NCBI RefSeq assembly: GCF_005049285.1
Contig: NZ_SOSC01000011.1
Location: 1 to 64,000, forward strand
Reading direction: 5' to 3'
Origin: Halorientalis salina
GTDB taxonomy: Archaea > Halobacteriota > Halobacteria > Halobacteriales > Haloarculaceae
DNA length: 64,000 nt
Part shown: piece after piece, positions 1 through 64,000 of the stretch
Position numbering within the stretch: position 1 is the first letter of the stretch
How the letters are laid out: each line of letters begins with the position of its first letter
Notes under the pieces: generated by a model
Databases searched by the model: none
Seen by the model: only the letters and a program-made list of their open reading frames with translations
What the model was told of the DNA's origin: nothing
Made by a program: the position numbers and the translations under genes

Positions 1-114
1 TCACCACCGCCACTGTTGGAGCGACTGATCGAAGATGCCCAGAAGATCCACAAGCAACGACCGATCTTACAAGAGACGCTCGCTACCGCTACGCAACCGA
101 GGTGTGAGGCCTAA
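1..114 (+). CDS. C-terminal tail of an unidentified protein (5'-truncated by window edge)
   Basis: The frame starting at base 1 is open and ends at a TAA at 112-114, giving a 37-residue tail ending QPRCEA. It includes an amphipathic stretch (LLERLIEDAQKIHK) that could be a helix. No family can be assigned from so short a piece, and the codon choice is less GC-biased than that of neighbouring genes. It could be the end of a real gene or chance. Confidence 0.35.
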   Translation, partial: SPPPLLERLIEDAQKIHKQRPILQETLATATQPRCEA

Positions 115-216
115 CTAAAGACCAATGATCCCGGACCATGCATCTAGATTGAGCGAGGAACAGTATATTTCTTATCTACGAAACGAACAATCCCCGTTGG
201 TCAATACGCAGGTACA

Positions 217-355
217 GTGAGCAAACAAGCATCCGCCGAGCGAGCAGCGCGAGCGAGGCGGTTCACCGGACGCGAGTGTAACGAGCGTCCGGCAGTTTTT
301 AGTCCAGGTTTTTGCGATGGGGGGTCGCCACCGGCGACCCCCCGACGTAAAAAAG
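217..355 (+). repeat. Haloarchaeal triple-hairpin repeat, copy 1
   Basis: The element starts GTGAGCA, reaches the block GCATCCGC, and contains three consecutive stems. The first has CCGCC near 233-237 pairing with GGCGG near 257-261. The second has CCGGACGC at 266-273 pairing with GCGTCCGG at 285-292. The third has GGGGGGTCGCC at 319-329 pairing with GGCGACCCCCC at 333-343 around a 3-nt loop. Stems 2 and 3 are separated by TTTTTAG and TTTTTGCGA blocks, and the element ends CGACGTAAAAAAG. It lies about 45 nt before the next gene. The same architecture recurs at 28546, 60180 (minus) and, truncated, at 27900 (minus). Confidence 0.8.
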
Positions 356-398
356 TGGTTGGGGAAGCGTATTTGAGACTCCATCCCGAACACCCGAC

Positions 399-695
399 AT
401 GCGCGAGGCGAAGACGGACCAAACGACCCGCGAGCGTGTTGCGGACCGACTCCGGGAGGAGGCGCTGACGGCGGCGGCGATCGCTCGTGACTTCGAGATC
501 CAGGCCAGTACAGCCGTGAGTCACGTCGAACACATCGCCCAGTCGCTGGACTCCACCGACGAGCAACTGCTGGTCGCCCCGCCGACCTGCCGGGACTGCG
601 GGTTCGACGACTTCGACGACCTCATCAACCGACCGAGTCGGTGCCCGGACTGCAAGAGCGAGTCCGTCGAGGAACCGGCCTTTCGGATCGAGTGA
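399..695 (+). CDS. HTH transcriptional regulator fused to a Zn-ribbon
   Basis: This 98-residue protein has an N-terminal winged-helix-like segment (residues 10-50, with ALTAAAIARDFEI resembling a helix-turn-helix) and a C-terminal zinc ribbon with two Cys pairs, CRDCG and CPDCKSE. It matches the archaeal family of predicted regulators that combine an HTH with a Zn-ribbon (COG3357 type), which are small DNA-binding proteins of unknown targets. Its 3' end overlaps the longest open frame of the next gene, but not that gene's probable GTG start. The start ATG lies about 45 nt after repeat copy 1. Confidence 0.75.
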   Translation: MREAKTDQTTRERVADRLREEALTAAAIARDFEIQASTAVSHVEHIAQSLDSTDEQLLVAPPTCRDCGFDDFDDLINRPSRCPDCKSESVEEPAFRIE

Positions 696-796
696 CTGGC
701 GGTAAGCAGTGCGGGAACTGTCCGATTCGGGCCCGCATTCTCAGTGCCCATCAGGTGGCAAACGTCAGTCGAGTAGCAAACTATAGGGGGGAGACC

Positions 797-1303
797 GTGG
801 ACAGTCCGGGTGTGCGGGGAACGGTCGGAGCCGTCGCTCGGACGGTACTGGTGGTGGGTGGGTTCGTCGCGCTGTTTGGCGGGATCGTGACGCTGGCGTA
901 CCCACCGCTGTTGAGTGGCTACGTCGGGTCGTCCGGTCTCGAGGGAACGCGGGGGACGGGGCCGTCCGTCACGTCGCTGTTCGGGCCGACGCTGTTCGCG
1001 TCGCTCAAAGCCATCATCTGGGGGATGACGACCGTCGCTGCGGGCCTGGCGATTCCCGGTCGGAGCTCGAAGCGGTTGCTCGGCGAGCAGCCGTTCACAC
1101 GACGCCAGCGAGTCATGACGCTCCTCGGTGCGGCCCTCGTGGTCGGACTCCCGAACGGGATCGACCTCGCCGTCCGGTTCGGCGTGGGATCGATCGGGCT
1201 GTTCGCGGCGGCCGTGTTGTTGACGCTGGTCGGCGTCGTCCTGGTCGTGCTGGGGACCTCCGGGGGACTCAAGTACCAGCCGCAGGCGCGTCAGAACTCG
1301 TAG
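797..1303 (+). CDS. Small multi-pass membrane protein, unknown function
   Basis: From the GTG at 797, preceded by a purine-rich GGGGGGAG, the protein has 168 residues. About four hydrophobic segments are visible: VARTVLVVGGFVALFGGIV, a middle segment near LKAIIWGMTTVAAG, then MTLLGAALVVGL and a C-terminal FAAAVLLTLVGVVLVVLG. The frame stays open further upstream to 641, but that part is not membrane-like and overlaps the regulator, so the later start is preferred. No enzymatic motif is seen. It converges with the Rieske gene, overlapping it by 13 nt. Confidence 0.6.
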   Translation: MDSPGVRGTVGAVARTVLVVGGFVALFGGIVTLAYPPLLSGYVGSSGLEGTRGTGPSVTSLFGPTLFASLKAIIWGMTTVAAGLAIPGRSSKRLLGEQPFTRRQRVMTLLGAALVVGLPNGIDLAVRFGVGSIGLFAAAVLLTLVGVVLVVLGTSGGLKYQPQARQNS

Positions 1304-1731
1304 TTGGACTTCGAGGACAGGTCCAGGTCGTCGGTTTCCATCGGGCCAGTGGCCACGAACTCGTAGTCGTCGTCCGCGAGGGACACCGTTCCGTCCTCGA
1401 TTTCGAGGTCGAGTTCCGTGAGATACGCGCCTTCACAGGGACCGTAGGTACAGCGGCCGGTGTCGGACTCGAAGTAGGCCCCGTGGTTCGCACAGACGAG
1501 TTCACCGTCGCGCATGGGTGCGCCCGACCCCTTGTCGAGTTTGATGTGCGTGAAGTGCTGGCAGTAGTTCAGCCAGCCCGTGATGGCGTCCTCGTCGTCG
1601 TTGTGCTCGTCGTTCAACCGGACCAGTATCGCTTCCTTCCGTTCGTCGGTCTCGGTGTTCCGGACGGTGAACAGGAACGTCGAATCGTCGGGGACGTCCG
1701 CGACGGACGTTATCGACCCGTCTCCGGTCAT
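1291..1731 (-). CDS. Rieske-type [2Fe-2S] protein
   Basis: This 146-residue protein carries a complete Rieske signature: C57-x-H59 in NYCQHFTH and C80-x2-H83 in VCANHGAYFE. A further CTYGPCEGAYL segment is typical of Rieske ferredoxins. There is no signal peptide or membrane anchor, so it should be a soluble cytosolic ferredoxin-like electron carrier or oxygenase ferredoxin component rather than a cytochrome bc subunit. No oxygenase gene lies next to it, so its partner is unknown. The ATG is preceded on the minus strand by a possible small gene at 1783-1899. Confidence 0.85.
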   Translation of the reverse strand: MTGDGSITSVADVPDDSTFLFTVRNTETDERKEAILVRLNDEHNDDEDAITGWLNYCQHFTHIKLDKGSGAPMRDGELVCANHGAYFESDTGRCTYGPCEGAYLTELDLEIEDGTVSLADDDYEFVATGPMETDDLDLSSKSNYEF

Positions 1732-1782
1732 ATCTCGGGTTGCGGGGCGGCCGATTTCAAGGATACGATTGCGGGTCGACGG

Positions 1783-1899
1783 TCACGTCTCCTCGGTCAC
1801 AGCCGGGAGCGGGATGACGACTTCCGTCCCGAAGTCGCGACTCGCCGTACCCGGGACGACTAACAAGATACTGGGTTCGTTCGACGCCTCCAGTAGCAT
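1783..1899 (-). CDS. Possible 38-residue protein
   Basis: An ATG at 1899 opens a minus-strand frame ending TGA at 1783. It begins MLLEASNEPSILLVV and ends VIPLPAVTEET. Codon third positions are mostly G/C, as in neighbouring real genes, and the frame stays open and plausible upstream (PPYRVSRAATEIE) without an obvious earlier start codon. It may be an intact small protein or the degraded end of a longer gene. Family unknown. Confidence 0.35.
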   Translation of the reverse strand: MLLEASNEPSILLVVPGTASRDFGTEVVIPLPAVTEET

Positions 1900-2016
1900 C
1901 TCGATCTCGGTCGCTGCCCGGGATACCCGATAGGGAGGGATGATTTTCCCCCGGCTGTTCGCCCGAAACGGGACCCTCTCGTCAGGTTGACGGCACTCCC
2001 GCCCGAGTGGCCACGT

Positions 2017-3066
2017 ATGGGCGAGTTGCTCATCTACGGCTCTTACGGGTACACGGGGGAACTAATCGCCGACGAGGCCGTCGGCCGGGGACTGACACCG
2101 ATACTCGCCGGTCGGACGGAGCGAAAGGTCTCACGACAGGCAGCGGAGTTAGACTGCCCGGGACGAACCATCGACCTCGCGGACGACGATGTCACGGACG
2201 CGCTCGCGGACGTCGACGTGGTTCTGAACTGCGCCGGCCCGTTCGTCGACACGTACGAACCGCTCGTCGAGGCCTGTATCGACTCGGAGACGCACTACCT
2301 CGATATCACCGGCGAGATCGACGTGTTCCAGGGCGTTGCCGGCTACGACGAGGCCGCCGCCGAGGCCGGCGTGATGCTCATGTCGGGCGTCGGCTTCGAC
2401 GTGGTCCCGACGGACTGTCTGGCCGCCCACCTCGCCGATCGCCTGCCCGACGCGACCCACCTCGCGCTCGGGTTCGAGGCGCTCACGAGTCTCTCGGGAG
2501 GCACGGCCAAGACCGCCGTCGAGTTCCTCGGCGAGGGCGGGTACGTTCGCCGCGACGGATTGCTCGAACGGGTCCCGCCGGCACACAGAACCCGACGCAT
2601 CGACTTCGGTCGGGGGGAACGCACGGCCGCAACCATCCCGTGGGGCGACCTCGTGACGGCGTACCACACGACTGGCGTTCCGAACATCGAGGTCTACGCC
2701 GCCATGCCCGAACCGGTGGTCTGGTCGATGCGAGGAAGCGGTCTGCTATCCCCCTTCCTGGGCTGTGGCCCGGTGAAGTCGACGCTCAAGGGACTCATCG
2801 ATGCGACCGTCGACGGCCCGAGCGAGCGCCAGCGCGAGCAGGGTCGGAGCTACCTGTGGGGCGAGGCGACGACGGACGACGGCGAGCGCGCCGTCACACT
2901 CCTGGAGACGCCCGAGACTTACGCCTTGACGGTCGACACGGCCCTCGAAACCGCGACGCGCGCGCTCGACGGTGACGCACCCGCGGGGTACCAGACGCCC
3001 GCCGGAGCGTACGGGCCGGACCTCGTCCTCGACGTCGAGGGAACCGAGCGGCGAGACGTCGAGTGA
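2017..3066 (+). CDS. Saccharopine dehydrogenase / trans-acting enoyl reductase family protein
   Basis: Starting at the ATG at 2017, this is a 349-residue NAD(P)-binding protein. The N-terminal Rossmann fold shows as LLIYGSYGYTGELIADEA, followed by ILAGRTERKV and VVLNCAGPF, as in the saccharopine dehydrogenase NADP-binding family that includes bacterial trans-acting enoyl reductases. The central segment GVGFDVVPTDCLAAHLA is also characteristic. True lysine-pathway activity is unlikely; members are usually uncharacterised reductases. A TTG ten codons upstream is possible, but ATG immediately before the beta strand is more natural. Confidence 0.8.
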   Translation: MGELLIYGSYGYTGELIADEAVGRGLTPILAGRTERKVSRQAAELDCPGRTIDLADDDVTDALADVDVVLNCAGPFVDTYEPLVEACIDSETHYLDITGEIDVFQGVAGYDEAAAEAGVMLMSGVGFDVVPTDCLAAHLADRLPDATHLALGFEALTSLSGGTAKTAVEFLGEGGYVRRDGLLERVPPAHRTRRIDFGRGERTAATIPWGDLVTAYHTTGVPNIEVYAAMPEPVVWSMRGSGLLSPFLGCGPVKSTLKGLIDATVDGPSERQREQGRSYLWGEATTDDGERAVTLLETPETYALTVDTALETATRALDGDAPAGYQTPAGAYGPDLVLDVEGTERRDVE

Positions 3067-3086
3067 GCGTCTGACCGATCCAAGCG

Positions 3087-3986
3087 CTACGCGTCGTCGC
3101 TCGACTCGTAGTGCCGGCGCTCGACGCGTTCGTCGAACAGTCGTCCGAGGAGTTGGGTCATCGGGCCGCTTCCCACGTCGATGCCGTCGACGGAATCAAT
3201 AGGACGGACCTCCCAGGTCGTGTTCGTCAGGAAGGCCTCGTCGGCCTCGCGGAGGTCCTCTACTTCGTAGCGGCCGGCTTCGATCTCGAAGTCCTCGCCC
3301 TGTGCGAGATCGATCACCGTATCGCGAGTCACGCCCGGGAGGATGTCGCAGTCGTCGCTGGGGGTCTTGAGGACGCCGCCGTCGACGAAAAACACGTTGC
3401 TCGTCGCGCCCTCCGCGATCGCGCCGTCGGTCGTCCGGATCAGGGCCTCGTCGGCGGCGAACTCGTCGGTCGCGGCCCGGCGGAGTTCCAGGCGAGCGTG
3501 GATGCCGTTGAGGTAGTTGTGTGTTTTCGCGTCCGCGGGGACGGCCTCGCTCGGCGTCCGCCGGGTCCTGACAGTCTGGACCACCGCGGGGTCGTCCCAG
3601 GGTTTCGTTCCGCTGACACCGCCACGCGGGAGTTCCGTGACGACGACCACGATCGTGGGGTCGACGTCGGGGTCCGGGGTGAGTTTCCCGGGCTGGACGC
3701 CGCGGGTCACGGAGAGCCTGACGTAGGCGTCGTCGAGGTCGTTGGCCGCGAGCGTCTCCCGAACGCGCTCGCGGAGGTCCTCTGGAACCGCCTCGGCGAA
3801 GCCCAGCGTCTCGCAGGTCCGGCGCAACCGGGCTTCGTGGGCCGGCCACCGGAAGACGTCACCGCCGTAGGCCCGGAGCGTCTCGAAGGCCGCGTCGCCG
3901 TACATGAACCCGCGGTCGCGGACGCTCACGGTCGCGTCGTCGGCCGGAACGATCTCGCCGTCTACGTGGTACTGGTAGTCTGACAT
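3087..3986 (-). CDS. pabC: Class IV aminotransferase fold enzyme, probable aminodeoxychorismate lyase
   Basis: This 299-residue PLP enzyme of fold type IV begins with a domain containing RGFMYGDAAFETLRAY, the usual signature near the start of PabC/IlvE/DAAT proteins. A lysine in the segment THNYLNGIH region and the EGATSNVFFVDGG motif match the family. As the last gene of a minus-strand series with a glutamine amidotransferase and a chorismate-binding synthase, it is best read as 4-amino-4-deoxychorismate lyase, releasing p-aminobenzoate and pyruvate. Its start overlaps the upstream amidotransferase by 25 nt, indicating coupled translation. A branched-chain or D-amino-acid aminotransferase cannot be excluded from sequence alone. 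Confidence 0.8.
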   Translation of the reverse strand: MSDYQYHVDGEIVPADDATVSVRDRGFMYGDAAFETLRAYGGDVFRWPAHEARLRRTCETLGFAEAVPEDLRERVRETLAANDLDDAYVRLSVTRGVQPGKLTPDPDVDPTIVVVVTELPRGGVSGTKPWDDPAVVQTVRTRRTPSEAVPADAKTHNYLNGIHARLELRRAATDEFAADEALIRTTDGAIAEGATSNVFFVDGGVLKTPSDDCDILPGVTRDTVIDLAQGEDFEIEAGRYEVEDLREADEAFLTNTTWEVRPIDSVDGIDVGSGPMTQLLGRLFDERVERRHYESSDDA

Positions 3987-4660
3987 TGGTGACAGAAGGC
4001 TGCGATCAGTCGTTTTCCCGCGTCGGTGAGGATGCTCTCGGGGTGGAACTGCACGCCGAAGTGCGGGCGCTCTCGGTGGCGTACGCCCATGACGACGCCC
4101 GGTTCGTCCTCGCCGGGACCGTCTTCGACGGTCCAGGCCGTCTCGACGAGGTCCGCTGGCAGATCCTCGCGCTCGACGGCCAGCGAGTGGTAGCGCCCCA
4201 CCTCGAAGCGCTCGGGCAGGTCGGCGAACAGCCCCGTCCCATCGTGTTCGACGGTCGAGGGTTTCCCGTGGACGACCGCCTCAGCGTGACCGACTGGGGC
4301 ACCGTTGGCCGCACAGAGCGCCTGGTGGCCGAGACACACGCCCAGCGTCGGGTAGTCCAGTTCCCCGAAGACGGGCATCGAGACGCCGGCGTCCGCGGGC
4401 GTCCCGGGACCGGGCGAGACGACGATGCCGTCCGGGTCGAGATCGCGGATTCCCTCAACGGTAATATCGTCGTTTCGCCGGACAAGTACCTCCCCGGGCG
4501 CATCGCGTTCCACGACGCCCAAGTCGGGATCAGTGACGACCTCCCCGACGTTCTGGGACCGCGTCCCAGAGCCTGGTGACGTGACAACGTCACCGACGTA
4601 CTGGACGAGATTGTAGGCGAACGAGTCGTAGTTGTCGATCACGAGGACCCGGAGCGTCAT
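3962..4660 (-). CDS. pabA: Glutamine amidotransferase subunit of aminodeoxychorismate/anthranilate synthase
   Basis: This is a 232-residue class I glutamine amidotransferase. The catalytic Cys is in [10 protein letters not shown], the oxyanion region in VVSPGPGTP, and the His/Glu pair in [11 protein letters not shown]. It supplies ammonia to the chorismate-binding partner encoded immediately upstream, with which it shares a 4-nt ATGA overlap. Residues about 23-50 ([15 protein letters not shown] and following) form an insertion relative to the compact family pattern, where YVG is followed closely by the VRRND segment. The DNA of the insertion is a two-hairpin cassette also found inside polX. 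Confidence 0.88.
4553..4594 (-). repeat. In-frame two-hairpin cassette inside pabA
   Basis: On the plus strand CTGGGAC at 4553-4559 pairs with GTCCCAG at 4563-4569, and GGTGACGT at 4575-4582 pairs with ACGTCACC at 4587-4594, with a 5-nt spacer. Read on the coding strand this is hairpin A, AGGCT, hairpin B, encoding PGSGTRSQ. The polX gene holds hairpin A, AGGCA, hairpin B at 30083-30121, encoding SGSRTQSD in the same codon phase. Paired bases differ between copies but complementarity is kept. Confidence 0.75.
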
Positions 4661-6174
4661 CGGTCCCTGCCTCCGTCGAGTGCTGTGCCTTCGACGGCGA
4701 GGTCGCCGCGTCGGCCCAGCGCCTCGTCCACGGCGGCCACCAGCGCGCGCGCCTTGTCGAGCGTCTCGTCGTACTCGCGCTCGGGGTCCGAATCGTGGAC
4801 GATCCCCGCGCCGACCCGGAGGTGATACTCCTCGTCGTATCTGACGAGCGTCCGGATGACGATGTTCAGCGTGGCCCGGCCGTCGAACCCGAATATCCCG
4901 ATGGAGCCGGTGTACGGCCCCCGGCGAGTCGCCTCGACCTCGTCGATGATCTCCATCGTTCGGGGTTTCGGTGCGCCGGTGATGGTCCCACCGGGGAACA
5001 CCGCTGCGATCGCGTCGGCCAGATCAGCCCCGGCACGGAGGCGGCCCTCGACCTTCGAGACGAGGTGCATCACCTCGCTATAACGGTCGACCCGGCGGTA
5101 GTCGGTCACCTCGACGCTCCCGTACTCGCTCACCTTCCCGAGGTCGTTGCGCTCCAGGTCGACCAGCATCGCGTGTTCGGCGCGCTCTTTCTCGTCGTGT
5201 CGCAGGTCCGACTCAAGCGTCCGGTCTTCCGCCCTCGTCTCACCCCTCGGACGCGTCCCGGCGATCGGTTCCGTGACGAGCGAGTCGCCGTCGCGGTGGA
5301 GCAGCAGTTCCGGGCTGGCGCTGACCAGGTCGACGCCGGGGAACTCGACGAGCGCGGAGTAGGGCGCGGGGTTGACCTCGCGGAGCGCGTCGAACGCCTC
5401 GACCGGGTGGACCGCGGCCGGAGCCGACAGCCGCTGAGAGACGTTCGCCTGGAACGTGTCGCCGTCCCGGACGTACGTCTTGACGCGGTCGACGCGCGCG
5501 GCGAACCCTTCGCGCGTGTACTCGCTCTCGAATCGTGCAGTCGACCGCTCGGGGACCGGCGGCGGGCCGACAGTGGGGTCGCCGTCGACCGCTCGATCGG
5601 CCAGCCAGCGCGCACGGTCGAGACCCGCCTCGAAGGCGGCGTCGACGGGCACCCCCACGTCGCCGTCGGGATCGATCCGCGGACAGGCAGTCACGCGGAG
5701 CGTCATGGGCGAGTCCCGGGGCTCTTCCCAGGCGGCCAGACAGTCGTAGATCGCCAGTTGCAGGCGGGGCAAGTCCCGGTCATGGACGGCGTCGGTCGGC
5801 AGGTCCTCCAGTTCCCGGACGGCGTCGTAGGAGAGCCAACCGACCGCCCCGCAGGGATAGGGTACGTCGCAGTCGCCTCGGGCCAGTGCCTCGGCCGCGA
5901 GTCTGTCGGCGAGTGTCGGCAGTGCCGGGCCGTCGTCGGGGCCGACCGAGCACTGTTCGATAGGATCCACGCCGAAGTAGCCCCACCCGGTTTGACCGCC
6001 GGTCGTCTCCAGGTAGACGCCCCCGCGACCGTCGCCCTCGCGGGCGCGTCGGTAGGCATCGAACGGGTCCGTGACCGTCACCCGGACCTCGACGGGGACG
6101 CGCGTTCCGGGCGCAACCGTTCCGGCGACTGCCCGGAACTGATCCCTGTCGGTCACGACCGTCGGCTGAGTCAT
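4657..6174 (-). CDS. pabB: Chorismate-binding synthase, component I (PabB/TrpE family)
   Basis: From the ATG at 6174 the protein has 505 residues, normal for the family. It contains the chorismate-binding core: [11 protein letters not shown] near residue 300, [27 protein letters not shown] and YTGSIGIFG. It converts chorismate with ammonia from the downstream amidotransferase. Cluster context with a PabC-like lyase favours aminodeoxychorismate synthase for p-aminobenzoate, but the alanine in PIAGT is the TrpE-type residue (E. coli PabB has lysine there), so anthranilate synthase activity remains possible. An extra 24 upstream codons are open but probably untranslated. Confidence 0.85.
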
Positions 6175-6215
6175 CAGGGAAAGAGAGGAGAAGGGAAAGT
6201 AACCGTTTTGCGGTT

Positions 6216-6746
6216 CTACTCGTCGCCGCGTGCGTCGTCGATCCAACCCTGAATGCGCTTCTCGGAGAGATCAGTCTCGGATGCGACCTCGGCCGCGTCA
6301 GCCGCCGCGAGGTCACCGACCGTCTCGATGCCGACCTCGCCGAGTCGGTCCGCGTAGGCCGGACCGATCCCACTGATGGTGTCGACCGATTCGTCCGCGC
6401 CCTCGACGGCGGGTTCGTCGGTCTCTGCCCCGTCGTCGGCCGAGTCGGCCTCGGAAGCGGCAGCGGCTTCGGCGTCGGATTCGTCGCTCTCGTCTACGTC
6501 GGTCTCGGGTTCCGATTCGACTTCGGCTTCGGACTCGACCGTCGGCTCCGTCGTGGTTTCGGTATCGGTCGTCGTCTCGACGTCCCCCGTCCCTTTCACT
6601 GCGCTTTCGGTTTCCGTCGTCGGCTCCGGCTCGTGCTCTACGGAGACATCGACGTCCTGTCGCGTGTTATCGCCAGCGCTCGAACCGGTGCTGGACCCGG
6701 TACCGTTGAGTCCCATGACCGCTTTCAGAATCTTGAGCAGCCCCAT
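6216..6746 (-). CDS. Helix-hairpin-helix protein with long acidic linker
   Basis: This 176-residue protein has a short N-terminal amphipathic helix ([13 protein letters not shown]), a roughly 100-residue low-complexity stretch dominated by Glu, Asp, Ser and Thr, and a C-terminal double helix-hairpin-helix domain ([20 protein letters not shown], then [14 protein letters not shown]). The C-terminal part resembles the HHH_5/RAD51 N-terminal type of DNA- or protein-binding domain. The acidic linker keeps the domain soluble in high salt and may tether it. The role is unknown. It lies 41 nt upstream of pabB on the same strand. Confidence 0.7.
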
Positions 6747-6771
6747 GGGTCGTTATAGTCAATCCGCCTAC

Positions 6772-7569
6772 TTAAAGCCGCTCTTGTAGCGCCGCGTTCA
6801 TCGGTTCGACCGGCGCAACCTCCCCCGTCCAGCGCTCGAACGCCTCGATACCCTGATACAGTAACATCCAACTACCGGCAACCGTCGTCGCGCCCGCAGC
6901 GCCGGCATCCCGGAGGAGTCGGGTCTCGATGGGGTCGTAGACGGCGTCTAACACCGCTAAGTCCCCGTGCAGTGCGTCGGCCGGCACCGGCGACCGGTCC
7001 TCTTTCATCCCGACGCTGGTGGCGTTGACCAGCACGTCCGCGTCCGCGAGGAGGTCCGGAACGGCATCCAGACCGTGACCGGTCGCGCCGTCGACCTCGT
7101 CGGCGAGTTCGTGTGCGGTCTCGACGGTCCGGTTGGCGATGTCGACGGTCATCCCCTCGTCGGCGAGGCCGAACGCGGCGGCGCGGCCGGCACCGCCCGC
7201 GCCGACGACGAGCGCACGGCCCGCGAGCGGTACGTCGTGGTGCTCCAGCGCCCGCGTCACACCGACGGCGTCCGTGTTGTAGCCGGTCGGCGGCGACGTC
7301 GAGAAGTCGATGGTGTTGACCGCACCGATGCGCCGGGCCAGGTCGTCGGGATCGACGGCTGCCATGACCTCCTGCTTGAACGGGATCGTGACGTTGAGGC
7401 CGGCCACGTCGAGCGTCTCGGCAGCTTCGACGGCTGTCGCCCCTTCTCCTTGTGGCGGCTCGAAGGTCACGTAGCGGGCGTCGATGTCGAGTTCCTCGTA
7501 GCCCGCCTCGTGCATGGGCGGCGACAGCGAGTGCCCCACGGGGTTCCCGATGAGTCCGTACACGTCCAT
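6772..7569 (-). CDS. aroE: Shikimate dehydrogenase
   Basis: The protein, 265 residues from the ATG at 7569, reduces 3-dehydroshikimate to shikimate with NADPH. Diagnostic segments are [20 protein letters not shown] at the N-terminus, the catalytic lysine in [19 protein letters not shown], a Rossmann glycine motif [15 protein letters not shown] and the NADP-recognition segment IANRT. The C-terminal [12 protein letters not shown] is the usual substrate-lid motif. It sits just upstream of the HHH gene and the chorismate-using synthase, forming an aromatic block on the minus strand, and is divergent from the antiporter gene. Confidence 0.95.
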
Positions 7570-7643
7570 ACCGGGGCCACTGGTGGGACGGACATAACCG
7601 CACCGCTCGCAGTTCCGCAAGACATTCCTTCGGATGCCGTCTG

Positions 7644-8990
7644 TTGCCGGTAGTGACTGCACTCCGCCATCCGCTCACAGCGGTCGTCGCCACGCTGGCG
7701 CTGACGATTCCGTGGATCGGAGTCGGGCTGATCGATCCCACGCTCGGATCGGTAGGGACCGTCCTGATCAGCGGGCTCGCGGTGCTCGGATCGTCGTTCC
7801 TGCTCGCGTGGGGTGCCGAGACCGCTGAAAAGGACGTTCCGCGCGCGTTCGCACTGGCCGTGTTGGCCGTCCTGGCGGTCGCGCCCGAGTACGCCGTCGA
7901 CGCGCTGTACGCCTGGAACGCGGGGGCGCAGGCGGGGACGGAGGCCGGTCGCCAGGCGGGCAACCTCGCCATCGCCAACATGACCGGCGCGAACCGCATC
8001 CTCATCGGACTGGGCTGGTCCGGGATCGCGCTGTTCACGATTCTCCGGGCCGAGAAGGCCGGCGATACGTCCGTCACGCACCGCGACGGCTTCCTCGCCG
8101 ACTACGTCAACCTCGATACGGGCATCGCGACGGAGATCACCTTCCTCGCGGCCGCGACGCTGTGGGCGTTTTTCGTGCCGCTCGGCGGCGGCATCGACGC
8201 CCTCGACACGGCCGTCCTCGTCGGCCTCTACGTCGCATATATCGGCATCATCATCAGGGCGGGCGCGGAGGGGCAGGATACACACGTCGGCGTTCCGGCG
8301 TACTTCCAGTCGTACTCGAAGGCACCCCGGGTCGCGGTCGTCCTCTCGCTGTTTGCCTACTCGGGGGTGATGATACTCACCGCCGTCGAGCCGTTCGCCC
8401 ACGGCCTCGAAGAAATCGGCGTGCAGAACGGGATTCCCGAGTTCTTCATGATCCAGTGGATCGCACCGCTGGCCAGCGAGTCGCCGGAACTCATCGTCGT
8501 GACCGTCCTCGTGATGAAAGCCCGCTCGACGGCCGGGTTCAACGCGCTCATCTCCTCGAAACTGAACCAGTGGACGCTGCTCATCGGGACGCTCGCGGTC
8601 GTCTACTCGGTCGCGCTCGGGCAGTACGGCGTGCTCCAGTTCGACTTCAAACAGGCCCTGGAGATCTGGCTGACTGCGGCCCAGTCCTTCTTCGCGATGG
8701 CGCTCCTGGTCGATTTCACCATCTCCTTGCGCGAGGCCGTCGCGTTGCTCGTACTCTTCCTCTCACAGGTGTTCATCGAGTTCTACATCCTCAAGGGGAT
8801 GGCCCTCTCACCGGAAGCGGCGGAAGCGCTCAGTAAGGACTTCTTGCTCGCCTTTACCGGCCTCTACGTCGTTCTCGGCGTCGCGCTGTTCGTCAGACGC
8901 CGGGAGGCCGTCGTCGAACTGCTGGGACTGGCCGGAAACACCGCCCGGGAAGCGATGGGCGGAACACCGAACCCGGAGGGGGCAGACTGA
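7644..8990 (+). CDS. Sodium/calcium (cation) antiporter, CaCA family
   Basis: This integral membrane protein of about 448 residues has roughly ten to eleven hydrophobic helices in two halves. The two alpha-repeat ion-binding motifs are visible as [13 protein letters not shown] in the first half and [14 protein letters not shown] in the second, both with the acidic residue expected for Ca2+/Na+ exchange. The start is uncertain: TTG at 7644 or GTG at 7653, both at the end of a short divergent promoter region shared with aroE. The stop overlaps the start of dtdA by 1 nt, suggesting co-transcription without an evident functional link. Confidence 0.88.
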
Positions 8991-10366
8991 TGATCGGGGT
9001 CGTCGTCTCCCGGGCCGACAGCGCGTCCGAACACATCGGCGACCACCTCCGCGACCTCGAAGCGTGGACGACCGAGACGGACGACAGTCGCACCGACGCC
9101 GAGGGCGGCGGAACCGTCTATCGCACCGAGGGGTTCGAACTCCGCGAGTTCGAGGAGTGGCACCTCCATCTGGACGACGTGGCGAGCGTCTTCGAATCGA
9201 ACCTCGACCTGCTCGTCTTCGCCTCGCGCCACAGCGGCGAAACCGGACCGTTACTGACTGCCCACTACACCGGCAACTTCGGTCCGGCGGATCACGGGGG
9301 CGAGGACGACGAACTGGCGCGTACCTGTCCGAACGCACACAGCGAAGTCATAGACGCGCTCGCCGAGCACGCACCGCCCGGGTACGAGGTCGGGATGGAA
9401 TGTACCCATCACGGGCCCTCCGATGTCGGTGCCCCGTCGATGTTCGTCGAACTCGGCAGCGCGGAACCACACTGGAACAACCCCCAGGCCGCCCGGGCGG
9501 TCGCCCGGGCGATTCTGGACCTCCGCGGCGTCAGCCCCGACGCGGAACCGGAAGACGCCCCGCCATCACTCGGTTCGGGGACGGTTCGACGGCATCTCGT
9601 CGGGTTCGGCGGTGGCCACTACGCCCCCCGGTTCGGGCGGATCGTCCGGGAAACCGACTGGGCCGTCGGCCACCTGGCAGCGGACTGGGGGCTGGACGCG
9701 ATGGGCGATCCCAGCGCGAACCGCGACCTCCTCGACCGGGCGTTCGCCGAAAGTGCCGCCGAGTTCGCCATCGTAGACGGCGACTACCCGGACTTAACCG
9801 CGGAACTGATCGACCTGGGGTATCGCGTCGTCGGTGAGAGCTGGGTCCAGGCGGTCGACGGGGTTCCGCTCGGACTGGTCGACCGACTCGAAGACGCGCT
9901 CGTCCCGGTCGAGGCGGGACTGCGATTCGGAGCGCCCGCAGCACGGGCCGACCCGGAAACCGACTTCGAGACCGTCGAGCTTCCCGAGGAGTTGCTAGCG
10001 ACGGTCCAGGGCATCGACCAGAGCGCAGCCAGGGATGCCGTCGTCGCCGAAGCGCTCGCGTTCGAGACGGTGGAGAACGGCAACCGGGTCGCGGGCCAGG
10101 CAGCGGTCAGTTCGAGTGGAGATTACGATACACTTATCGACAGTATACTGCCACTACTCGACCGTACGTACGACACCGTCGAGCGGAGCGAGGACGCCGT
10201 TGTCGCACGGAAATCGGCGTTCGACCCGGGGAAAGCCCGGACGCTGGGCGTGCCCGAGGGACCGAAGTTCGGCCGACTGACGGAGGGCGAACCCGTGCGT
10301 GTCAACGGGAAGACCATCCCTCCGGACCGAGTACGTACCGAACAGGTCGACCGCTTTCCCGTGTAG
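8990..10366 (+). CDS. dtdA: D-aminoacyl-tRNA deacylase (archaeal/plant DTD2 type)
   Basis: This 458-residue protein hydrolyses D-aminoacyl-tRNA to recycle tRNA. The DtdA/GEK1 fold is recognised by VFASRHSGETGPLLTAH, the histidine-rich GMECTHHGPSDVGAPSMF segment, and HLVGFGGGHYAPRFG. Archaea use this family instead of bacterial DTD. The C-terminal third (from about residue 330) is a haloarchaeal extension rich in acidic residues. Its start overlaps the antiporter stop by 1 nt; its stop precedes the ftsZ regulatory region. Confidence 0.92.
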   Translation: MIGVVVSRADSASEHIGDHLRDLEAWTTETDDSRTDAEGGGTVYRTEGFELREFEEWHLHLDDVASVFESNLDLLVFASRHSGETGPLLTAHYTGNFGPADHGGEDDELARTCPNAHSEVIDALAEHAPPGYEVGMECTHHGPSDVGAPSMFVELGSAEPHWNNPQAARAVARAILDLRGVSPDAEPEDAPPSLGSGTVRRHLVGFGGGHYAPRFGRIVRETDWAVGHLAADWGLDAMGDPSANRDLLDRAFAESAAEFAIVDGDYPDLTAELIDLGYRVVGESWVQAVDGVPLGLVDRLEDALVPVEAGLRFGAPAARADPETDFETVELPEELLATVQGIDQSAARDAVVAEALAFETVENGNRVAGQAAVSSSGDYDTLIDSILPLLDRTYDTVERSEDAVVARKSAFDPGKARTLGVPEGPKFGRLTEGEPVRVNGKTIPPDRVRTEQVDRFPV

Positions 10367-10461
10367 TTTAATTACCTCCTACCGCGACATAATTAACGTC
10401 TGACGTGAGTCTGACACTAGGGGAAAGATAATTAATCCTGGTACCCAATCCCACATTTAAA
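10367..10461 (+). promoter_or_regulatory. ftsZ upstream region with repeated AT-rich boxes and GTCTGAC repeats
   Basis: Between dtdA and ftsZ lie TTTAATTA (10367-10374) and two exact ATAATTAA boxes (10389-10396 and 10428-10435). Between the boxes are two GTCTGAC direct repeats at 10398 and 10409, one helical turn apart. The distal boxes look like TATA-type promoter or operator elements; the last one lies about 30 nt upstream of the ATG at 10463, the distance expected for a leaderless transcript. The paired GTCTGAC is a candidate regulator site. Confidence 0.5.
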
Positions 10462-10462
10462 T

Positions 10463-11632
10463 ATGGACTCCATTATCAACGACGCGATGGAAGACAGCGA
10501 GGAGGAGCAGGACCAACCACGGAACGAGGAACCCGCGAACTCGGGGACCTCTCCGTCCCCGGACGACGTATCCACGTCCGGGACGATGACAGACGAGGAA
10601 CTGGCGAGCGTCGTCACGGACCTCGAAACGAAGATTACCGTCGTCGGCTGTGGCGGTGCGGGCGGGAACACGGTCACGCGGATGACCGAGGAAGGCATCC
10701 ACGGAGCCAAACTCGTTGCCGCGAACACGGACGCCCAGCACCTCGCGGACGAGGTGAAAGCCGACACCAAGATCCTCATCGGCAAGAAACGGACCGGCGG
10801 TCGCGGTGCCGGGTCGGTCCCCAAGATCGGCGAGGAGGCAGCACAGGAGAACATCGAGGACATCCAGCAGTCGATCGACGGCTCCGACATGGTCTTCGTC
10901 ACCGCCGGACTCGGCGGCGGGACCGGGACCGGTGCAGCGCCGGTCGTCGCACAGGCCGCCCAGGAAGCGGGCGCGCTCACCATCGCCATCGTGACGATTC
11001 CCTTCACCGCGGAGGGTGAACGGCGGCGGGCCAACGCCGACGCCGGCCTGGAGCGACTGCGCGCGGTCTCGGACACGGTGATCGTCGTGCCCAACGACCG
11101 CCTGCTCGATTACGCGCCGTCGATGCCGTTGCAGGACGCCTTCAAGATCTGCGACCGCGTGCTGATGCGCTCGGTCAAGGGCATGACGGAACTGATCACC
11201 AAGCCCGGCCTGGTCAACGTCGACTTCGCCGACGTTCGGACCATCATGGAGAACGGGGGTGTCGCGATGATCGGCCTCGGCGAGTCCGATTCGGAGAACA
11301 AGGCCCAGGACTCGATCCGCTCGGCGCTCAGATCGCCGTTGTTGGACGTGGAGTTCGACGGGGCCAACAGCGCCCTGGTCAACGTCGTCGGTGGGCCGGA
11401 CATGAGCATCGAAGAGGCCGAAGGGGTCGTCGAGGAGATCTACGACCGCATCGACCCCGACGCGCGCATCATCTGGGGTGCCTCGGTCAACCAGGAGTTC
11501 GAGGGTAAGATGGAGACGATGATCGTCGTCACGGGCGTCGAGAGCCCGCAGATCTACGGCAAAAACGAGGGCGAGGCCGCAGAGGCCGCCAAGAACCTCG
11601 GTGGCGGCGACGACATCGACTACGTCGAATAA
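10463..11632 (+). CDS. ftsZ1: Cell division protein FtsZ (FtsZ1 type)
   Basis: This 389-residue tubulin-superfamily GTPase has the G-box [10 protein letters not shown] at residues 151-160, an N-terminal nucleotide-binding segment [12 protein letters not shown] and the T7-loop motif [10 protein letters not shown]. It polymerises at midcell. A 50-residue acidic, disordered N-terminal extension precedes the fold, and the tail ends GGDDIDYVE. Adjacency to secE and spt5 is the established context of FtsZ1, the haloarchaeal paralogue that acts as a ring scaffold together with FtsZ2; FtsZ2 and CetZ genes are elsewhere. Confidence 0.95.
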
Positions 11633-11741
11633 CTCTCTCGTCCGGTCGTCTTTGCTGCGCACTCCTGATCGACATCGCGTCTTCCTTTCACCGCTGATCG
11701 GCATCAATAGATAGAAAAAGGGGGAGCGGTTAGTTTCCGAC

Positions 11742-11909
11742 ATGCAAGTTCCGTACGACCTCACCTCCTACGTCCGCGTGCTGAAGTTAGCCAGCACGCC
11801 GTCGTGGAACGAGTTCTCCCAGGTCTCGAAGATCGCGGGAGCCGGCATCGTCCTCGTCGGCCTGCTCGGGTTCATCATCTTCATCTTCATGAGCTTCATC
11901 CCGACCTAA
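11742..11909 (+). CDS. secE: Preprotein translocase subunit SecE
   Basis: A 55-residue protein with an amphipathic N-terminal helix (YDLTSYVRVLKLASTPSW) and one C-terminal membrane span (IVLVGLLGFIIFIFMSF), the archaeal Sec61-gamma pattern. It clamps the SecY channel. The start follows a purine-rich leader, and its stop lies 2 nt before spt5, so the two are co-translated. The secE-spt5 pairing is conserved across archaea. Confidence 0.9.
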   Translation: MQVPYDLTSYVRVLKLASTPSWNEFSQVSKIAGAGIVLVGLLGFIIFIFMSFIPT

Positions 11910-11911
11910 TC

Positions 11912-12349
11912 ATGGGTATCTACGCAGTCAAAACCACGGCCAGCCAGGAACGCACCGTCGCGGACATGATCATGAACCGCGAGGAGGACACCATCCACGC
12001 CGCGCTGGCGCCCGACTCGCTGACCAGCTACGTGATGGTCGAGGCCGACGACCACAGCGTGTTCGACCGCATCTTGGACGAGGTCCCTCACGCCAACGGC
12101 GTCGTCCAGGGGGAGAGTTCCATCGCGGAAGTCGAGCACTTCCTCTCGCCGAAACCGGACGTCGAAGGGATCGCCGAAGGGGACATCGTCGAACTCATCG
12201 CCGGCCCGTTCAAAGGCGAGAAAGCGCAGGTCCAGCGCATCGACGAGTCGAAAGACCAGGTGACGGTCGAACTGTACGAAGCAACGGTGCCGATCCCCGT
12301 GACGGTTCGCGGCGACCAGATCCGGGTACTGGACTCCGAAGAGCGATAA
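11912..12349 (+). CDS. spt5: Transcription elongation factor Spt5 (NusG family)
   Basis: From the ATG at 11912 the protein has 145 residues, the normal archaeal length. The NGN domain begins MGIYAVKTTASQERTVADM and includes ALAPDSLTSYVMVEAD. The KOW domain follows at about residue 90 with EGDIVELIAGPFKGEKAQV. Spt5 with Spt4 bridges the RNA polymerase clamp to raise processivity. Translation is coupled to secE. A hairpin plus T-run follows the stop. Confidence 0.95.
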   Translation: MGIYAVKTTASQERTVADMIMNREEDTIHAALAPDSLTSYVMVEADDHSVFDRILDEVPHANGVVQGESSIAEVEHFLSPKPDVEGIAEGDIVELIAGPFKGEKAQVQRIDESKDQVTVELYEATVPIPVTVRGDQIRVLDSEER

Positions 12350-12361
12350 GACCACGGCGAG

Positions 12362-12381
12362 CGTAGCGAATCGCGTTTTTT
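12362..12381 (+). terminator. Hairpin and T-run after spt5
   Basis: GCGA and TCGC arms near 12358-12374 precede TTTTTT at 12376-12381, 27 nt after the spt5 stop. Archaeal termination depends mainly on the T-run, so this is a reasonable end for the ftsZ-secE-spt5 transcripts. Confidence 0.5.
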
Positions 12382-12544
12382 ATCCCGTGTCTACCCGAGC
12401 GGAGACCGCATGGACCGAGTGTCGTTAGGTCCCAGTCCGGGCTGTGATTGCCGGCGTTCGAGGCGCGTCTCCCCACCGCGGGACGGACCACTGTCAACGT
12501 GTCCTACATACTCTTTAATGAGGTTCTTTCACTAGCACTCGGAT

Positions 12545-13282
12545 GTGTCACCGCCGGCTGGACCGCTCCGAAGTCGGATTCGGAACGCGGTGGTTCCGAT
12601 CTCGTTGTTCGTCGCGATCGTACTGGTCGCTATGGCCGGATTCGTGTCTCTGACCGGAATCGGGGCCGTCGATGCGGCCTTCTGGCTGCTCGATCCGACG
12701 AGTATCGAGCTGTACTTCGAGGCACACAGTGGCCCGGAAACGATGACGAAAGCGTTCGCACTGCTGGTGTTCTCGGCGCTGATTCTCTCGGGATTGTGGA
12801 TCGGGGAATCGGTTCTCAATACCGTGTTCGGTGGCCAGTTTCGGGAGGAACTACGACGCGTGCAAACACAGAGTTCCATCGACGAGCTGTCAGACCATAC
12901 GATCATCTGTGGCTACGGGATGTTCGGTCGGACGGTCGCAGAGCAACTGACCAACCGGGGCGAGGACGTCGTCGTCATCGAACTGGACGAGTCGAATATA
13001 GAGCGCATCGGCGAGGGCGTACTCGCGGTCCAGGGGGACGCTCGCCGCGAAACGGCACTGGAGCAGGCGGGGATAACGCGTGCCGGTGCCGTGGTCGCGG
13101 GTATCGACGACTCGAACGTGAACATTCAGATCGGGATCGTGACGAGCCAGCTCGCGCCGGATGCGAGACTGGTGATCCGGGTCGGTGACGAGATGTACGA
13201 GTCGCTGGCTCGGCGGGCCGGTGCCGATACGGTCGTGATCCCGGAGATCGTCAGCGGGACCGACGTGGTCGCCGATCTGTGA
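12545..13282 (+). CDS. Two-helix membrane protein with RCK/TrkA-N domain (channel-like, no K+ filter)
   Basis: This 245-residue protein has two hydrophobic helices (about residues 18-38 and 75-95) flanking a loop, then an RCK N-terminal NAD-binding domain starting HTIICGYGMFGRTVAEQL and continuing VVVIELDESN and VQGDARRETALEQAG. The layout is that of a two-TM potassium channel with cytosolic regulatory domain, but the pore loop reads DPTSIELYFEAHSG and contains no TVGYG-like filter. It may be a channel that lost selectivity, a sensor or a partner subunit. GTG at 12545 fits the frame; the ATG at 12542 is out of frame. Confidence 0.7.
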   Translation: MSPPAGPLRSRIRNAVVPISLFVAIVLVAMAGFVSLTGIGAVDAAFWLLDPTSIELYFEAHSGPETMTKAFALLVFSALILSGLWIGESVLNTVFGGQFREELRRVQTQSSIDELSDHTIICGYGMFGRTVAEQLTNRGEDVVVIELDESNIERIGEGVLAVQGDARRETALEQAGITRAGAVVAGIDDSNVNIQIGIVTSQLAPDARLVIRVGDEMYESLARRAGADTVVIPEIVSGTDVVADL

Positions 13283-13285
13283 CGG

Positions 13286-14050
13286 TCACAGAATCGCGGG
13301 GAGGGCTGCCGGGAGCGTCTGCTCGCCGGTGACGAAAACGTAGAACAGGCCGATCTGGACGGCGTTGTAGATACCGTGGACGGCACTGGGGACGAGGATG
13401 TTGTTTGTTTTGGCGTAGACGTACCCGAATACGAGCGAGGCGACGGTGACCAGTCCCAGCGAGACGGCTGTCGCGCGGAGGTCCGGGTTGTAGTAGGCCG
13501 GCAGGTGGACGACGGCGAAGATGAGACTGGCCAGGACGATCGCACTCGACGAAGTGAACGTCTCGGCGAGGCGCTTCTGGACGACGTTCCGGAAGACGAA
13601 TTCCTCGACGGGCGCGTTCACGAAGAGGACGAGCGGGATGAGGACGAGCAGCACACGGGGATTCATCCCCGGCTCGAAGAGGTTGTGGGGTGTACTCGGC
13701 GTATCCAGCAGCGAGATCAGCGCGCCGAGTGCGATGACGGCACCGAAGACGCCGACGACACCGACGACGACGAACAGGAGGTCGCGTCCGTCCGGAACGT
13801 CGACGTCGAGGTACGCCAGTCCGCGGCCGGTCCACGCGAGGTACGCGACCCCGGCGAGCGCGTACCCGACGTAGGACGCGACGAAGAGGGCAGCGAAACC
13901 CAGGGGAGACACAGCGAGGTCAGAACCGGGTTGCAGAACGAGGACGACCGGAATGGCTGTGACGAACGAGAGGACGGTGCCGGCGACGGCGACGCCGCCG
14001 GCTGCCAGCGTGGCTCTGAGTTTCCCGCGTCGGGCAGCCGTGGTCGCCAT
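13286..14050 (-). CDS. CPBP-family intramembrane metalloprotease
   Basis: From the ATG at 14050 the protein has 254 residues and about seven membrane helices. The CPBP (Rce1/ABI-like) motif 1 is NAPVEEFVFRNVV with the paired glutamates; motif 2 contains IFAVVHLPAYY, and the last motif PSAVHGIYNAVQ supplies another histidine. Such proteases cleave within or near membranes; targets in haloarchaea are unknown. Its ATG overlaps the stop of the upstream small zinc-finger-like gene by 1 nt, so both are translated from one message. Confidence 0.85.
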   Translation of the reverse strand: MATTAARRGKLRATLAAGGVAVAGTVLSFVTAIPVVLVLQPGSDLAVSPLGFAALFVASYVGYALAGVAYLAWTGRGLAYLDVDVPDGRDLLFVVVGVVGVFGAVIALGALISLLDTPSTPHNLFEPGMNPRVLLVLIPLVLFVNAPVEEFVFRNVVQKRLAETFTSSSAIVLASLIFAVVHLPAYYNPDLRATAVSLGLVTVASLVFGYVYAKTNNILVPSAVHGIYNAVQIGLFYVFVTGEQTLPAALPAIL

Positions 14051-14355
14051 CAGACCGCGCCGTCGTTGCCTTCGAGCCGTTTGACGACGGCCTTGAGGTC
14101 GGCGGTCTCCTCGACGGCCTCTTTGATCTTCTCGCGGCGGCGGACTTCGTCGCTCGTGGCGTCGTAGGCCCGGACGTACTCGGCTCGCGAGTGCTCGTCG
14201 AAGGCGTGGCGGATCGCGAAGTAGCCGTCCGGGAGCACGGCTCCACACACTTTGCACTCGATGCGTTCGTGCTCGGTCGCCTGGTGGATGATGAGGTGCT
14301 CGACGCGGTCGAAGACCTTCGAGTCGCCCTCTATCGCACACTCCCACTGGGGCAT
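14050..14355 (-). CDS. Small C2H2-like zinc-finger protein (DUF7565-like)
   Basis: Starting at MPQWECAIEG (14355), this protein has about 101 residues. Likely metal ligands are the Cys of WECAIEG, histidines in LIIHQATEHE, and the C-x2-C...H...H unit ECKVCGAVLPDGYFAIRHAFDEH. The C-terminal half is a charged helix (RRREKIKEAVEE). The pattern matches a haloarchaeal family of small zinc proteins, though the family name is from memory. It is coupled by a 1-nt overlap to the CPBP protease. Confidence 0.6.
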   Translation of the reverse strand: MPQWECAIEGDSKVFDRVEHLIIHQATEHERIECKVCGAVLPDGYFAIRHAFDEHSRAEYVRAYDATSDEVRRREKIKEAVEETADLKAVVKRLEGNDGAV

Positions 14356-14447
14356 TATCCTCAACCTGACCCCCGACCAGTATAAACGTTCGGCAGTCGA
14401 TGAATCACAATCCCTATGTCTCGACCGGGGGAAGGCTCGGCCGAGTA

Positions 14448-15221
14448 ATGTCCGGGGCCCGCGACGAGGCGGCGGTTCGCGTCGACACGCACGTGAAGGT
14501 ACTCGACGAGGACGTGGTCCGCCAGGCGAAGGCGCGCGGGATCGACGTGCTCGTCTACGCCCCCCATTTCGAGCGGTTGCCGGATATCCGGGCCCGCGCC
14601 GAGCGGTTCTCCGACGATGACCTACTCGTCGTTCCGGCCCGGGAGCTGTTCACCGGTGACTGGAAACGCCGCAAACACGTCCTGGCGCTGGGCCTCTCCG
14701 AACCGGTGCCCGACTTCCTGACCCTTCAGGGAGCGATGGAGGAACTGAAACGGCAGGGCGCCGTGGTCCTGGCTCCCCATCCCGAGTTCCTCTCGGTGAG
14801 TCTCGACATCGGTGACATTCGACAGTACAGGAAACTCATCGACGGCGTGGAGGTGTACAACCCGAAGCACTGGTGGACGCACAACGAGCGCGCCCGCGAA
14901 ATCGCGAGCGAGACCGGCCTTCCGGCTTTCGGCTCGTCGTACGCACATCTCCCCCGGACGATCGGCGAGGTCTGGACCGCCTTCGAGGACCCGATCCCCG
15001 ACGAGTCGGCACTGCTCGACGCGTTACAGTCCGGGTCGCCACGCCGGGTCTTCCACCGCGACGGCGTCGGCCACGCGTTCTCCTGTAAGCTGGAGTTCGC
15101 ACACCTGGGCTGGGAGAACACCTGGAAGAAGTTCGACCGGCTCTACCTGCAGGGGACCGAGCCGACCCATCCGTCCCACATCGCCTACGACGGCCGGTTC
15201 GAGGACGTTCGGGTGTACTAG
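14448..15221 (+). CDS. PHP-domain family protein
   Basis: From the ATG at 14448 the protein has 257 residues. It resembles the haloarchaeal PHP-associated proteins: RVDTHVKVL at the N-terminus, ARGIDVLVYAPHFERL, VVLAPHPEFLS, a C-terminal GWENTWKKFDRLYLQG block and a histidine in FGSSYAHLP. The usual first metal motif HxH is reduced to DTHVK, so phosphoesterase activity is uncertain. It ends in a 4-nt convergent overlap with the YdjM-like membrane hydrolase gene. Confidence 0.65.
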   Translation: MSGARDEAAVRVDTHVKVLDEDVVRQAKARGIDVLVYAPHFERLPDIRARAERFSDDDLLVVPARELFTGDWKRRKHVLALGLSEPVPDFLTLQGAMEELKRQGAVVLAPHPEFLSVSLDIGDIRQYRKLIDGVEVYNPKHWWTHNERAREIASETGLPAFGSSYAHLPRTIGEVWTAFEDPIPDESALLDALQSGSPRRVFHRDGVGHAFSCKLEFAHLGWENTWKKFDRLYLQGTEPTHPSHIAYDGRFEDVRVY

Positions 15222-15709
15222 GCGAGGAACGTCGTAACGCCGTCCAGGACGGTCTGTGGGAGGTACGCAGGCGCAACGTAGACGAGCGCCGCTGCGATCG
15301 CCAGTTCGAAGGCCGTGATCGCGACCATCACGGTGTTTGCGTACTTGCTGCTCGTCGAGACGCCGAAGGGGACGCTGAACTCCTCGTCGTAGGGGTACAA
15401 CAGCGCGAGCCCTCGCTTGCTCCCGAGCAGGTCCAGGACGTAGTGGGTGAGCACGCCGATCCAGACGAACTGGAGGTTGCCGAAGACGACCGGGAACGCC
15501 AGGAAGATCCCGAGCACGCCGAAGTTGTGGAGCGTCTTCCGGTGACGGCCGAAGGCAGTGTCGACGTCGGGGAACAGCGCCCCGAGCGTGACGGGGATCA
15601 GTACTTCCGCGATAGTCCGGAACGTAGAGAAATCGCCAGCGGGCTCGAGCACGTAGCCCAGCCCGATACTCAACAACACGGCGTTCAGCACGTGGCCGTC
15701 TTTGTTCAT
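15218..15709 (-). CDS. Membrane-bound metal-dependent hydrolase, YdjM/DUF457 family
   Basis: This 163-residue membrane protein has about four spans. Family features are the N-terminal MNKDGHVLNAVLL, the acidic LGALFPDVDTAFGRHRKTLHN motif with Asp and His ligands, and THYVLDLLGSKRG. The family (LexA-binding inner-membrane hydrolase-like) is poorly characterised; archaeal members lack LexA and their substrate is unknown. It is convergent with the PHP gene. Confidence 0.8.
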   Translation of the reverse strand: MNKDGHVLNAVLLSIGLGYVLEPAGDFSTFRTIAEVLIPVTLGALFPDVDTAFGRHRKTLHNFGVLGIFLAFPVVFGNLQFVWIGVLTHYVLDLLGSKRGLALLYPYDEEFSVPFGVSTSSKYANTVMVAITAFELAIAAALVYVAPAYLPQTVLDGVTTFLA

Positions 15710-15796
15710 CCGGGCGAAATCACGAACGGGTGACGCATATGCCTTCCGTCAGAAACCTCGCGTTCGCCGTCCAGTCCTGGGGTCGAAACCTGTCGG

Positions 15797-16237
15797 CTAT
15801 GGTGTCAAATCAGTGGTGTCGATACGCAACGTCCCGTCCTCGTCCGCGGCCCGGATCATGAGTTCCGCCCCGTCGTGCCAGAGTTCGGCCACGTCGATGA
15901 TCCGCTCGGTCGACCACCCCTGGACGCGCAGGACGCCCTCCTCGTCGATCTCGACGAAGGTCCGGGGCATCTTCTCGGTCGCGATCGACCACTCCTCGCC
16001 GTCCATCTCGACGGACTCGCTGTTGTCTTTCTGGTAGCTGAACACGCACTGGTACTGCGTCCGCGAGTCGTCCGACCGCTCGTGGTCGACGCGACTGTAC
16101 CGCTCGAAATCGAATCCGATGTGCCGACACCACTTCTGGAGATACTCCTCGTCGAACCGTTTGACGCCTTTCTCCGGGTCCGGCGTCCACACGATGTGTG
16201 CCTTCGATGGTTTCTGCCGTATCGAGGGACGTTCCAT
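15797..16237 (-). CDS. Conserved haloarchaeal protein of unknown function
   Basis: From the ATG encoding MERPSIRQKPSK the protein has about 146 residues. It is soluble and acidic, with KGVKRFDEEYLQKWCRHIGF near residue 30 and WSTERIIDVAELWHDGAEL near the end. No recognised catalytic motif, membrane span or metal cluster is apparent. A second ATG four codons earlier (16249) is possible. It is divergent from the aminotransferase gene across about 100 nt. Confidence 0.6.
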   Translation of the reverse strand: MERPSIRQKPSKAHIVWTPDPEKGVKRFDEEYLQKWCRHIGFDFERYSRVDHERSDDSRTQYQCVFSYQKDNSESVEMDGEEWSIATEKMPRTFVEIDEEGVLRVQGWSTERIIDVAELWHDGAELMIRAADEDGTLRIDTTDLTP

Positions 16238-16345
16238 TGTGGAGGGCAACGAACCTCCGGACTATAAATCGTCCTCTCCGTTCCCGATTCGAGTGGTGCA
16301 GTCCCGTTGAGAAAGACACACGGTCGATGACTCCGGAGTGACAGT

Positions 16346-17446
16346 ATGGACTACGAGACGCCGCAGTTCTTCCGGGTGATGCAGTACGCGGACGCGGCTT
16401 CGGGCGACGTCATCGACATGGTGAGTGGCAACCCAGACTGGGACCCACCTGAAGCGCTCCGCGACGGACTCCGTGAGTACGCCGACGCCGAGCCCGCCGA
16501 GTTCCAGTATCCCGCCAGCGAGGGGTGGCAACCGCTGCGCGAGGAGATTGCCACCCGTCGCGGGGTCGACGTCGAACGAGTGCTGGTCACAAGCGGGGCG
16601 GGGGAAGCGAACCACCTCGCCATGACCGAGGGGCTGACCCGACACGACGGGAGCGAAGTGATCCTCGCGGACCCGGTCTACCCATACTACGCCGGGCGGA
16701 CGAACCTGCTGGGTGGCCGGGCCCGGTACGTGCCGGTCGACGAGGCAGGACGGCTCGATCCCGACGCCGTCCGAGAGGTCGCGAGCGACGACACCGCGCT
16801 GATCGTCATCAACAGTCCCAACAATCCCACGGGGGCGGTGTATCCCGGCGATACCGTTCGGGAACTCGTCGGGATCGCCGAGGACAACGACGCCTTGCTG
16901 CTCAGCGACGAGGTGTACGACCACTTCGATTACACCGGCGAGTTCGAGAGCGCGCTCTCGGTCGATTCCCCGAACCGGGTCGTCACCAACTCCTTCTCGA
17001 AGTCGATGGCGATCACGGGCTTTCGGGTGGGGTACGGGATCTATCCCGAGCGTCTGATCGAGCGCATCAAGACCCGCCACATGCTGACGAACCTGACCGT
17101 CAGCCGCCCGGCGCAGGTCGCCGTCTACCGCGCACTGGGCGAGACGCCGCCGGACTACTACGCGGAGAACCGACGGCGAATGGAATCCAGAATCGAGGCT
17201 TTCACCGACGCGCTCGACGCGGCCGGCGCGGAGTACACCACGCCGGACGGGGGGTTCTACGTCATGGCGCGGTTCGACGGGTTCCCGGGGACGATGGACA
17301 ACGTCGAGCGACTCATCGACGAGGCGGGCGTCGCCGGGATGCCCGGCGAGGCCTTCGGCGAGCGCCGGTCGGCGTGGTTCCGCTTCGCGCTGGTGACGCC
17401 CCGGGTCGAGGAAGCGGCGCAGCGTCTCGCCGACTACTTCGACTAG
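16346..17446 (+). CDS. PLP-dependent aminotransferase, class I/II
   Basis: This 366-residue enzyme has fold type I. The substrate/PLP pocket is visible as VTSGAGEANHLAM, INSPNNPTG, LLSDEVYDHF and the Schiff-base lysine in NSFSKSMAITGFRVGYG. The C-terminus has the carboxylate-binding arginine in SAWFRFALVTP. It most likely transaminates aspartate, aromatic or similar amino acids; the exact substrate cannot be read from the sequence. It ends in a 4-nt convergent overlap with the arylsulfotransferase-like gene. Confidence 0.9.
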   Translation: MDYETPQFFRVMQYADAASGDVIDMVSGNPDWDPPEALRDGLREYADAEPAEFQYPASEGWQPLREEIATRRGVDVERVLVTSGAGEANHLAMTEGLTRHDGSEVILADPVYPYYAGRTNLLGGRARYVPVDEAGRLDPDAVREVASDDTALIVINSPNNPTGAVYPGDTVRELVGIAEDNDALLLSDEVYDHFDYTGEFESALSVDSPNRVVTNSFSKSMAITGFRVGYGIYPERLIERIKTRHMLTNLTVSRPAQVAVYRALGETPPDYYAENRRRMESRIEAFTDALDAAGAEYTTPDGGFYVMARFDGFPGTMDNVERLIDEAGVAGMPGEAFGERRSAWFRFALVTPRVEEAAQRLADYFD

Positions 17447-18852
17447 CCGAGGTCCCGCAGCCGGCCGAGGAGGCCGCGTCCGATCCCGTATCGGTCGACG
17501 AGACCGCCCCCGATCAGGAACACGGCGACGACGCTCAGTCCCAGTTGGAGTTCCCCGAACCAGACCGGGAGTTTGGGATACAGCGCCTGGAGGCCGACGA
17601 GCGCCAGCGAGAGCACTGGAACGTCACCACTGGCGTCGACGGTTCCGCTGGCCTCGTACTCCAGCCCGGTCGCGTTCGGTGTCCTCGTGTCGTTCCGCGC
17701 CGACGCCAGCGGATCGTAGGTCGTCACCTCCCCTCGCGGCAGCGAGTCCGCCTCGTAGGGGATCAGTGGCGTCTCCTTGCTCCAGACCACCTCACCACCC
17801 TCGGTCACCTCGAACACCCGGCGGTTGAGCGAGTCGGTCACGAGCGTGTTGCCGTTTTCGAGCCGGTCGGCGTCCCGCGGCCAGTGCAGTTCGAGTCCGG
17901 CGGCGCTGTCGAGCGACCACGCGGGTTCCCACCGGCCGTCCTCGGACCGGTGGAGTTCGACGACTCGGTCGTTGTCGCTGTCGGCGACCAGTACCGTCCC
18001 GTTCCCGAGCCACTGGGGGTTGTGCTGGTGGTCGAGCACGTCAGGGTCGCCACAGCGAACGTCGCCGTCACCGTCGAAGTCCGAGAGCTGTCTGCCGCCA
18101 GTACAGGCATCATCATCCTCGTCGGACCGGTCCTCGTTGACGACCTCGACGACGCCCTCGCCGCGTTCGACGACGAGCAGTTGGTTCGCGTTCCGGACCG
18201 ATATCAGGTATCGGTCCTCGCCGATGACGTCGACGTCGTTGATGTGGAGCCAGTCGCGCTTCGTGGGGTCCTCGGGCGCGTCGTAGAACGAGTCGGCGTG
18301 CCACTCCCAATCGACCGAGCCGTTGGCGACGACGACGAGGCGCTCGTACTCCATGTCGGCGACGAGGAAGCGGCCGTTCCCGAGCGGTTCCACGTCGTGG
18401 ACCTCGCTGTGTGTCGGCGTCCGAAGCGGGAACGACCACTCGTTGACGACCCTCGGCTCGTCCGTCGTGGGGTCGATGACGCGGAACCCGGTCTTGGTAC
18501 ACGGCGACTCGTAAGGGCCACAGTCGCTCTCGTAACCGTTGTGCATGAAGCCGGCGACGACGCTCCCGTTGGAGAGCGGCGTGACGTCGAAGTAGCTGTC
18601 GCGGTCGTTGATCTTCCAGGCCACGTCCTGCCCGTCCAGTCTGTAGACGCTGCCTTTCTTCTTCCACTCGGGGCCGCCGCCCTGGGACCCGACGAGGACG
18701 CCGGCATCGCCGTCGGCGGCGTCCGTCGCGTTGCCGTCGGCGTCGGCTCGCTCGACGGTACGATCGGGGGCGGTTGCGGCACTGACGACCAGCGTCACAG
18801 ACACCAACAACAGGCCTGCGACGACGAGCGCAGTGCTCCTGGAAAGCCTCAT
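17443..18852 (-). CDS. Membrane-anchored arylsulfotransferase (ASST)-like beta-propeller protein
   Basis: This 469-residue protein has an N-terminal signal/anchor (STALVVAGLLLVSVTLVV), an extracellular beta-propeller and a C-terminal membrane span (LGLSVVAVFLIGGGLVD). Propeller blades show NGSVVAGFMHNGY, EVHDVEPLGNGRFLVAD, NDVDVIGEDRYLISVRN, LDHQHNPQWLGNGTVLVADS and NGNTLVTDSLNRRVFEV. The spaced histidines (HSEVHD, LHINDVD, HQHNPQW) correspond to the catalytic region of the arylsulfotransferase family. In archaea the sulfo donor and acceptor are unknown; a structural or binding role is also possible. Confidence 0.75.
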   Translation of the reverse strand: MRLSRSTALVVAGLLLVSVTLVVSAATAPDRTVERADADGNATDAADGDAGVLVGSQGGGPEWKKKGSVYRLDGQDVAWKINDRDSYFDVTPLSNGSVVAGFMHNGYESDCGPYESPCTKTGFRVIDPTTDEPRVVNEWSFPLRTPTHSEVHDVEPLGNGRFLVADMEYERLVVVANGSVDWEWHADSFYDAPEDPTKRDWLHINDVDVIGEDRYLISVRNANQLLVVERGEGVVEVVNEDRSDEDDDACTGGRQLSDFDGDGDVRCGDPDVLDHQHNPQWLGNGTVLVADSDNDRVVELHRSEDGRWEPAWSLDSAAGLELHWPRDADRLENGNTLVTDSLNRRVFEVTEGGEVVWSKETPLIPYEADSLPRGEVTTYDPLASARNDTRTPNATGLEYEASGTVDASGDVPVLSLALVGLQALYPKLPVWFGELQLGLSVVAVFLIGGGLVDRYGIGRGLLGRLRDLG

Positions 18853-18949
18853 CTCTCAGTGTCGTGTTCGGTCGGTTGCAAATCCCTTCCGGTTCGGCGA
18901 GAATCCTGAGGTTCAAACCCGAGGAGCCGTCCAGTACGAGTAGACCCAG

Positions 18950-21448
18950 ATGACTGACCGCCAGGGCTCCGACGGACAGACGGCAGCAGGGGACAGCACC
19001 GCGAGCGCCGCGGCCGAGGAGCCGGCCTGGCGGCAGTACTTCGGCTATTCCGAACCGTACGAAAACCAGCCCGACGCCATCGAGGCGGCCATCGACGCCG
19101 GACAACGACAGGGCTACCTCGCGATGGAAGGGCCCTGCGGGACCGGCAAGACGATGGCCGCCCTGACTGCGGCCACCTCGCTCGTCCGCGACGGCGACTA
19201 CGAGAACGTGGTCGTCGTCACACCCGTCAAACAGCAACTCCAGCAGTTCGTCGACGACCTCCGAACCATCAACGCTGGCCTCGACGAACCGTTCTCCGGG
19301 ATCTCGCTGGTGGGCAAACGCGACCTCTGTCCCTACGAGCGCGAGGACGTGTTCCCGCGGGACGCGAGCGTCCACGACCGGTGTGAGGACCTCCGGGAGG
19401 GCACGGCCAGACTCGTCGAAGCCGACGGTGGCGAAGGCGACACCCGACTGACGGCCGCTGCCGATGCCGCGGTCGGTGGCGACGACGAGGACGAACAGTG
19501 GTGGGACCCACAACGGGCCAGCGACCTCGCGCGAGCGGCCCGCCGGGACCCCGAACAGTTCAACACCGTCGCGGACGACCACCTCGAAACCGCGGGCGCG
19601 GAATCGCCCTATCGGCGCGAACAGCCGACCGCACCCGAGGAACTCCACGACGGCGACAACCCGCCGCTGTACTGCCCGTTCGAGGCCGACTGGTACGCCC
19701 GCAACAAGGGGTCGCCCGTCGACTTCTCCGCCGGCGAGAACCACGTCCTGACCAGCGAGGAGTTCCTCCCCGACACCGTCGAGCGCGGGACCTGCCCGCA
19801 CCGCGCGATGGGCGTCCTCCTGGAGGAGGCAGACGTCGTCGTCGGCAACTACAACCACCTGTTCGACCCCAAATCCCGACCGCTCATCTCTGATGTCCTC
19901 GGCGAGGACACCTTCGTCATCGTCGACGAGGCCCACCGGCTCGAAGAGCGGGTTCGGGACCTGCTGTCGGACCGCGTCGGGCAGCACACGTTCGTGCGTG
20001 CGCGAAACGACTGCCATTACCTGATTCAACAGGCCAGACAGAGTCAGGAACACGAACAGGAGATCTCGAACCTGCTGGCGACACACGAGGTGCCGCTCGA
20101 CGCCGTCGAACGGGCCGCGGACTTCTACGACGACATCGACCGGTGGATCACCGACAGGGTGGAATCGTACCTGAACGAGGAGTTCGGGCGGGGCTGGGAG
20201 GCCGACCTCGATTCACTGCCCGAGGAGGACCTGGAGGTACCGCTGCGGGACCCCGAGCGCGAGGAGGCCGACGAGTTGACCGAGTGGGGCGAATCGGAGG
20301 GGTACACCGGGGAGTTCTGGCGGTCGCTGTCGGCGGTGGGGGCCGCCGTCGAGACGGTGCTCTCGGAGATCGGCGAGGACCGCCAGTGCGTGGTCGCAGC
20401 CGTCGGCGCGACGATGGGGAAGTGGTGGGAGAAAGACCACGTCACCTACTTCCGGGAGATCGAACTCGACCACGCGCCGGCCGAGGAGAGCGCGACGGCC
20501 ACCCCCTGGCAGGAGGTCTACACCGCCGGACTGCTCCTCTACGACTGCATGCCCGCCGAGGCGCTCCGGACCATCTTCGACGAACTCGGCGGCGGCGTGC
20601 TGATGAGCGCGACGCTCGAACCCATCGACGTGTTCACGAGGGTGTCGGGCCTGGACGCCCTGGAAGCGACCGGGACCGGTGGCCTCGTGGCCGACGAGGA
20701 CGATCCCGGGCGACCGGTCACCACCAGGAGCTACGGGCTCTCCTTCCCGGAGGAAAACAGGGCGAGCTGGCTGGTCGACGCGACGCCTTACACAGCCCGC
20801 AACCGGGGTGAGCCGATTCGGGACCACGGCAATTCGGTCCGAGACGAGTACGAGCAGGTCCTCCGGACCGTCGCGCGCAGTCCCGGCAACGTCATGATTA
20901 CCATGCCGAGCTACCGGGAAGCGGCCTGGGCCGGCAGCTACCTCCGGGATGTGGTCGAGAAACCGGTACTCGTCGACGAGAGTTCCAGCAACGAGGCGAC
21001 CGAACAGTTGAAAGGCGAGTTCGTCGCCGGCGGGGGCAAAGTGTTGGTCACGAGCACGCGCGGGACACTCACCGAGGGCGTCGACTACGACGGCGACAAA
21101 CTCCACACCTGCGCGGTCGTCGGGATTCCCCTGGTCAACATCGGGTCGCCCCAGGTCAGGGCGGTCCGGGAGGCGTACGGACGGGCCTTCGGCGAGGACG
21201 TGGCCTTCGAGTACGCGCTGACGGTGCCGGCAGTGCGGCGCGCCCGGCAGGCCATCGGACGCGTCATTCGCGGCACCGAGGAGGTCGGCGTCAGGTTACT
21301 GGTCGGCGGCCGGTACGCGCCAGACGCGGTCCACTCGGTCCACGAGTACCTCTCGCCGGCCGAACGGGCCGAGTTCACGCGGATGACGCCGGAGTTCCTC
21401 TCCTCGCAGTTCGATTCGTTCTGGCAGGGTCGTGACCCAACAGTCTGA
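18950..21448 (+). CDS. XPD/DinG-family 5'-3' DNA helicase
   Basis: This 832-residue superfamily 2 helicase has motif I MEGPCGTGKTMAAL, the DEAH box in FVIVDEAHRLEER and late motifs TSTRGTLTEGVDYDG and RRARQAIGRVIRG. Cysteines placed between motifs I and II (KRDLCPYE, HDRCEDL, LYCPFEAD, GTCPHRAMG) match the [4Fe-4S] domain of Rad3/XPD helicases. It is about 100 residues longer than archaeal XPD because of acidic inserts and an N-terminal extension. It likely acts in nucleotide excision repair or replication-fork rescue. It starts 97 nt from the divergent ASST-like gene. Confidence 0.9.
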   Translation: MTDRQGSDGQTAAGDSTASAAAEEPAWRQYFGYSEPYENQPDAIEAAIDAGQRQGYLAMEGPCGTGKTMAALTAATSLVRDGDYENVVVVTPVKQQLQQFVDDLRTINAGLDEPFSGISLVGKRDLCPYEREDVFPRDASVHDRCEDLREGTARLVEADGGEGDTRLTAAADAAVGGDDEDEQWWDPQRASDLARAARRDPEQFNTVADDHLETAGAESPYRREQPTAPEELHDGDNPPLYCPFEADWYARNKGSPVDFSAGENHVLTSEEFLPDTVERGTCPHRAMGVLLEEADVVVGNYNHLFDPKSRPLISDVLGEDTFVIVDEAHRLEERVRDLLSDRVGQHTFVRARNDCHYLIQQARQSQEHEQEISNLLATHEVPLDAVERAADFYDDIDRWITDRVESYLNEEFGRGWEADLDSLPEEDLEVPLRDPEREEADELTEWGESEGYTGEFWRSLSAVGAAVETVLSEIGEDRQCVVAAVGATMGKWWEKDHVTYFREIELDHAPAEESATATPWQEVYTAGLLLYDCMPAEALRTIFDELGGGVLMSATLEPIDVFTRVSGLDALEATGTGGLVADEDDPGRPVTTRSYGLSFPEENRASWLVDATPYTARNRGEPIRDHGNSVRDEYEQVLRTVARSPGNVMITMPSYREAAWAGSYLRDVVEKPVLVDESSSNEATEQLKGEFVAGGGKVLVTSTRGTLTEGVDYDGDKLHTCAVVGIPLVNIGSPQVRAVREAYGRAFGEDVAFEYALTVPAVRRARQAIGRVIRGTEEVGVRLLVGGRYAPDAVHSVHEYLSPAERAEFTRMTPEFLSSQFDSFWQGRDPTV

Positions 21449-21496
21449 GGGACAATTCAGAAAGCATATGTCCGGTGATTCCAGGGTTTCAACTGA

Positions 21497-21652
21497 ATGC
21501 CAGAGTGCCAGAACTGCGGTTCCTTTGTGACTGAGGCGTACGTGCGGGTGTTCACACCCGAGGTGCACGACGGTCCACGTGTGTGTCCCAACTGCGAAGA
21601 CAAGATACGGGACGGAAACGACGTCCGCGAGGCGCGCTCCTCGCGGTCGTAA
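21497..21652 (+). CDS. Small zinc-ribbon protein (DUF7563-like)
   Basis: A 51-residue protein starting MPECQNCGSF with a second Cys pair in RVCPNCEDKIRDG, so two C-x2-C knuckles form a zinc ribbon. The tail is basic (REARSSRS), unusual for a haloarchaeon. Haloarchaea encode several such micro-zinc-ribbons, some of which affect biofilm or stress traits. It lies 48 nt downstream of the helicase gene. Confidence 0.8.
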   Translation: MPECQNCGSFVTEAYVRVFTPEVHDGPRVCPNCEDKIRDGNDVREARSSRS

Positions 21653-21723
21653 CTCCGGTAATCGATTTCTGCCGTTCGCGTCCAGACCGACGAGTACACA
21701 AGTCCCCCGACGAACCCACAGAC

Positions 21724-22803
21724 ATGGATATCGAGGTCGAGGCCGTCGAGGCCGTCGAGGACGAGGCCGTCCCCGAGGGCGTCGACGCAGCCGAGTACGT
21801 GCTCTACGGCGGGAAAGGGGGCGTCGGCAAGACGACGATGGCGGCCGCCACCGCGCTCGCGAGCGCGCGCGACGACACGGCGACCCTGGTCGTCTCGACC
21901 GACCCCGCCCACTCGCTGTCGGACACGCTCGAAACCGACATCCCCGCCGAACCCGCCCGGATTCGCGAGGAGATTCCCCTTTACGCAGCCGAGATCGATC
22001 CCGACGCCGCCGTCGGCGAGGGTCCCTTCGACTCCGAGGGGGGCTTCGGCGGGATGGGCGGTCTGGGCCAACTTCTGGGCGGCGGGCAGGGACCGATGGC
22101 CGGCGAAGGCGGGCCCCTCGGCGGCGAAGACGCCGATCCGCTGTCCGGACCGATGCCGGGAATGGACGAGGCCGCCGCGATGCGAATGCTGCTGCAGTAC
22201 ATGGACGACGAGCGCTTCGACCGGGTAATCATCGACACCGCGCCGACGGGCCACACCCTCCGCCTGCTCGAACTGCCCGAGCTGATGGACTCGATGCTCG
22301 GCCGCATCCTGACGCTCCGCCAGCGACTCAGCGGGATGTTCGAGGGTCTCGGCGGGATGTTCGGCGGCGACGACGACCAGCAGGAGGAACCCGACCTGGA
22401 GGACCTGGACGTGATGCGCGAGCGCATCGAGCGACTGCGCGCCGTCCTCCGCGACCCCGCCAGAACCGACTTCCGCATCGTGATGGTCCCCGAGGAGCTG
22501 TCAGTCTGGGAGTCCCAGCGGTTGCTCGACCGGCTGGAGGGGTTCGGGATTCCGGTCGGGACAGTCGTGGTCAACCGCGTGATGCAGGACCTGGCCGACG
22601 TGGCCGACGTCGAAGCCGACTGGTTCGTGATGCCCGATTTGGACGATTGTGAGTTCTGCCAGCGGCGGTGGGAGGTCCAACAGGGGGCGTTGAGCGAAGC
22701 TCAAGACCTCTTCCGGGGCCACGACGTGAAACGGGTCCCGCTCTTTGCCGACGAGGTCCGCGGCGAGAAACTCCTGCGGATCGTCGCGGCCTGTCTCGAG
22801 TAG
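21724..22803 (+). CDS. ArsA/Get3-type ATPase
   Basis: From the ATG at 21724 the protein has 359 residues and a single ATPase domain. The deviant Walker A is GGKGGVGKTTMAA at residues 29-41; switch regions appear as VSTDPAHSLSDTL and IIDTAPTGHTLRLLELP. A CEFC pair near the C-terminus resembles the zinc-binding C-x2-C of Get3, and the central Met/Gly-rich stretch (MGGLGQLLGGGQGPMAG) is a flexible segment. Candidate roles are tail-anchored protein targeting or metalloid export; no arsenite channel gene is adjacent, favouring the former. Confidence 0.85.
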   Translation: MDIEVEAVEAVEDEAVPEGVDAAEYVLYGGKGGVGKTTMAAATALASARDDTATLVVSTDPAHSLSDTLETDIPAEPARIREEIPLYAAEIDPDAAVGEGPFDSEGGFGGMGGLGQLLGGGQGPMAGEGGPLGGEDADPLSGPMPGMDEAAAMRMLLQYMDDERFDRVIIDTAPTGHTLRLLELPELMDSMLGRILTLRQRLSGMFEGLGGMFGGDDDQQEEPDLEDLDVMRERIERLRAVLRDPARTDFRIVMVPEELSVWESQRLLDRLEGFGIPVGTVVVNRVMQDLADVADVEADWFVMPDLDDCEFCQRRWEVQQGALSEAQDLFRGHDVKRVPLFADEVRGEKLLRIVAACLE

Positions 22804-22992
22804 TCAGTCCTCGGAGTCCCCGACGACCCGCGACGCGCCCACGCCCACCGCGATGATGAGCAGTCCCATCAGTCCCTGCAATGCGAGGCCGAGCGGCCGC
22901 CCCGCCGTGAAGTTCTGGACGCCGAGCCCGATGAACAGCGTCCCGACGAACACGTGGAGCACGAGGAGGGCCGTCGAGAGGTCAAAGTCCAT
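22804..22992 (-). CDS. Small two-span membrane protein
   Basis: This 62-residue protein has two hydrophobic helices, LLVLHVFVGTLFIGLGVQNF and ALQGLMGLLIIAVGVGASRV, and an acidic tail. The family is not recognised and no motif is seen. It converges on the ATPase gene with no spacer (stop to stop). Confidence 0.65.
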   Translation of the reverse strand: MDFDLSTALLVLHVFVGTLFIGLGVQNFTAGRPLGLALQGLMGLLIIAVGVGASRVVGDSED

Positions 22993-23073
22993 AGGTCCCT
23001 TCGTGGTTCGCGGCCCAAAACTGTCAGTGGTGTTCCCGCAAAGTCGCGTCCTTGCCGCGACTACCTGGGTTCG

Positions 23074-23652
23074 TCAGATGGGACAGCGGTCGCGGACGCG
23101 CTCGACGACGTCACGGACGGTCGCTACCGCGTCGCGGAGACAGTGCCGAGCCCGGCGGGTGTGCTGTCTCGCGGCGTACCTGACGGCGTCGTACGTGTTG
23201 CCGGCCAGGTTCCCGAAGTAGATGGCGCGGACGAACGCCTGGACGTCCGCGGCTTTCGCCGGGCCGTACGCCTCACGCAGTTTCGCGACGGTTTCGGGGC
23301 CCGGATTCTCGTTGGCTTCGGCGTAGGCCTGGGCGAACAGCAACGCCTGCCGTTCTCCTTCGTCGACGGCCCCCTCGATGTCGCTTTCGAGGAGGTGGTC
23401 GATGGTGTCCAGGTCCACGCCGGTCTCGCGCGCCAACTCGGTGTGATACCGGGTGCAGTACTGACACTCGTTGACCGCCGTGACGGCCAGCATGATCTTC
23501 TCCGCGAACCGGTCGCTGACCCTGTCGGCCCGCTTTGCGCGCACCAGTCGTGGGACGTTGTGTACGAACCGGCCAACACCAGCCAGCAGCGAGCGGGCCG
23601 TGTAGTGTTTCTTCTTGAAACCGCTCTCGGTCGGGACCGTCTCCGTTGTCAT
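23074..23652 (-). CDS. AhpD-like carboxymuconolactone decarboxylase family protein
   Basis: This 192-residue alpha-helical protein carries the AhpD-type redox motif in AVNECQYCTRYHTELA, with C-x2-C and the nearby His, and the helix LFAQAYAEANENPGPETV typical of CMD-family trimers. It probably acts as a small thiol peroxidase or disulfide reductase protecting against peroxides. The partner reductase is not adjacent. The 205 nt upstream of it, towards the glycerate kinase gene's stop, contain no recognisable gene. Confidence 0.85.
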   Translation of the reverse strand: MTTETVPTESGFKKKHYTARSLLAGVGRFVHNVPRLVRAKRADRVSDRFAEKIMLAVTAVNECQYCTRYHTELARETGVDLDTIDHLLESDIEGAVDEGERQALLFAQAYAEANENPGPETVAKLREAYGPAKAADVQAFVRAIYFGNLAGNTYDAVRYAARQHTRRARHCLRDAVATVRDVVERVRDRCPI

Positions 23653-23857
23653 GTCGACTGATGGTTCACCGCAGCCTCATATGGGTATTACGATGCATCC
23701 CGCCGTTTGTCTCGATCGTCCCATCGCATCGTCCACATCGATTCTGTCGTCACCCACCACGGCACGTTCGGCGTCTGTATTGTGTGAATTATACAATAGC
23801 GGCTCGCGAGAGCGACGTTCACCTCACAGTCGGAGCGGTGACCCATGGCCCAGGCGG

Positions 23858-25186
23858 TCACCGGTCGGTCGGGACGACGAGGACACGGAGGTCGTTGACG
23901 TTCGTTCCCGTTCGCCCGGTGCGGACGAGACAGTCACGCCCGTCGAGGTAGGTCGCGGCGTCGTTGGCCGCCAGGGCCGCAGTCGCCGTTTTGACGTCGG
24001 TGACGGTGTCGCCATCGACGAGTCCGCCCGCCGCACCGCTTCGACCGTCCTCGCCGTCGGTGTCGACGCTCGCCAGCACTGCACCGTTCGGGAGGTCTCG
24101 GGCCGCGCTCAGCGCGACCTCGGAGTTCGGTCCTCCGCGGCCCGCTCCCTCGACGGTCACGGTCGTTTCGCCGCCCGAGAAGACCACTGCCGGCGGTTCA
24201 ATCGGGTTCCCGGTCTCGATCACCTCGGTGGCGATGGCGGCGTGAATCGTCCCGACCTCGCGGGCCTCTCCCTCGATATGCGAGGAGAGAACCATCGTCT
24301 CGTAGCCAGCGTCGCTGGCTGTCTCCCGGGCCGCTTCGATAGCCGTCCAGCCGGTCGCGAGGACGTGCGTGTCGACGCGGTCGAAGACAGCGTCGTCGGC
24401 CGTCGGCGTCTCGGCCTCGTCGCCAGCGGCCCCGCGTTCCAGGTGCTCTCGGACGGCGTCGGGAGCGTCTACCCCGTACTCGTCCAGTACGGCCAGGGCG
24501 TCGGCGAAGGTCGTCGGATCCGGCGCGGTCGGGCCGCTGGCGATGACCGCCGTATCGTCGCCCACGACGTCCGAGAACAGCAGCATGACGACCTGGGCGG
24601 GCGCGGCCGCCCGGGCGAGTCGGCCGCCCTTGAGCGCCGAGCAGTGCTTGCGGACGGCGTTGGTCGACTCGATTGATGCGCCGCTTTCGAGCAGTTCGTC
24701 CGTGACCGACTGGAGGTCCGAAAGCGAGAGGCCCCCGGCGGGGGCGGACAGGAGCGCACTCCCACCGCCCGTGAAGACCGCGAGCAACAGGGTGTCCGCG
24801 TCCGCCGCCGCGACCCGCTTGCGGACCCGACTGGCTCCCTCGACGCCCCGCTCGTCCGGTACCGGGTGGCTGGCCTCGATGACCTGGACGCGGTCGGTCG
24901 CGACCGGGTCGTTCGTGACCACGACACCGCCGGTGAGCCGGTCGTCGAGCACGTCCACCAGCGCGGCAGCGACCCCCGCGGCGGCTTTCCCGCCGCCGAC
25001 GAGCACGACCTCCGCGTACTCGTCGAGCTCATAAGCAGCGTCGTCGATTCGGAGCGTGCCCTCGTCGACTGTGACCCGCTCGCGAACCACGCGCTCGGGC
25101 TGTGCGGCAGCGATACCGGCGTCGATGCAGTCAAGCGCGAGTTCGTGGGCCGGCGTGGGGGCGAGCACGTCGCGATCGCGGACCAT
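23858..25186 (-). CDS. Glycerate 2-kinase (MOFRL family)
   Basis: This 442-residue protein has the MOFRL-type architecture. The N-terminal domain includes VVLVGGGKAAAGVAAAL and LLAVFTGGGSALLSAPAGG, with the NAVRKHCSALKGGRLA helix. The C-terminal MOFRL domain contains VVFSGGETTVTVEGAGRGG and LASVDTDGEDGRSGAAGG. It phosphorylates D-glycerate to 2-phosphoglycerate, feeding glycolysis from glycerate or serine/sugar-acid breakdown. It starts immediately after the stop of the upstream SDR gene, so the two probably form an operon. Confidence 0.88.
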   Translation of the reverse strand: MVRDRDVLAPTPAHELALDCIDAGIAAAQPERVVRERVTVDEGTLRIDDAAYELDEYAEVVLVGGGKAAAGVAAALVDVLDDRLTGGVVVTNDPVATDRVQVIEASHPVPDERGVEGASRVRKRVAAADADTLLLAVFTGGGSALLSAPAGGLSLSDLQSVTDELLESGASIESTNAVRKHCSALKGGRLARAAAPAQVVMLLFSDVVGDDTAVIASGPTAPDPTTFADALAVLDEYGVDAPDAVREHLERGAAGDEAETPTADDAVFDRVDTHVLATGWTAIEAARETASDAGYETMVLSSHIEGEAREVGTIHAAIATEVIETGNPIEPPAVVFSGGETTVTVEGAGRGGPNSEVALSAARDLPNGAVLASVDTDGEDGRSGAAGGLVDGDTVTDVKTATAALAANDAATYLDGRDCLVRTGRTGTNVNDLRVLVVPTDR

Positions 25187-26014
25187 TCAGACGAGTCTGT
25201 TCGCCAGCCGGAAAACCGCGTCGCGGATGCGATCGGGTGCGAACCGCGAGAGCAGCGCGATCCGTGCGAAGGTCCCGACCGGGTACCGCGGGTCCGGATT
25301 CGGCGAGCAGGCCGCTTCGACGATCACGTCCGCGACCCGTTCGGGTTCGACGGCCAGCGCCGACGCACCACCGACGGTCTGCTGTTCCTCGTAGAACTCG
25401 TAGAGGGCGTCGTACGCCCCCGAGCGCTCGGGGGCCTCGTCGAGTTGCTCGTTCGCGCGGTCCTCGAAGTTCGTCGACACCGGTCCTGGCTCGACGAGCA
25501 CCACGTCGACGCCGTGGGATTCGACCTCCGAACGGAGCGCGTCGCTGATGCCCTCAAGCGCGAACTTCGAACCGGAGTAAACGCCCATCCCCGGCGTCGA
25601 AATGCGACCGGCGACGCTGGAGATGTTGACGATGGTTCCCTCGCCCTGCTCGCGCATGTGGGGCAGTGCGGCCCGAGCCAGCCGATGTGGGCCGTAGACG
25701 TTCACGTCGAACTGGGCGTGCAGTTCCTCGACGGGCACGTCCTCGACGGCCCCGAACTGGCCGTAGCCCGCGTTGTTGACGAGACAGTCGAGGCGGTCGT
25801 CGTCCTCGATGACGCGGTCGACGGCCGCTTCGATTTCGTCCTCGTCGGTCACGTCGAGTTCCTGGGTCTTCGCGCCTGCTTCGGCCAGATCAGCGATGTC
25901 GTCAGTGTCGCGCGCCGTCGCGTACACCGTCCAGTCGGCGTCGAGGAACGCCTCGGCCGTCGCGCGTCCGATCCCCGAGGACGATCCCGTGATCAGCACC
26001 GTCTTGTCTCTCAT
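25187..26014 (-). CDS. Short-chain dehydrogenase/reductase
   Basis: This 275-residue classical SDR has the cofactor motif TGSSSGIG at residues 10-17, NNAGYGQFG, the catalytic Ser in NISSVAGR and Y-x3-K in GVYSGSKFALEG. The residue after the second strand (TARDTDD) suggests NADP preference. The C-terminal extension SPNPDPRYPVGTFARI is typical of the fatty acid/steroid-like SDRs. The substrate is unknown. It lies directly upstream of the glycerate kinase (25187 versus 25186). Confidence 0.85.
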   Translation of the reverse strand: MRDKTVLITGSSSGIGRATAEAFLDADWTVYATARDTDDIADLAEAGAKTQELDVTDEDEIEAAVDRVIEDDDRLDCLVNNAGYGQFGAVEDVPVEELHAQFDVNVYGPHRLARAALPHMREQGEGTIVNISSVAGRISTPGMGVYSGSKFALEGISDALRSEVESHGVDVVLVEPGPVSTNFEDRANEQLDEAPERSGAYDALYEFYEEQQTVGGASALAVEPERVADVIVEAACSPNPDPRYPVGTFARIALLSRFAPDRIRDAVFRLANRLV

Positions 26015-26038
26015 ATCTAACCAGTTGATTGCGAGAAA

Positions 26039-26851
26039 TTAAGTACCGACGGTTTTCTTCGCCTCGTCGGCGTACTGGTCAGCGAGCCGCGTCGGCTCCG
26101 GGAGCTTGTAGCCGGCCGAACAGGCCAGCACGAGGTCGGCCGCCGTCTCTGCGCTGACTCGGTGGCCGGGACTCACGATAAGAGGGTTGATGTGGCGGTT
26201 CGGCGAGTCGTACTGCCGGCTCTGGACCGCGTGGCCGATGACAGTCCCGTCGGGCGCCGTCACGTCCGCGTCGGCTTCGATGGGCACGCGTTCGCCTTCG
26301 GCCAGTCCCTCGGTCGACGAGCGCGGTGTGCCACAGAGCAGGCTCTTCGCCACGCCGATGCTGGGCAGGTCCAGCATGACCCCGATGTGCGTAGCGATAC
26401 CCGCCTCACGGAAGTGGATGCGGCCGCTCCCGTCGAAGAAGGCGATATCTGGCTCGACGGAGAGTTCCCTGAATCCGGCCAGGATCGCACCGCCCTCCCG
26501 GAAGGAGAGCAGGCCGGGAATGTAGGGAATCTCCGTCGGTGCGACGGCGTGGACGCGCTCGATCACCTCGCCGTTTCGCATGGCGACAAGGGCGCTCACC
26601 GCACGCTCGTCGTCGAGGAACGCCTGATCGACGCCGAGGACGATCGGGGCCTCGCCCGGGTTGCCACCGTCGCCGCCCCCGGTTTCGTCGAGTTGCTGCT
26701 GACCGGACTCTCGGTGTCGGCAGACAGTGTCGGGGTCGAACGGCAGGTCGTCCGCGAACACCGCCTGCTCGGCGATGTCACGCTGGAGGGTTTCCATCTC
26801 CGCACGGGAGAGCGAGGCGTCGGGGACGAACTCGGGATGGACCGGCTCCAT
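26039..26851 (-). CDS. nfi: Endonuclease V
   Basis: This 270-residue nuclease cleaves 3' to deoxyinosine. Active-site segments are VLGVDQAFLDD (first aspartate), PTEIPYIPGLLSFREG (PYIP wedge and catalytic glutamate) and AFFDGSGRIHFREAGIATHIG (second aspartate and histidine). The GVAKSLLCG segment is also conserved. The insertion after residue 50 (GGGDGGNPGE) is a flexible acidic/glycine linker. It starts 3 nt after the rhomboid gene's stop and is probably co-transcribed. Confidence 0.93.
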   Translation of the reverse strand: MEPVHPEFVPDASLSRAEMETLQRDIAEQAVFADDLPFDPDTVCRHRESGQQQLDETGGGDGGNPGEAPIVLGVDQAFLDDERAVSALVAMRNGEVIERVHAVAPTEIPYIPGLLSFREGGAILAGFRELSVEPDIAFFDGSGRIHFREAGIATHIGVMLDLPSIGVAKSLLCGTPRSSTEGLAEGERVPIEADADVTAPDGTVIGHAVQSRQYDSPNRHINPLIVSPGHRVSAETAADLVLACSAGYKLPEPTRLADQYADEAKKTVGT

Positions 26852-26854
26852 CGG

Positions 26855-27796
26855 TCAGAAGGGGCCGCGCCCGCCCGGGCCACCCGGACCACCGGGGCCG
26901 CCGGGACCGCGGCGCATGCCGCCGCCCAGTTGGAGTTCGGAGGGCGCACGGAGCCTGTCTTTGACGCGCCGGCCGTACAGCAGGCCGATGACGAGTCCGA
27001 CGCCGTGGGCAACGTGGGCGATACCGCCGCCGATGCCGCCGATGATGCCAAAGGCAGTCAGGCCCGCGTAGCCGATGGTGATGACCCACAGCGGAACGGG
27101 GAGGATGAAGTAGAGGTACACCTTGAGACTGGGGTTCAGGACCGTCAGGACGCCCATGATGGCCAGCGCCGCACCGCTGGCACCGAGCGCGCCGGCGGGA
27201 TTGGCCTGGTAGGCCTGGATCGCGATCTGACCGAGTCCGGCGAGGACGCCGCTCCCGAGAAAGAGCAGCGCGAAGTCCCGCGACCCGATGTACTGCTCGA
27301 CGATCCGGCCGAAGAAGTAGATCACGATGCTGTTGCCGGCGATGTGGAAGAGGCCGAACGGGGCGTGTGAGAAAATCGACGTCACCCACGTCCAGACGTA
27401 CAGCGGGTTCTGCGGACTGATCACGAAAATCGCCCTGTGAGCGGGAGAGCCGGCCGTCAGAAGGACGATGTGCTGAAGCAGGAACGTGACCCACATCAAC
27501 CCCAGGAACAGATAGGTCATGTTCCCCCGGAAGTAGCCGAGGAAACTCCCCGGGCCGGTATCGAGGCCGAGTTTCGCCGCGATCCGCTCGCCCCGCGACC
27601 GGCTGTTCGTTCGGTTGGCCCCACTCACCGAGTCGTCGAAGCCGCTGTCGAAGACTGCCTTCGGATCGTTCCAGTTGTCCAGCCCCGGACAGCTGTGGTT
27701 CTCCGGGAGTCGGTGGTCCCCACAGAACGTCCCACCGCAGTGTCGACACTGGTACGGCATGTTTTCGTTTTTGCCGCACTCGTCACACTTCGCCAT
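26855..27796 (-). CDS. Rhomboid intramembrane serine protease with N-terminal AN1-type zinc finger
   Basis: From MAKCDECGKNE (27796) the protein has 313 residues. Residues 1-40 form an AN1-like finger (CDECG, CRHCGGTFCGDH, HSCPG). The rhomboid core begins about residue 90, with the catalytic Ser in GALGASGAALAIMG and the His in HVAHGVGLVIG, the Asn/His pair in FHIAGNS and six predicted spans. The C-terminus is a Gly/Pro-rich repeat tail (PGGPGGPGGPGG). The finger may recognise ubiquitin-like or misfolded substrates before cleavage. The frame remains open to 27895, abutting a hairpin repeat, but that extension looks untranslated. Confidence 0.9.
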   Translation of the reverse strand: MAKCDECGKNENMPYQCRHCGGTFCGDHRLPENHSCPGLDNWNDPKAVFDSGFDDSVSGANRTNSRSRGERIAAKLGLDTGPGSFLGYFRGNMTYLFLGLMWVTFLLQHIVLLTAGSPAHRAIFVISPQNPLYVWTWVTSIFSHAPFGLFHIAGNSIVIYFFGRIVEQYIGSRDFALLFLGSGVLAGLGQIAIQAYQANPAGALGASGAALAIMGVLTVLNPSLKVYLYFILPVPLWVITIGYAGLTAFGIIGGIGGGIAHVAHGVGLVIGLLYGRRVKDRLRAPSELQLGGGMRRGPGGPGGPGGPGGRGPF

Positions 27797-27896
27797 TGGC
27801 GAGGGATTGGGGGTCACCCCGGATATGTTTTCCCCACCATCTTTTTCTTCGTCGGGTTCGCTCCCGATGGTCGCGAACCGCTCCTCGAAAAACATG

Positions 27897-27976
27897 GGTG
27901 AAAAAGGCTGAACGCTCGCTTCGCTCGCGTTCAGTGAACCGCGCTCACTTCGTTCGCGCGGATGCTGGTGGTCAGC
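27897..27976 (-). repeat. Haloarchaeal triple-hairpin repeat, copy 3 (lacks stem 3)
   Basis: On the minus strand the element reads AGCATCCGC, then stem 1 (CCGCGC/GCGCGG, plus-strand 27939-27944 and 27956-27961), GGTTCA, stem 2 (CTGAACGC/GCGTTCAG, 27908-27915 and 27927-27934) and CCTTTTT. The third stem and its TTTTTGCGA lead are absent. It lies about 100 nt upstream of the rhomboid start. Confidence 0.7.
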
Positions 27977-28120
27977 AGAGATAGATCACGTTGGTAAGGT
28001 ATACTCAATCTACTCAGGTTTTGTCAAGAAGTGCGTGCGAGATATAGAGCATCAAGTCAGCACGGCCGCTCACCTTCATTCCACGTTCTCTCGAATGAAT
28101 CGGCTGCTCACTGCGTGTGC
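27977..28120. other. AT-richer spacer without a recognisable gene
   Basis: Together with 28319-28545 this gene-poor stretch is clearly AT-richer than the rest of the window. No convincing coding frame was seen apart from the small membrane protein at 28121-28318. It may be a remnant of past insertions. Confidence 0.5.
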
Positions 28121-28318
28121 TTATTGACTGGATGACCGATTGCCTGTAAGAGACAGGTAAACCTCACCAAAGAGGATGAAGGCGAGGATACCGGCGAGGA
28201 TAACCCATATTCCTCCAATATCCAATGTAGACAGTAGAGCTACGACGATTATTCCAGCGATGAAGAACAGAAGGCGTGATTTGAGTGACTCGCTGTTGGA
28301 GGACTGGTCGGACATCAT
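28121..28318 (-). CDS. Small membrane protein in an AT-rich island
   Basis: This 65-residue protein has a polar N-terminus (SDQSSNSESLKSR) followed by two closely spaced hydrophobic helices (LLFFIAGIIVVALLSTL and WVILAGILAFILFGEVYL). Codon third positions are less GC-biased than elsewhere, consistent with the AT-rich surroundings and possible transfer. No family recognised. Confidence 0.55.
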   Translation of the reverse strand: MMSDQSSNSESLKSRLLFFIAGIIVVALLSTLDIGGIWVILAGILAFILFGEVYLSLTGNRSSSQ

Positions 28319-28459
28319 ATCTAAGTAGGTGTTTCGGCAGTAAAAGTCTATGCCAAATCGAAACCGTGGCCCACATCCGGGCTATACTTCCTGTACTGCT
28401 CGGTAACTACACTCCCTGTACTGATCGATTCAGATGACCCCGATTCTCGGTTTGTGACG

Positions 28460-28486
28460 TGCTGCATATGCGCATTCTATGCAGCA
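28460..28486. repeat. 9-bp perfect inverted repeat
   Basis: TGCTGCATA at 28460-28468 is the reverse complement of TATGCAGCA at 28478-28486, around a 9-nt centre. It lies in the AT-rich interval with no gene on either side within 60 nt. It could be an operator or the end of a lost mobile element. Confidence 0.5.
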
Positions 28487-28545
28487 GACCCCGAACGATC
28501 TTTCAATATTTCTGTTAGAAAAGTGTGGGCCATGTAGGCTGTAGA

Positions 28546-28678
28546 GTGAGCACGCAAGCATCCGCGAACGAAGTGAGCGGTTCACCGCCGGAGCGGGCGA
28601 AGCCCGCGGAGGCGGCCTTTTTAGCGTAGCTTTTTGCGAGGAGTGGTTCGCCAGAGGCGAACCCGACGAGTAAAAAGG
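28546..28678 (+). repeat. Haloarchaeal triple-hairpin repeat, copy 2
   Basis: It begins GTGAGCACGCAAGCATCCGC, matching copy 1 at 18 of 20 positions. Stem 1 is CCGC/GCGG (28562-28580). Stem 2 is CCGCC/GGCGG (28585-28589 and 28611-28615) enclosing GCGGGC/GCCCGC. After TTTTTAGCGTAGC and TTTTTGCGAGGAGT, stem 3 is GGTTCGCC/GGCGAACC (28645-28652 and 28656-28663) with a 3-nt loop, ending CGACGAGTAAAAAGG. It lies 43 nt upstream of the next gene, as copy 1 does. Confidence 0.8.
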
Positions 28679-28720
28679 TACGGCGAGGGAATTTTGCTCC
28701 TGGGACGCTCACAGTGAGAT

Positions 28721-29170
28721 GTGAAAGAGTACGAGCGCAAACAACTCATCGAGCGCATCGACAAGGAGGGTGCGACGGTGGGTGCGGACATCCCCGAGGC
28801 CATCGACGTGCAGGGCGAGGAGATCGACCTCCGGGAGTTCGTCTTCGAGATCAAGCGACGCGACACGGTGCCAGCCGGCGAGCGCGAGCGCGTCGAACGC
28901 GCCAAAAAGAACCTCCGTCGGGAGCGACTGCAGCGCCGCGAGCGCATCGAGGACGGCGAGGTCTCCTTCGAGACCGGCGAGGAACTCGCGACGGCGATCA
29001 TCGGCATCGACCGCGCGCTCAACGCCCTGGAGAACCTCGGCCCGACCGATCTGGAACGCGAACAGCAGACCCAGCGGACCGCCGATCGCAAGCGCTGGAT
29101 GAAGTTCCTGAAGAAGGCGCTTGGCCACGAAGACGACGAGAAGGGCGTCGGCGCGGGCCGGGGCCGGTAA
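28721..29170 (+). CDS. DUF5788-like haloarchaeal protein
   Basis: This 149-residue, highly charged helical protein begins (GTG start) with KEYERKQLIERIDKEGATVG and contains VFEIKRRDTVPAGERERV and the C-terminal RKRWMKFLKKALGHEDD. It is soluble with no metal or nucleotide motif. The pattern fits a haloarchaea-restricted family (recalled as DUF5788). It lies 54 nt upstream of polX on the same strand, so a link to DNA metabolism is possible but unproven. A GTG start with weak purine context is chosen because no ATG is in frame nearby. Confidence 0.75.
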   Translation: MKEYERKQLIERIDKEGATVGADIPEAIDVQGEEIDLREFVFEIKRRDTVPAGERERVERAKKNLRRERLQRRERIEDGEVSFETGEELATAIIGIDRALNALENLGPTDLEREQQTQRTADRKRWMKFLKKALGHEDDEKGVGAGRGR

Positions 29171-29224
29171 CCACAGACCGATGACAGCACTGCCAACGCC
29201 GCAGCGACCGCACGGAGGCATCGC

Positions 29225-31009
29225 ATGAGCCGCAACGAGGAGATCGCCACCCGCTTGGAGGCGTTCGCCGACCTCCTGGAAGCCCAGGACGTCGAGTACA
29301 AACCGCGGGCGTACCGTCGGGCCGCCGAGAACATCCGCGGCCATCCCGGCGACGTCGAAGCCCTCGCGACCGACGGCGAAGACGCCGTCCAGACCATCGA
29401 GGGCGTCGGCGACGCCATCGCCTCGAAGGTCGTCGAGTACGTCGAAACCGGTGAGATCGAGGAGCTAGCGGAACTCCGGGCGGAACTCCCCGTCGACATG
29501 CGGGCGCTGACCAGCGTGGAGGGCGTCGGCCCCAAGACCGTCGGGACGCTGTACGATGAACTCGGGGTGACGAACCTCGAAGACCTGGAGACGGCGGCCA
29601 GAGCCGGCGAGATCCAGGAGGTCAAGGGATTCGGTCCCAAGACCGAGCAGAACATCCTCGACAACCTCGAATTCGCCCGGCAGGCCCACGAGCGGGAACT
29701 GCTCGGGGAGGCCAGACCCTACGGCGATCGGGTCCGCGAGTACCTGGCCGACGTGCCGGCCGTCGAGCGCGTCGAACTCGCGGGGTCGATCCGGCGCTGG
29801 CGACCGACCATCGGCGACGTGGACGTGCTCGTCGGCAGCGAAGACGCCGAGGCCGTGGTCGAGGGGTTCACGGAGTGGCCCCCGGCGGACACCGTCATCG
29901 AGGCCGGAACGAGCAAGGCAAGTCTGCGGGCCGACGGCTTCCAGGTCGACCTCCGGGTGGTCGTGCCCGAAGAGTTCGGGGCCGCGCTCCAGTATTTCAC
30001 CGGCAGTAAGGACCACAACGTCTCCCTGCGGAACCGCGCAATCGAGCGCGATCTGAAGATGAACGAGTACGGGATGTTCAGAGAGGCGCGAAGCGCCTCA
30101 GGCAGTCGGACGCAGTCCGACGACGACGTCAGCGGTGTCGAAGACGACTCCGGCCAGCGTGCAGGCGAGCGTGTTGCGGGCGAAACCGAGGCGGGAATGT
30201 ACGAGACGCTCGATCTGCCCTGGATGCCGCCGGAGTTGCGCGAGAACCGCGGGGAGATCGACGCCGCCGCCGAGGGGGCCCTCCCAGACCTCGTCGAGGA
30301 GGACGAGGTCCGCGGCGACCTCCACACGCACACCGAGTGGTCCGACGGCAAAAACACCGTCCGGGAGATGGCCGAGGGCGCGGCCGAGTTCGGCCACGAC
30401 TACCTCGCCGTCACGGACCACGCGACCGGTCCCGGAATGGTGGGTGGCGTCGGCCTCTCCGACGCGGAGTTGGCCGATCAGATCGAGGAAATCCGGGCCG
30501 TCGACGCCGAGGTCGAGGTGGACCTGTTCGCCGGCGTCGAAGCCAACATCGGCGCTGACGGGTCGGTGTCGGTCGCCGACGACGTGCTCGCTGAACTCGA
30601 CGTGGTCGTCGCCTCCCCGCACGCCGGCCTCGACGGCGACGGCACCGACCGCCTCGTAGCGGCCATCGAACACCCCGAGGTCGATATCGTGGGCCACCCG
30701 ACGGGTCGGCTGTTGAACCAGCGCAGCGGGCTGGACATCGATATCGAGCGGGTCGCCACGGCCGCCGCCGAGCACGGCGTCGCACTGGAGGTAAACAGCG
30801 ACCCGCGTCGACTGGATCTGGACGGCGCGGCGGTGAAACCGGCCATCGAGGCGGGCGCGTCCATCGCTATCGACACAGACGCCCATCAGCCGGGAACGCT
30901 GTCGTACATGCGCTACGGTGTCCACACCGCCCGGCGGGGCTGGGCCGAAGCCGACGACGTGATAAACACGCGCGACGCCGACGGCCTGCGGGAGTTCCTG
31001 GGGTTGTAA
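29225..31009 (+). CDS. polX: DNA polymerase X family protein with PHP 3'-5' exonuclease domain
   Basis: This 594-residue protein has three parts: an HhH region (IEGVGDAIASKVVEYV, VEGVGPKTVGTLYDELG, VKGFGPKTEQNIL), a Pol X palm with metal aspartates in IGDVDVLVGS and FQVDLRVVV, and a C-terminal PHP domain (DLHTHTEWSDGKNTV, AVTDHATGP, VASPHAGL, DIVGHPTGR, AIDTDAHQP). It fills gaps and excises 3' ends in base-excision repair. Residues about 286-313 are an insertion encoded by a hairpin cassette between MFRE and GERVAGETE. Its stop overlaps the next start by 1 nt. Confidence 0.92.
   Translation: MSRNEEIATRLEAFADLLEAQDVEYKPRAYRRAAENIRGHPGDVEALATDGEDAVQTIEGVGDAIASKVVEYVETGEIEELAELRAELPVDMRALTSVEGVGPKTVGTLYDELGVTNLEDLETAARAGEIQEVKGFGPKTEQNILDNLEFARQAHERELLGEARPYGDRVREYLADVPAVERVELAGSIRRWRPTIGDVDVLVGSEDAEAVVEGFTEWPPADTVIEAGTSKASLRADGFQVDLRVVVPEEFGAALQYFTGSKDHNVSLRNRAIERDLKMNEYGMFREARSASGSRTQSDDDVSGVEDDSGQRAGERVAGETEAGMYETLDLPWMPPELRENRGEIDAAAEGALPDLVEEDEVRGDLHTHTEWSDGKNTVREMAEGAAEFGHDYLAVTDHATGPGMVGGVGLSDAELADQIEEIRAVDAEVEVDLFAGVEANIGADGSVSVADDVLAELDVVVASPHAGLDGDGTDRLVAAIEHPEVDIVGHPTGRLLNQRSGLDIDIERVATAAAEHGVALEVNSDPRRLDLDGAAVKPAIEAGASIAIDTDAHQPGTLSYMRYGVHTARRGWAEADDVINTRDADGLREFLGL
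30083..30121 (+). repeat. In-frame two-hairpin cassette inside polX
   Basis: GAGGCGC (30083-30089) pairs with GCGCCTC (30093-30099); after the spacer AGGCA, GTCGGAC (30105-30111) pairs with GTCCGAC (30115-30121), each with a 3-nt loop. It encodes ARSASGSRTQSD in frame. The pabA copy has the same hairpin-AGGCW-hairpin order and phase. Confidence 0.75.
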
Positions 31010-31497
31010 TGGGGGACTGCTTGGACGGCGGGGATGAGCCGATTCGCGCGCGGGACCGCCTGTTGCTCGACGTGATGCTCGGGAAACTCGCCACGTACCT
31101 GCGGATGTGTGGCTTCGACGCCGTCTACGCGCTGGATCGCGAGGAGGAGGCCGACGACCGCCTGCTGGCGATGGCCCGTGCCGAGGGACGAACGCTGGTG
31201 ACCCGCGACAGGGGCCTGGCGAATCGGACGAACGACTCCGTGCTGCTGACGGCCCGAGACGTCACCGAACAGTTACGAGAACTCCGTGAGGCTGGCTTTC
31301 GTCTTGAGTTGTCCGACCGGCCGGCCCGCTGCGGGCAGTGTAACGGCATCGTCGAACGCGTCGACGGCGAGGAGCCGACGCCGGGCTACGCGCCCGATCC
31401 CGGAGAGACGGCAGTCTGGCGGTGCGTCGACTGCGGGCAGTGTTTCTGGAAGGGGAGCCACTGGGACGACGTGGGCGAGACGCTGCGAGAACTGTAG
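31009..31497 (+). CDS. Mut7-C RNAse-domain protein with zinc ribbon
   Basis: This 162-residue protein has an N-terminal PIN-like Mut7-C domain (LLDVMLGKLATYLRMCGFD, followed by LVTRDRGLANRT with conserved acidic and basic residues) and a C-terminal zinc ribbon (RCGQCNG and RCVDCGQCFWKGSHW). The combination defines the Mut7-C (DUF82) family, predicted nucleases. It is translationally coupled to polX through a TAATG overlap, which suggests a joint role in nucleic acid processing. Confidence 0.88.
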   Translation: MGDCLDGGDEPIRARDRLLLDVMLGKLATYLRMCGFDAVYALDREEEADDRLLAMARAEGRTLVTRDRGLANRTNDSVLLTARDVTEQLRELREAGFRLELSDRPARCGQCNGIVERVDGEEPTPGYAPDPGETAVWRCVDCGQCFWKGSHWDDVGETLREL

Positions 31498-31506
31498 CTC
31501 GGCCCG

Positions 31507-32163
31507 TTACCAGGAGATGTCGATGGTCCCGTCGTCGCCGTCGAGTCCCGAAACGTCGAGGGTCGCCTCGTTGCGGCCGGTGCTCTCGACGTGGATGCGA
31601 GCGTTGAACGACGTTTCCAGGCCGGCGATGGTGCTGTTCATGTCGGCACCGATGTCCGAACTCGTATCGACCGCACAGACACCGACGCCGCCGCTTCGCC
31701 GCAGTTCCGTCAGGAAGTTCGAGTTGAGGAACCGGTAGACAGAGCGGGTGTCCTCGATCTCGCCCATGATGGTCGAACACAGCAGGATGCCGGCGCGGAA
31801 CTTCTCGGTGTCCTGCGTGGCCGCTGCGACGAGCGTCGAGAACTCCATTCCGAGTCCGGTCAGATCGGTGATGTCGTCGACGGTCTCGACGTCGTCGCCG
31901 CGGTCCGGGCCCTCGCAGGCGAGGACGGTCGCTCGGTCGTCAGCCCCCCGGGCGACGCCGGAGAGGGCTCGCTTGACGGCCGTCCCGCTCGTGTCCGTCG
32001 TCAGGAGCACGCTCCGCTCGTCGTCGGCGGGCGCTGTCAACCGGTGGAACACCGCTTCGAGCGCGTCCGTGTCGTCGCCAGTGAGCAGGATACTCGTCCC
32101 ACCCTCGATGGGAGCCAGGTCAAGCGCTTCGACAGCGAAACGCTCGGAGTTGGCGAGGCTCAT
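31507..32163 (-). CDS. RecA/KaiC-like DUF7504 protein
   Basis: This 218-residue protein begins MSLANSERFAVEALDLAPI and contains GGTSILLTGDDTDALEAVF in the place of a P-loop region, but without the GxxxxGKT lysine, then VLLTTDTSGTAVKRAL and STLVAAATQDTEKFRAGILL. It resembles KaiC/RecA-fold signalling proteins of haloarchaea that have lost the Walker A lysine, often encoded with sensors. Its ATG shares a 4-nt ATGA overlap with the stop of the receiver-GAF gene, so the two form one module. The family name is from memory. Confidence 0.65.
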   Translation of the reverse strand: MSLANSERFAVEALDLAPIEGGTSILLTGDDTDALEAVFHRLTAPADDERSVLLTTDTSGTAVKRALSGVARGADDRATVLACEGPDRGDDVETVDDITDLTGLGMEFSTLVAAATQDTEKFRAGILLCSTIMGEIEDTRSVYRFLNSNFLTELRRSGGVGVCAVDTSSDIGADMNSTIAGLETSFNARIHVESTGRNEATLDVSGLDGDDGTIDISW

Positions 32164-33056
32164 GCCTCGACCTCCGTGGTCCGGGCCGCTCGTAGGTTCT
32201 GGCGCAGTTCCAGGATCTCCATGGCCGTGTCGGCGAACTGCTCTAGGTCCTGTCGCTGGGCTTCCGAGTATTGCCGCGGTTCGTGGTCGATGAGACACAC
32301 CTGGCCGATGACCTGTCCGTCGGTGGTCGTCATGTTCGCGCCGGCGTAGGAAACGATCCCGAGGTTGTGTAACGTCTCGTTGGAGCTGAACCGCTTGTCC
32401 TCGTTGATGTCCTCGACGACCATCACGTCCTCCTGCAGCATGCTGTGTGTGCAGATGGTGTCCTCCCGGGTGAGCGAGTCCCAGTCGGCACCAGTGCACG
32501 CCAGAAAGTCCTCCTCGTCTTTCTCGATGAGACCGATGAACGCCACCGCGGCGTCGAAGTGGCTCGCGATGAGGTCCGTGAGCCGCGAGAAACTGTCCTC
32601 GATCGGGAGTTCTTCCACGTCGTACTCGCCGAGCGCCTCCAGGCGGGACTGCTCGGAGTCGGGCACGAGGAAGCCGACCTGTGCGCTGTGGGTGATGACG
32701 TCGTCGACGACGAACCCGAGGCGGTCGACGGCGTCGGGGAGATCGCGGTTGAGATACTCGACGATCATCTCCTCGAACGACGCCGTGTCGATCTCGCCCG
32801 GCTTCACGTCGGTAAACAGGACACACGGGGTCTGCGGGTTCGTCTCTCTGAGCGTCTCCACGATATCCAACCCGGTCCCGTCCGGGAGGTCGTACTCCGT
32901 GACCACGCAGTCGACCGACCCGGATTCCAGTCGGTCGGTCGCGTCCTCGACACTCGTCGCCTCGATCGCCGTCAATCCGTCTTCAGCGTCGATCGCCGAC
33001 GACACCGATTCGATGTCGTCCGCCGCGTCGACACAGAGTACCGTTCGATCACTCAT
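32160..33056 (-). CDS. Receiver-like domain plus GAF domain signalling protein
   Basis: From MSDRTVLCVDAADD the protein has 298 residues. Residues 1-120 form a CheY-like receiver: CVDAADD supplies the acidic pair, but the phospho-acceptor position in VVTEYDLPDGTG is Glu rather than Asp, and the switch Thr/Lys region reads LFTDVKPGE. Residues about 155-290 form a GAF domain (FIGLIEKDEEDFLACTG, CTHSMLQEDVMVVEDIN, GQVCLIDHEPRQYS). There is no kinase domain. The Glu acceptor suggests a constitutively on or phosphorylation-independent regulator acting through the coupled downstream DUF7504 protein. Confidence 0.78.
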   Translation of the reverse strand: MSDRTVLCVDAADDIESVSSAIDAEDGLTAIEATSVEDATDRLESGSVDCVVTEYDLPDGTGLDIVETLRETNPQTPCVLFTDVKPGEIDTASFEEMIVEYLNRDLPDAVDRLGFVVDDVITHSAQVGFLVPDSEQSRLEALGEYDVEELPIEDSFSRLTDLIASHFDAAVAFIGLIEKDEEDFLACTGADWDSLTREDTICTHSMLQEDVMVVEDINEDKRFSSNETLHNLGIVSYAGANMTTTDGQVIGQVCLIDHEPRQYSEAQRQDLEQFADTAMEILELRQNLRAARTTEVEA

Positions 33057-33167
33057 ACCAGAAACGTCGGGAAGTACGCGTAAGTCAGAGGTACCTAACA
33101 GAATTAAAATAGCGACCCGATCGGCCCCGAGTATCAAACGCGATACCGAAATCTCGGCCGAGGGTCC

Positions 33168-33941
33168 TCACTCGAACTCGGGGTCGCGGTCCTCGACGAA
33201 CGCCGTCATCCCCTCCCGCTGGTCGGCCGTGCCGAAGAGGCCGCTCCAGGCTCGCTGTTCGTACTGGAGCCCGTCTTCTAGGTCCATCCGGTGGCTCTGG
33301 TTGATCGCTTCCTTGGCCGCCTGGAGGGCGAACGCCGGTTTCTCGGCGAGATCCTCGGCCATCCCCTGGACGAACTCGTCGAGTTGGTCGTGTGCGACCA
33401 CGTCGCCGACGAGCCCGTACTGGTCGGCGTCCTGGGCGTCGACCCGCTCGCCGAAGAAGATGAGCCGACGCGCGAGTTCGTCGCCGACGAGACGGACGAG
33501 CCGCTGCGTTCCGCCCCATCCGGGAATGATCCCCAGGTCGATCTCGGTCTGGCCCAGAACGGCCCGTTCGCTCGCGATTCGGAGGTCCGCCGCCAGCGCG
33601 AGTTCACAGCCGCCACCGAAGGCGTACCCGTTGACCGCAGCGATGACCGGCGCGGGGAACGTCTCGATCCGGTTCATCACGTCGTGGCCGAGTCGCGCGT
33701 AGGCCTGGGCCTCCTCGACGGAGAGGTCCCGCATCTGTTCGATGTCGGCACCGGCGACGAACGCGTCGTCGCCCGCGCCCGTGACGACGAGGGCGCGCGT
33801 GTCGCGCTCGGCGGCCTCGTCGATCGCCTCGTCCAGTGCCCGCAATGTCGGCCGGTTCAGGGCGTTCAACCGGTCGGGACGGTCGACGGTAATAGTCGTG
33901 ATACCCGCATCGTGATCGAAGGAGACTGTGTCCCAGTCCAT
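33168..33941 (-). CDS. Enoyl-CoA hydratase/isomerase family protein
   Basis: This 257-residue crotonase-fold enzyme has the oxyanion-hole segments FVAGADIEQM and NGYAFGGGCELALAADLRIAS, and the catalytic glutamate region in GQTEIDLGIIPGWGGTQRL. Both glutamates typical of true hydratases are present (one in GGCELAL, one in GQTEIDLG). It probably acts in fatty-acid or amino-acid beta-oxidation. No acyl-CoA dehydrogenase gene is adjacent; an acyl-CoA synthetase is encoded at 50.4 kb. Confidence 0.9.
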   Translation of the reverse strand: MDWDTVSFDHDAGITTITVDRPDRLNALNRPTLRALDEAIDEAAERDTRALVVTGAGDDAFVAGADIEQMRDLSVEEAQAYARLGHDVMNRIETFPAPVIAAVNGYAFGGGCELALAADLRIASERAVLGQTEIDLGIIPGWGGTQRLVRLVGDELARRLIFFGERVDAQDADQYGLVGDVVAHDQLDEFVQGMAEDLAEKPAFALQAAKEAINQSHRMDLEDGLQYEQRAWSGLFGTADQREGMTAFVEDRDPEFE

Positions 33942-33975
33942 ACACCTACTCCGGCCAGCGACGGATTGAATGTTA

Positions 33976-34110
33976 CCCCGCGCACGGTGGCGCGGGGAAT
34001 CCCGCTCTCACGAGGGCAGGCTTCCTGTTTCTAAGACGTGGCTTGCAGACACCCGCTGGAAATCAGCGGTGTCCGTAGCGGTCACGGTCTCCACAGGCGT
34101 GTCTTCGGGC
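33976..34110 (-). ncRNA. Candidate TnpB-associated omega/reRNA
   Basis: In characterised TnpB elements a guide RNA is transcribed from the 3' end of tnpB through the right end, with the guide taken from the flank. Here that region would run leftwards on the minus strand through the CCCCGCGC hairpin, with the guide starting in the flanking DNA just below 33976 (towards GTAACATTCAATCC). There is no direct transcript evidence; boundaries are inferred. Confidence 0.35.
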
Positions 34111-35249
34111 CATCCCAGCCCTAGTTTCTCAAAACCGCGTTGCAGGACGTTCATCGCCGCGTTCGCGTCCCGATCCGTCTCGAATCCACAACTTGGGCAG
34201 GAGTGTTCACGAACCCAGATGGGTTTCGGTGTCTCCACGCCACACCGAGCGCACTCCTTCGTCGTTCCTCGGGGTTCGACCTGCTTGACGTGCGTTCCGT
34301 ACAGGTCACCCTTGTATTCGAGGAGCGTGATGAACTGTCGCCACGCCGCATCCTGCTTGTTCCGGGCGTTCCCGTCACCCTGAAGCATCCCTGCAACATC
34401 CAGGTCCTCGACGAACACGGCGTCGTATTCCGTGACCAGCCACGTCGTGATCTTGTGCTGGTAGTCCAGTACTTTCCGCTTGATGTGGCGCTTGACCTTC
34501 GCCACCTCTCGGCGTTGCTTCTCATAGTTGTCCGACACCTTCACCTTCCGCGACAACTTCCGTTGTTCGCAGCGAAGACGCTCGGAGTCGTCTTCGAGGT
34601 CAAGCCACTCCACAGTCTTCCCATCAGACGTGTGGATGTAATTGAGGATGCCGAGGTCGATTCCAACGCTGTTTCTCGCGTCCAACGAGTCCACGTCGGG
34701 TTTCTCTGGGATGTGTTCGTCGTCGGTTTCTAGGCCGAACGAGACGAACCATTCACCGGTTCGCTCCTTCTTGAACGTGACCTCCTTGATCGTGGCTTGA
34801 TCGGGAATAGGGCGAGAGTACCGGATTTTCACCCAACCGATCTTGCTGAAGCGGACGTACGCGTACTTGTCGTGGCCCCTCTTTTCATCGAGGTCGAAAC
34901 CACTCTGGTTGTACGTCACACTTCGATACTCGGCGGGTGATTGCCGTTTGAGACGACCAACGGTGTATCCCTTCTCTTTCTTCTTGCGAAGATGAGAAAG
35001 ATTGCGGTGGAAGCGGGCGACGGTGGCTTGTGCGGCCTTCGAGTGCAGGTCACCGAACACCGGCCACTTACGTTTCCACTCAGGGAGTTCGTTGTTCTGG
35101 TCGTACTCGCCCGGCTTGTCGTCCTCTGGACTGTTCTCGTAGTCCCAGCGGACGTGATTGTAGAGTTGACGATGAACGTTCAGATGGTGTTCGAGTCCTT
35201 CCGCTACCTCGTCGCTCGGGTAGGCGCGGTAGCGGTGACTGTACTCCAT
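34008..35249 (-). CDS. tnpB: TnpB (OrfB) RNA-guided nuclease of IS200/IS605 family
   Basis: This 413-residue protein has a RuvC-like triad: D198 in VGIDLGI, E281 in VFVEDLDVAG and D361 in TDRDANAAMN. The zinc ribbon uses C333, C336 (ECARCG) and C351, C354 (SCPSCG). All key residues are intact, so it should be an active RNA-guided DNA nuclease, ancestor-like to Cas12. Codon use is less GC-biased than neighbouring genes, as expected of a mobile gene. The C-terminal VSASHVLETGSLPS runs into the right-end hairpin. Confidence 0.93.
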   Translation of the reverse strand: MEYSHRYRAYPSDEVAEGLEHHLNVHRQLYNHVRWDYENSPEDDKPGEYDQNNELPEWKRKWPVFGDLHSKAAQATVARFHRNLSHLRKKKEKGYTVGRLKRQSPAEYRSVTYNQSGFDLDEKRGHDKYAYVRFSKIGWVKIRYSRPIPDQATIKEVTFKKERTGEWFVSFGLETDDEHIPEKPDVDSLDARNSVGIDLGILNYIHTSDGKTVEWLDLEDDSERLRCEQRKLSRKVKVSDNYEKQRREVAKVKRHIKRKVLDYQHKITTWLVTEYDAVFVEDLDVAGMLQGDGNARNKQDAAWRQFITLLEYKGDLYGTHVKQVEPRGTTKECARCGVETPKPIWVREHSCPSCGFETDRDANAAMNVLQRGFEKLGLGWPEDTPVETVTATDTADFQRVSASHVLETGSLPS

Positions 35250-35475
35250 CGCTGTCTCCCGATTCTCCGCGTGTTTTCTTAATGGTTTGCGTCACCGAGT
35301 ATCGGCTTCATCCCCGACCACGGTGGGTCGGGGTATTCGCCTCGCTGACCAGTATAAACGCTGGCCCGCGTGTCGGCGGCGTGATGCCAGGCCGACGGCG
35401 GCCGGGCGCGCGGGGATCTGTCACGACATGGTCGATTCAGAACACCGAAATACGTGCTCGTCGTACCGCCACCCG

Positions 35476-35958
35476 ATGACCCTCTCGGAGGAGGCTCGCG
35501 AGCGTCTCGAGGAGATCGTCGCACTCCAGCCGACGAAGAACGCCGAACTCCAGGACCGCTGGGGGCTCGACAGCGGGAGCGACGTTCACCAGTACCTCGA
35601 ATCGGAACTCAAGGAGTACTACTACCGCAACGAGGACAGCCTCATCTGTGCGACCGAGGAGGCAAACGCCCTCGTGGGGGCCGAAGACGAGACCGAAGAC
35701 GGCAAGCGTATCGTCCGCTTGCCGACGCTACAGGCGGCCATCCTCGACGTCATCGCCGGCCCCGATGACGAACCACAGAGCGTCGTCTCGGTGTTACACG
35801 CGCTCCAGGAAACCGGCGACGACCCCGACGTCGACGACGTGCGGTCCGCGCTCCGCAGCCTCTCCGATAAGGGCCTCTGTGAACGCGTCAAACGGACCGT
35901 CCCGACGTTCCGACTCGCCGTTGATCGCGAGGACCTCGCCGTCGAAAACCTGGACTAA
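35476..35958 (+). CDS. DUF5797-like haloarchaeal HTH protein
   Basis: From MTLSEEARERLEEI the protein has 160 residues. It is helical, with QDRWGLDSGSDVHQYLESEL resembling a helix-turn-helix, EEANALVG, and a second winged-helix-like part (AAILDVIAGPDDEPQSVVSV followed by VRSALRSLSDKGLCERVKR). It fits a haloarchaea-only family (recalled as DUF5797), probably a transcriptional regulator. The longest frame starts within the IS left end and is not credible. It converges with the next gene by a 4-nt overlap. Confidence 0.7.
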   Translation: MTLSEEARERLEEIVALQPTKNAELQDRWGLDSGSDVHQYLESELKEYYYRNEDSLICATEEANALVGAEDETEDGKRIVRLPTLQAAILDVIAGPDDEPQSVVSVLHALQETGDDPDVDDVRSALRSLSDKGLCERVKRTVPTFRLAVDREDLAVENLD

Positions 35959-37025
35959 CCGTCTTCCGCCAGTTCCGGCCGCTCGCGTCTGCGCTGCTGG
36001 TCGAGCAACCGCTTGATTGCTTTTCCCGGTCCGCCCTCGATCGGCCAGCCGCGCTGTCGCCAGGCCGGCGGTTCGGGCTCCCACGACGAGCAGTTGCCCG
36101 AACACTCACCCGCTGTCGGGTGGCAGGACTTGGCCCCACACCAGGGCAACACGTCGCCGTCGCTGACGCATAGGTCGAAGTGCCGGCAGTCCGGCCGCAT
36201 CGTGTCGGCGTAGGAGCGCCAGCCCCGCTCGTAGGCTCGTTCGGCGATTTCGAGACGTTTGTCGGCCTTCCACTCGGGGTCGGCGTACTCGAAGCGGGCC
36301 GCGGAGGCGTCGTGGTCGCCGCCGGACGGACGGTCCGTGATTCGTGTTCCGGGCGCGTCGGGGGCCAGCGTTCGCGGGTTCCAGGCGACGTCGACCGATC
36401 CGCGCTCGGTGTCGACGGCGAGGATGCCCGCTTCGACCGGGAGGTCCTCCAGGAGCGCCGGCTCGACGGTCGATTCCGTAGCCGAGGTGGCGACCCACAC
36501 CTCGTCGGCGAGGCCGAGCGCCACGTCGCGTTCGAGTTGCGGTGCGAGGTTTCGCGCGGCACTGGCGTCCAGGTCCGGCTTGTTCTCGACGGCGACGATC
36601 CGCTCGATCCAGTCTGGATAGGCCCACCGTCGACGGAGTTCGATGCGGCCGTTCGGCCCGCGCCGCGTCTCGACGACGCCCCGGTCACCGGCCCGGTGGA
36701 CGGCTTCCCGAACGTACCGCCAGGGGTAGTCGGGTTCGGGCAGCGCGTCGCGGTACCACGCCCAGTCGGGCGGCGCGTTGCGGACGACCGGAAGGAGGTC
36801 CGAATCGAGTGCCCCCTCGCCGAACCGGGCGCGTCGTTCGAGCGCTTCGCGGTCGGCCTCGACGACGATGGTGTCCCAGCGCCGGCGCTTGACGCCGAGT
36901 TGGCGGGCGACGAAGGCGACGGTGTCGCCGCCGAGCGAGCCCACCGGCGGCCACGCACGCTCGGCCCACTGGCAGACCCGCAACTCGAAGATGAACTCGC
37001 TCGGTGCAGGGAGGTTCGACGCCAC
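35955..37025 (-). CDS. DUF5787-like protein with nuclease-like core and Cys cluster
   Basis: This 356-residue protein starts MASNLPAPSEFIFELRVCQW. The middle part (RIVAVENKPDLDASAARNL and LEDLPVEAGILAVDTE) has the E-x-K spacing of PD-(D/E)xK-type nucleases, suggested by ENKPD and the upstream acidic region. The C-terminus has clustered cysteines (RPDCRHFDLCVSD, WCGAKSCHPTAGECSGNCSSW) that could bind zinc or an Fe-S cluster. A DNA or RNA processing role is possible. Start and family assignment are moderately certain. Confidence 0.6.
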   Translation of the reverse strand: MASNLPAPSEFIFELRVCQWAERAWPPVGSLGGDTVAFVARQLGVKRRRWDTIVVEADREALERRARFGEGALDSDLLPVVRNAPPDWAWYRDALPEPDYPWRYVREAVHRAGDRGVVETRRGPNGRIELRRRWAYPDWIERIVAVENKPDLDASAARNLAPQLERDVALGLADEVWVATSATESTVEPALLEDLPVEAGILAVDTERGSVDVAWNPRTLAPDAPGTRITDRPSGGDHDASAARFEYADPEWKADKRLEIAERAYERGWRSYADTMRPDCRHFDLCVSDGDVLPWCGAKSCHPTAGECSGNCSSWEPEPPAWRQRGWPIEGGPGKAIKRLLDQQRRRERPELAEDG

Positions 37026-37106
37026 GCCTCAGTCTGGGACCCCCTGGGTGTAATGATTGTCGGCGCAGTCGCTCACGGCGGCAGGTGGCGTCCCCGTGGC
37101 CGACCC

Positions 37107-37532
37107 TTAGAACTCCGTTTGCTCGTTGAGGAACTCGTGGGCCTCCTCCAAGATCTCGCGGGGACCGTCCTGCGTGACGGTGTTGATCGCCTGTTCGTAG
37201 TCGCGCCACTGCATGTCGCGGTGTTCCTTCGAGAGTTCCGCACTCGCCTCGAAGGACTTGGCGATGAACAGGTGGACAGTCTTGTGGATCGTGTTGCCGT
37301 TCGCCTCGAACACGTAGTCGTAGTCTCGACGGAAGCCGTCAATGAGCCGGAAATCACCGATTCCGGCCTCCTCTTTCACTTCGCGGATGGCCGTCTGCTG
37401 GAGTTCCTCCTCGCCCTCGACGCCGCCCTTGGGAAACTCCCAATCGCCAGGCCGACTTTTGAGCAGCAGGTACTCGCGTCGGCCACGCGTATCGCGAAAG
37501 AGGATGGCTCCCGCGCTCGTGGCCTCTATCAT
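37107..37532 (-). CDS. Nudix hydrolase
   Basis: This 141-residue protein has a complete Nudix box at residues 36-58: GGVEGEEELQQTAIR then EVKEEAGI, preserving G-x5-E-x7-REUxEExGU. The N-terminal TSAGAILFRDTRGRREYLLL and WEFPKGG fit the diadenosine tetraphosphatase-like branch, which removes signalling or toxic dinucleotides. The promoter lies in the 106 nt that separate it from the divergent uS10-like gene. Confidence 0.9.
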   Translation of the reverse strand: MIEATSAGAILFRDTRGRREYLLLKSRPGDWEFPKGGVEGEEELQQTAIREVKEEAGIGDFRLIDGFRRDYDYVFEANGNTIHKTVHLFIAKSFEASAELSKEHRDMQWRDYEQAINTVTQDGPREILEEAHEFLNEQTEF

Positions 37533-37638
37533 TGTGCCAATCTATTCGCGGGTTACTTAAGAGAATGTCGGAGGGAATCCCGAGTTGATCGGCGACAAAG
37601 AATGGCTTTTTGCCCGTCGGTGTTCTTCCCCGGTATAG

Positions 37639-37962
37639 ATGCCGTTCGTCACCACACTCACGCTCACAAGCGGCGATCGCCACCTCCTCGACGACGTGGT
37701 CGACCAGATCAAGGAGGCCGCCGCTCGCAAGGGCGTCGAACTGAAAGGGCCACACCCGCACCCGCCCGAAGACATGCACGTCCCCCAGCTGAAGGCGCTG
37801 GTCGGCGAACACGCCCAGTTCGACGCCTGGAACTACACTGTCTACGAGCGAACCATCGAGATCGTCGGCCACGACGAGTTCGCCCGCTCGGTCGCCGGCC
37901 GCGAGTTCCCTGACGGTGTCCACGTCTCCGCCGAGGTCGAACAACAGCGCCAGACGACCTGA
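37639..37962 (+). CDS. Divergent paralogue of ribosomal protein uS10
   Basis: This 107-residue protein has the uS10/mL48 fold pattern: an early beta strand (FVTTLTLTSG), helix DDVVDQIKEAAARKGVELKG, the PHPHPPEDMHVPQL loop in place of the assembly loop and a final beta pair (DAWNYTVYERTIEIVGHDE). The canonical archaeal uS10 normally lies in the translation operon next to EF-1A, so this one is probably a second, non-canonical copy. It might replace S10 under special conditions or act outside the ribosome. Its stop coincides with the edge of a large palindrome. Confidence 0.75.
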   Translation: MPFVTTLTLTSGDRHLLDDVVDQIKEAAARKGVELKGPHPHPPEDMHVPQLKALVGEHAQFDAWNYTVYERTIEIVGHDEFARSVAGREFPDGVHVSAEVEQQRQTT

Positions 37963-38043
37963 TACGGTTTGCTGTAGCTGTGTACCGCTACGATCGCCCG
38001 CAATTGGGCGATCGATGCGGAAATGATCTACAGCAGTCCGTAT
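37962..38043. repeat. 82-nt nested palindrome (long hairpin or MITE-like element)
   Basis: Nested arms pair outward to inward: ATACGG (37962-37967) with CCGTAT (38038-38043); TGCTGTAG (37970-37977) with CTACAGCA (38028-38035); CCGC with GCGG; GATCGCCC (37992-37999) with GGGCGATC (38006-38013), around a GCAATT centre. The left arm begins at the stop codon of the uS10-like gene. Candidates are a miniature mobile element with terminal inverted repeats or a bidirectional transcript-end hairpin. Confidence 0.7.
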
Positions 38044-38093
38044 GAGCGCCGACCGGGCGAACCGTTACGTTCCTGCGCTCGCTCCGTTCTCCT

Positions 38094-39380
38094 ATGACTC
38101 CCGACACCGACAGGCTCGTTTCGCTGCGCCGCGAGTTCCACCGCCGACCGGAACCCGCCTGGCGCGAGTTCTGGACGACCGCCCGCATCCGCGAGGAACT
38201 CGACGCCATCGGCGTCGACGACGTCTTCGTCGGTCCCGAAGTGCTCGATACCGACGCCCGCATGGGGATTCCCGACGAGAGTGACCTCGACGCCTGGCTC
38301 GATCAGGCCCGGGACGCCGGCGCGGACGAGGCGACGCTCGACCGACTGGCCGGTGGCAACACCGGCCTCGTCGCCGTTTTGGACGGCGAGAATCCCGACG
38401 ACGGGCCGACCATCGCGCTCCGAGTCGACATCGACGGCCTCCCCAGGGCCGAGTCCGACGACCCGTCACACCACCCGGCAGCCGAGGGGTTCCGGTCGGT
38501 CCACGACGGCGCGATGCACGCCTGCGGCCACGACGCCCACGCGACCATCGGCCTCGGCGTCGTCGAGGCGCTGAAAGAGCGTGGATTCGCGGGCCGACTG
38601 AAGGTCCTCTTCCAGCCCGCCGAGGAGGTCGTCGGCGGGGCCGCGCCGATGGCCGAGAGCGGCCGTCTCGACGACGTGGACTACCTGCTGGCGCTCCACA
38701 TCGGACTGGACCACCCGACGGGCCAGGTCGTCGCCGGCGTCGAGGACTTCCTCGCCGTGAACCACTTCCGCGCGGCGTTCGAGGGCGAACCCGCTCATGC
38801 CGGCGGCCACCCGGCACAGGGTCGCAACGCGGTCCAGGCGATGGCGACTGCCGTCGGGAACCTCTACGCCATCCCCCGGAACGAGGCGGGCGCGACCCGC
38901 GTCAACGCCGGCGACGTTGGCGGTGGCACCGCCGCCAACATCATCCCCGAGCAGGCGTACATCGAGGGCGAAGTCCGGGGCGAGACGACCGAATTGATGG
39001 AGTACATGCGCGAGAAGGCCGACCGCGTCCTCACCAACGCGGCCGAAATGCACGACTGTACGGTGGAAGTCGAGACGAAGGGCGAGGCCCCGAGCGCGAC
39101 CAACGACGCCGAACTCGTCGACGTGGTCGAGGCGGTGGCCGGACGGACCGGTGGCGTCGACTCGGTGCTGCGCCACGACGACCTGGGCGGCAGCGAGGAC
39201 GCGACGTATCTCATGCGCCACGTCCAGAATCAGGGTGGAAAGGCGGCCTACGTCTGTGTCGGGACGGACCACCCCGGCGGCCACCACACGGCGACGTTCG
39301 ACGTGGACGAGGCGTCGCTCCCCATTGGCGTGTCAGTACTCGCGGAAACGATCCGGCAGATCGGCGAGACCCGGCCCTGA
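38094..39380 (+). CDS. M20-family amidohydrolase
   Basis: This 428-residue enzyme resembles IAA-amino-acid or N-acyl-amino-acid hydrolases. Metal-site motifs are ALRVDIDGLP, the zinc-binding GAMHACGHDAHATIG and the catalytic glutamate in FQPAEEVVGG; later HVQNQGGKAAYVCVG and DHPGGHHTATFDVDE complete the site. A dimerisation domain intervenes (VNHFRAAFEGEPAHAGGHPAQG). It cleaves amide bonds of N-acylated amino acids or related compounds. Codon use is ordinary. Confidence 0.9.
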   Translation: MTPDTDRLVSLRREFHRRPEPAWREFWTTARIREELDAIGVDDVFVGPEVLDTDARMGIPDESDLDAWLDQARDAGADEATLDRLAGGNTGLVAVLDGENPDDGPTIALRVDIDGLPRAESDDPSHHPAAEGFRSVHDGAMHACGHDAHATIGLGVVEALKERGFAGRLKVLFQPAEEVVGGAAPMAESGRLDDVDYLLALHIGLDHPTGQVVAGVEDFLAVNHFRAAFEGEPAHAGGHPAQGRNAVQAMATAVGNLYAIPRNEAGATRVNAGDVGGGTAANIIPEQAYIEGEVRGETTELMEYMREKADRVLTNAAEMHDCTVEVETKGEAPSATNDAELVDVVEAVAGRTGGVDSVLRHDDLGGSEDATYLMRHVQNQGGKAAYVCVGTDHPGGHHTATFDVDEASLPIGVSVLAETIRQIGETRP

Positions 39381-39448
39381 CGGGTCGGTGAACCGACCGC
39401 GTTCAGTGCGCCAACTGATCGGACCGGAGAACCGCTTCGCCGCCGTTC

Positions 39449-39970
39449 TCAGGCGGTCGGCGACGTCCACTCCGCGAGCGTGAACGACTTGCTGTTGTCC
39501 GGGTCCTCCCAGACGACTTCCGCCGACGCGTGTTTCATCGAGAACTTCTCGCCCTTGAGCCCCGAGTACTGCCCGGAGTGTTCGAGCGAGTGTTTGCTGA
39601 CGTTCACCGACATCCCGGCTGAGAGTCGGTCCGGCGACGACGGTGTCAGTTTCGGCCACTCGAGGCGCGTGGTGATGACGCCGGCAGCGGACGACGGCGT
39701 CGTCACGTCGCTTACCGTAATCGCGACGTTGTCCGCCTCGACCGTGTCACCGCCCGAGTGCGCGATCTTCAGGCGGTCGTCGTTGTGGTTGTCGTCGCTA
39801 CTGTACTCGAAGTTGATCGCCACCTGCGGTGTACTGGAGTTGTCGCCCGCCAGCCCCAGGAAAAACGACGCGGCCGTCGCCGCGAGCAACACCGTGATCG
39901 CGACCATGAGGATGACGCCGATGACCGGCGACACCGCTGAATCGTCCGTGATGAGTTCCTTGATTTGCAT
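39449..39970 (-). CDS. Type IV pilin (haloarchaeal class III signal peptide)
   Basis: From MQIKELITDDSAVSPVIG the protein has 173 residues. The N-terminus is the archaeal class III signal: a short charged leader, a prepilin-peptidase site near DDSAVSP, then the hydrophobic shaft VIGVILMVAITVLLAATAAS. The rest is a beta-rich globular domain with many Ser, Thr, Asp and Asn (DNSSTPQVAINFEYSSDD). It should be cleaved by PibD and polymerise into an adhesion pilus, or act as a minor pilin. The start fits a conserved leader; 24 more upstream codons are open but not pilin-like. Confidence 0.88.
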   Translation of the reverse strand: MQIKELITDDSAVSPVIGVILMVAITVLLAATAASFFLGLAGDNSSTPQVAINFEYSSDDNHNDDRLKIAHSGGDTVEADNVAITVSDVTTPSSAAGVITTRLEWPKLTPSSPDRLSAGMSVNVSKHSLEHSGQYSGLKGEKFSMKHASAEVVWEDPDNSKSFTLAEWTSPTA

Positions 39971-40010
39971 CTTCCTTCCCCCAACGTACGAACGGGCCGA
40001 CGATCCCACA

Positions 40011-40082
40011 CCATCTCGACTGGCACCGAGATGGACTCCCAACGTGGAGCCGCTAGTCCCGCCGTATGTCTGTTTCTAGAAA
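40011..40082 (-). promoter_or_regulatory. Pilin 5' region: leader hairpin and GTTTCTAGAAAC palindrome
   Basis: Upstream of the pilin ATG (39970, minus strand) CCATCTCG at 40011-40018 pairs with CGAGATGG at 40027-40034, and a perfect 12-nt palindrome GTTTCTAGAAAC lies at 40071-40082 beside a GGGTATAG TATA-like element. The palindrome sits where a repressor or activator could bind; the hairpin would be in the mRNA leader. Confidence 0.4.
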
Positions 40083-40394
40083 CCGACTATACCCGGGTAA
40101 ACCTTGAGCGGTGTCATGCCGGCTGTTTATGTACGTTACACGGCCCGAAATCAACGAAAAATATAATGCGCAGTAGGGTCGCGACCGCCATCGCCGCAAT
40201 CTCGGTATCTGTGTAGACAGCGGCGCGGTAGTTGTTGTGAGTTCCGAGTTCCACCGCTTCACCCACGCACCCGTCACGAAATCCGAAGCGGTCGTCGAGA
40301 ACCCGGACGAACCCGCCGCCCGCGGTCAGGGAATCCGATCACCCTCGCGAACGAGTAGGAGTACTGAAGTTCGAGCCGATTGCCGGTGCTCACG
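40083..40394. other. Intergenic region without a recognisable gene
   Basis: About 310 nt between the pilin promoter and the SDR gene. It contains an AT-rich block AAAAATATAATG near 40156-40168 that may be a promoter, but no coding frame with haloarchaeal codon bias was found in either direction. Confidence 0.5.
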
Positions 40395-41174
40395 ATGACG
40401 TTACGCTCACTCGACGGTCGAGTCGCGATAGTGACCGGTGCGAGTTCCGGGATCGGACAAGCGACCGCCTATGCCCTCGCACGAGCGGGCGCGTCCGTCG
40501 TTCTCTCCGCGCGCCGGGAGGACGTCCTCTCGGAGATCGAACAGGATATTCGGGACGAAACAGGCGTGGACACGCTCGTCGTACCGACCGATGTTCGAGA
40601 TCACGAGGCCGTCGAACGATTGATCGAGCGGACCGTCGAGGAGTTCGGCCGTATCGACCTGCTGGTGAACAACGCGGGCGTGCTGCGGCGAGACATCGCC
40701 CTCGAAAACATGCCTATCGAGGACTACGAGCTGATGATGGGAACGAACGTCGACGGGATGTTCTATGCGACCCGAGCCGCGCTCCCGCACCTCCGGGAAT
40801 CCAACGGGAACCTCGTGTTCATCGGGAGCGACTCCGGTAAGCATCCGGATCCGGGCATCGCCGTCTACGCCGCGACCAAGTGGTGGACGCGTGGATTCGC
40901 CCACAGCATTCACGCGCGAGAAGGGCGCAACGGCGTCGGCGTCACCCTCGTCAATCCCGGAGACACGCGAACCGAGATCGGCCCGCCCGACAGCCGGATG
41001 GTCGACCAGTACGAGGAAGACGAGATCCTCGAAGCGGTCGAGATCGCCGACGCCGTCGTGTTCGCCGCCCGACAGGATTCGAGCACCACGATCAGTGAGA
41101 TCGACGTCTCCGGGCGCGACCTCATGACGGATACGTATCGCGGACTACTGCCGGAGGATTCGTCTGCGGAGTGA
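40395..41174 (+). CDS. Short-chain dehydrogenase/reductase
   Basis: From MTLRSLDGRVAIVTG (40395) the protein has 259 residues. It has TGASSGIG, NNAGVLRRD, the active Ser in VFIGSDSGKH and the Y-x3-K in AVYAATKWWTRG. The Trp-Trp after the catalytic lysine is distinctive. The SARRED segment after the second strand suggests NADP. The substrate is unknown. A TTG five codons earlier is a less likely start. Confidence 0.85.
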   Translation: MTLRSLDGRVAIVTGASSGIGQATAYALARAGASVVLSARREDVLSEIEQDIRDETGVDTLVVPTDVRDHEAVERLIERTVEEFGRIDLLVNNAGVLRRDIALENMPIEDYELMMGTNVDGMFYATRAALPHLRESNGNLVFIGSDSGKHPDPGIAVYAATKWWTRGFAHSIHAREGRNGVGVTLVNPGDTRTEIGPPDSRMVDQYEEDEILEAVEIADAVVFAARQDSSTTISEIDVSGRDLMTDTYRGLLPEDSSAE

Positions 41175-41331
41175 ACGTCCCCCAGGCGCGTACCCTGTTC
41201 TTCTGCTGTCAGCCCCGACGAACCGTCCGACGGCCAGGATCGGTCACTGTCGCCAGCGTTCGCCACCAGGTGCCATGACGCCGCGAAAAGAGCCGGGCCG
41301 ACCGTCGACGGGCCACAGTCCAGCGGTTTTC

Positions 41332-42744
41332 TCAGTACTTCGCGTCCGCGCCGGTGGTCTCGTAGATCTCGTCCATCAGGTCGTCGCGCTGGGACTGCCA
41401 GGTGTCGAATCCGGCCGGACTGTCCGGGTAGTCGCCGTAGTGGTCGAGGAGCTGGTCCGCGAGCTTCTTGGTCTGGTAGAGGTCCCAGATCGTGCCCCAG
41501 TGGCCGAAGCTCTTGATCGCGGTCTTGACTTTCAGCAGCGGCCCGATGTTCGCCGACCCCGAGTAGAGGGCTTCCGAGATCTGTTCGGCCGGCATCGCGG
41601 CCATCAGGGCCATCAGGTCGTCGAGGTCGGAGCCCGTCGTGAAGATGTTGTAGACGTCCAGCGCGGCGTAGCGACCGCCGAAGTGGTCCATGATCCGGGT
41701 GTTGTACTCCCACAGCGCCTCTTCGGCCACGGTCCCGTCACTGATCGCCTCGATCGCCTCTTCGGCGGCGTACTGGCCGGCGTAGGCAGCGCCCGCGATC
41801 CCGCCCCCAGTTGTCGGGTTGACGTGGGCGGCGGCGTCCCCGACGGCGATGTAGCCCGGCGCGACCGCCGAGTCGTAGGGCCGCCGCGTCGGCAGGGCCG
41901 CGCCGAGTTTGTCCTTGACTTCTGCGCCCTTGAACTCGGGCCGGTTCCGGATGTCGCGTTTCAGGTCCTCGACGAGCTGCATCGGCTCCTCGCCCATCTG
42001 GAAGCCCAGCCCGACGTTGATCTCCGTCTCGGTCCGCGGGAAGTACCAGAGGTAGCCAGCGGATCGTTTGGTCGGCTTGAGCACCAGGGCGTCGGACCAC
42101 TCGACGGGTTCCTCGACCTCGACGACCTCCCGATACGCCGAGGAGAACTGCGAGTACTGGACGTTCGTGTCGAAAGTCGCGTCCTCGAAGTCGGTCTTGT
42201 CCTGCAACAGGGAGAGCGAGCCCGCGCCGTCGATAACGACGTCGGCCTCGTATGTCACCGGCTCGCCCTGCCGAATCGCTTCGATCCCGGTCACGCGACC
42301 GGTCCCGTCCTGGGTGACGTTCTTGACGACCGTGTCGTAGTGGAACTCGGCCCCCGCCGAGTCGGCCCCCTCGATGAGGAGCCGGCCGTACTTATACCGG
42401 TCGATGACCGCGAGTTCGCCGGGCACCGGGATGTCGAGTACGGCGTCCTGTGCCGGAATCTCGAAGCGCCCGTGGTCCACCTCGGTGTTCGTGAACGCGG
42501 GTTCGATCTGTGATTTGGGGATGCTCTTCGGGAAGTTCGAGGCGCCCTTGAGCGCGTCACCGCAGGCGATGTGTCCCGCTTCCTCCTCGGTTTTCCGTTC
42601 CACGATGACGACGTCGAGGCCCGCGTTGGCGATCGTTGCCGCAGCGTAACACCCGGACGTGCCAGCGCCGACGACGACGACGTCGTAGGTTCGGGTCCCG
42701 CCGCCGGCCGTCGGCGTGCCGGCGTCGGTCTCCTGTGTAGCCAT
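41332..42744 (-). CDS. Geranylgeranyl reductase family flavoprotein
   Basis: From MATQETDAGTPTAGG the protein has 470 residues. The FAD-binding Rossmann motif is VVVVGAGTSGCYAAATIANAG, followed by VIVERKTE and CGDALKG; the second FAD motif AVAPGYIAVGDAAAHVNPTTGGG is characteristic of geranylgeranyl/digeranylgeranylglycerophospholipid reductases, which saturate the isoprenoid chains of archaeal lipids. It is divergent from a 2Fe-2S ferredoxin gene, and the two promoters share an inverted 13-bp element, consistent with ferredoxin being its electron donor. Confidence 0.85.
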   Translation of the reverse strand: MATQETDAGTPTAGGGTRTYDVVVVGAGTSGCYAAATIANAGLDVVIVERKTEEEAGHIACGDALKGASNFPKSIPKSQIEPAFTNTEVDHGRFEIPAQDAVLDIPVPGELAVIDRYKYGRLLIEGADSAGAEFHYDTVVKNVTQDGTGRVTGIEAIRQGEPVTYEADVVIDGAGSLSLLQDKTDFEDATFDTNVQYSQFSSAYREVVEVEEPVEWSDALVLKPTKRSAGYLWYFPRTETEINVGLGFQMGEEPMQLVEDLKRDIRNRPEFKGAEVKDKLGAALPTRRPYDSAVAPGYIAVGDAAAHVNPTTGGGIAGAAYAGQYAAEEAIEAISDGTVAEEALWEYNTRIMDHFGGRYAALDVYNIFTTGSDLDDLMALMAAMPAEQISEALYSGSANIGPLLKVKTAIKSFGHWGTIWDLYQTKKLADQLLDHYGDYPDSPAGFDTWQSQRDDLMDEIYETTGADAKY

Positions 42745-42769
42745 GTCGAACACTGGTAACCCCACGGAG

Positions 42770-42898
42770 AAAACTCTTTATTTGCCGAGTCGATGGCAAA
42801 CGCTCACCTGTACTTGCTTTTTTCCACCACGAGGACTGTGACGAGCTCCGACCGGGTCGTTTCTCGCTACCGGACCCGCCACGGGAATAAAGAGTTTT
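42770..42898. promoter_or_regulatory. Divergent promoter pair with 13-bp inverted repeat
   Basis: AAAACTCTTTATT at 42770-42782 is the exact reverse complement of AATAAAGAGTTTT at 42886-42898. Each arm lies 25 nt from the ATG it faces (42744 on minus, 42924 on plus), the position of a TATA element for leaderless transcripts. Conservation over 13 bp is more than a TATA box needs and suggests one regulator controls both genes. Confidence 0.75.
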
Positions 42899-42923
42899 GT
42901 CATCCCCTGTCATATCGCTCGAC

Positions 42924-43259
42924 ATGACCGACTACACCGTCGAATTCGTGGGGACCGGTGAGACGATCACCGTCTCCGAGACAGACACCATCCTGCGGCG
43001 CTGTATCGAGGAGGGCATCGCCCAGGAGTACTCCTGTCGCGTGGGGATGTGTCTGGCGTGTTCCGCGGAGATCGTCGAGGGCGAAGTCACCCAACCCGCT
43101 GCACACGGGTTGACCGAGGACGAAAAGGAAAAATACGCGCTGACTTGCATGGCCCGTCCCCAGTCGGACCTGAAACTCGACCGCGGGGAGTACCCGCCGA
43201 GTATCGAGGAGGACGTGGTCGAGGCGAACGCCGACGGCCCGGCCGCGGCCGACGACTGA
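42924..43259 (+). CDS. 2Fe-2S ferredoxin
   Basis: This 111-residue protein starts MTDYTVEFVGTGETITV and has a plant-type [2Fe-2S] cluster motif YSCRVGMCLACSAEIVEG with the fourth Cys in ALTCMARPQ. The C-terminal tail is acidic (EEDVVEANADGPAAADD). It is divergent from and shares a promoter element with a geranylgeranyl reductase gene. In Methanosarcina acetivorans a ferredoxin is needed for full lipid reduction by that enzyme, so this protein is a good candidate donor. Confidence 0.9.
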   Translation: MTDYTVEFVGTGETITVSETDTILRRCIEEGIAQEYSCRVGMCLACSAEIVEGEVTQPAAHGLTEDEKEKYALTCMARPQSDLKLDRGEYPPSIEEDVVEANADGPAAADD

Positions 43260-43287
43260 CCGTTCGGCCCCGTTCCGTGCGTCCCTC

Positions 43288-44511
43288 TCAGTCTTCCCGC
43301 TCGTCAGTCTGACCGCTCTCTTCTGTCGTCACGGGTTCCGGTTCGCTCCCGTTGGAGCCGTGCTGTTCGTCGTCGCCCTGCTCCTCCCACGAATCCCGGA
43401 GCGAAACGTTCGTCCGACGTGATAGCAGGGGCGACCACGACACCGGGCCGGGTTCCGGCGGTGCATCGTAGCGATACACCAGGTCCTCGACGGCGACGAC
43501 GTACTCCCCGTCCCCGTCCTCGATAACCCGTCGGTCGCTGTCGATCGCGATGTCGACGAGCCCTTCGAGCGTCTCGACCTCGACGACGGCCCCGTCGAGT
43601 GCCCCCTCGGGCAGCCGAGCGCGCGTGATCCAGTCTCCGAACTCGGACCGAGCCGTCTCGTAGGTCAGGTAGGCTCGCTCCCGCTCGTCGAGCGCGAGCC
43701 GTCCGCGGTACTGAGCGGTCCCGAGCGCGAGCAGCCCACCGATCCCGACCAGCCCCAGAGCCGGTCCGCCGACCCCTCGGAGCGGTCCCGGACTGTTCGC
43801 GACCTCGACCGTCCGGGTCTGTCGGGTCGTGTTCGTGACCGGACCGGGATCGGTGAGCCGGTAGACACTCCCCCCAGGCGAGATCCCGAGTTCGTACTGC
43901 TGGTCACGAGCGACCTGCCCACCGTTGGCTCGCCCCTCCGTCTCGATGTCGGCGACGACGCTCGTCTCGATGGTTCCGGGCGTCCCGCCGACCGTCCGGT
44001 CGAGTCGCTGTGACTCGTTTCGCAACTGCGTCACGTTCTCCGAAAACGACAGTTGCAGCGATTCGCCGGGCGCGAGCGAGGCTCGTTCCCGATCCAATTG
44101 CCGGGTCACTCGCCAGTACTCGACCGTCGATCCCTCACCACCGGAGTCGACCGCTGCGATGACGAGCGTGAGCGTCCCGTCGACAGTCACGTTCCCGGTT
44201 TCCGTCGCAGTGTATCGGTACGTGAACGTGCCGTCGAGCGTCGGCGTGATCCGACTGAAGTAGGCGTCCCTGTTCGAGAGCGTCGTCCCCTGCGCAAACA
44301 CGGGATTTGACCGCTGGACGGTCGCGTTGTGCGTGAACTCTCCCGTATAGGTCGCTTCCGGCCCCGGTTGCTCGGCGGTCGACGTGTCCGACTGGGCGTA
44401 GGCCGTGTAGGTCATCCCCGCCCCGGCGAGTGCGGCCACCAACAGAACGGTCGCGACCACCCCGAAATTCGAATCGAGGACGGCCCGTATCCGTCGTCCC
44501 CGTCTACCCAT
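43288..44511 (-). CDS. DUF5305-like membrane protein of a surface-protein export cluster
   Basis: This 407-residue protein has an N-terminal span (FGVVATVLLVAALAGAGM), an extracellular domain of about 200 residues starting YTAYAQSD with TYTGEFTHNATVQRSNPVF and FTYRYTATETGNVTVDG, a second span (GGPALGLVGIGGLLALG), and a cytoplasmic acidic tail. The pattern matches DUF5305 proteins, often encoded with signal peptidases. It follows the signal peptidase gene on the minus strand, 53 nt apart, and may help assemble or anchor the exported DUF1102 proteins. Confidence 0.75.
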   Translation of the reverse strand: MGRRGRRIRAVLDSNFGVVATVLLVAALAGAGMTYTAYAQSDTSTAEQPGPEATYTGEFTHNATVQRSNPVFAQGTTLSNRDAYFSRITPTLDGTFTYRYTATETGNVTVDGTLTLVIAAVDSGGEGSTVEYWRVTRQLDRERASLAPGESLQLSFSENVTQLRNESQRLDRTVGGTPGTIETSVVADIETEGRANGGQVARDQQYELGISPGGSVYRLTDPGPVTNTTRQTRTVEVANSPGPLRGVGGPALGLVGIGGLLALGTAQYRGRLALDERERAYLTYETARSEFGDWITRARLPEGALDGAVVEVETLEGLVDIAIDSDRRVIEDGDGEYVVAVEDLVYRYDAPPEPGPVSWSPLLSRRTNVSLRDSWEEQGDDEQHGSNGSEPEPVTTEESGQTDERED

Positions 44512-44564
44512 TGTGTCTCCTGTGCCCCGCCGTTCGGTCGGATGATCCGTTCCCTGTCATGGTT

Positions 44565-45704
44565 TCAGTCCAAGAGGCCGCTGTTCGCTGTGTCGCTGCG
44601 CGTCCGCGAGCGGAGGCGACCGGTACCGAGGACCGCCACACCCCCCAGATAGAATCCTCCGCCGAGGAGCGCGTCGATGGTGAGGAGGGGGAGCCACGGA
44701 TGGATCTCGTACAGCGTCCGAATGGTCGACGTCGGCAGGAGTCCCAGATACCGATGCTGAACGACGAACTCCCGGTAGTATCCGGTTTCCGGCGGTGCCG
44801 AAACGGTGAGCGACGCGTTCCGCGTCGTTCGCGGCGGGACGTGGAACTCCGTCGGCTCGACGGCCACCCGCTCGGTCGACGGCTCGACGAACGCGACCAC
44901 CGGCACGAGGCCACCGTTAGCCACCGGATACGTGGTGGTCTCGCTCGTCCCCTGTTCGATGACACCGAGCCCCGGCGAATCGGACTCGGCGCTGACGAAC
45001 CCGATCTCCTCCTGGCCGGCCGGTACGACCATCGCCGCGGTCGCCGAGAGCACGACGAGCGCCGCGAACCCGGCCACGAGAAGTCGGCTACTCGTTCCCG
45101 ACGCCCGCGTCCTCGATCGCTCTCGCCGGCGACCCGTTCCGCCTCCCAGCCACAGGTCGAGCAGGTACGCTATGACCGAGAGGCCGAACAACAGGTACGC
45201 CAACCCCTGTGTGCCGAGCAGCGAGCGCGTACCGAACAGCCCCGCGAGGCCCGTCTGGACACTCCCGAGCGCGTTCTGCGTCCCGGTGACGGCCGTCCCC
45301 AGCTCCGGGATCACCAGAATCGAACCGCCGGGCTGCCAGACCGTCGCGACGACCTGCGCATCTTTGACCGGGGGCTCTTCGTTGTCCTGATCGGTAAAGG
45401 GGTTGGCGTCGCCTTTCGTGACGTACCCGTCCTCGGTCTCGGAGACGACGCGGTGTGTCGTGAGTCCACCCCCGTGGAGGGATTCGGCCTCGAACACGAC
45501 GACGTCTCCTTGCTCGATCGGCCCCGAGACCGCCGCCGGGATCGCAACGAACCCGTCGCCCGGCTCCAGTGCCGGTTCCATGCTGTCGGTCGTCACGTAC
45601 CCCAACAGCACGGGCTGTCCGAGGATCTGGCCCGCGATCATCGCGACGACGAACACCACAGCTACTGCTTCGAGGAGGTGCCCGACGCGCTGCCACCCAC
45701 CCAT
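44565..45704 (-). CDS. Signal peptidase I with additional C-terminal membrane domain
   Basis: This 379-residue protein has an N-terminal span (LLEAVAVVFVVAMIAGQIL), then the catalytic domain with Ser in YVTTDSMEPALEPGD, His in LTTHRVVSE and Asp in YVTKGDANPF, the archaeal/SipW-type S-H-D signature. After about residue 150 come further spans (LGTQGLAYLLFGLSVIAYLL and LLVAGFAALVVLSATAAMVV), an exposed beta-rich domain and a last span. Normal signal peptidases are half this size. Its neighbours are three exported DUF1102 proteins, so it is likely a dedicated processing enzyme. Confidence 0.85.
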   Translation of the reverse strand: MGGWQRVGHLLEAVAVVFVVAMIAGQILGQPVLLGYVTTDSMEPALEPGDGFVAIPAAVSGPIEQGDVVVFEAESLHGGGLTTHRVVSETEDGYVTKGDANPFTDQDNEEPPVKDAQVVATVWQPGGSILVIPELGTAVTGTQNALGSVQTGLAGLFGTRSLLGTQGLAYLLFGLSVIAYLLDLWLGGGTGRRRERSRTRASGTSSRLLVAGFAALVVLSATAAMVVPAGQEEIGFVSAESDSPGLGVIEQGTSETTTYPVANGGLVPVVAFVEPSTERVAVEPTEFHVPPRTTRNASLTVSAPPETGYYREFVVQHRYLGLLPTSTIRTLYEIHPWLPLLTIDALLGGGFYLGGVAVLGTGRLRSRTRSDTANSGLLD

Positions 45705-45780
45705 CGAGAGACCTTAGAACGACGACAGTAAAAGATGTGTCGACAGCATCATTTTTCGAGCGGCTCTCGGCCACCGAGTT

Positions 45781-47340
45781 TCAGTCCCACTGATAGCCCG
45801 CGGATTCGATCTCGTCGCTCGGGTCCCCATCGCCGACTCTGTTCTCGATCGCTACCGGATCGTTCGCTTCACCCGCGTCGTTGTCCCGGAAGTGACAGCC
45901 GTCGGCGACCACGCTACCGGTTTTGCTATCGAGCTGCTCGATTCCGTACTTGGTGTTGCCGACGATGTTCGAGTCAGTGATATCGACGTCGACTTTGTCC
46001 CCGTCGATTACGATGCCGGAAAAGTTTCCATCTGGTGACTGTCCGTTATCCAGTATTGACGAATTCTTTATATCGGCATCGTAACCGACACCTCCGAACT
46101 TTATTCCGGACTCGGAATAAAACTGTATTGTCGACTGACCAATCGTCGCAGAAGAAGTTACGTTAACTTTAATTCCTGGAGTGTCCGCTTCATTTGGCCC
46201 CGCATCCTCCCGTGCCTTGATTAACGACGATTCGATGTTCAGTGTACCAACTTTATCGAGTTTGATACCATGGGTTAAGTAAGAGATATTACAGTTAGAG
46301 ATAGTAACATTGGATATATTAGAACCACTGCACAGGATCGGGTATGTATTACTATGAGTGATTTCAACATTCGATAAAGTGAGAGAGTCAATATCTGCAT
46401 TATACATTTTCATAGCCCGATTTACGTCCATAACACAGTTTTTCACCTTGATAGACTCGGTACCGGTTCCATGCAAATTATCGGTACCCCCGCCAACAGA
46501 GAGTGCATCTGTCGAAGTATTCGGAAAACTAAGATCTTGTAATGTTAGATTGAGGCCTTCGGGAATCCAGGGTACTTTAACAGTCTGCTCGATGTTTGGC
46601 TTTCTTCCGTCTGCCCCTTTGATTGTCAGATCGGATTGGACTTCATCTACCCAAATACCAGAACCGCTATACGTGCCATAGTCGTGAACGAGCACGGTAT
46701 CACCATCCTCGGCGTTCTCTACGGCTTCGTCGATCGACGAGTACTCACCACAGTCGTCGGCGTTGCTCACCAGCAGTTCGTTCTCGCCAGCGACCGGACA
46801 GGTGACACCGACGCCATCCTCGGACGCGTCAGCGTGGACGGTCACGTCGACATCCCAGGTATCGGTATCCAGCCCGTGCGTGTCGACGTACACGCCAAGT
46901 GAAACCCCGGCACCCGGGTCGATTTCGACGACACCGTCGCCTTCACCCTGAAGCTTCGAGGATTCCGCACCGTCCTGGTAGAACCAGAGGTTGTCATCGT
47001 CGAAGGTCGATCCCGAGACCGACAGCCAGACGCCGACCGGCTGGGTGCCCTGATTCGTCACCTCGAACACGTCGTCGAATCTGTAGGTCGAATCCGTTCC
47101 GAGGCCACCACCGCCGGCATCGGTTCCGGTGAAATCGAGTTCGAGTTGTCCGTTAGTCGTCGTTGCGTATGCGCCGTTCGGGCCGTCGGATGGCGTCAGC
47201 TTCAGGAACGCCGCGTCGTCGTCCGCGACGCTCACGGAAACGGACCGCTCGGCACTGACGCTCGTGAACGCGCCAGTGCCGAGGATGCCGCTGCCGCCTG
47301 CGAGCCCCCCGACCCCGATGAGTAGTTTGCGTCGTCTCAT
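45781..47340 (-). CDS. DUF1102-type exported protein fused to a right-handed beta-helix
   Basis: This 519-residue protein begins MRRRKLLIGVGGLAGGSG with a twin-arginine-like signal and the shared GTGAFTSVSA region, then a DUF1102-like domain (RSVSVSVADDDAAFLKL). From about residue 195 (EYSSIDEAVENAEDGDTVLV) it is a parallel beta-helix with PbH1-like repeats such as IKVKNCVMDVNRAMKM, NVTISNCNISYLTHGIKL and VDITDSNIVGNTKYGIEQ. DNA for residues about 230-440 is strikingly AT-rich while the N-terminal part is GC-rich, so the helix was probably acquired separately. It should be surface-exposed. Confidence 0.8.
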   Translation of the reverse strand: MRRRKLLIGVGGLAGGSGILGTGAFTSVSAERSVSVSVADDDAAFLKLTPSDGPNGAYATTTNGQLELDFTGTDAGGGGLGTDSTYRFDDVFEVTNQGTQPVGVWLSVSGSTFDDDNLWFYQDGAESSKLQGEGDGVVEIDPGAGVSLGVYVDTHGLDTDTWDVDVTVHADASEDGVGVTCPVAGENELLVSNADDCGEYSSIDEAVENAEDGDTVLVHDYGTYSGSGIWVDEVQSDLTIKGADGRKPNIEQTVKVPWIPEGLNLTLQDLSFPNTSTDALSVGGGTDNLHGTGTESIKVKNCVMDVNRAMKMYNADIDSLTLSNVEITHSNTYPILCSGSNISNVTISNCNISYLTHGIKLDKVGTLNIESSLIKAREDAGPNEADTPGIKVNVTSSATIGQSTIQFYSESGIKFGGVGYDADIKNSSILDNGQSPDGNFSGIVIDGDKVDVDITDSNIVGNTKYGIEQLDSKTGSVVADGCHFRDNDAGEANDPVAIENRVGDGDPSDEIESAGYQWD

Positions 47341-47429
47341 AGTCCTCCGTGCGTGCCCCTTCCCTGGGGAAAGCCCACCGGCGGAATCGAACCGCCGGCT
47401 CGTCCGTGAGGACGAGTCGCCAGCGTGGG
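47341..47429 (-). other. Intergenic double hairpin with a tRNA T-arm-like loop
   Basis: Between two DUF1102 genes the minus strand forms CTCGTCC/GGACGAG (4-nt loop) and CCGGCGG/CCGCCGG with the 7-nt loop TTCGATT, identical in form to a T-psi-C arm, then a G/C-rich third palindrome CCCC/GGGG. It may act as a transcript-processing, stability or attenuator element controlling stoichiometry of the two surface proteins. Confidence 0.5.
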
Positions 47430-48002
47430 TTAGTTGTCCGCGTCCGCGTTGATGATCAGCGGTACGTCGTACGTGTTGACGCTGACATCGTGGGTATCCA
47501 GTTGGACGCCACAGCGGAGCGTACTCCCGACGCCGAGTGATTTGTACGGATCACTCTCCGTCAATATCTCCTTCTCGTCCGTCTCTGGGTCGAAGATGGC
47601 GACCGATGGCTCGTCGGCGTCCGAGCCGTTCGTGCCGTAGACGTCGACGGGTTGGGTTCCCTGGTTTATGACCTTGAACAGGCCGTCGCCAGGGTTGCCG
47701 CCCGCGTCGGCACCGAATTTGTAGACCGAGTCCGGGGCGACGCCGTCGGGATCCGTGGGGTCGCCGCTCGGATACTGGCCTTCGTCGTCACTCGGAATGT
47801 TCAGTTCGAGCTTCCCGCCGTCGGTTACCGACCGTTTCCCAGTCCCGAGTTCCTGAAGTTTCAGGAGTGCGTCGCTGTCTTCCTCGACGGCGACTGTGAC
47901 GGTTCTATCGGCGCTGACGCTAGTGAACGCACCGGTGCCGACGAGCAGGCCGCTACCCGCGGCCAAGCCGCCCATTCCGGCGAGGAGGTTGCGTCGTTTC
48001 AT
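47430..48002 (-). CDS. DUF1102-type exported protein
   Basis: This 190-residue protein starts MKRRNLLAGMGGLAAGSG with RR motif and GTGAFTSVSA, the presumed signal peptidase site falling after SVSA. The mature part begins DRTVTVAVEEDSDALLKLQE and is a compact beta-rich acidic domain (FKVINQGTQPVDVYGTNGSD). It is the second of three same-strand paralogues; spacing to the first is 35 nt. The fold resembles SipW-dependent TasA-like secreted proteins in its processing region and hydrophobic beta strand after cleavage. Confidence 0.8.
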   Translation of the reverse strand: MKRRNLLAGMGGLAAGSGLLVGTGAFTSVSADRTVTVAVEEDSDALLKLQELGTGKRSVTDGGKLELNIPSDDEGQYPSGDPTDPDGVAPDSVYKFGADAGGNPGDGLFKVINQGTQPVDVYGTNGSDADEPSVAIFDPETDEKEILTESDPYKSLGVGSTLRCGVQLDTHDVSVNTYDVPLIINADADN

Positions 48003-48037
48003 GTTTTCTTCCGAGACGCTCGTTTGCTACATTCCCA

Positions 48038-48757
48038 TTAGTCGTCAGATCCGCTCGACAGGGAAGCAGCGTACTCGGCGTCAGCGGCGATGTTCATCGA
48101 GATCTCGCCATCAAAGTTACTACCGCTGTCGTCAATGTGGAGCCCGAAGTTGAGGGATTCGCCCGGCGCAAGCGTGAAGTCCTCCGGTTCGTAGTAGCCT
48201 GCTTCTTCCGGGAAGGCATCTCTGTTGTGTGTCTCTTCTTTAGTATCATCCAGGTATACACTGGTCAGACTCAGGGAGTCGGCGTCAGGATAGCTGACTC
48301 GGTGGGGAAGGCTGCTTGCCTGCGGGTCGATGTAGAGATCCGAGCTCCCGTCTTCACCCACCGATTCGGGACTGACGCTTGTCGGCGGCACGTAGACAAA
48401 GACGTTCTGCGTCCCGTGATTCTTGACTTTGAAGATGTTGAGAATCTGTGTCACGGCGTTCTTGTTCACACCAGCGGGACTCCCACTGTTGTCCCCGTTG
48501 ATGTCATTTCCGTCGAGGTTGACTCGAATCGCACTCCCACTCTCGTCCGCATACACACTGTTTGACAGCGTGGATTCTGCGTCGAGAGCGAGCAGTGCGC
48601 TGGCGTCGTCTGCAACCTTCACTTCCATCGTACGGTTCGCGGTCACACTCGTAAACGCGCCTGTACCCATTGCAGCTGCCGAGCCGGCAGCGAGCGATCC
48701 TGTGCCGATAAGGAATTTGCGTCGTTCCATAGTTGTCTCACGCGCACCCACCCCCAA
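48038..48757 (-). CDS. DUF1102-type exported protein
   Basis: This 239-residue protein starts MERRKFLIGTGSLAAGSA, with a good twin-arginine motif (RRKFL), GTGAFTSVTA and NRTMEVKVADDASALLAL. The mature domain contains FKVKNHGTQNVFVYVPPTS, matching the equivalent NQGTQPV segment in its paralogues, and DFTLAPGESLNFGLHIDDSG near the end. It is the first gene of the minus-strand surface cluster. Several paralogues with conserved N-termini and divergent bodies suggest subunits of one surface structure or variants under diversifying selection. Confidence 0.8.
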   Translation of the reverse strand: MGVGARETTMERRKFLIGTGSLAAGSAAAMGTGAFTSVTANRTMEVKVADDASALLALDAESTLSNSVYADESGSAIRVNLDGNDINGDNSGSPAGVNKNAVTQILNIFKVKNHGTQNVFVYVPPTSVSPESVGEDGSSDLYIDPQASSLPHRVSYPDADSLSLTSVYLDDTKEETHNRDAFPEEAGYYEPEDFTLAPGESLNFGLHIDDSGSNFDGEISMNIAADAEYAASLSSGSDD

Positions 48758-49155
48758 GGCGGGTTGCGCTCATTCCGTCAATGGTCCCTACCCATCATTG
48801 TATTATCACGCTTGAACGTGACCGGGCCACACACCGGCTCAGATTCGAAGAGTGGCTGAAACCCTTCTGGCAGCGTTATCTTCCCCTACAACACTCACCT
48901 GAACGGCCCGTAATCGGTCGTTATTTGCTCGATACAGCCAGCTAACGGGAGCGACAAGGTCTAGAGAGCCCAAAGCTCGAATCCGGGTCCCAGGGCGCAC
49001 CTAATCCGGGCGTTCTTTCCGGTTCCTGTCGAACAGACGAAAAGCATTTTTGTGTTGCTGAATTATCACCAACTGGCAACCGAAACCGAGGTCGGGTATT
49101 CGGGGGTATCTATGGGGTCACGCAATCACTATTCGATCCAGTCCGAGATGCATGG
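48758..49155. other. Divergent regulatory region of the surface-protein cluster
   Basis: About 400 nt without a convincing gene, between the minus-strand DUF1102 operon and the plus-strand regulator gene. It includes AT-rich stretches (TTGTATTATCA near 48798, GCATTTTTGTG and GAATTATCACC near 49050) that could serve as promoters. Some frames are open but have no haloarchaeal protein character. Confidence 0.55.
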
Positions 49156-49848
49156 ATGGGGCCGGTCGTCGAACCGAACCGTGTCCGTACGACGGCCGCG
49201 AACCGACGACGGGGGGCACCTATCGTGAGCAAAGCCGTCTCCACCCAGTCAGAGGTGGCCGACGACGAGGGGAGTACAGCCACAGCGCCCGGAGGCGAAA
49301 CGAGTACGGGACCCGTCTCAACCGACGAGGCGTTCGAGCTGTTGAGCAACCAACGGCGCCGGTACACGCTCCACCATCTCAAGCACAACGGCGAGGCGGT
49401 CGAGTTGGGAGAGCTGTCGGAACACGTCGCATCCTGGGAGAACGGAACGGCCGTCAGGAACGTCGATGCGGCCCAGCGCAAACGGGTGTACACCTCGCTT
49501 CAGTCCCACCACCTGCCCAAGATGGACGAGCAGGGAGTCGTCGAGTACGACGAACGCGCGGGCGTGGTCGAACTCACCGAGGAAGCAGGGGAACTCGACA
49601 TCTACCTCGAAGTCGTCAGCGGCCGCGACGTTCCCTGGAGTCAGTACTATCTCGCGTTGTCGGCGGTCAACGCGGCGATCGTCGCCGCCGTCGCCGTCGG
49701 TGCGTGGCCGTTCAGTATCCTGCCCGACATCGCCTGGGCCGCCTTCGTCGTGACGACGATGGTCGTCTCCGCGGCCGTTCACATCTATCACGACACCTCG
49801 ATGCGACTCGGGACGAACGCGAAACCGCCGGAGATCCGCGAGCGATGA
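49156..49848 (+). CDS. DUF7344-like HTH regulator with two membrane spans
   Basis: This 230-residue protein has a winged-helix domain (STDEAFELLSNQRRRYTLHHL, the haloarchaeal DUF7344 opening, then VYTSLQSHHLPKMDEQGVVEYD) and two C-terminal spans (YYLALSAVNAAIVAAVAVGAW and AAFVVTTMVVSAAVHIYHD). It is probably a membrane-tethered transcription factor. The start may instead be the GTG at 49225 (VSKAVSTQSE). Its stop overlaps the next ATG by 4 nt, tying it to a DUF1102-like exported protein and making it a candidate regulator of the surface cluster. Confidence 0.8.
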   Translation: MGPVVEPNRVRTTAANRRRGAPIVSKAVSTQSEVADDEGSTATAPGGETSTGPVSTDEAFELLSNQRRRYTLHHLKHNGEAVELGELSEHVASWENGTAVRNVDAAQRKRVYTSLQSHHLPKMDEQGVVEYDERAGVVELTEEAGELDIYLEVVSGRDVPWSQYYLALSAVNAAIVAAVAVGAWPFSILPDIAWAAFVVTTMVVSAAVHIYHDTSMRLGTNAKPPEIRER

Positions 49849-50324
49849 GTCGATTGCGACGGCTCTGTCTCCTCGTCGGGTTCGCAGCCGTCGTGCTCGC
49901 CGTCGGGACCGGTTCGTTTAGCGCGTCCACGTCCGACCGGAGCGTCGCCGTCGACGTCGTCGACGACGAGGACGCCATGCTGGGTCTCGTGGCTGAACAC
50001 CCCGAGCGCGCGGTCGGGCCGAACGGGACCCGCACTCACTCGGAAGTACCGGTACTCACCGTGACGAACCGGTTCGGCTCGCCGATAACGTCGATCAGAG
50101 TGACAGTCGTTTCGGCGGAGACGCCGGCAGCCGTCAGTGTCGATCAGGTCGAGTTCAGCGCGGACAGTCTCGGACCGGGTAAAGCGGGGACCGTCGACGC
50201 GACGGTCACGTGTGCGGACGCGGGAACCGCCTCGGTGACGGTCCGAATCGAGACAGAAAGCGAATCGGCGTCGGTCGAGACGACGGAGACGGCGACGGTC
50301 GAGTGTACGCGATCCTCGACGTGA
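49845..50324 (+). CDS. DUF1102-like exported protein coupled to the HTH regulator
   Basis: This 159-residue protein starts MSRLRRLCLLVGFAAVVLAV, followed by GTGSFSASTSDRSVAVDVVDDEDAM, the same processing-region pattern as the three minus-strand paralogues. The mature part is a short beta-sandwich-like domain (VPVLTVTNRFGSPITSIRVT, GPGKAGTVDATVTCADAGTA). It is translated from the same message as the HTH membrane protein, which suggests a sensing or assembly-checkpoint role. Start chosen at the ATGA overlap. Confidence 0.8.
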   Translation: MSRLRRLCLLVGFAAVVLAVGTGSFSASTSDRSVAVDVVDDEDAMLGLVAEHPERAVGPNGTRTHSEVPVLTVTNRFGSPITSIRVTVVSAETPAAVSVDQVEFSADSLGPGKAGTVDATVTCADAGTASVTVRIETESESASVETTETATVECTRSST

Positions 50325-50406
50325 GCGGTCACAGGCGGGCCATAATCTCTCGAGCAGTGGGTTTGGAAATTAATATGCGTGGAAAATGATGACTGAATCA
50401 ACCGGA

Positions 50407-50412
50407 TTTAAA
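50407..50412 (+). promoter_or_regulatory. TATA box for the acyl-CoA synthetase gene
   Basis: TTTAAA at 50407-50412 is centred about 29 nt upstream of the ATG at 50439, the spacing expected for a leaderless haloarchaeal transcript. No Shine-Dalgarno sequence is needed there, although GGAGAT is present close to the start. Confidence 0.6.
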
Positions 50413-50438
50413 TCGTGGAAAACCTACATTGGAGATAG

Positions 50439-52130
50439 ATGTCTGACGCATCCGAGATTCCGGAGAGACCGTGGTTCAAGGAGTACGAGCAGTTCGGCGT
50501 CCCGAAGACGCTCGAGCCGTATCCCGACACGCCGGTCCACGAGTTCCTCTACCAGACGGCCGAGGAACACCCGGAGCAGGGGCTGGTGCAATTGGGGCAG
50601 AAGTACACCTATCCAGAAGTCGTCGATCACGTCGAGCGGCTGGCCACAGCGCTCCGCGACCGGGGGGTCGAGAAGGGGAGCCGCGTGGCGACAGTCCTGC
50701 CGACGTCGGCACAGTTCATTATCGCTGAGAACGCGATTTCGCGTGCGGGTGGGGTGCACATTCCGAACGACTTCCTCGACGCCGAGGAAGATCTGATCTA
50801 CCGGCTCGAACAGGGCGAACCCGAAGTGCTCATCGGCCAGGACAAACACCGCGACCTCATCCTCTCGCTCAAGGAGGAACTCGGTCTGAGCGACGTCATC
50901 CTGACCGATGTCGAGGACTACGGGCCGAACCCGCCCGAGGAACACGACGACGTCGAGGGCGTCGAATGGCTGACCGACGTCATCGCGAACACCGAGCCGA
51001 ACCCACCCGAGGTCGAGTTCGACATCGAGGAGGACGTTCACACGCTGCTGTTTACCGGCGGGACGACCGGCCTCCCGAAGGGCTGTCAGCTCACGCACGA
51101 GAACCTCGTGGCCAACACGCTCCAGGGCGTCGCCGTCCAGTCCCGAATGGCCGACATGATGCGCGGGAGCGAGGCGGCGGTCATGTCGCTGCCGATGTAT
51201 CACGCCTACGGCTACTCAGTGAGCCACTCGCTGGTCGAACTCGGCCTGGACCTGCTGCTGGTGCCCGACGCGCGGGACACCGAGATGATGACCGACCTCA
51301 TCGAGGAGTACGAACCCCTCGTGATGCTCGGCGTCCCGACCCAGTTCATGAACATCGTCAACGAGGACCTAGAGCAGGACGTCATCGGTCTCTCAGGGTC
51401 GGCCCCGCTGGCCGACGAGACGAAAGCGGAGTTCGAGGAGAAGTCCAAGGGCATCTCCCAGGGCTACGGGCTCTCGGAGATGTCGCCGATTACGCACTTC
51501 AACGTCCGCGGGCTCCAGGACATGCTCCTGGGCCAGGACACGGCCGAAGAAGGGTTCGACAGCCCGACGATCGGCGTGCCAGCCCCCGATACGGAGGTCA
51601 AACTCCGCGACGTGGACACGGACGAGGAGATTCCCATCGAGGAAGCCATCGAAGAGGAAAAAGAAGGGGAACTGCTAATGAAGGGACCTCAGCGGATGAA
51701 GGGCTACCTCGACGAGGACAAAGACCCCTTCGACGAGGAGGGCTACGTCTCGACGGGTGACGTGGCGAAAGTCGATCCGATGGGTCGGTTCTACATCGTC
51801 GACCGCGTCAAGAACATGATCAACGTCTCCGGCCTCAAGGTCTACTCCGAGGAGGTCGACGAGGTGCTCTTCTCCCATCCGGGCGTCCACCGGCCGGCGA
51901 CCATCGGTGCACCGGACCCGGACCGACCGGGCAGCGAGATCGTCGTCGTCTACGTCGAGCGGGACCCCGACTACGACGGCGAACTCACCGAATCGGACAT
52001 CGAGGCCCACCTGGACGGGAAGGTGCCGCGCCAGGCCATGCCCGAGGAGATCCACGTCGTCGACGAGATCCCGCTGACGGACATCGGCAAGACGGACAAG
52101 CAGACGCTCAAGGAACGCCACGAGGAGTAA
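50439..52130 (+). CDS. AMP-forming long-chain acyl-CoA synthetase
   Basis: This 563-residue ANL-family enzyme has the P-loop-like LLFTGGTTGLPKGCQLTHEN, the adenylate motif ISQGYGLSEMSP, YVSTGDVAKVDPMGRFYIVDR and the C-terminal catalytic lysine in IPLTDIGKTDKQTLK. It activates fatty or other carboxylic acids to acyl-CoA through an acyl-AMP intermediate. Length and motifs are complete. A T-run follows the stop at 52149-52154. Confidence 0.92.
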   Translation: MSDASEIPERPWFKEYEQFGVPKTLEPYPDTPVHEFLYQTAEEHPEQGLVQLGQKYTYPEVVDHVERLATALRDRGVEKGSRVATVLPTSAQFIIAENAISRAGGVHIPNDFLDAEEDLIYRLEQGEPEVLIGQDKHRDLILSLKEELGLSDVILTDVEDYGPNPPEEHDDVEGVEWLTDVIANTEPNPPEVEFDIEEDVHTLLFTGGTTGLPKGCQLTHENLVANTLQGVAVQSRMADMMRGSEAAVMSLPMYHAYGYSVSHSLVELGLDLLLVPDARDTEMMTDLIEEYEPLVMLGVPTQFMNIVNEDLEQDVIGLSGSAPLADETKAEFEEKSKGISQGYGLSEMSPITHFNVRGLQDMLLGQDTAEEGFDSPTIGVPAPDTEVKLRDVDTDEEIPIEEAIEEEKEGELLMKGPQRMKGYLDEDKDPFDEEGYVSTGDVAKVDPMGRFYIVDRVKNMINVSGLKVYSEEVDEVLFSHPGVHRPATIGAPDPDRPGSEIVVVYVERDPDYDGELTESDIEAHLDGKVPRQAMPEEIHVVDEIPLTDIGKTDKQTLKERHEE

Positions 52131-52148
52131 GCGGTCGTCTCGTGGGGA

Positions 52149-52154
52149 TTTTTT
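52149..52154 (+). terminator. T-run terminator after the acyl-CoA synthetase gene
   Basis: TTTTTT at 52149-52154 lies 19 nt after the TAA and is preceded by a G-rich segment, matching the archaeal U-rich termination signal. Confidence 0.5.
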
Positions 52155-52299
52155 CGGGACATGAACCGACAGTAACAACTTTAGTCGTTCGTGTGCAGCT
52201 ATCACTCATGCAGGAAAGTCTCCGATTTCGACAGACGTATCCGAGGAACTGCCGGGAGCCGGTTCAGTGCCGATCTCGCTCCGACGGGGGGGTGAGCTA

Positions 52300-53478
52300 A
52301 TGGCGATCGCCGAGACGCTGTTGGCGAACAAGCTACAGGTCGCCATCGCGGGGATGGTCGTCTTCGGCGGGGCCGGGGCGACCTACGTCGCACTGGGGGG
52401 AGACATCCCGTTCCTGAACCAGGACGGGATGGCCGACCAGGTGCCCGAGGACGTGGACATGGTGATGTACATGGACCCGGGCGTGGCCGAGGACACCACG
52501 ACGAAGGAACTGGTCAACGGCCTCATCGATATCTCGAAGGACCAACAGGGTGAGCTGTACACGGGACCGGACGACTACGAGGAAATGCTGGACGAGACCG
52601 ACTCGAACTCCTCGCTGGACATGGAAAACCTAAACAGCGTCATGCTCTACGGGAAGTACCCCGACGCAGGGTCCGAGGATACCGAAACGACGTCCGGGCT
52701 CCCCGAGGACAGCTACGTCGGCTTCATCATCGACTCTGAGTGGGGCGAAGAGGAGTTCATGGAGGAGACCGAGGGGAACGGTACCGAGTACGAGGAAGGC
52801 GACTACGAGGGATACACGATCTACGAGCAACAGGACGTTCCCGACGGCGAATCCAAGGGCTACATCGGCGTGCTGGCCGAGGGGCAGTACGTCATCGGCA
52901 CCGAAGACGCCGTCAAGGACGCTATCGACGTCGACCGCGGCGAGATGAACGCCTTCGGCGGCGACCTGCGGAAGGCGTACGACGACACCCGGAGCGGCGA
53001 CAGCACGTACCTGAAGTTCGCGGCGACGTTCCCCGAGGAGGAGCGACTCGAAGAGGCCGGCGGCGAGAGCCTGGGGAGCGACGAGCAGTTCGAGACGTTC
53101 ACGAACATCTCGGTCATGTCGGGGTCGTACTACACGACGGACGACGAGTCCATCGGCATGCAGATGCGCCTGGAGGCCGGCAGCGAGAGCGAGGCCGAGG
53201 ATCTCGACTCCGTCATCAGCGCCGGACTCGTGTTCGTCAAGGGGTCCGCACCGTCCGAGGAGTCCAAGAGCCTCATCGACGAAGTCGAGGTCGAACAGGA
53301 CGGTAGCGCCGTCAAGATGACCTTCGAGAGCGAGGTCGAATCGATCATCGGCGCCTGGGAAGCGACCCTCGAAGCGACGAGCGGGTCGGGGTCGGAGACC
53401 GGGGGCGATTCGGGCTTCGGATCGGATTCGGACACCAGCGCCATCGAACCGTCGACCGAAGCCGCAGTCCCGGCCTGA
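52300..53478 (+). CDS. Membrane-anchored acidic extracellular protein, unknown function
   Basis: From MAIAETLLANKLQVAIAG the protein has 392 residues. Residues 8-32 form one span (KLQVAIAGMVVFGGAGATYV); the remainder is extracellular and acidic, with SYVGFIIDSEWGEEEF, KGYIGVLAEGQYVIGTEDA and a Ser/Gly/Asp tail (SGSGSETGGDSGFGSDSD). The region around 120-210 resembles haloarchaeal surface proteins of unknown role. It lies about 80 nt before an ABC exporter pair but has its own T-run terminator, so a link is possible rather than shown. Confidence 0.65.
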   Translation: MAIAETLLANKLQVAIAGMVVFGGAGATYVALGGDIPFLNQDGMADQVPEDVDMVMYMDPGVAEDTTTKELVNGLIDISKDQQGELYTGPDDYEEMLDETDSNSSLDMENLNSVMLYGKYPDAGSEDTETTSGLPEDSYVGFIIDSEWGEEEFMEETEGNGTEYEEGDYEGYTIYEQQDVPDGESKGYIGVLAEGQYVIGTEDAVKDAIDVDRGEMNAFGGDLRKAYDDTRSGDSTYLKFAATFPEEERLEEAGGESLGSDEQFETFTNISVMSGSYYTTDDESIGMQMRLEAGSESEAEDLDSVISAGLVFVKGSAPSEESKSLIDEVEVEQDGSAVKMTFESEVESIIGAWEATLEATSGSGSETGGDSGFGSDSDTSAIEPSTEAAVPA

Positions 53479-53496
53479 CCGGAACGCACAGGTAGG

Positions 53497-53502
53497 TTTT
53501 TT
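53497..53502 (+). terminator. T-run terminator
   Basis: TTTTTT at 53497-53502, 18 nt after the stop of the membrane-anchored protein gene, separates it from the ABC exporter genes. Confidence 0.5.
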
Positions 53503-53560
53503 CGGCCGTACTGCAACACCAGGCTGAAGTCCCCCGCCTGCTTCCCGACACATAGCGTCG

Positions 53561-54631
53561 ATGAAAGTTCTGTCGTTATTGCGCAAAGAGGTCCTCTGGA
53601 GCCGACACAGGGTCGTGGCCCTGCTCTTTTTGCTGTTGGTCTTGCCCGGTTGTTTCGCCTTTACGACCGTCGCCTTCGAGACGGCTGTCCCCGAGGACGC
53701 GCCCATCGCGATCGTTCCGGAAAACGAGAACGTCTCCGAGGACGGACTGGCGATCATCGAGGGCGGGGCCGCCCTCTTTTCGGACCCGAAGCGCTACGAG
53801 GAAAAGTCCGAAGCGATGCGGGCGCTCCGCCGGGAATCGGTGTACGCGGTCCTGGAGGTCCCACCGGGGATCTTGAACGAGAACACGGAAAACGCCACGT
53901 TCTCCCTCTACATCGACGGGAGCGTGGTCCCGTTCCAGGAGCCCTCCAAGGCCATCGAGAGCATCGTGACCCTCCGCATGAACGAGAACCTCCCGGCGAA
54001 CGTCTCCGTCGAGCGGCAGGTCGTCGGAAATCACAGCACCTTCTCCGAGTACCTCGTCCCGGTCTTCCTGATGGGCTTTGTCCTGCTGTTCGCGTTCACG
54101 TACCTGCCACACCACCTGGCGCGGGAGGCCGACGTGCTCGAACGGCTGCTGGTCGAGACCTCGATGGACGCCGTCGTGGCGACGAAGATCCTGTTCATGA
54201 CGGCGCTCATGCTGGGACCGATATCGGCGTTCTACGCCGTCTCCACGTATCTCGGGTACTCGGTGACGCTCCTGACACCGGCGGTCGTCGGCATCTATCT
54301 GCTGACGTTCGTCTACATGGCCGCCATCAGTACGAGCGTCATGATCCTGACCGACTTCTCTCGACTCGGACGATTCCTCAACGTCGCGATCATGCTCACC
54401 TTTTTCACGTTCTCCAGCGTCGTCCACCCGGTTGGCTTTTTCTCGCCGCTGCGAAAGGAGATCGCTCGGCAACTCCCGCTGCACTACTCGATGATCGTCG
54501 CCCGAGGCCTGAGCCTGAAAGAGCTCGGGATCGGCCTGTTCGCCGACTGGATACTGGGCCTGCTGGGCTTTACGCTGGTCACGCTCGTCGTCCTGAAACT
54601 CTCGATCGAGCGGTACAAACGGACCGCCTAA
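53561..54631 (+). CDS. ABC-2 type transporter permease
   Basis: This 356-residue membrane protein has an N-terminal span (VVALLFLLLVLPGCFAF), a long extracytoplasmic loop of about 140 residues (TAVPEDAPIAIVPENENV to VSERQVVG region) and five further spans in the C-terminal half (including LVPVFLMGFVLLFAFTYLP and ILFMTALMLGPISAFYAV). This is the usual NatB/YhgE-like exporter layout. It pairs with the ATPase encoded 43 nt downstream. Confidence 0.85.
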   Translation: MKVLSLLRKEVLWSRHRVVALLFLLLVLPGCFAFTTVAFETAVPEDAPIAIVPENENVSEDGLAIIEGGAALFSDPKRYEEKSEAMRALRRESVYAVLEVPPGILNENTENATFSLYIDGSVVPFQEPSKAIESIVTLRMNENLPANVSVERQVVGNHSTFSEYLVPVFLMGFVLLFAFTYLPHHLAREADVLERLLVETSMDAVVATKILFMTALMLGPISAFYAVSTYLGYSVTLLTPAVVGIYLLTFVYMAAISTSVMILTDFSRLGRFLNVAIMLTFFTFSSVVHPVGFFSPLRKEIARQLPLHYSMIVARGLSLKELGIGLFADWILGLLGFTLVTLVVLKLSIERYKRTA

Positions 54632-54674
54632 CCATGCACATGAAACCCAACACACACTCGGAGGGGAAGTGAGA

Positions 54675-55379
54675 ATGTCTGTGCTCGAACTCCGGGACGT
54701 GACCAAGACCTACGGTGGGGTGACGGCGCTCGACAGCATCGACCTCACCGTCGAGGCGGGGACGTTCCACTGTCTGGTCGGGCCCAACGGCTCGGGGAAG
54801 ACGACGCTGTTCCGGACCGTCCTGGGGTTGACGCGACCCACCAGCGGTTCCGTGTCGCTCCCTGAAGGCCGCGTCGGCTGTGGCTTCCAGCGGGCGAACG
54901 TCTACCGCGAGTTGACGGTCGGCGAGAACCTCTCGGTGTTCGGCGAGCTGATGGGCGCGACCGACGACGAGTGGAGAGACGAACTCGTCACCACGCTCCG
55001 ACTGGACCGGGTCATGGACCGGACCGCGGCGGACCTCTCCGGCGGATTCGCGAAGAAACTCGACCTCGCGCTGGCGCTGCTGGACAAACCCGACGTGCTC
55101 TTTCTCGACGAACCGCTGGGCGACCTGGACGACGTCTCGAAAACGTGCCTGCTCGACTTTCTCGGCGAGTACCGCGACGCCGGCAACGCCATCGTCGTCT
55201 CGACCCACCACCTCACGGACTTCGACTCGCTCGTCGATCACCTCACGGTCCTCTACGACGGCGACATCGTCGTCGACGCCGACCGGCAGGAACTCGATTT
55301 CGACGGCCACGACAGCCTCCAGGAACTGTACGTCGACCGCGTGCTGTCGCTCGAACGGGCCGACGAACCCGAACCGTGA
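54675..55379 (+). CDS. ABC transporter ATP-binding protein
   Basis: From MSVLELRDVTKTYGG the protein has 234 residues. Walker A is LVGPNGSGKTTLFR, the signature motif is DLSGGFAKKLDLALALL (Phe in place of the common Gln), Walker B is VLFLDEPLGDLDD, and the switch His is in VSTHHLTDFDS. A ribosome-binding GGAGGGG lies 9 nt before the ATG; the GTG two codons earlier is less likely. It energises the ABC-2 permease encoded upstream; the substrate is unknown. Confidence 0.9.
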   Translation: MSVLELRDVTKTYGGVTALDSIDLTVEAGTFHCLVGPNGSGKTTLFRTVLGLTRPTSGSVSLPEGRVGCGFQRANVYRELTVGENLSVFGELMGATDDEWRDELVTTLRLDRVMDRTAADLSGGFAKKLDLALALLDKPDVLFLDEPLGDLDDVSKTCLLDFLGEYRDAGNAIVVSTHHLTDFDSLVDHLTVLYDGDIVVDADRQELDFDGHDSLQELYVDRVLSLERADEPEP

Positions 55380-55394
55380 GCGCGGATTGAGCGC

Positions 55395-56852
55395 TCAGGC
55401 ACCGGGGTAGTGGTCGGCCCAGGGGTTCGCGTCCTCGAAGGCGGCCGCGATGGCGAGTAAGTCGTCCTCCGCAAAGCGGGAGCCGACGACCTGGAGACCG
55501 ATCGGGAGGCCGTCGTCGGTCAGTCCGGCCGGGACAGACAGCACGGGGTGGCCGGTCAGGTTGAACGGCCAGGCCAGCCCCCAGTCCATCGGCAGGCCGC
55601 TGGTGGATTCACCGTCGATCTCGGTCGGATAGGGCTCGTCGTGGGTCAGCGGCGGGGTCGCGAGCGTCGGCATGACGAGCGCGTCGTGGTCGGCCAGCAC
55701 CGCCTCGACGGCGTCGTACAGTTCGGTCCTGATGGTGTTCGTGTCCAGGTAGTCATCGGTGTCGTAGCCCTGGCCCATCCGGACCGTGTTGACGAACGAC
55801 GGCGAGAGGTCGTCTGCGTCCTCGCCGGTCACGTCGATCCCGTGTTCCGCGGCCAGGATGCGCGCGATGCGGGCGAACTGCGGTGTCGCGGTCGTCCCGT
55901 AGGCGTAGGTCAGGTCACCCTTGCTCGGTGCGTCGACGGCAGCCTCGGTGACGGAGAGGCCGGCGTCGGCGACCGCGTCGACGGCGTCGCGACAGACCGA
56001 CCGAACGGTCTCTTCGACCGGGAAGGTGTCGAGGTCCGGCGTGTACGCCAGACTGTAGTCGTCGGCGGGTCGGTCGGTCGCGGCCACGTAGTCCACGTCG
56101 GGGGCTGGGACGCTGAACGGGTCGACGTCGTCCCTGCCGACCAGCACCGAGAGCATGAGCGCGGCGTCCTCGACGGTCCGAGCCATCGGCCCGATCACGC
56201 CGAAGGGCGTGTGAGTCCCGAACGCGTCGGGCCGGTCGTCCCGAGGGACGAGTCCGTAGGTGGGTTTCACCGAGACGACGTTACAACACGAGGCGGGGTT
56301 GCGGAGCGACCCGCCCACGTCCGAACCAGTCGCCAGCGCACAGATGCCGTCGGCGAGCGCCGCCGCGCTCCCACCCGAGGAGCCGCCGGCGTTGTGCTCG
56401 CCATCGGGGTCGAACGGCGTCGGCGTGGGGCCGAGGAGTTCGTTGTCCGTCCGCATCGTGTGGCCCAGTTCCGGCGTGTTCGTCGTGCCGAGGACGATGG
56501 CGCCCGCGGCTTCGAGTCGCTCGACCACCAGGGCGGTTTCAGTGGCGACGTTGTCGGCGAGCGGCTTCAGCCCGCCGGTGTCGGGGACGCCGGCTTTCGG
56601 CTGGTGGAGGTCCTTGATGGCGATCGGCACGCCGTGGAGCGGCCCCAGATCCGCCCCCTCTTCGATGGCCTGTTCGGCCTCGTGTGCACGCTCACGGGCC
56701 TCGTCTTCGAGTACCGTGACGAAGGCGTTCAGGTCGTCGTTGCGCTCGGCGATGCGGTCGAGCGCGGTCTCCACGAGGTCGACCGGCGAGCGGTCGCCCG
56801 ATCGCACCGCTGCCGCGAGCGATGTCGCCGACGAAAAGCGAGCGTCTGTCAT
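55395..56852 (-). CDS. Amidase-signature family enzyme
   Basis: From MTDARFSSATSLAAAVR the protein has 485 residues. The Ser-Ser-Lys triad is intact: Lys in GVPIAIKDLHQ, the first Ser in NAGGSSGGSAAALADG and the nucleophile Ser in ATGSDVGGSLRNPASCC. It hydrolyses amides; it resembles GatA but no gatB or gatC is nearby, so a stand-alone amidase is likelier. Frame upstream to 56954 is open but lacks homology features and would overlap the neighbouring gene. Confidence 0.9.
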   Translation of the reverse strand: MTDARFSSATSLAAAVRSGDRSPVDLVETALDRIAERNDDLNAFVTVLEDEARERAHEAEQAIEEGADLGPLHGVPIAIKDLHQPKAGVPDTGGLKPLADNVATETALVVERLEAAGAIVLGTTNTPELGHTMRTDNELLGPTPTPFDPDGEHNAGGSSGGSAAALADGICALATGSDVGGSLRNPASCCNVVSVKPTYGLVPRDDRPDAFGTHTPFGVIGPMARTVEDAALMLSVLVGRDDVDPFSVPAPDVDYVAATDRPADDYSLAYTPDLDTFPVEETVRSVCRDAVDAVADAGLSVTEAAVDAPSKGDLTYAYGTTATPQFARIARILAAEHGIDVTGEDADDLSPSFVNTVRMGQGYDTDDYLDTNTIRTELYDAVEAVLADHDALVMPTLATPPLTHDEPYPTEIDGESTSGLPMDWGLAWPFNLTGHPVLSVPAGLTDDGLPIGLQVVGSRFAEDDLLAIAAAFEDANPWADHYPGA

Positions 56853-56907
56853 CCGGTAGAGTCCGGACTCGCTGACCCGTAACTGTTGTGCCCCAAATAA
56901 TGGGTCG

Positions 56908-57936
56908 CTAGTCGTCCGCCGTGGCCTCGCCGTCGCGGCGGTGAGCGGCGGCACGGCCGCGAAGCCGGTCTGAAATCGCCGGTGCGTCCGCCTCGTCGAC
57001 GCCGTCCTGCGCTTCGATTTCCTCCAGCGACATGGGGAACTTGCGGAGGCCGTAGTGGATGTCGATGCCAGCCTTGGCGCCCTGTCCCATCGCGACCGGA
57101 ATCTGGTTGTGGCCGGGGACGACGTCGCCGACGGCGTAGACGCCGTCGACGCTGGTCGCGCCGTGGTCGCCGACCGCGACGGTGCCGTCGTCGTTCAGTT
57201 CGACGCCGAGTTGCTCGGCGAGGTCGGTGTTGTAGTCGGAGCCGTACATGGCGAAGCCGCCGCGGTACTCCTCGAACGTCCCGTCCTCGAAGACGAAGCC
57301 TTCGAGCCAGCCGTCGTCGCCGTTCTCGACGGCCTCGATGTCGGCGTCGAACACCTCGACCGGGTGGGCGTCGAGCTGGCGGGCCGTCTCCTCGCTCCAG
57401 GTCGGCTCGTGGCCGCGCGTGAGAATGTCGACTTCGTCGGTGAAGTTGAGCATGATCATCGCGACCTTCGCCGCGCTCTCGCCGTGGCCCATCACGTAGA
57501 CCGGCTCGTCGACGAACATGTAGGCGTCGCAGTGGAGACAGTAGTGGAGCCCGCTTCCCGTCCGTGGCAGCGGCGGGTCCGGCCGCTGGTCGCTAAACCC
57601 GGTCGCCAGCACCACGCGGTCAGTGAGGGCAGTCACGTTACCAGCTTCGAGCCGGAAGCGGCCGTCGTCGGTCCGCTCCGCGCTGGTCACGAAGTCCTGG
57701 TGGTAGTCGGCGCCGTACCCTTCGATCTGTTCGATCGCGGTCTGGAGGAGTTCGTTGCCCGAGACGTCCTCGGTGATGCCGATGACGTTGTGCGTGTCCT
57801 GCATCATCGCTGCGCGCCCGCCACCGCGGTTGATGACCGCCGTGTCGTGGCCCAACCGCGTCGTGTACAGGGCGGCAGTCAGTCCGGCCGGTCCGCCACC
57901 GACGACGACGACCTCGTATTCCGCTTGGTCACTCAT
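56908..57936 (-). CDS. Thioredoxin-reductase-like FAD/NAD(P)-dependent oxidoreductase
   Basis: From MSDQAEYEVVVVGGGPAG the protein has 342 residues. FAD-binding motif VVVVGGGPAGLTAALYTTR, the redox-site-like pair in GLHYCLHCDAYMF, the NAD(P)-binding region YVMGHGESAAKVAMI and the second FAD motif TSVDGVYAVGDVVPGHNQIP are visible. CLHC is at the position of the TrxR C-x2-C, so it may reduce disulfides, but a ferredoxin/flavodoxin-type reductase is also possible. The C-terminus is charged. Start chosen at the ATG before the Rossmann strand. Confidence 0.85.
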   Translation of the reverse strand: MSDQAEYEVVVVGGGPAGLTAALYTTRLGHDTAVINRGGGRAAMMQDTHNVIGITEDVSGNELLQTAIEQIEGYGADYHQDFVTSAERTDDGRFRLEAGNVTALTDRVVLATGFSDQRPDPPLPRTGSGLHYCLHCDAYMFVDEPVYVMGHGESAAKVAMIMLNFTDEVDILTRGHEPTWSEETARQLDAHPVEVFDADIEAVENGDDGWLEGFVFEDGTFEEYRGGFAMYGSDYNTDLAEQLGVELNDDGTVAVGDHGATSVDGVYAVGDVVPGHNQIPVAMGQGAKAGIDIHYGLRKFPMSLEEIEAQDGVDEADAPAISDRLRGRAAAHRRDGEATADD

Positions 57937-58174
57937 ACGTATCCATCCGTAGGGAAGGGCCGTACTAAACTTCTCCCGTAACCAGCACGTTACCGGCCCC
58001 GGTGACCCCGAGAGGCCGCCCGTCACCGTCCGGAAAACGGCCGTTCGAGTCATTGAGTGGCGTTAACACGAAACACAGTTTACACGCTTCACAGGAAGGA
58101 CAGGCCATATATGATAGGGGTGCGTATATCCCAGTGAACAGCCCGGTGTCAGCCGACCGCCACTCATCCAAATC

Positions 58175-58774
58175 ATGACCAGCCGCGTATACAGACTACA
58201 TTCGACACTTGAATTGCCGCTGGAAGACGTCTACGAGTACTTCGAGGATCCTGAACTCCCCGTGGAGATGCAGGACATCGATATCACTCGTCGCAACAAC
58301 ACGCTAATCATCAGTGCTGTCGCCGCCGACGAGAGCATGAGCAAATACACGCCGACGGCACAGCTCAAGGCCAGCATCACCGAAAATCGGGTCTACGAGG
58401 AGGAACCCGAGGACGGTCCGGGCGGTCCGGGTGGTCGGAGCGGTGGTGGCACTGGCCCGCAGTGGGGAACCTTCGAGGAGGAAGAAGAGGAGATCGAATC
58501 CGAACTCGTCGAGTACGCCTGTTTCAAGGGCGACCGCGAGACGGTTCTCCAGAACACGTCGCTCCAGTACCCGATGTTCGAGGTGCTCTGCAACATCGCG
58601 AAGATCGCCGAAAAGGGAACGCTCACCGCCGTCGCCGCAGTCGACGGCGAACTCCGAGCGACCCGCATCGTCGACGGCGAGACCCGACCCGCCTCCATCA
58701 ACGTCGTCGAAGAACCGACCGACGACGATGGCGGCGGCGGCGTCAACTGGCGCGACAACAAGTTCATCAGCTAA
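58175..58774 (+). CDS. Conserved haloarchaeal protein, unknown function (DUF7110-like)
   Basis: This 199-residue soluble protein begins MTSRVYRLHSTLELPLEDVY and has a Gly-rich flexible insert (GPGGPGGRSGGGTG) near residue 90, an acidic patch (EEEEEEIESE), an FKGDRETVLQNTSLQYPMFE segment and a C-terminal domain ending NWRDNKFIS. No catalytic or metal motif is evident. It fits a haloarchaea-specific family (name recalled, not verified). It is preceded by a 240-nt region without a convincing gene. Confidence 0.65.
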   Translation: MTSRVYRLHSTLELPLEDVYEYFEDPELPVEMQDIDITRRNNTLIISAVAADESMSKYTPTAQLKASITENRVYEEEPEDGPGGPGGRSGGGTGPQWGTFEEEEEEIESELVEYACFKGDRETVLQNTSLQYPMFEVLCNIAKIAEKGTLTAVAAVDGELRATRIVDGETRPASINVVEEPTDDDGGGGVNWRDNKFIS

Positions 58775-58828
58775 CCGACCGAGCTACGGGTTACCTCTCT
58801 CGGCCGTTTTCGATCCGTCTCCGTACGA

Positions 58829-59080
58829 CTACGAGGGCCGATGCCGGAACGAGACCACCGTTCCCATCCTGTCTTGCCCGTCGATGGACTCGGTCGTGAC
58901 GTTCAGCGCGAGCATCTCGTCTTCGTCGACCACGTCCGTAGCGATCGATCGGAGGTCCGTCGCCTCCGCATCCTCGTCCAAGACCACCACGCGAATCGTA
59001 TCGCGGTTCGTACTGACTTCCCCGATCTCGTACCCGCCGTCCTCGAGAGCGGCCTGTAGCTCGTCTTGCAACTCGCTCAT
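58829..59080 (-). CDS. Small acidic haloarchaeal protein
   Basis: This 83-residue protein begins MSELQDELQAALEDGGYEIG and has alternating beta strands (DTIRVVVLDEDAEATDL, MLALNVTTESIDGQDRMG). It looks like a compact alpha-beta domain. The family is unknown. It lies between two plus-strand genes without overlapping them. Confidence 0.65.
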   Translation of the reverse strand: MSELQDELQAALEDGGYEIGEVSTNRDTIRVVVLDEDAEATDLRSIATDVVDEDEMLALNVTTESIDGQDRMGTVVSFRHRPS

Positions 59081-59207
59081 ACCTGTACCGACAGGCGGCA
59101 GCGCCTAAAACCCACAGGCCAGTGACCCCCGTACTGTTTGGTACAGGAGGCCATAGAACTGCCAGGTCGAAAAACACTTACCGGACCTAATTATATCTCA
59201 TTACACA

Positions 59208-60176
59208 ATGTCGGAGTTCCCCGAATACCTGGACGTCGATTACGAGGCCGGCAGCGACGAGGACCCGGCCGATTACGCGGCGATCGAGGACAAGATCGAG
59301 AAGGCCATCGAGGTCACCCGCGAGGGTCTCGAACAGTACGAGAACCCGGTGGTAATGTGGACCGGCGGGAAGGACTCGACGCTCACCCTGTACTTCATCA
59401 AGGAGGTCGCCGAGAAGTTCGACCTCGAAGTCCCGCCCGCGGTCTTCATCGACCACTTCCAGCACTTCGACGACCTCCACGACTTCGTCGACAAGTGGGC
59501 CGAGGAGTGGGACCTCGACGTCATCTACGCCCGCAACGAGGACGTGGGCGACTACGTCGACGAGCACGGCCTGACTCCCGGCGACGACATCGAGATCTCT
59601 GAGCTCTCCGAGCACAACCAGCACCACATCCGCGACCTGCTGGAATACGAGGAAGACACCTTCCCCTTCCTGCTGGACACCTACGTCGGCAACCACCTGC
59701 TGAAGACGGTGGCGCTCAACGACGCCCTCGAAGAGCACGACGTCGACGGCGTCATCTCGGGCGTCCGCTGGGACGAGCAGGAAGCCCGCGCCGACGAGAC
59801 GTTCTACTCGCCGCGTCACGACCCGGACATCTACCCCCCGCACGACCGCATCCAGCCGATCCTGCAGTTCGACGAGCCCGCGGTCTGGGACGCCTTCTGG
59901 CACTTCGTCGTTCCGGACACCGTCGAGGAGTTCCCCGACGACGGCTACGTCCCCGAGGCCGACGACGACCTGCCGGGTGACCTCACCAAGGACGACATCC
60001 CTGTCAGCCCCAAGTACTTCGCCGGCTTCCGCTCGCTGGGCAGTGAAGTCAGCACGGACAAGGCCGCCGAGGAACCCGCCTGGCTGCAGGACATGGCCAA
60101 CACGACCGAGCGCGCGGGCCGCGCCCAGGACAAAGAGGACCTGATGGAGCGCCTGCGCGACCTCGGCTACATGTGA
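59208..60176 (+). CDS. PAPS reductase/CysD-like PP-loop enzyme
   Basis: This 322-residue protein has the ATP pyrophosphatase PP-loop in VMWTGGKDSTLTLYF at about residue 48, followed by FIDHFQHFDDLHDFVD and the C-terminal SGVRWDEQEARADETFYS. It belongs with PAPS reductases and sulfate adenylyltransferase subunit CysD. The typical ECGLH cysteine of PAPS reductase is absent, so the adenylyltransferase or an alternative PP-loop role is more likely. Repeat copy 4 begins just after its stop, on the opposite strand. Confidence 0.8.
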   Translation: MSEFPEYLDVDYEAGSDEDPADYAAIEDKIEKAIEVTREGLEQYENPVVMWTGGKDSTLTLYFIKEVAEKFDLEVPPAVFIDHFQHFDDLHDFVDKWAEEWDLDVIYARNEDVGDYVDEHGLTPGDDIEISELSEHNQHHIRDLLEYEEDTFPFLLDTYVGNHLLKTVALNDALEEHDVDGVISGVRWDEQEARADETFYSPRHDPDIYPPHDRIQPILQFDEPAVWDAFWHFVVPDTVEEFPDDGYVPEADDDLPGDLTKDDIPVSPKYFAGFRSLGSEVSTDKAAEEPAWLQDMANTTERAGRAQDKEDLMERLRDLGYM

Positions 60177-60178
60177 AC

Positions 60179-60366
60179 CTTTTACTTCGTCGGGTCGCGG
60201 CATAGCCGCGACCGCTCCTCGTAAAACGTTCATGAAAACGACCTTCTCGCTCGGGTCTCCGACCCTCGCGAGAAGTGAACCGCGCTCGCTGACTCGCGGT
60301 TTCACCGCTCGTCTTCCCGAGGCGCTCACGGTGCTCGCGCCTCGCTCTGCTCGCGCGGATGCTCAT
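60179..60366 (-). repeat. Haloarchaeal triple-hairpin repeat, copy 4 (extended stem 1)
   Basis: Read on the minus strand it begins GAGCATCCGC, has an enlarged stem 1 (CCGCG/CGCGG) holding internal hairpins (GAGGCGC/GCGCCTC), then GGTTCAC, stem 2 (CTTCTCGC/GCGAGAAG enclosing GGGTC/GACCC; plus-strand 60243-60275), TTTTC, then GTTTTACGAGGAGC and stem 3 (GGTCGCGGC/GCCGCGACC; 60193-60213), ending CGACGAAGTAAAAGG. It lies in the 3' region of the small membrane protein gene on the same strand. Confidence 0.75.
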
Positions 60367-60373
60367 ACAGGAC

Positions 60374-60766
60374 TTATCGTCGATCAGCCACGGCACCCGC
60401 CGTCTGCCCGTTCTCTGCCCAAAGAAACACAGCCACTGCTGCGACGAGCCCCAGAACCGACGCCGCGATCAGCGCGACGACCGTTCCGGTCTCGAACCCG
60501 CCTGCTGCACCAAACAGAACGACGAGGAACGTAACTCCAAAGGTCCCGAGCGCGAGGGCTGGCCGTCGGCGTCCGGGACCGGCCGCGGGTCCGAGTCCGA
60601 CGGCGACGATTGCTGCGACAGCGACACCGGCCAGAAGGCCGACGGGGAGGCCGACGAACAGTGAGAACTCGATGTACGGCGTAGCGAGTTCGGTTACCAG
60701 GACGCCGACAGCGAGAAACGACGCGAGCCCGCTGGCAACGACGAGAGCGAGGTTTCGAAGACGCAT
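60374..60766 (-). CDS. Small four-span membrane protein
   Basis: From MRLRNLALVVASG the protein has 130 residues and four hydrophobic segments: LALVVASGLASFLAVGVLV, SLFVGLPVGLLAGVAVAAIV, LGTFGVTFLVVLFGAAGG and GTVVALIAASVLGLVAAVAV. There are no catalytic motifs. The stop lies 8 nt from repeat copy 4, which could form its mRNA 3' end. Family unrecognised. Confidence 0.65.
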   Translation of the reverse strand: MRLRNLALVVASGLASFLAVGVLVTELATPYIEFSLFVGLPVGLLAGVAVAAIVAVGLGPAAGPGRRRPALALGTFGVTFLVVLFGAAGGFETGTVVALIAASVLGLVAAVAVFLWAENGQTAGAVADRR

Positions 60767-60820
60767 ACTAGAGATACACAATCAGAAAGTATGACCTTTT
60801 GGTCAGCCGTGGTCGGCTCC

Positions 60821-61240
60821 CTACGCGTCCAGGATCTCTACCAGGTTCCCTTCGGGGTCCCGGACGAACAGGATCCGCGTGCCGCTCTCGGTGGTCTGTG
60901 GCTCGCTGATCGTCTCGGCGTCCTCGGGCAGGTTCTCGTAGAACGCGTCGACGTCGTCCACGGCGAGCCCCAGGTGTTTCGCCCCTGGCTGGTTGACGTC
61001 GCCGCCCGTGTCGTCATCGCCTTCGGGGTCGTACTCGACGAGTTCGACTCGCGCTCCGTCGGCGTCGAGGTGGGCGAAGTCCGCGCTGGCACCGTCGACG
61101 CCGACACCGGTCGCGAACGCCTCGCCGCCGATCGAGAAGCGGGCGAGGACGTCGAGTCCGAGTCCCTCGCTGTAGAATTCGACGGCGCGGTCGAGGTCGC
61201 TGACGGTGATACCGACGTGGTGGGCGCTGAGGTCCTGCAT
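60821..61240 (-). CDS. VOC-family (glyoxalase/bleomycin-resistance-like) protein
   Basis: From MQDLSAHHVGITVSDLDRAV the protein has 139 residues in two beta-alpha-beta-beta-beta units. Ligand positions are H in HHVGITV, H in KHLGLAVDDVDAF and the glutamate in EGNLVEILDA. The core RDPEGNLVE is typical of glyoxalase I and methylmalonyl-CoA epimerase. Exact activity is not determined by the sequence. Confidence 0.85.
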   Translation of the reverse strand: MQDLSAHHVGITVSDLDRAVEFYSEGLGLDVLARFSIGGEAFATGVGVDGASADFAHLDADGARVELVEYDPEGDDDTGGDVNQPGAKHLGLAVDDVDAFYENLPEDAETISEPQTTESGTRILFVRDPEGNLVEILDA

Positions 61241-61296
61241 ACCTGTCCTCCCGAACGACTGGCGGAAAACCACTTCGCTCCGCGACGACCGCCCCG

Positions 61297-62796
61297 TTAC
61301 TTCTCCCGAACGGTCCCGCCGCCGAGTCCTTCCCATTCGACACGGTAGCCCAATCGCGAGAGGACCGCGCTCGCGTCGTCGATACCGTACTCGTCGAGTG
61401 CCCGCTCGACGCCGTCGAGAGCCATCCCCGCCTCGATCACCCCGTCCAACGCCTCCAGTACCCCCGGTCGAACAAGGGTCCGTCCGACCGTTTCGTGGTC
61501 CGGCAACGATTTTCCTTCGAGGGTATCTGCGCTCACGCCGTGCCGTTCGGCGAGCACGTCGAGGGCGATGGCGTCGTCGTCCGGTCGTAGCTCCGCGGGA
61601 AGATCAGCCGACGCGTCGGCGACGAGGTCGTCCTCGTACCGTCGGAGCACGTCGCGAACGTCCTTGATCCGGACGCTCCCGGAGTATGGGATCGCCCGGT
61701 GGTCGCGAGCTTCGATGTCCTCGGCGACGCCGAGGGATTCGTCGACGGCGACGACCATCTCGACGTTTTCCAGGTCGGCCAGCCGGGAGAGTTTCTTTTC
61801 GACGTACTCGGGCGTCCAGAAGCCCATGATCTCGAAGAAGACACGGAAGTCGCCGTACCGGTAGTCGAAGGCGAAATCCGGGATGACGACGTGTGCGCCG
61901 GCTTCCAGCGGTTCGGGTTCACGCACGAGGTCCCAGTCCAGATCCAGCGACTGGAAGCGCCTGGCGAAATCGGCCTCGACGCCGCTGTCGAAGGTGACCT
62001 CCGTGACCGGGTCGACGCCCGGGACCGACACGTCCGCGTCGGTGAGGGTCATCTCGCGGTCGGTTCCGCGGTCGTCGATCGTCGCCGTCAGCCGCCAGTC
62101 GGCGGTCTTGGCGATGGTTCGGAGCAGCCGGGCGAAGCGGGTGCCGTATCGCCGCGTCGACCTGAACAGGGCGTCCGGGCCGGTCACCACCACCTCGCGG
62201 TCGCCGTCCGTTCGGCGGATCTCGTACATCAGTCGGAGGCGCTTGACCGCCGAGACGACCGCTTTGGGGTCCGACGAGCGCACGCGGACCTCGGTCGCAT
62301 CGAACAGTGCGGTCTGAGCCAGCGAGAGGTCGTACTGGGCGAGCAGGTCCTCGGGACTCCAGCGAACGTCCACGTCCGCGATGATCTGTCGCGTTTCGCG
62401 GTCGGCGTAGAGGGCCTGCTCGACGTCGGCCGGCGAAACCCCGAGGTCGTCGGCCGCTCGGGCCAGTGCCTGCTCGCGGTCGCTTTCGGTCACGACGCCG
62501 ACGGACTCGGCGGCGGTGAACGCGGCGTCGCGCGCCCGGCGCGGCTCGACCGGGGCCCGCGTCTCGACGGTCGCCTGGCGGTCGAGCAGTTTGGCGAACC
62601 CGCGGACGAGTTTGAAGTCGTCGGCCTCGCGTTCGAGGGCGGTCAGTGCCTCGTCGAGGTCGCCCCGGGACTGCCCGACGTGGCCCTGGAAGACGCCGAT
62701 GACCCGAGCCGCCAGCTCGCGGTCGTCGTCCGTGGCGAACCGGGGGTGGTAGCCGCCGCCCGCGCGGGACACCCTGAGCAGGTCCTTCGTCAGCAC
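61297..62796 (-). CDS. Bax1 nuclease (DUF790 family, XPB partner)
   Basis: From the GTG encoding VLTKDLLRVSRAGG the protein has about 499 residues. The family signature is VVIPDFAFDYRYGDFRVFFE, then IMGFWTPEYVEKKLSRLAD, typical of DUF790, the archaeal Bax1 protein that binds XPB and acts as a structure-specific nuclease. The N-terminal two thirds include a tRNA/DNA-binding-like helical region. The XPB helicase gene lies 550 nt away on the same strand, separated by a lipoprotein gene on the other strand. The start could alternatively be the TTG at 62823. Confidence 0.85.
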   Translation of the reverse strand: MLTKDLLRVSRAGGGYHPRFATDDDRELAARVIGVFQGHVGQSRGDLDEALTALEREADDFKLVRGFAKLLDRQATVETRAPVEPRRARDAAFTAAESVGVVTESDREQALARAADDLGVSPADVEQALYADRETRQIIADVDVRWSPEDLLAQYDLSLAQTALFDATEVRVRSSDPKAVVSAVKRLRLMYEIRRTDGDREVVVTGPDALFRSTRRYGTRFARLLRTIAKTADWRLTATIDDRGTDREMTLTDADVSVPGVDPVTEVTFDSGVEADFARRFQSLDLDWDLVREPEPLEAGAHVVIPDFAFDYRYGDFRVFFEIMGFWTPEYVEKKLSRLADLENVEMVVAVDESLGVAEDIEARDHRAIPYSGSVRIKDVRDVLRRYEDDLVADASADLPAELRPDDDAIALDVLAERHGVSADTLEGKSLPDHETVGRTLVRPGVLEALDGVIEAGMALDGVERALDEYGIDDASAVLSRLGYRVEWEGLGGGTVREK

Positions 62797-62874
62797 GCCC
62801 GGTTCTCGGACCCCGACGGGCAAAAGCGGACTGGAGAGAGAAGATTCATACCGAACGGCCGTCCACCCAGGCGT

Positions 62875-63291
62875 ATGCAGCGCCGACAGGTCGTGCGTGC
62901 GCTCGGCCTCCTCGCGGTCGGAAGCGCGGGCTGTTCCGAGGCCCCCTCACCCACTCCAGCACCGCCGACCGGGACGCCGGGCGACCCCGACGGTGGTAAC
63001 AGCGGTGGGCTCACGACGCGCAAACCGCTCCGGGTGGAGAACGATTACACCATCTCCGAGGGCCCGAACGGGAACGTCCTGATCGAAGCGACCGTCACGA
63101 ACCCCGCGTCCGTCGACCGGACGGCGACGATGCGAGTCGACGCCAGCCTCGACGGCGAGGAAACCGTCGAGCGGAAGCAGATCGATGTGGAGAGCGGTGA
63201 GAGTACAGACGTCTCCATCGTCCTCGATTACCGGTACGAGGACTGGCAAGCGGGGTCGTTCTCGGTCGGGTTCAACTTCGAGTACGTCTGA
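62875..63291 (+). CDS. Small lipoprotein
   Basis: This 138-residue protein begins MQRRQVVRALGLLAVGSAGC, with RR motif and lipobox AGC at residues 18-20 (Tat-exported lipoprotein), then a low-complexity Pro/Thr/Gly segment (APSPTPAPPTGTPG) and a beta-rich domain (RKPLRVENDYTISEGPNGNV, DRTATMRVDASLDGEETVER, FSVGFNFEYV). It lies on the plus strand between the minus-strand xpb and bax1 genes, probably a later insertion in that locus. Confidence 0.85.
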   Translation: MQRRQVVRALGLLAVGSAGCSEAPSPTPAPPTGTPGDPDGGNSGGLTTRKPLRVENDYTISEGPNGNVLIEATVTNPASVDRTATMRVDASLDGEETVERKQIDVESGESTDVSIVLDYRYEDWQAGSFSVGFNFEYV

Positions 63292-63349
63292 TTCACCGAC
63301 GCCGCTCGGCCACGCTCCGCCCGCCCGACCGCGTACGCTGAGACACCCC

Positions 63350-64000
63350 TCACCGTCGCCGCTCGGCCACGCGGACCTCCGCCGTCTCCTCACTCACCAC
63401 CTCGTACAACAGCGCTCGCCCCCCGTCGGCTTTCGGCCGCAGGATCCGCCCGAGTCGCTGCGTGAACTCCCGCTCGCTCCCGCTCCCCGACAGCACCACC
63501 GCAACGTTCGCGTCCGGCACGTCGACGCCCTCGTCCAAGACGTTCGCCGTCACGACCCGCGAGTACTCTCCGCTTCGGAACCGCTCCAGGATTTCCCGCC
63601 GTTCCGCCGTCGGCGTCTCGTGCGTGATCGCCGGCAGCAGGAACCGCTCGGAGAGCCGATACACCAGGTCGGTCGAGGCGGTGAACACGATGATCCGGTC
63701 GTCGCGATGCCGGCCGAGAATCGCTTCCAGTTCCGCGACCTTCCGATCGGCTTCCATCGTGATGTCGCGCGCTCGTTGCTTGGCCAGCAGCGCCTCCCTC
63801 GCACGCGGATCGGTGCCCGACCGCTTGACGAGTTCCTGGTAGTCGCTGCCGCTCCGTAACTGGATGTTCGACTGCGCGAGGTAATCCGTGAAGGTCTCCT
63901 GATTGCGCTCGTAGGCCTCGCGCTCCTCGGGCGTCAGTTCGACTTCGATGCGCTTGATGTCGTAGGCCGCCAGGTGGTCGCCGGCCAACTCGTCGACGTC
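63350..64000 (-). CDS. xpb: XPB/RAD25 DNA helicase, 3' part (cut by window edge)
   Basis: The frame is open from the window edge to a stop at 63350. It contains SF2 helicase motifs V and VI (VVTANVLDEGVDVPDAN, EREFTQRLGRILRP) and the segments EEREAYERNQETFTDYL and DRIIVFTASTDLVYRLSERF of archaeal XPB. Archaeal XPB unwinds DNA for repair together with Bax1, encoded downstream. The N-terminal DRD and motif I to III are outside this window. Confidence 0.9.
   Translation of the reverse strand, partial: DVDELAGDHLAAYDIKRIEVELTPEEREAYERNQETFTDYLAQSNIQLRSGSDYQELVKRSGTDPRAREALLAKQRARDITMEADRKVAELEAILGRHRDDRIIVFTASTDLVYRLSERFLLPAITHETPTAERREILERFRSGEYSRVVTANVLDEGVDVPDANVAVVLSGSGSEREFTQRLGRILRPKADGGRALLYEVVSEETAEVRVAERRR

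Follow-up and report, generated by a model that had tools for sequence, protein, structure and literature searches.

Double-hairpin elements inserted in frame in polX and pabA of Halorientalis salina, probable copies of a haloarchaea-wide family

The polX and pabA loci

The DNA stretch analyzed here (the window) comprises the first 64,000 nucleotides of contig NZ_SOSC01000011.1 of Halorientalis salina. It contains polX (29225–31009, plus strand), a gene for an X-family DNA polymerase with a PHP domain, recognized by the Pfam thumb and PHP families. Within this open reading frame, and on the same strand, lies the double hairpin GAGGCGC-gaa-GCGCCTC / AGGCA / GTCGGAC-gca-GTCCGAC (30083–30121), which is read in frame as EARSASGSRTQSD, just as the initial annotation had described it. 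Hairpin A (30083–30099; 7 bp, loop GAA) includes the motif GCGAAGC. It is followed by the 5-nt linker AGGCA (30100–30104; family consensus N[AG]GCA) and by hairpin B (30105–30121), which has 7 bp and the loop GCA and is better conserved in the family (NYCGGAC-GNA-GTCCGRN) than hairpin A. The complete insertion, AGA-[hairpin A]-AGGCA-[hairpin B]-GAC, occupies 30080–30124, comprises 45 nt or 15 codons with the product REARSASGSRTQSDD, and is placed between TTC and GAC of the empty site. Compared with empty congeners (TTC-GACGT), its edges are ambiguous by 1 nt, and there is no target duplication.

In the AlphaFold model the insert is found in a loop of the thumb, between the strands 283–286 and 315–318, and the loop formed by the inserted residues is predicted to be disordered (pLDDT about 31), in contrast to the confident remainder of the model. 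The Thermus PolX structure 3au2 has hardly any loop at this position. The loop delimited by NEYG..LPW is 55 residues long in the window, versus 40 in most haloarchaea that were readable among 65 loci with PolX relatives, which together with the predicted disorder agrees with the original suggestion that the cassette lengthens a loop of an otherwise compact family. Outside the inserts both enzymes are conserved.

The second host gene is pabA/trpG (3962–4660, minus strand), which encodes a class I glutamine amidotransferase (Pfam GATase, E=1.8e-44). Its double hairpin (minus strand, 4594–4552) reads GGTGACGT-tgtc-ACGTCACC / AGGC / TCTGGGAC-gcg-GTCCCAGA. Hairpin A (4575–4594; 8 bp, loop TGTC) has a host-like left arm (GGTGACGT beside the native GGCGAGGT), and hairpin B (4552–4570) has 8 bp and the loop GCG. 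The insertion itself, GACGTTGTCACGTCACCAGGCTCTGGGACGCGGTCCCAGAACGTCGGG (4544–4591, minus strand), is 48 nt long and flanked by a duplicated VG(D/E)VVT segment, its boundaries being blurred by the repeat ACGTCGG. The view that polX and pabA carry the same cassette is thus correct as far as both have related double hairpins, but their lengths differ: stem A of pabA has 8 bp with a 4-base loop, and the insert is 48 rather than 45 nt. The two copies do read alike in their open reading frames, i.e., in the same codon phase, and the base changes between their B stems are, as had been noticed, compensated, with pairing kept in both. As single-stranded DNA, the polX and pabA cassettes fold with z = −4.4 and −3.8, respectively, relative to shuffled sequences, none of which was equally stable. 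A scan for the element gave 0 matches in 60 shuffled windows.

Empty and filled sites

Relative to its orthologues, the polX gene of the window has gained exactly 45 nt. Within the genus Halorientalis (seven other species), the polX site is empty in all six readable congeners, and the match in the seventh (G080) has the empty length. The proposed alignment of orthologues thus shows that, among the congeners read, the polX insert is confined to the window species, while the pabA insert is also present in the sister species G075. Four other congeners among those tested for pabA are either empty or lack the cassette. Stem A of the G075 pabA copy is unchanged, and its stem B reads CCCCGAC/GTCGGGG versus CTGGGAC/GTCCCAG in the window; three adjacent pairs differ and all are still paired.

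A filled polX site was found in a second genus (g3) as well, where the genome G014 has its own, independent copy at the identical base, AGA-GAGGTGC-gaa-GCACCTC-AAGCA-GTCGGAC-gca-GTCCGAC-GAC. It alone among the 22 PolX matches of that genus is 45 nt longer, the others being without the extra 45 nt. Halostagnicola A-GB9-2 carries a different 45-nt insertion 9 nt (three codons) downstream, and the site is empty in its relative A56. It had been proposed that the idea of an inserted element would be refuted if orthologues carried an unrelated insert of equal length. Such an insert does exist, in one species: the same PolX loop of Halorussus aquaticus holds 15 additional residues encoded by TCCGAGC-tcg-GCTCGGA / TCGTCGGA-ctcg-TCCGACGA, next to a duplicated DVSE flank. 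It extends rather than refutes the idea, because it is itself a double hairpin of different sequence.

Further gains were detected in the window's own genome by comparison with congeners: 45 nt in an RNase-J-like gene, 39 nt in MutS, 48 nt in the uncharacterized gene L060 and 45 nt in a cupin gene, in addition to the 48 nt of pabA; the sizes for MutS and cupin are less certain, as these loops vary in length. The RNase-J-like and pabA insertions have short repeats at the site. The PolX and RNase-J-like loops were also seen to be recurrent insertion hot spots: different families of the order have insertions there, at one and the same codon or close to it (L026, L043, L044, L048, L148, L158, L160). 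Filled alleles could instead travel between species by recombination with a related gene.

Distribution and host genes

A covariance model built from ten copies was used for the genome searches. It detected the double hairpin in 134 of the 146 genomes of the taxonomic family, with 22 matches (E<=0.01) in the window's own genome. In a sample of the phylum, 64 of 392 genomes were positive, and all 64 are listed under the same order, the haloarchaea; the approximately 300 genomes sampled from other orders provide the model with a natural negative control. An exact-pattern search of viral contigs gave no match, so no viral carrier was found. Three candidates from the first family-wide pattern search (L016–L018) were false positives with an unpaired stem A and were excluded.

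The search for the pattern in other coding sequences, recommended at the outset, thus revealed many further genes and genomes with the double hairpin. The hosts are dozens of unrelated protein genes, among them those for histidine kinases, MutS, valyl-tRNA synthetase, RNase-J-like and CBS proteins, named from recognizable motifs in their translations and not by family searches. Up to three or four tandem 45-nt units are present in the N-box of histidine kinases (SVEHGSTSSRTQSDD), and two units in valyl-tRNA synthetase. The tandem units of the N-box (L012, L034, L040, L057, L226) read VEHGSTxxRxxxxDS, and a second, related module found there, STSPDSQTRQDAVEHG, has no perfect hairpin B. Intergenic copies form chains in which 5-nt and 6-nt linkers alternate, giving a period of 45 nt. 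The data establish insertion, phase, recurrence, pairing and empty sites, and the family occupies coding as well as intergenic DNA.

Anatomy and reading phase

The anatomy of the element was derived from 153 copies, 130 of them distinct. The consensus is GACAG[C/A/T] - hairpin A - N[AG]GCA - hairpin B - GAC[G/A], and the 45-nt unit consists of AGN, hairpin A, NRGCA, hairpin B and GAC. Hairpin A has 7 bp and a 3-nt loop, with 25 different left arms among the 130 distinct copies. Hairpin B begins with NYCGGAC, continues with a loop that is mostly GCA, GGA, GAA or GTA, and ends with GTCCGRN. In the non-kinase coding copies it is followed by GACG (69%) or GACA (30%), the scan itself having required GA[CT].

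The coding context is confident for 112 of the 153 copies, judged by open reading frame length and GC3 bias; the element is not mainly extragenic. About 106 of these 112 are in the sense orientation and in one phase. Of the six exceptions, L057, L155 and L028 are apparently sense copies miscalled as antisense, and L175, L181 and L195 seem either to use the next frame genuinely or to lie in a non-coding start region. Stop codons are absent from the three sense frames in 99, 99 and 71 of 100 distinct coding copies, and from the three antisense frames in 84, 99 and 94. As most frames are stop-free, the fixed phase is not forced by stop codons, and selection for a tolerable peptide is its simplest cause. 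The core is 39 nt long in all 112 coding copies versus 36 of the 41 non-coding ones, a length that the search model itself favors, and the gains at empty sites measure 39, 45 or 48 nt.

Nature and origin of the element

The polX and pabA cassettes probably belong, as two of its copies, to a family of short double-hairpin DNA elements that is spread across the haloarchaea, apparently mobile and inserted in frame. Among the other explanations, it may be considered that the cassette is a remnant of an IS200/IS605 element, a minimal PATE moved in trans by a HUH transposase. Such an origin would agree with the two near-terminal hairpins, the strand polarity and fixed flanks (GACAGN...GAC), the polX site without target duplication, and the PATEs known in Haloquadratum, which are related to IS605 ends (PMC3119063). 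However, the three Y1 transposases of this genome belong to ordinary tnpA-tnpB pairs, and the element is absent from these loci and their neighborhoods. In addition, the stem sequences vary freely, whereas PATE palindromes match the transposon ends, and with 39–45 nt the element is far shorter. We regard this origin as rather unlikely.

Another possibility is that each copy arises in place by de novo fold-back, i.e., by a template switch during replication for which host sequence provides the left arm, and is then expanded in tandem. Indeed, template switching can create and repair stems (PMC8794818), and in the pabA, histidine-kinase and Halorussus polX copies a duplicated host segment, made of host codons, forms the left arm of stem A. 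For this reason these three are not simple cut-and-insert events, and they fit fold-back copying of the target. In the polX, MutS and RNase-J-like genes, on the other hand, the arms and hairpin B are missing from the empty site, and for these copies an element must have been imported ready-made; different genes, moreover, have the linker and hairpin B in common. That all copies arose by fold-back alone has, in our estimate, a low though appreciable probability.

The pairing of the arms bears on whether the element acts as RNA. Over the 130 distinct copies, 1806 of 1824 pairs are Watson-Crick, 12 are mismatched and 6 (about 0.3%) are G-T, counts that lean toward pairing as the covariance model that found most copies requires it. 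Such strong covariation, and the sense orientation of the coding copies, could mean that the stem-loops act in the mRNA (in stability, translation or protein binding) and that selection for RNA folding keeps the pairs. RNA stems evolve through G-U intermediates, though, and the scarcity of wobble pairs here is unlike RNA stems. Nor does RNA require a sense bias that is bound to the reading phase; the hosts are functionally unrelated and have orthologues without the cassette, and Rfam gave no family match at the cassette. The hairpin-B loops are GNA in 99 of the 130 distinct copies (76%) and the complement TNC in 8, equally so in coding and non-coding copies, as compared with 14 of 117 for GNA and TNC combined in background 7-bp triloop hairpins. 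In DNA, C-GNA-G hairpins have extraordinary stability, most of all d(GCGAAGC) (PMC4686876), and polX hairpin A holds exactly GCGAAGC. A conserved RNA element is accordingly quite improbable.

Convergence at the protein level, in which halophilic surface loops would favor Gly-Ser-Asp and the hairpins would be a by-product of GC-rich codons, has in its favor the linker-like peptide in a predicted disordered loop and the nearly fixed phase. It is contradicted by the histidine-kinase copies, which were collected by a search for V-E-H-G-S-T codons with free third positions and without imposed pairing. In 133 matches, which are not independent since tandem copies have common ancestry, each of the two free pairs is Watson-Crick 119 times, whereas 76 and 65 would be expected; 0 of 20000 shuffles reached this number for either pair, G-T occurs 4 times in total, and the two pairs vary independently of each other. 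Selection on the protein cannot link these positions, because they are synonymous and lie in different codons, four codons apart. The same structure and linkers in intergenic copies, and the fixed 45-nt architecture with its common linker, also argue against convergence, which we consider very improbable. Short hairpin elements within genes also occur as the byp elements in mitochondria of the yeast Magnusiomyces, but that ribosomes skip the cassette as in such translational bypass is barely conceivable, for bypass needs neither a 39-nt core in every coding copy and gains of 39, 45 or 48 nt nor one preferred phase.

Proposed mechanism

For the mobile double-hairpin family, a sequence of steps may be outlined in order of decreasing confidence. 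With most confidence we infer that a copy persists in a gene only if its length is a multiple of three and it meets a tolerant loop in one phase. The surviving phase would give the small, polar, flexible peptide SxxxxxSGSRTQS[GD]D, and frame and strand would be set by selection after insertion. Second, the acting form would be a single-stranded DNA hairpin on the coding strand; the polarity suggests that the coding strand is the one that folds. Third, template switching between the arms during replication may restore complementarity, and could also make new hairpins from host sequence. It is proposed because the multi-base compensatory changes lack wobble intermediates, and its chances are about even at best. 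The arms might also stay perfect because a single-stranded hairpin is needed. Inversion of the loops was considered as proof of template switching and rejected: the loops are asymmetric under inversion, which leaves full-length switches unsupported and implies that switching rarely spans a whole hairpin or is filtered. The last and least certain step, again with no better than balanced chances, is the spread, for which hairpin-bearing single strands might be captured at replication forks or a HUH/Y1-type transposase might act in trans, the two routes being about equal.

In a more far-reaching picture, the DNA element would need no transposase, and both its spread and its perfect arms would depend on single-strand hairpins and replication template switching alone. 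It would copy an existing double hairpin or make a new one by folding back on the codons of its host, grow into trains of 45-nt units and keep adding loops to essential proteins across the order. We offer this picture tentatively, as possible rather than probable.

Relation to known elements

Protein-coding palindromic repeats are known as Rickettsia palindromic elements (RPE) and from Wolbachia and Methanocaldococcus jannaschii (Ogata et al., 2000, 2005; Suyama et al., 2005; as cited in PMC2229807 and PMC2996958). They are short palindromic repeats found in frame in flexible regions of many unrelated, essential genes and also between genes, and no transposase is known for them. The cassette resembles them in all these respects: empty sites document in-frame insertion in several unrelated genes (polX, pabA, RNase-J-like, MutS, L060 and cupin), and the phase is the same in different hosts (106 of 112 coding copies). 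Rickettsia RPEs, however, are long single stem-loops of 105–146 bp restricted to Rickettsia (PMC2229807), whereas the cassette has 45 nt, two 7-bp hairpins and an order-wide distribution in haloarchaea, and its arms vary freely yet pair perfectly. It is not an RPE proper.

CGTC-tagged REPs, which include RPE-4 and RPE-6, are in part intragenic and have no transposase (Di Nocera et al., 2013; PMC3733652). The cassette shares with them dimers, intragenic copies and the lack of a transposase (PMC3733652), and on the strand opposite to coding (C/T)GTC directly precedes hairpin B, corresponding to a CGTC/TGTC tag. In contrast, these REPs have stems of 8–9 bp with 4–5-nt loops, A-T first pairs, a CCA tail and a mostly head-to-head arrangement (PMC3733652), while the cassette has G-C rich stems of 7 bp, 3-nt loops, no CCA tail and head-to-tail chains. 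REPs are mainly extragenic, unlike the cassette with its 112 coding copies among 153, and the survey lists no archaea among the CGTC hosts (PMC3733652). The PATEs and small mobile repeats of Haloquadratum are, similarly to the cassette, transposase-free haloarchaeal repeats with palindromes, and they lack a target duplication, as does the polX copy (PMC3119063). The small mobile repeats differ, however, in having terminal inverted repeats, one family being 80 bp long, and those of type A often reside within IS605-type transposons or PATEs and not in coding loops (PMC3119063).

The kind of element is thus known, namely protein-coding palindromic repeats, but the cassette is not placed in RPE, REP or PATE, because its size, double-hairpin unit, loops, arm variability and host range differ. 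No report of this element in haloarchaea was found in the open-access literature that was searched. Double-hairpin elements do occur in fungal mitochondria, where they are mobile and consist of two adjacent GC-rich hairpins with compensated arms, similarly to the apparently mobile cassette. Unlike the cassette, they are organellar and mostly intergenic, and we know of no fixed coding phase for them.

Protein-coding palindromes have so far been described as curiosities of Rickettsia, Wolbachia and one methanogen. Here they extend through a whole order of archaea that are genetically tractable; there are hundreds of copies, sister species offer clean empty sites, and synonymous covariation provides a built-in readout. 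This makes testable both movement without a known transposase and the question of selection versus template switching as the source of compensatory stem changes. The repeated VEHGST... modules in the haloarchaeal histidine-kinase N-box are likewise accounted for, as a DNA element present in tandem, and caution is due with alignments, where loops of this type may be mobile DNA and not functional motifs.

Other hairpin-bearing repeats

Several further repeats with hairpins were observed. In one IS605-type tnpA-tnpB pair (L231, G000:C4), the part of tnpB that encodes the C-terminus contains two perfect hairpins next to each other, AACGAGAGCGAAGCTCTCGTT and TCAGAATCG...CGATTCTGA; this double-hairpin right end resembles the cassette in layout. 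Another haloarchaeal genus has, in several of its genomes, intergenic repeats a few hundred bases long (L211–L215, L157, L162, L223–L229) that enclose the double hairpin and have the conserved blocks gactcaaaggggcagtc and gcctccccagcctcgtc in common. Three copies of the window's own genome (L058, L059 and L064, on G000 C5, C19 and C6) have no clear reading frame and an 8-bp hairpin A that is preceded by a common leader, ctcc..cgccgtaaacgga or a similar sequence; they may represent a longer repeat. Another hairpin family of this genome is represented in the window by a long-distance inverted repeat (258–312 and 27888–27942) with intergenic hairpins (GAACGC...GCGTTC).

Follow-up and report, generated by a model that had tools for sequence, protein, structure and literature searches.

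A divergent and very probably complete Tat-fimbria locus in the haloarchaeon Halorientalis salina

Tat-fimbriae ('tafi') are hair-like surface fibres of haloarchaea (Galeva et al., 2025, iScience 28, 111793, as cited in PMC12687288), and a pilin is available in the Protein Data Bank (PDB entry 9p0a, 'Structure of Natrinema sp. J7-2 Tafi pilus'). The gene for this pilin is found with 100% identity in genome G159, in a locus (L148) that encodes a DUF5305 protein, a peptidase, a TafF-like protein and the pilin, with an HTH protein and a TafC-like protein on the opposite strand. The bacterial system to be compared is tapA-sipW-tasA from Bacillus subtilis, in which TasA is cut at TWA|AF (PMC10269814) and has a donor strand comprising residues 28–38, with F29 and I32 (PMC9674648).

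In the window of H. salina DNA analysed here (the whole stretch of 64,000 nucleotides), seven genes at positions 43288–50324 form one locus (Table 1), which contains the same kinds of part as L148; all of them lie at the positions given in the first-pass annotation. The locus is a divergent version of the known Tat-fimbria system and not a new system; with the mechanism proposed below, it very probably represents a complete, divergent Tat-fimbria (Tafi-type pilus). This assignment draws on computed homology of the subunits to the solved Tafi pilus, a conserved gene set, Tat motifs and the catalytic residues of a peptidase. The first-pass annotation had suggested a surface-fibre system, which is supported by the profile match of the subunits to 9p0a and by the like composition of the 9p0a gene cluster. 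It had also regarded the function of this haloarchaeal set as undescribed, a view that is superseded by the publication of Tat-fimbriae in 2025 and by the solved pilus.

Table 1. Genes of the fimbria locus in the window and the evidence for their assignment.
Feature	Position	Strand	Evidence
DUF5305 membrane protein, 407 aa	43288–44511	−	Pfam PF17231 E 2.3e-49; AF2 model; co-conservation with peptidase
SipW/Sec11-type signal peptidase, 379 aa	44565–45704	−	TIGR02228 E 4e-13; SipW E 6e-7; catalytic residues; SEC11A PDB chain
Taf-type pilin domain with C-terminal right-handed beta-helix, Tat signal, 519 aa	45781–47340	−	DUF1102 E 3e-9; Beta_helix E 9e-14; TafE E 1e-16
Taf-type pilin subunit, Tat signal, 190 aa	47430–48002	−	TafE E 1.5e-15; PDB 9p0a E 7e-9
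Taf-type pilin subunit, Tat signal, 230 aa from likely start 48730	48038–48757	−	TafE E 2e-19; 9p0a E 4e-14; AF2 fold match to 9p0a
DUF7344 winged-HTH protein, C-terminal membrane spans	49156–49848	+	PF24035 E 1.4e-30; neighbourhood survey
Short TafC-like subunit, 159 aa, pilin domain only	49845–50324	+	TafC E 4e-17

The four exported proteins contain the processing motifs GTGAFTSVSAE (45781–47340), GTGAFTSVSAD (47430–48002), GTGAFTSVTAN (48038–48757) and GTGSFSASTSD (49845–50324), each followed by D-x2-A-x-L, and the common GTG(A/S)F(T/S) region and acidic block described in the first-pass annotation can be read off all four. In an alignment of 61 family members A25, R33 and D42 do not vary, and conservation reaches at least 90% at G22, G24, F26, A45 and L47, which indicates that the shared motif is not a product of chance. 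Of these proteins, earlier designated as DUF1102, only the beta-helix pilin reaches the Pfam gathering threshold for that family (37.6 bits against 22.2); the other three fall under it. Each of the four does have matches to NCBIfam Taf fimbrial models, with scores below the cut-offs (57–70 bits against 155 for TafE and 62 bits against 410 for TafC), and none of the window proteins matches TafA above its cut-off. As their scores lie under the curated cut-offs, we consider them to be relatives and not equivalogs of TafA, TafC and TafE. However, the TafE cut-off of 155 bits is missed by the solved Tafi pilin as well, at 77 bits, and a score of this kind therefore does not bar membership of the family.

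Similarity between the window subunits and those of characterized systems is distant. A profile of 61 subunits matches 9p0a in the PDB with an E value of 1.9e-36 (profile positions 1–180, chain residues 1–212 of 215). The match between 9p0a and the pilin at 48038–48757, for which 48730 is the most likely true start, extends over nearly the entire length. The AF2 model of this pilin is of moderate confidence (pLDDT 68.7) and has 9p0a as its top PDB match (Foldseek E 3e-5, probability 1.00), with a TM-score of 0.42–0.50.

The C-terminal parts of the exported proteins vary widely and include beta-helix, Laminin_G_3 and PGF-CTERM regions. This diversity would suit secreted or sheath proteins that act separately, for instance S-layer beta-helix proteins that bind carbohydrate, and that have only their route of export and processing in common without forming a filament. 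We regard this as very improbable, as the nearest solved relative is a helical pilus encoded in a like-composed cluster and the extra domains are attached to one common pilin domain, as would be expected of tip subunits. The beta-helix pilin is more likely to be the tip adhesin of a fimbria, and the variable heads (beta-helix, Laminin_G_3 and others) point to these fimbriae as adhesins with changing targets. Beta-helix-like extensions are also seen by sequence at two further loci (L062 and L067), where Pfam does not recognize them, and a PDB search with the beta-helix gave no solved relative at E 0.01. The TafC-like protein corresponds to positions 13–145 of the 373-position TafC profile and is without the Laminin_G_3 lectin head of the canonical TafC of L099. 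TafF, which combines a pilin-like domain with C-terminal spans, was not found at the window locus: the gene upstream of the peptidase encodes the beta-helix protein, which has no C-terminal span, and the other window subunits likewise lack such a span. Of 43 loci, 14 have a membrane-anchored TafF beside the peptidase.

The window pilins begin with MRRRKLLIG, MKRRNLLAG and MERRKFLIG, while the TafC-like protein has a weaker twin-arginine signal, RLRRLCLL. These signals had been overlooked in the first-pass annotation. Of the 224 haloarchaeal members, 176 have twin arginines within residues 1–16, TatC is encoded in the genome, and from these sequences the window subunits are presumed to be exported by Tat. 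Cleavage had been placed after the Ala of SVSA, which is probably wrong. In 9p0a 188 of the 215 residues are modelled, so the mature chain must start at or before residue 28; cleavage after SVSA would leave 182 residues and is ruled out for this homologue and its family. Cleavage of the window subunits is therefore probable at GTG|AF or at an adjacent position. The residues A25-F26..V29 that follow are spaced as in the donor-strand layout of TasA with F29 and I32.

The peptidase is of the archaeal/SipW type with the Ser-His-Asp active site of the ER-type (Sec11/SipW) enzymes, and its best PDB profile match is a SEC11A chain (E 1.1e-5). All 75 rows of the peptidase alignment have S41, H84 and D105, and 74 of them have D99. 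Four spans are predicted (residues 5–35, 166–189, 205–231 and 340–359), of which the two extra ones enclose a second outside domain of roughly 108 residues. The earlier description of a large Ser-His-Asp signal peptidase with extra spans thus stands, as does the proposal that it is dedicated to the fibre set. The subunits may instead be processed by the general signal peptidase; a housekeeping-like copy lies on another contig (C18) beside genes that by inspection are Cdc6/Orc1-like and DNA polymerase small-subunit-like. A contig scan with the window peptidase as query gave one locus, in Halomicroarcula rubra (62%).

The weak SipW-likeness of the peptidase, together with the TasA-like arrangement of cleavage site and donor-strand motif, raises the question of a bacterial-type TasA/SipW matrix fibre, with Sec-exported subunits belonging directly to the camelysin/TasA family. 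The genome does have such a cluster, with a TIGR04088 SipW-dependent signal, but this is a separate one on contig C4, and no window protein matches TIGR04088. In the window the subunits have RR Tat motifs and match the Taf models, and their best sequence and fold match is the Tafi pilus and not TasA, to which no sequence match was found. We consider this explanation to be improbable, and of the parallel with SipW/TasA drawn previously we retain the ER-type peptidase and the cleavage and donor-strand layout, within a Tat-fimbria.

The DUF5305 protein reported in the first-pass annotation is confirmed by Pfam (Table 1). It has an N-in topology, with a span, an extracellular beta domain of ~195 residues, a second span and a cytosolic C-terminal domain, and in the AF2 model (pLDDT 90) helices 16–39 and 243–268 flank the all-beta ectodomain. 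A fold search of the PDB returned generic beta-sandwiches only, with nothing under E 1e-3. Pilin-like character was considered for this protein (hhalign against pilins, 4.4%) and for the second outside domain of the peptidase (hhalign of the peptidase against DUF5305, 1.7%), and found no support. DUF5305 is a constant yet unnamed component of fimbria loci and, with the second outside domain of the peptidase, is likely to be a base or assembly partner, which gives a family with no assigned function a role that can be tested. DUF5305 also shows a faint match to ArlF (E 0.018), and a type IV pilin gene with a Pilin_N match is found at a distance of 3 kb (39449–40042), as might be seen in a locus related to type IV pili or the archaellum. 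Nevertheless, the subunits have no class III signal peptides, none of the seven proteins matches Pilin_N, no ATPase or platform gene was found in the gene calls around the locus and the processing enzyme is a type I and not a prepilin peptidase, so that this relationship has a negligible probability.

The membrane HTH protein belongs to DUF7344, and its gene overlaps that of the TafC-like protein by ATGA (49845–49848), in keeping with the coupling noted previously; we propose that it is a regulator translationally coupled to the TafC-like gene. An HTH gene lies within 9 kb of 67 of the 91 peptidases surveyed and is followed by a same-strand Taf gene in 38 of 63 cases in this survey. Between the divergent genes (48700–49220) a search for operator-like repeats gave short repeats only, none of them convincing.

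In a search of 80 haloarchaeal genomes DUF5305 was found in 65 and the large peptidase in 64 (both, 63; DUF5305 only, 2; peptidase only, 1; neither, 14; Fisher p 1e-12), with equal copy numbers in 71 of the 80 (Spearman 0.89). The families do therefore co-occur, and the first-pass proposal survives the neighbourhood survey that it had called for. A widespread and largely unannotated haloarchaeal set (DUF5305, large peptidase, DUF7344 HTH and DUF1102-like proteins) is thereby placed in a known fibre system. One related genome (G091) carries both the window and the canonical type of locus, at L058 and L100.

What is new here is that counterpart clusters without RR signals are present in a second family of the same phylum (f21, probably Archaeoglobaceae). 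In its loci L156 and L157 an HTH gene, two to four DUF1102 pilins, a TafC-like protein, a large peptidase and DUF5305 are found together, in that order in L156. RR signals are absent from all 36 distinct pilin N-termini, compared with the 176 of 224 in haloarchaea, and as these signal peptides lack RR the pilins are presumably exported by Sec. Comparison of these N-termini suggests that the export route of the fibre subunits changed in haloarchaea, a switch that is directly testable given the otherwise matching clusters. We tentatively put forward a broader scheme, which we judge rather less probable than its negation: Tafi would be an old device of the phylum, and its subunits would have exchanged Sec export for Tat in the haloarchaeal line, with retention of the processing peptidase and DUF5305. 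In this scheme, these two proteins would form a membrane platform that couples signal cleavage to donor-strand polymerization and needs neither usher nor chaperone, and the window locus would encode a distinct paralogous type of fimbria in which tip heads, the beta-helix among them, can be exchanged.

In the mechanism that we propose, subunits would fold in the cytosol, leave through the Tat translocase by means of their RRxFL signals and be cut by the Ser-His-Asp peptidase of the locus at or next to GTG|AF. The N-terminal donor strand (AFxSVxAxR...) would then complete the beta-sandwich of the next subunit to give a polymer, as in TasA and the archaeal bundling pili; such donor-strand exchange fits the position of the motif and the modelled length of 9p0a. 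The beta-helix pilin would sit at the tip as an adhesin, DUF5305 and the second outside domain of the peptidase would act at the base or in assembly, and the DUF7344 protein would regulate. We infer the cleavage by this peptidase, the strand exchange and the roles at tip, base and in regulation from the comparisons made above.

Of the known systems, the Tat-fimbriae share with the window locus the pilin family, Tat signals, a large SipW-like peptidase, DUF5305, the HTH–TafC pair and TafE-like subunits, and the peptidase, HTH, TafC and TafE set matches both L148 and L100, the latter with canonical TafA/C/E/F above cut-off. The peptidase of the window, by contrast, is not a member of the canonical Tafi clade; further differences are that TafF with C-terminal spans is missing, TafC has no lectin head, one pilin bears a beta-helix and no TafA scores above cut-off. 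The B. subtilis tapA-sipW-tasA system likewise has a dedicated ER-type signal peptidase, a cut before A-F (TWA|AF compared with GTG|AF; PMC10269814) and the N-terminal donor-strand layout (PMC9674648), but in the window export is presumed to be by Tat rather than Sec, TapA is absent, and DUF5305 and the membrane HTH protein are additional. The Pyrobaculum bundling pili (7ueg) and Sulfolobus threads (7pnb) are also donor-strand filaments and rank second and fifth among the structures matched by the subunit model; these fold matches are weak (E 0.04 and 0.08), neither entry was matched by sequence in the PDB profile search, and the Tafi pilus is the closest solved relative by both measures.

All seven genes placed at 43288-50324 by the first-pass annotation were found as described (see table), with the stop of the DUF7344 HTH gene overlapping the start of the fourth exported-protein gene in an ATGA. 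Each of the four exported proteins carries GTG(A/S)F(T/S), with a strand and then D-x2-A-x-L after it, as had been noted. In the family (61 members) no variation is seen at A25, R33 and D42, and conservation is at least 90% at G22, G24, F26, A45 and L47. One exported protein scores above the Pfam DUF1102 cut-off, and the other three fall below it. The G+C content is 0.565 at 46001-48000, over the pilin and beta-helix genes, compared with about 0.65 around it; given this drop, a recent exchange of these subunits is possible. An archaeal type IV pilin gene (39449-40042, minus strand; Pilin_N, E 1.4e-23) lies 3 kb from the cluster and represents a different filament class.

Genes of the putative fimbrial locus
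Product	Position	Strand
DUF5305 protein	43288-44511	-
Large signal peptidase	44565-45704	-
Exported protein (beta-helix pilin)	45781-47340	-
Exported protein	47430-48002	-
Exported protein	48038-48757	-
DUF7344 HTH membrane protein	49156-49848	+
Fourth exported protein (TafC-like)	49845-50324	+

In our view the locus very likely makes a Tafi-type filament and is probably a complete, divergent Tat-fimbria cluster; each role assigned to its parts is held with lower confidence. All four exported proteins match at least one of the NCBIfam (2026) fimbrial models TafA, TafC, TafE and TafF, in every case below cut-off. The subunit profile matches the Natrinema sp. J7-2 Tafi pilus (PDB entry 9p0a, released 2025) across its whole length (E 1.9e-36), and a fold search ranked this entry first (E 3e-5, prob 1.00), followed weakly by a Pyrobaculum bundling pilus and a Sulfolobus thread. 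Genome G159 carries the 9p0a gene at 100% identity, with DUF5305, peptidase, TafF-like and pilin genes as neighbours and, on the opposite strand, HTH and TafC-like genes. No other single finding weighs as heavily as this one, a solved pilus from a cluster composed like that of the window. The set had been supposed to lack a described function, but a system of this kind, the Tat-fimbriae, is already on record (Galeva et al. 2025, cited in PMC12687288). We note that 9p0a-type clusters encode a 900-990 residue protein between the pilin and HTH genes (L148, the 9p0a locus, 10978-13686; L149, 4517-7486), which in L149 is DUF7289.

The window subunits would be exported via Tat signals: MRRRKLLIG, MKRRNLLAG and MERRKFLIG are present, 176 of 224 haloarchaeal members carry the twin-arginine pair (RR), and the genome encodes TatC. 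Of 215 residues in 9p0a, 188 are modelled, so that its mature chain starts at or before residue 28, assuming that the fold-search length equals the modelled residues. With GTG closing at residue 26 and SVEA at 33, cleavage after SVEA, the counterpart of the SVSA site proposed earlier, is excluded for this homologue under the same assumption. Cleavage between GTG and AF (or GTGA and F) fits the modelled length. In Bacillus subtilis TasA, SipW cuts between TWA and AF, with Phe at P2' (PMC10269814), and the donor strand comprises residues 28-38, including F29 and I32 (PMC9674648); A25-F26..V29 of the window family show the same spacing. Donor-strand exchange may be envisaged between window subunits, with the beta-helix pilin as a putative tip, DUF5305 as a candidate base and the DUF7344 HTH protein as a possible regulator.

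The peptidase is of the archaeal/SipW type (NCBIfam), with SEC11A as its best PDB match. Its description as an S-H-D enzyme with extra spans is borne out: Ser41, His84 and Asp105 are kept in 75 of 75 peptidase rows (Asp99 in 74), and hydropathy indicates four spans, of which 2 and 3 are joined by an arginine-rich loop. By this layout a second domain, about 108 residues long, lies on the outside. The DUF5305 model (pLDDT 90) consists of a helix, an all-beta ectodomain, a helix and a cytosolic domain; a fold search with it gave no confident solved relative.

The families do co-occur, a point on which the first-pass annotation had staked its proposal. Among 80 genomes of the order, DUF5305 is found in 65 and the peptidase in 64 (joint table 63/2/1/14; Fisher p about 1e-12, the genomes not being independent), and copy numbers agree in 71. 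In the fetched loci, chosen mostly for their peptidase, a Taf subunit lies within 5 kb of 84 of the 91 peptidase matches and DUF5305 within 5 kb of 81. Exceptions are G026 (L118/L134) and G038 (L096/L135), where peptidase and DUF5305 lie at widely separated places and no Taf gene was found close to either. Possibly broken genes include a DUF5305 with an internal TAG (L105, G157:C1:1-1822), a peptidase in two pieces (G010 C1:2523175-2525392) and pilin homologues with an internal TAA (G036 C2:305743; G087 C1:1587809).

Similar clusters occur in another family of the phylum, f21 (genomes of 1.2-2.6 Mb), which we infer to be Archaeoglobaceae. Its locus L156 runs HTH, four DUF1102 proteins, TafC-like protein, large peptidase and DUF5305, and L157 is arranged much the same. 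None of 36 distinct f21 N-termini carries RR, in contrast to most haloarchaeal members; Tat use is predicted to be wider in haloarchaea than in other archaea (PMC12186497). The simplest reading is that the export route changed once, the peptidase and DUF5305 being retained. In L152-L155 of f21, DUF5305 and peptidases are paired with YFSDxET-type (TasA-like) proteins, and DUF5305 may thus serve TasA-like fibres more generally.

In the peptidase tree the window groups with L057-L059, outside the clade of canonical Tafi loci; G091 has one locus of each type, which marks the window type as a paralogous system. The window's own genome has a second Tafi-like cluster, of a third type, L045 (5170-9211; C17:63169-67210), with DUF5305, TafC-like, peptidase and TafE-like genes; unlike the window it has no HTH gene, and peptidases of its type form a separate clade. 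Another fibre-like cluster, the third in that genome, lies on C4 (L046, 2902-11456) and has two DUF7344 HTH genes, its own peptidase, a Ser/Thr/Asp-rich protein and four exported proteins. Of these proteins, the first bears a SipW-dependent signal (TIGR04088), and inspection by eye suggests a von Willebrand-A-like stretch in the second. Beta-helix-like extensions also appear by sequence in L062 and L067, although Pfam does not call them. In canonical and other loci (14 of 43) TafF, whose pilin-like domain is followed by C-terminal spans, stands beside the peptidase, whereas in the window the beta-helix pilin occupies this place. Similarly, canonical TafC (L099) has a Laminin_G_3 head, while the TafC-like protein of the window is the pilin domain alone.

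Follow-up and report, generated by a model that had tools for sequence, protein, structure and literature searches.

In phage tailspike and tail-fibre tips, beta-helix heads are swapped behind a conserved attachment module. Among archaea, Tat-fimbriae are reportedly a recently described type of surface fibre. PMC12687288 cites the primary description of these fibres, and literature searches, with that description outside their scope, returned no earlier account of Tat-fimbria tip diversity. In the bacterial TasA system, subunits dock by strand complementation, as stated in PMC9674648.

Here we analyse a gene at 45781-47340 of a 64-kb stretch of Halorientalis salina DNA (the window), which comes third among the pilin-like genes in a cluster of the Tat-fimbria ("tafi") kind. 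With the haloarchaeal tafi (9p0a of Natrinema sp. J7-2; TafA/C/E/F) this locus shares a Tat-type signal, a module of similar sequence and possibly similar fold, and a pilin gene cluster; it differs in that its cluster proteins score below the equivalog cut-offs and TafF was not found. TafC-like relatives carry a LamG payload, in place of which the 519-aa protein encoded here carries a beta-helix. As in Bacillus TasA/TapA/SipW and the bundling pili (7ueg), a beta-sandwich pilin module stands beside a SipW-like peptidase and strand complementation is likely; unlike in those systems, the signal is of the Tat type and a large exchangeable C-terminal payload sits on a minor subunit. The parallel with tailspike exchange would involve a cellular fimbria rather than a virus particle. 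What is ordinary about the gene is the fusion of module and helix; what is unusual is that both of its AT/GC seams lie inside the helix. The features discussed below are as follows.

43288..44511, minus strand: DUF5305 membrane-type protein, 407 aa (E 2.3e-49)
44565..45704, minus strand: SipW-like / archaeal signal peptidase I with C-terminal extension, 379 aa (TIGR02228, 49.5 bits, cut-off 51.85)
45781..47340, minus strand: tip-like protein, 519 aa, with Tat signal, DUF1102/TafE-like pilin module and right-handed beta-helix
45781..46020, minus strand: GC-rich last coils and C-tail of the same gene, GC3 0.78 (change-point fit)
45901..46788, minus strand: right-handed beta-helix payload, residues ~185-480 (profile and structure model)
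46021..46707, minus strand: AT-rich block within the helix, codons 212-440, GC3 0.41 (change-point fit)
46801..47250, minus strand: DUF1102/TafE-like pilin module, residues 31-180, GC3 ~0.76
47251..47340, minus strand: putative twin-arginine type signal region, residues 1-30, MRRRKLLIGVGG...GTGAFTSVSA (motif reading)
47430..48002, minus strand: pilin-like gene, 190 aa, TafE/TafA-like, under the NCBIfam cut-off
48038..48730, minus strand: pilin-like gene, 230 aa, TafE-like, under the cut-off, GC3 0.66
49156..49848, plus strand: DUF7344 regulator of winged-helix type, 230 aa, oriented divergently to the pilin genes (E 1.4e-30)
49845..50324, plus strand: small taf-like protein, its frame overlapping the regulator gene at that gene's end (E 0.003)

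Results

A pilin module in a Tat-fimbria cluster

All three pilin-like proteins of the cluster show an RR motif in the alignment, an assignment made by motif only, and all three match TafE in NCBIfam (E 1.1e-16, 1.5e-15 and 1.6e-19); their TafE/TafA matches span E 1e-8 to 1e-19 and lie below the equivalog cut-offs throughout, the score against the TafE equivalog NF052522 being 61.1 bits, under a cut-off of 155 bits. The 519-aa protein has no match to the TafC equivalog NF052521 (cut-off 410 bits) up to E 1 and no LamG domain in Pfam, which instead places DUF1102 at residues 39-173 (E 3e-9). Its signal region aligns with the N-terminal end of 9p0a, the tafi pilin of Natrinema. A phmmer search of the PDB with the protein returned that one chain, at E 9e-12 and across residues 1-113; the structure library lists it as the tafi pilus of Natrinema sp. 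J7-2. A model of the isolated module (pLDDT 73) also places 9p0a first (Z 9.6, rmsd 2.9, 122 aligned), with the P. calidifontis bundling pili 7ueg next among pili (Z 8.7) and other Ig/PapD-like folds at Z 8-9. A strand predicted at residues 33-39 falls outside the 9p0a alignment, which starts at model residue 14, and is suggestive of a donor strand only.

Gene order in the cluster resembles that of relatives. TafF (NF052523) was not found in the genome or in the cluster (best E 0.5), and since no pilin-like protein reaches a Taf cut-off either, this may be an unusual or even a defective fibre. The TafF-like gene absent from the cluster at 43288-50324 is present, below cut-off, in the clusters of two same-genus genomes (G001 and G002).

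Within the genus, the cluster site is a variable position between conserved flanks. Both flanking genes are present in all seven other genus genomes examined, and the cluster lies between them in two, G001 and G002; G003, G004 and G007 show just the ferredoxin, G006 has two unrelated genes, and in G005 a DUF5305 gene stands alone at the site (L108:2689-3903), an apparent remnant that suggests cluster loss in some lineages. The G001 tip at the same locus has a module 54% identical to that of the 519-aa protein and a payload with no detectable homology to it (only fragments at E 0.05-0.16), and the G002 tip was left out of the comparison, its stretch reading as N.

The payload is a predicted right-handed beta-helix

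Beyond the module, Beta_helix PF13229 matches residues 343-490 (E 9.3e-14, 51.8 bits against a cut-off of 25.9), and a PHROGs search with the gene gave no match. The helix model spans residues ~185-480, is well predicted to ~380 and weak after 430, with pLDDT of 52-67 at 430-480, around the second seam, and below 40 thereafter. In structure searches it matches right-handed beta-helices at Z 20-24, the best being PL6 alginate lyases, inulin fructotransferases and mannuronan epimerases (Z ~22-24), and phage tailspikes and the adhesin PfbA score similarly to the beta-helix enzymes. Because the modelled helix resembles many such enzymes and adhesins equally, its role may be binding, catalysis or both. 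That the payload would be a displayed polysaccharide lyase or epimerase instead of a binding head, which fits either account of the composition given below, appears quite unlikely to us even with these enzyme families at the top of the structural matches: right-handed beta-helices, tailspikes and PfbA included, all score alike, the match to AlyGC falls on residues 439-727 of the AlyGC chain, and identities are mostly 10-17%. The likeness to PL6 is one of fold only.

Both composition seams lie inside the helix

A two-change-point fit to third positions divides the gene into codons 1-211, 212-440 and 441-519, with GC3 of 0.763, 0.410 and 0.785, respectively. The cuts fall after codon 211 (support 203-226; seam support 46662-46731) and after codon 440 (support 437-445; seam support 46006-46030), with a log-likelihood gain of 35.2 against a largest permuted value of 12.1 in 200 permutations. 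Over codons 227-440 the observed GC3 is 0.388, compared with 0.855 expected from the same amino acids in local codons, which rules out amino-acid composition as the source of the AT content. Locally rare codons account for 75 of 214 positions there versus 20 of 226 in the N-part; their share in 35 reference genes is 6%. The interval 46020-46660 also has the lowest 642-bp GC among 4,730 windows sampled over 242 kb of the organism's own genome. An earlier note on this DNA had described this beta-helix stretch as strongly AT-rich and written in locally rare codons, and the window GC, rare-codon count and sharp change points bear that out. The coordinates it gave were sound. Its description of the N-terminal half as having usual GC-rich third positions can be refined: the pilin module, at 0.76, is somewhat below the 0.85 +/- 0.04 of reference genes, and the neighbouring pilin-like genes are low as well (0.66 and 0.78).

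The same note equated the AT-rich part with the beta-helix. The block does lie within the helix, but it is not the whole domain: the helix extends past it at both ends, the first coil, the last coils and the C-tail being GC-rich. The reading frame runs on unbroken across both seams, as does the single predicted helix; the seams lie ~20-45 codons within the payload at one end and ~40 codons within the modelled helix at the other. No tandem repeats were found behind the block, and with two short direct repeats as the only others, DNA repeats or tandem coil duplication were rejected as its origin.

As a separate observation, a 16-nt inverted repeat with 15 matches and a 55-nt spacer (arms 46003-46018 and 46074-46089) has one arm at the second AT/GC seam. 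There are two such inverted repeats in the 64-kb window and one in 158.5 kb of other own sequence, and the one at the seam could be a recombination footprint or chance.

The module carries exchangeable payloads in relatives

Sixty loci hand-picked among the matches listed, mostly long frames and not a census, yielded 84 long proteins with the module, and the 78 of at most 1000 aa were scanned for domains (DUF1102 in 41, DUF4350 in 14, SNase in 11, Beta_helix in 10, Laminin_G_3 in 7, LTD in 7, PKD_4 in 4 and CARDB in 3). The TafF profile matched 12 of the 78, so some of the 84 would be TafF-like anchors rather than tips. This amounts to a plug-in design: the payload attached to the module can be a beta-helix, LamG, GIFT plus nuclease, LTD or PKD. 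Clustering sorted the 84 payloads into 36 clusters, of which 23 have a single member. At one locus (L086, genome G289) two proteins have modules 93% identical and unrelated payloads, the likeness stopping at the module end; in a pair from two genomes (L085/L088) modules 83% identical bear unlike payloads, counted as exchange; and GIFT/nuclease-type payloads 63-66% identical occur on modules 35-39% identical. One protein with a LamG-type payload (L045) matches TafC over the payload.

The architecture of module plus beta-helix recurs within the order in L033, L063, L064 and L069, with modules 49-55% identical in the proteins read and helices that have no detectable sequence relation to the one studied here. 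L063 (536 aa, module 55% identical, GC3 0.87/0.90) and L064 (608 aa, module 51% identical, GC3 0.82/0.90) are uniform in composition, with no AT-rich core. These two, together with the varied payloads of relatives, indicate that joining this module to a helix is ordinary and that such a fusion can have an even composition. The notion of a unique fusion is therefore not supported: at least two relatives have the same architecture and uniform composition, the very finding that the earlier note had named as refuting it, albeit with helices that are not detectable homologues. The related proposal, that a surface protein had gained a new domain, survives in part: this is a surface protein and payload exchange is general in the family, but the fusion of module and beta-helix is widespread.

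Payload GC3 is lower than module GC3 in 53 of the 84 proteins (Wilcoxon p 0.005), so that a mild contrast is common. In the 519-aa gene the payload drop is 0.23 and the drop in a 150-codon core 0.37; each is exceeded by one of the 84, the former by L085 and the latter by L082 (towards the end of its ORF). Payload GC3 lies well under that of the module in L035 (-0.22), L085 (-0.27) and L084 (-0.21). L082, L092 and L089 come near or above the 519-aa gene in change-point or core-drop scans, and may reflect start or frame choices, the shift lying towards the frame end in L082 and L092 and near the start in L089.

Several other payload types emerged from the survey. L037, L046, L070, L073, L075, L077, L092, L093 and L095 have related payloads of GIFT-domain plus staphylococcal-nuclease type, with the domains read directly in L037 and assigned by payload homology in the others; judged from sequence, the group is apparently a nuclease displayed on the fimbria module. 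L039:6075-8072, L041:6741-8936, L083, L084 and L097 combine a membrane-anchor-like N-terminus, long lysine-rich payloads and a hydrophobic stretch, a subgroup that, by eye only, looks like polymorphic-toxin architecture; the payloads of L039 and L041 have no Pfam domain. L078, L079, L080 and L081 are giant module proteins of ~2,400-2,900 aa.

Origin of the AT-rich block

Searches for a payload donor came back empty for the other 391 of 392 order genomes (E <= 1e-6), for plasmids, phages and viral contigs and, with the whole protein, for genome contigs; the block alone, searched against 392 phylum genomes at E <= 0.001, retrieved the own genome and one 31% match at E 1.4e-4. Codon usage in the block fits a low-GC haloarchaeon (G065, locus 47% GC) far better than the own genome (-1.17 vs -1.84 per codon), and that of module and tail fits the own genome. 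Flat base frequencies at 40-45% GC describe the block just as well as the G065 codon table, which makes drift in place possible. Net charge per residue is -0.057 in the block and -0.167, -0.290 and -0.177 in the flanks; the block is thus the less acidic part, with a charge inside the range of ordinary window genes. Short intergenic gaps have 57.6% GC (28 gaps, 2,497 bp) and ORF-free stretches of the own genome 45% (1,796 bp, biased low). On balance, codon usage, gap GC and charge together favour foreign coils over drift without proving them. For the low-GC source suggested in the earlier note, the composition does look foreign, but the searches of order genomes, plasmids, phages, viral contigs, genome contigs and phylum genomes yielded no donor.

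Discussion

By combining profile searches, structure models, composition and a survey of relatives, we arrive with moderate confidence at the view that the 519-aa protein is a minor subunit of a Tat-fimbria, probably sitting at the distal end as its tip, in a family in which payloads are exchanged, and that its central helix coils were replaced from a low-GC relative. The position of both seams inside the helix suggests such a replacement rather than fusion of a whole domain, and an exchangeable tip plus a likely core replacement should supersede the account of a simple fusion.

Alternatively, the whole helix payload could have been imported from a low-GC source, its ends later turning GC-rich through conversion with other tip genes or through amelioration. 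Relatives do show exchange where module and payload meet, and the payloads of L035, L085 and L084 with their GC3 well under that of the module are in keeping with such an event; we nevertheless regard it as rather unlikely, because the seams are sharp and lie inside the payload and helix at both ends, and amelioration would not spare a 229-codon core. Nor does it seem likely that no transfer took place and that an exposed region, evolving fast under weak constraint, became AT-rich by drift in place as codon selection relaxed. The reduced GC3 of all the cluster's pilin genes relative to the genome (0.66-0.78), the mildly lower GC3 of payloads in relatives and the low GC of the low-biased sample of ORF-free stretches would all agree with drift, but short gaps lie well above the block's GC3 of 0.41, the seams are sharp, and the block stays open and helix-like. 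An assembly chimera is very improbable: although the assembly is a draft of 23 contigs, the frame is unbroken and a single helix runs over both seams, the genome is 98.1% complete and 1.2% contaminated, and the gene order is shared with relatives.

Under the preferred reading of an exchanged tip with replaced central coils, the 519-aa protein would be exported folded via Tat and be cleaved by the neighbouring SipW-like signal peptidase. By analogy with TasA and archaeal bundling pili, the module may then dock onto the fimbria by beta-strand complementation, and docking would display the beta-helix outward at the fibre end, most likely as a head that binds glycans or surfaces. We infer an adhesive role for this fimbrial tip. 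In the family, payloads are traded between modules and genomes, and here recombination with a low-GC relative most likely replaced the central coils (codons ~212-440) and left the capping first coil and the last coils GC-rich.

More tentatively, Tat-fimbriae could possibly be a general haloarchaeal display platform whose tips are traded as cassettes, with inner helix coils that can be replaced while the caps are kept, yielding new specificities in the manner of tailspikes. The survey supplies concrete tips for expression, nuclease-bearing ones included. If the tips are interchangeable cassettes, they would offer a ready system for testing recombination within a repeat domain, and haloarchaea could use them to change what they bind, be it surfaces, mating partners, DNA or glycans.
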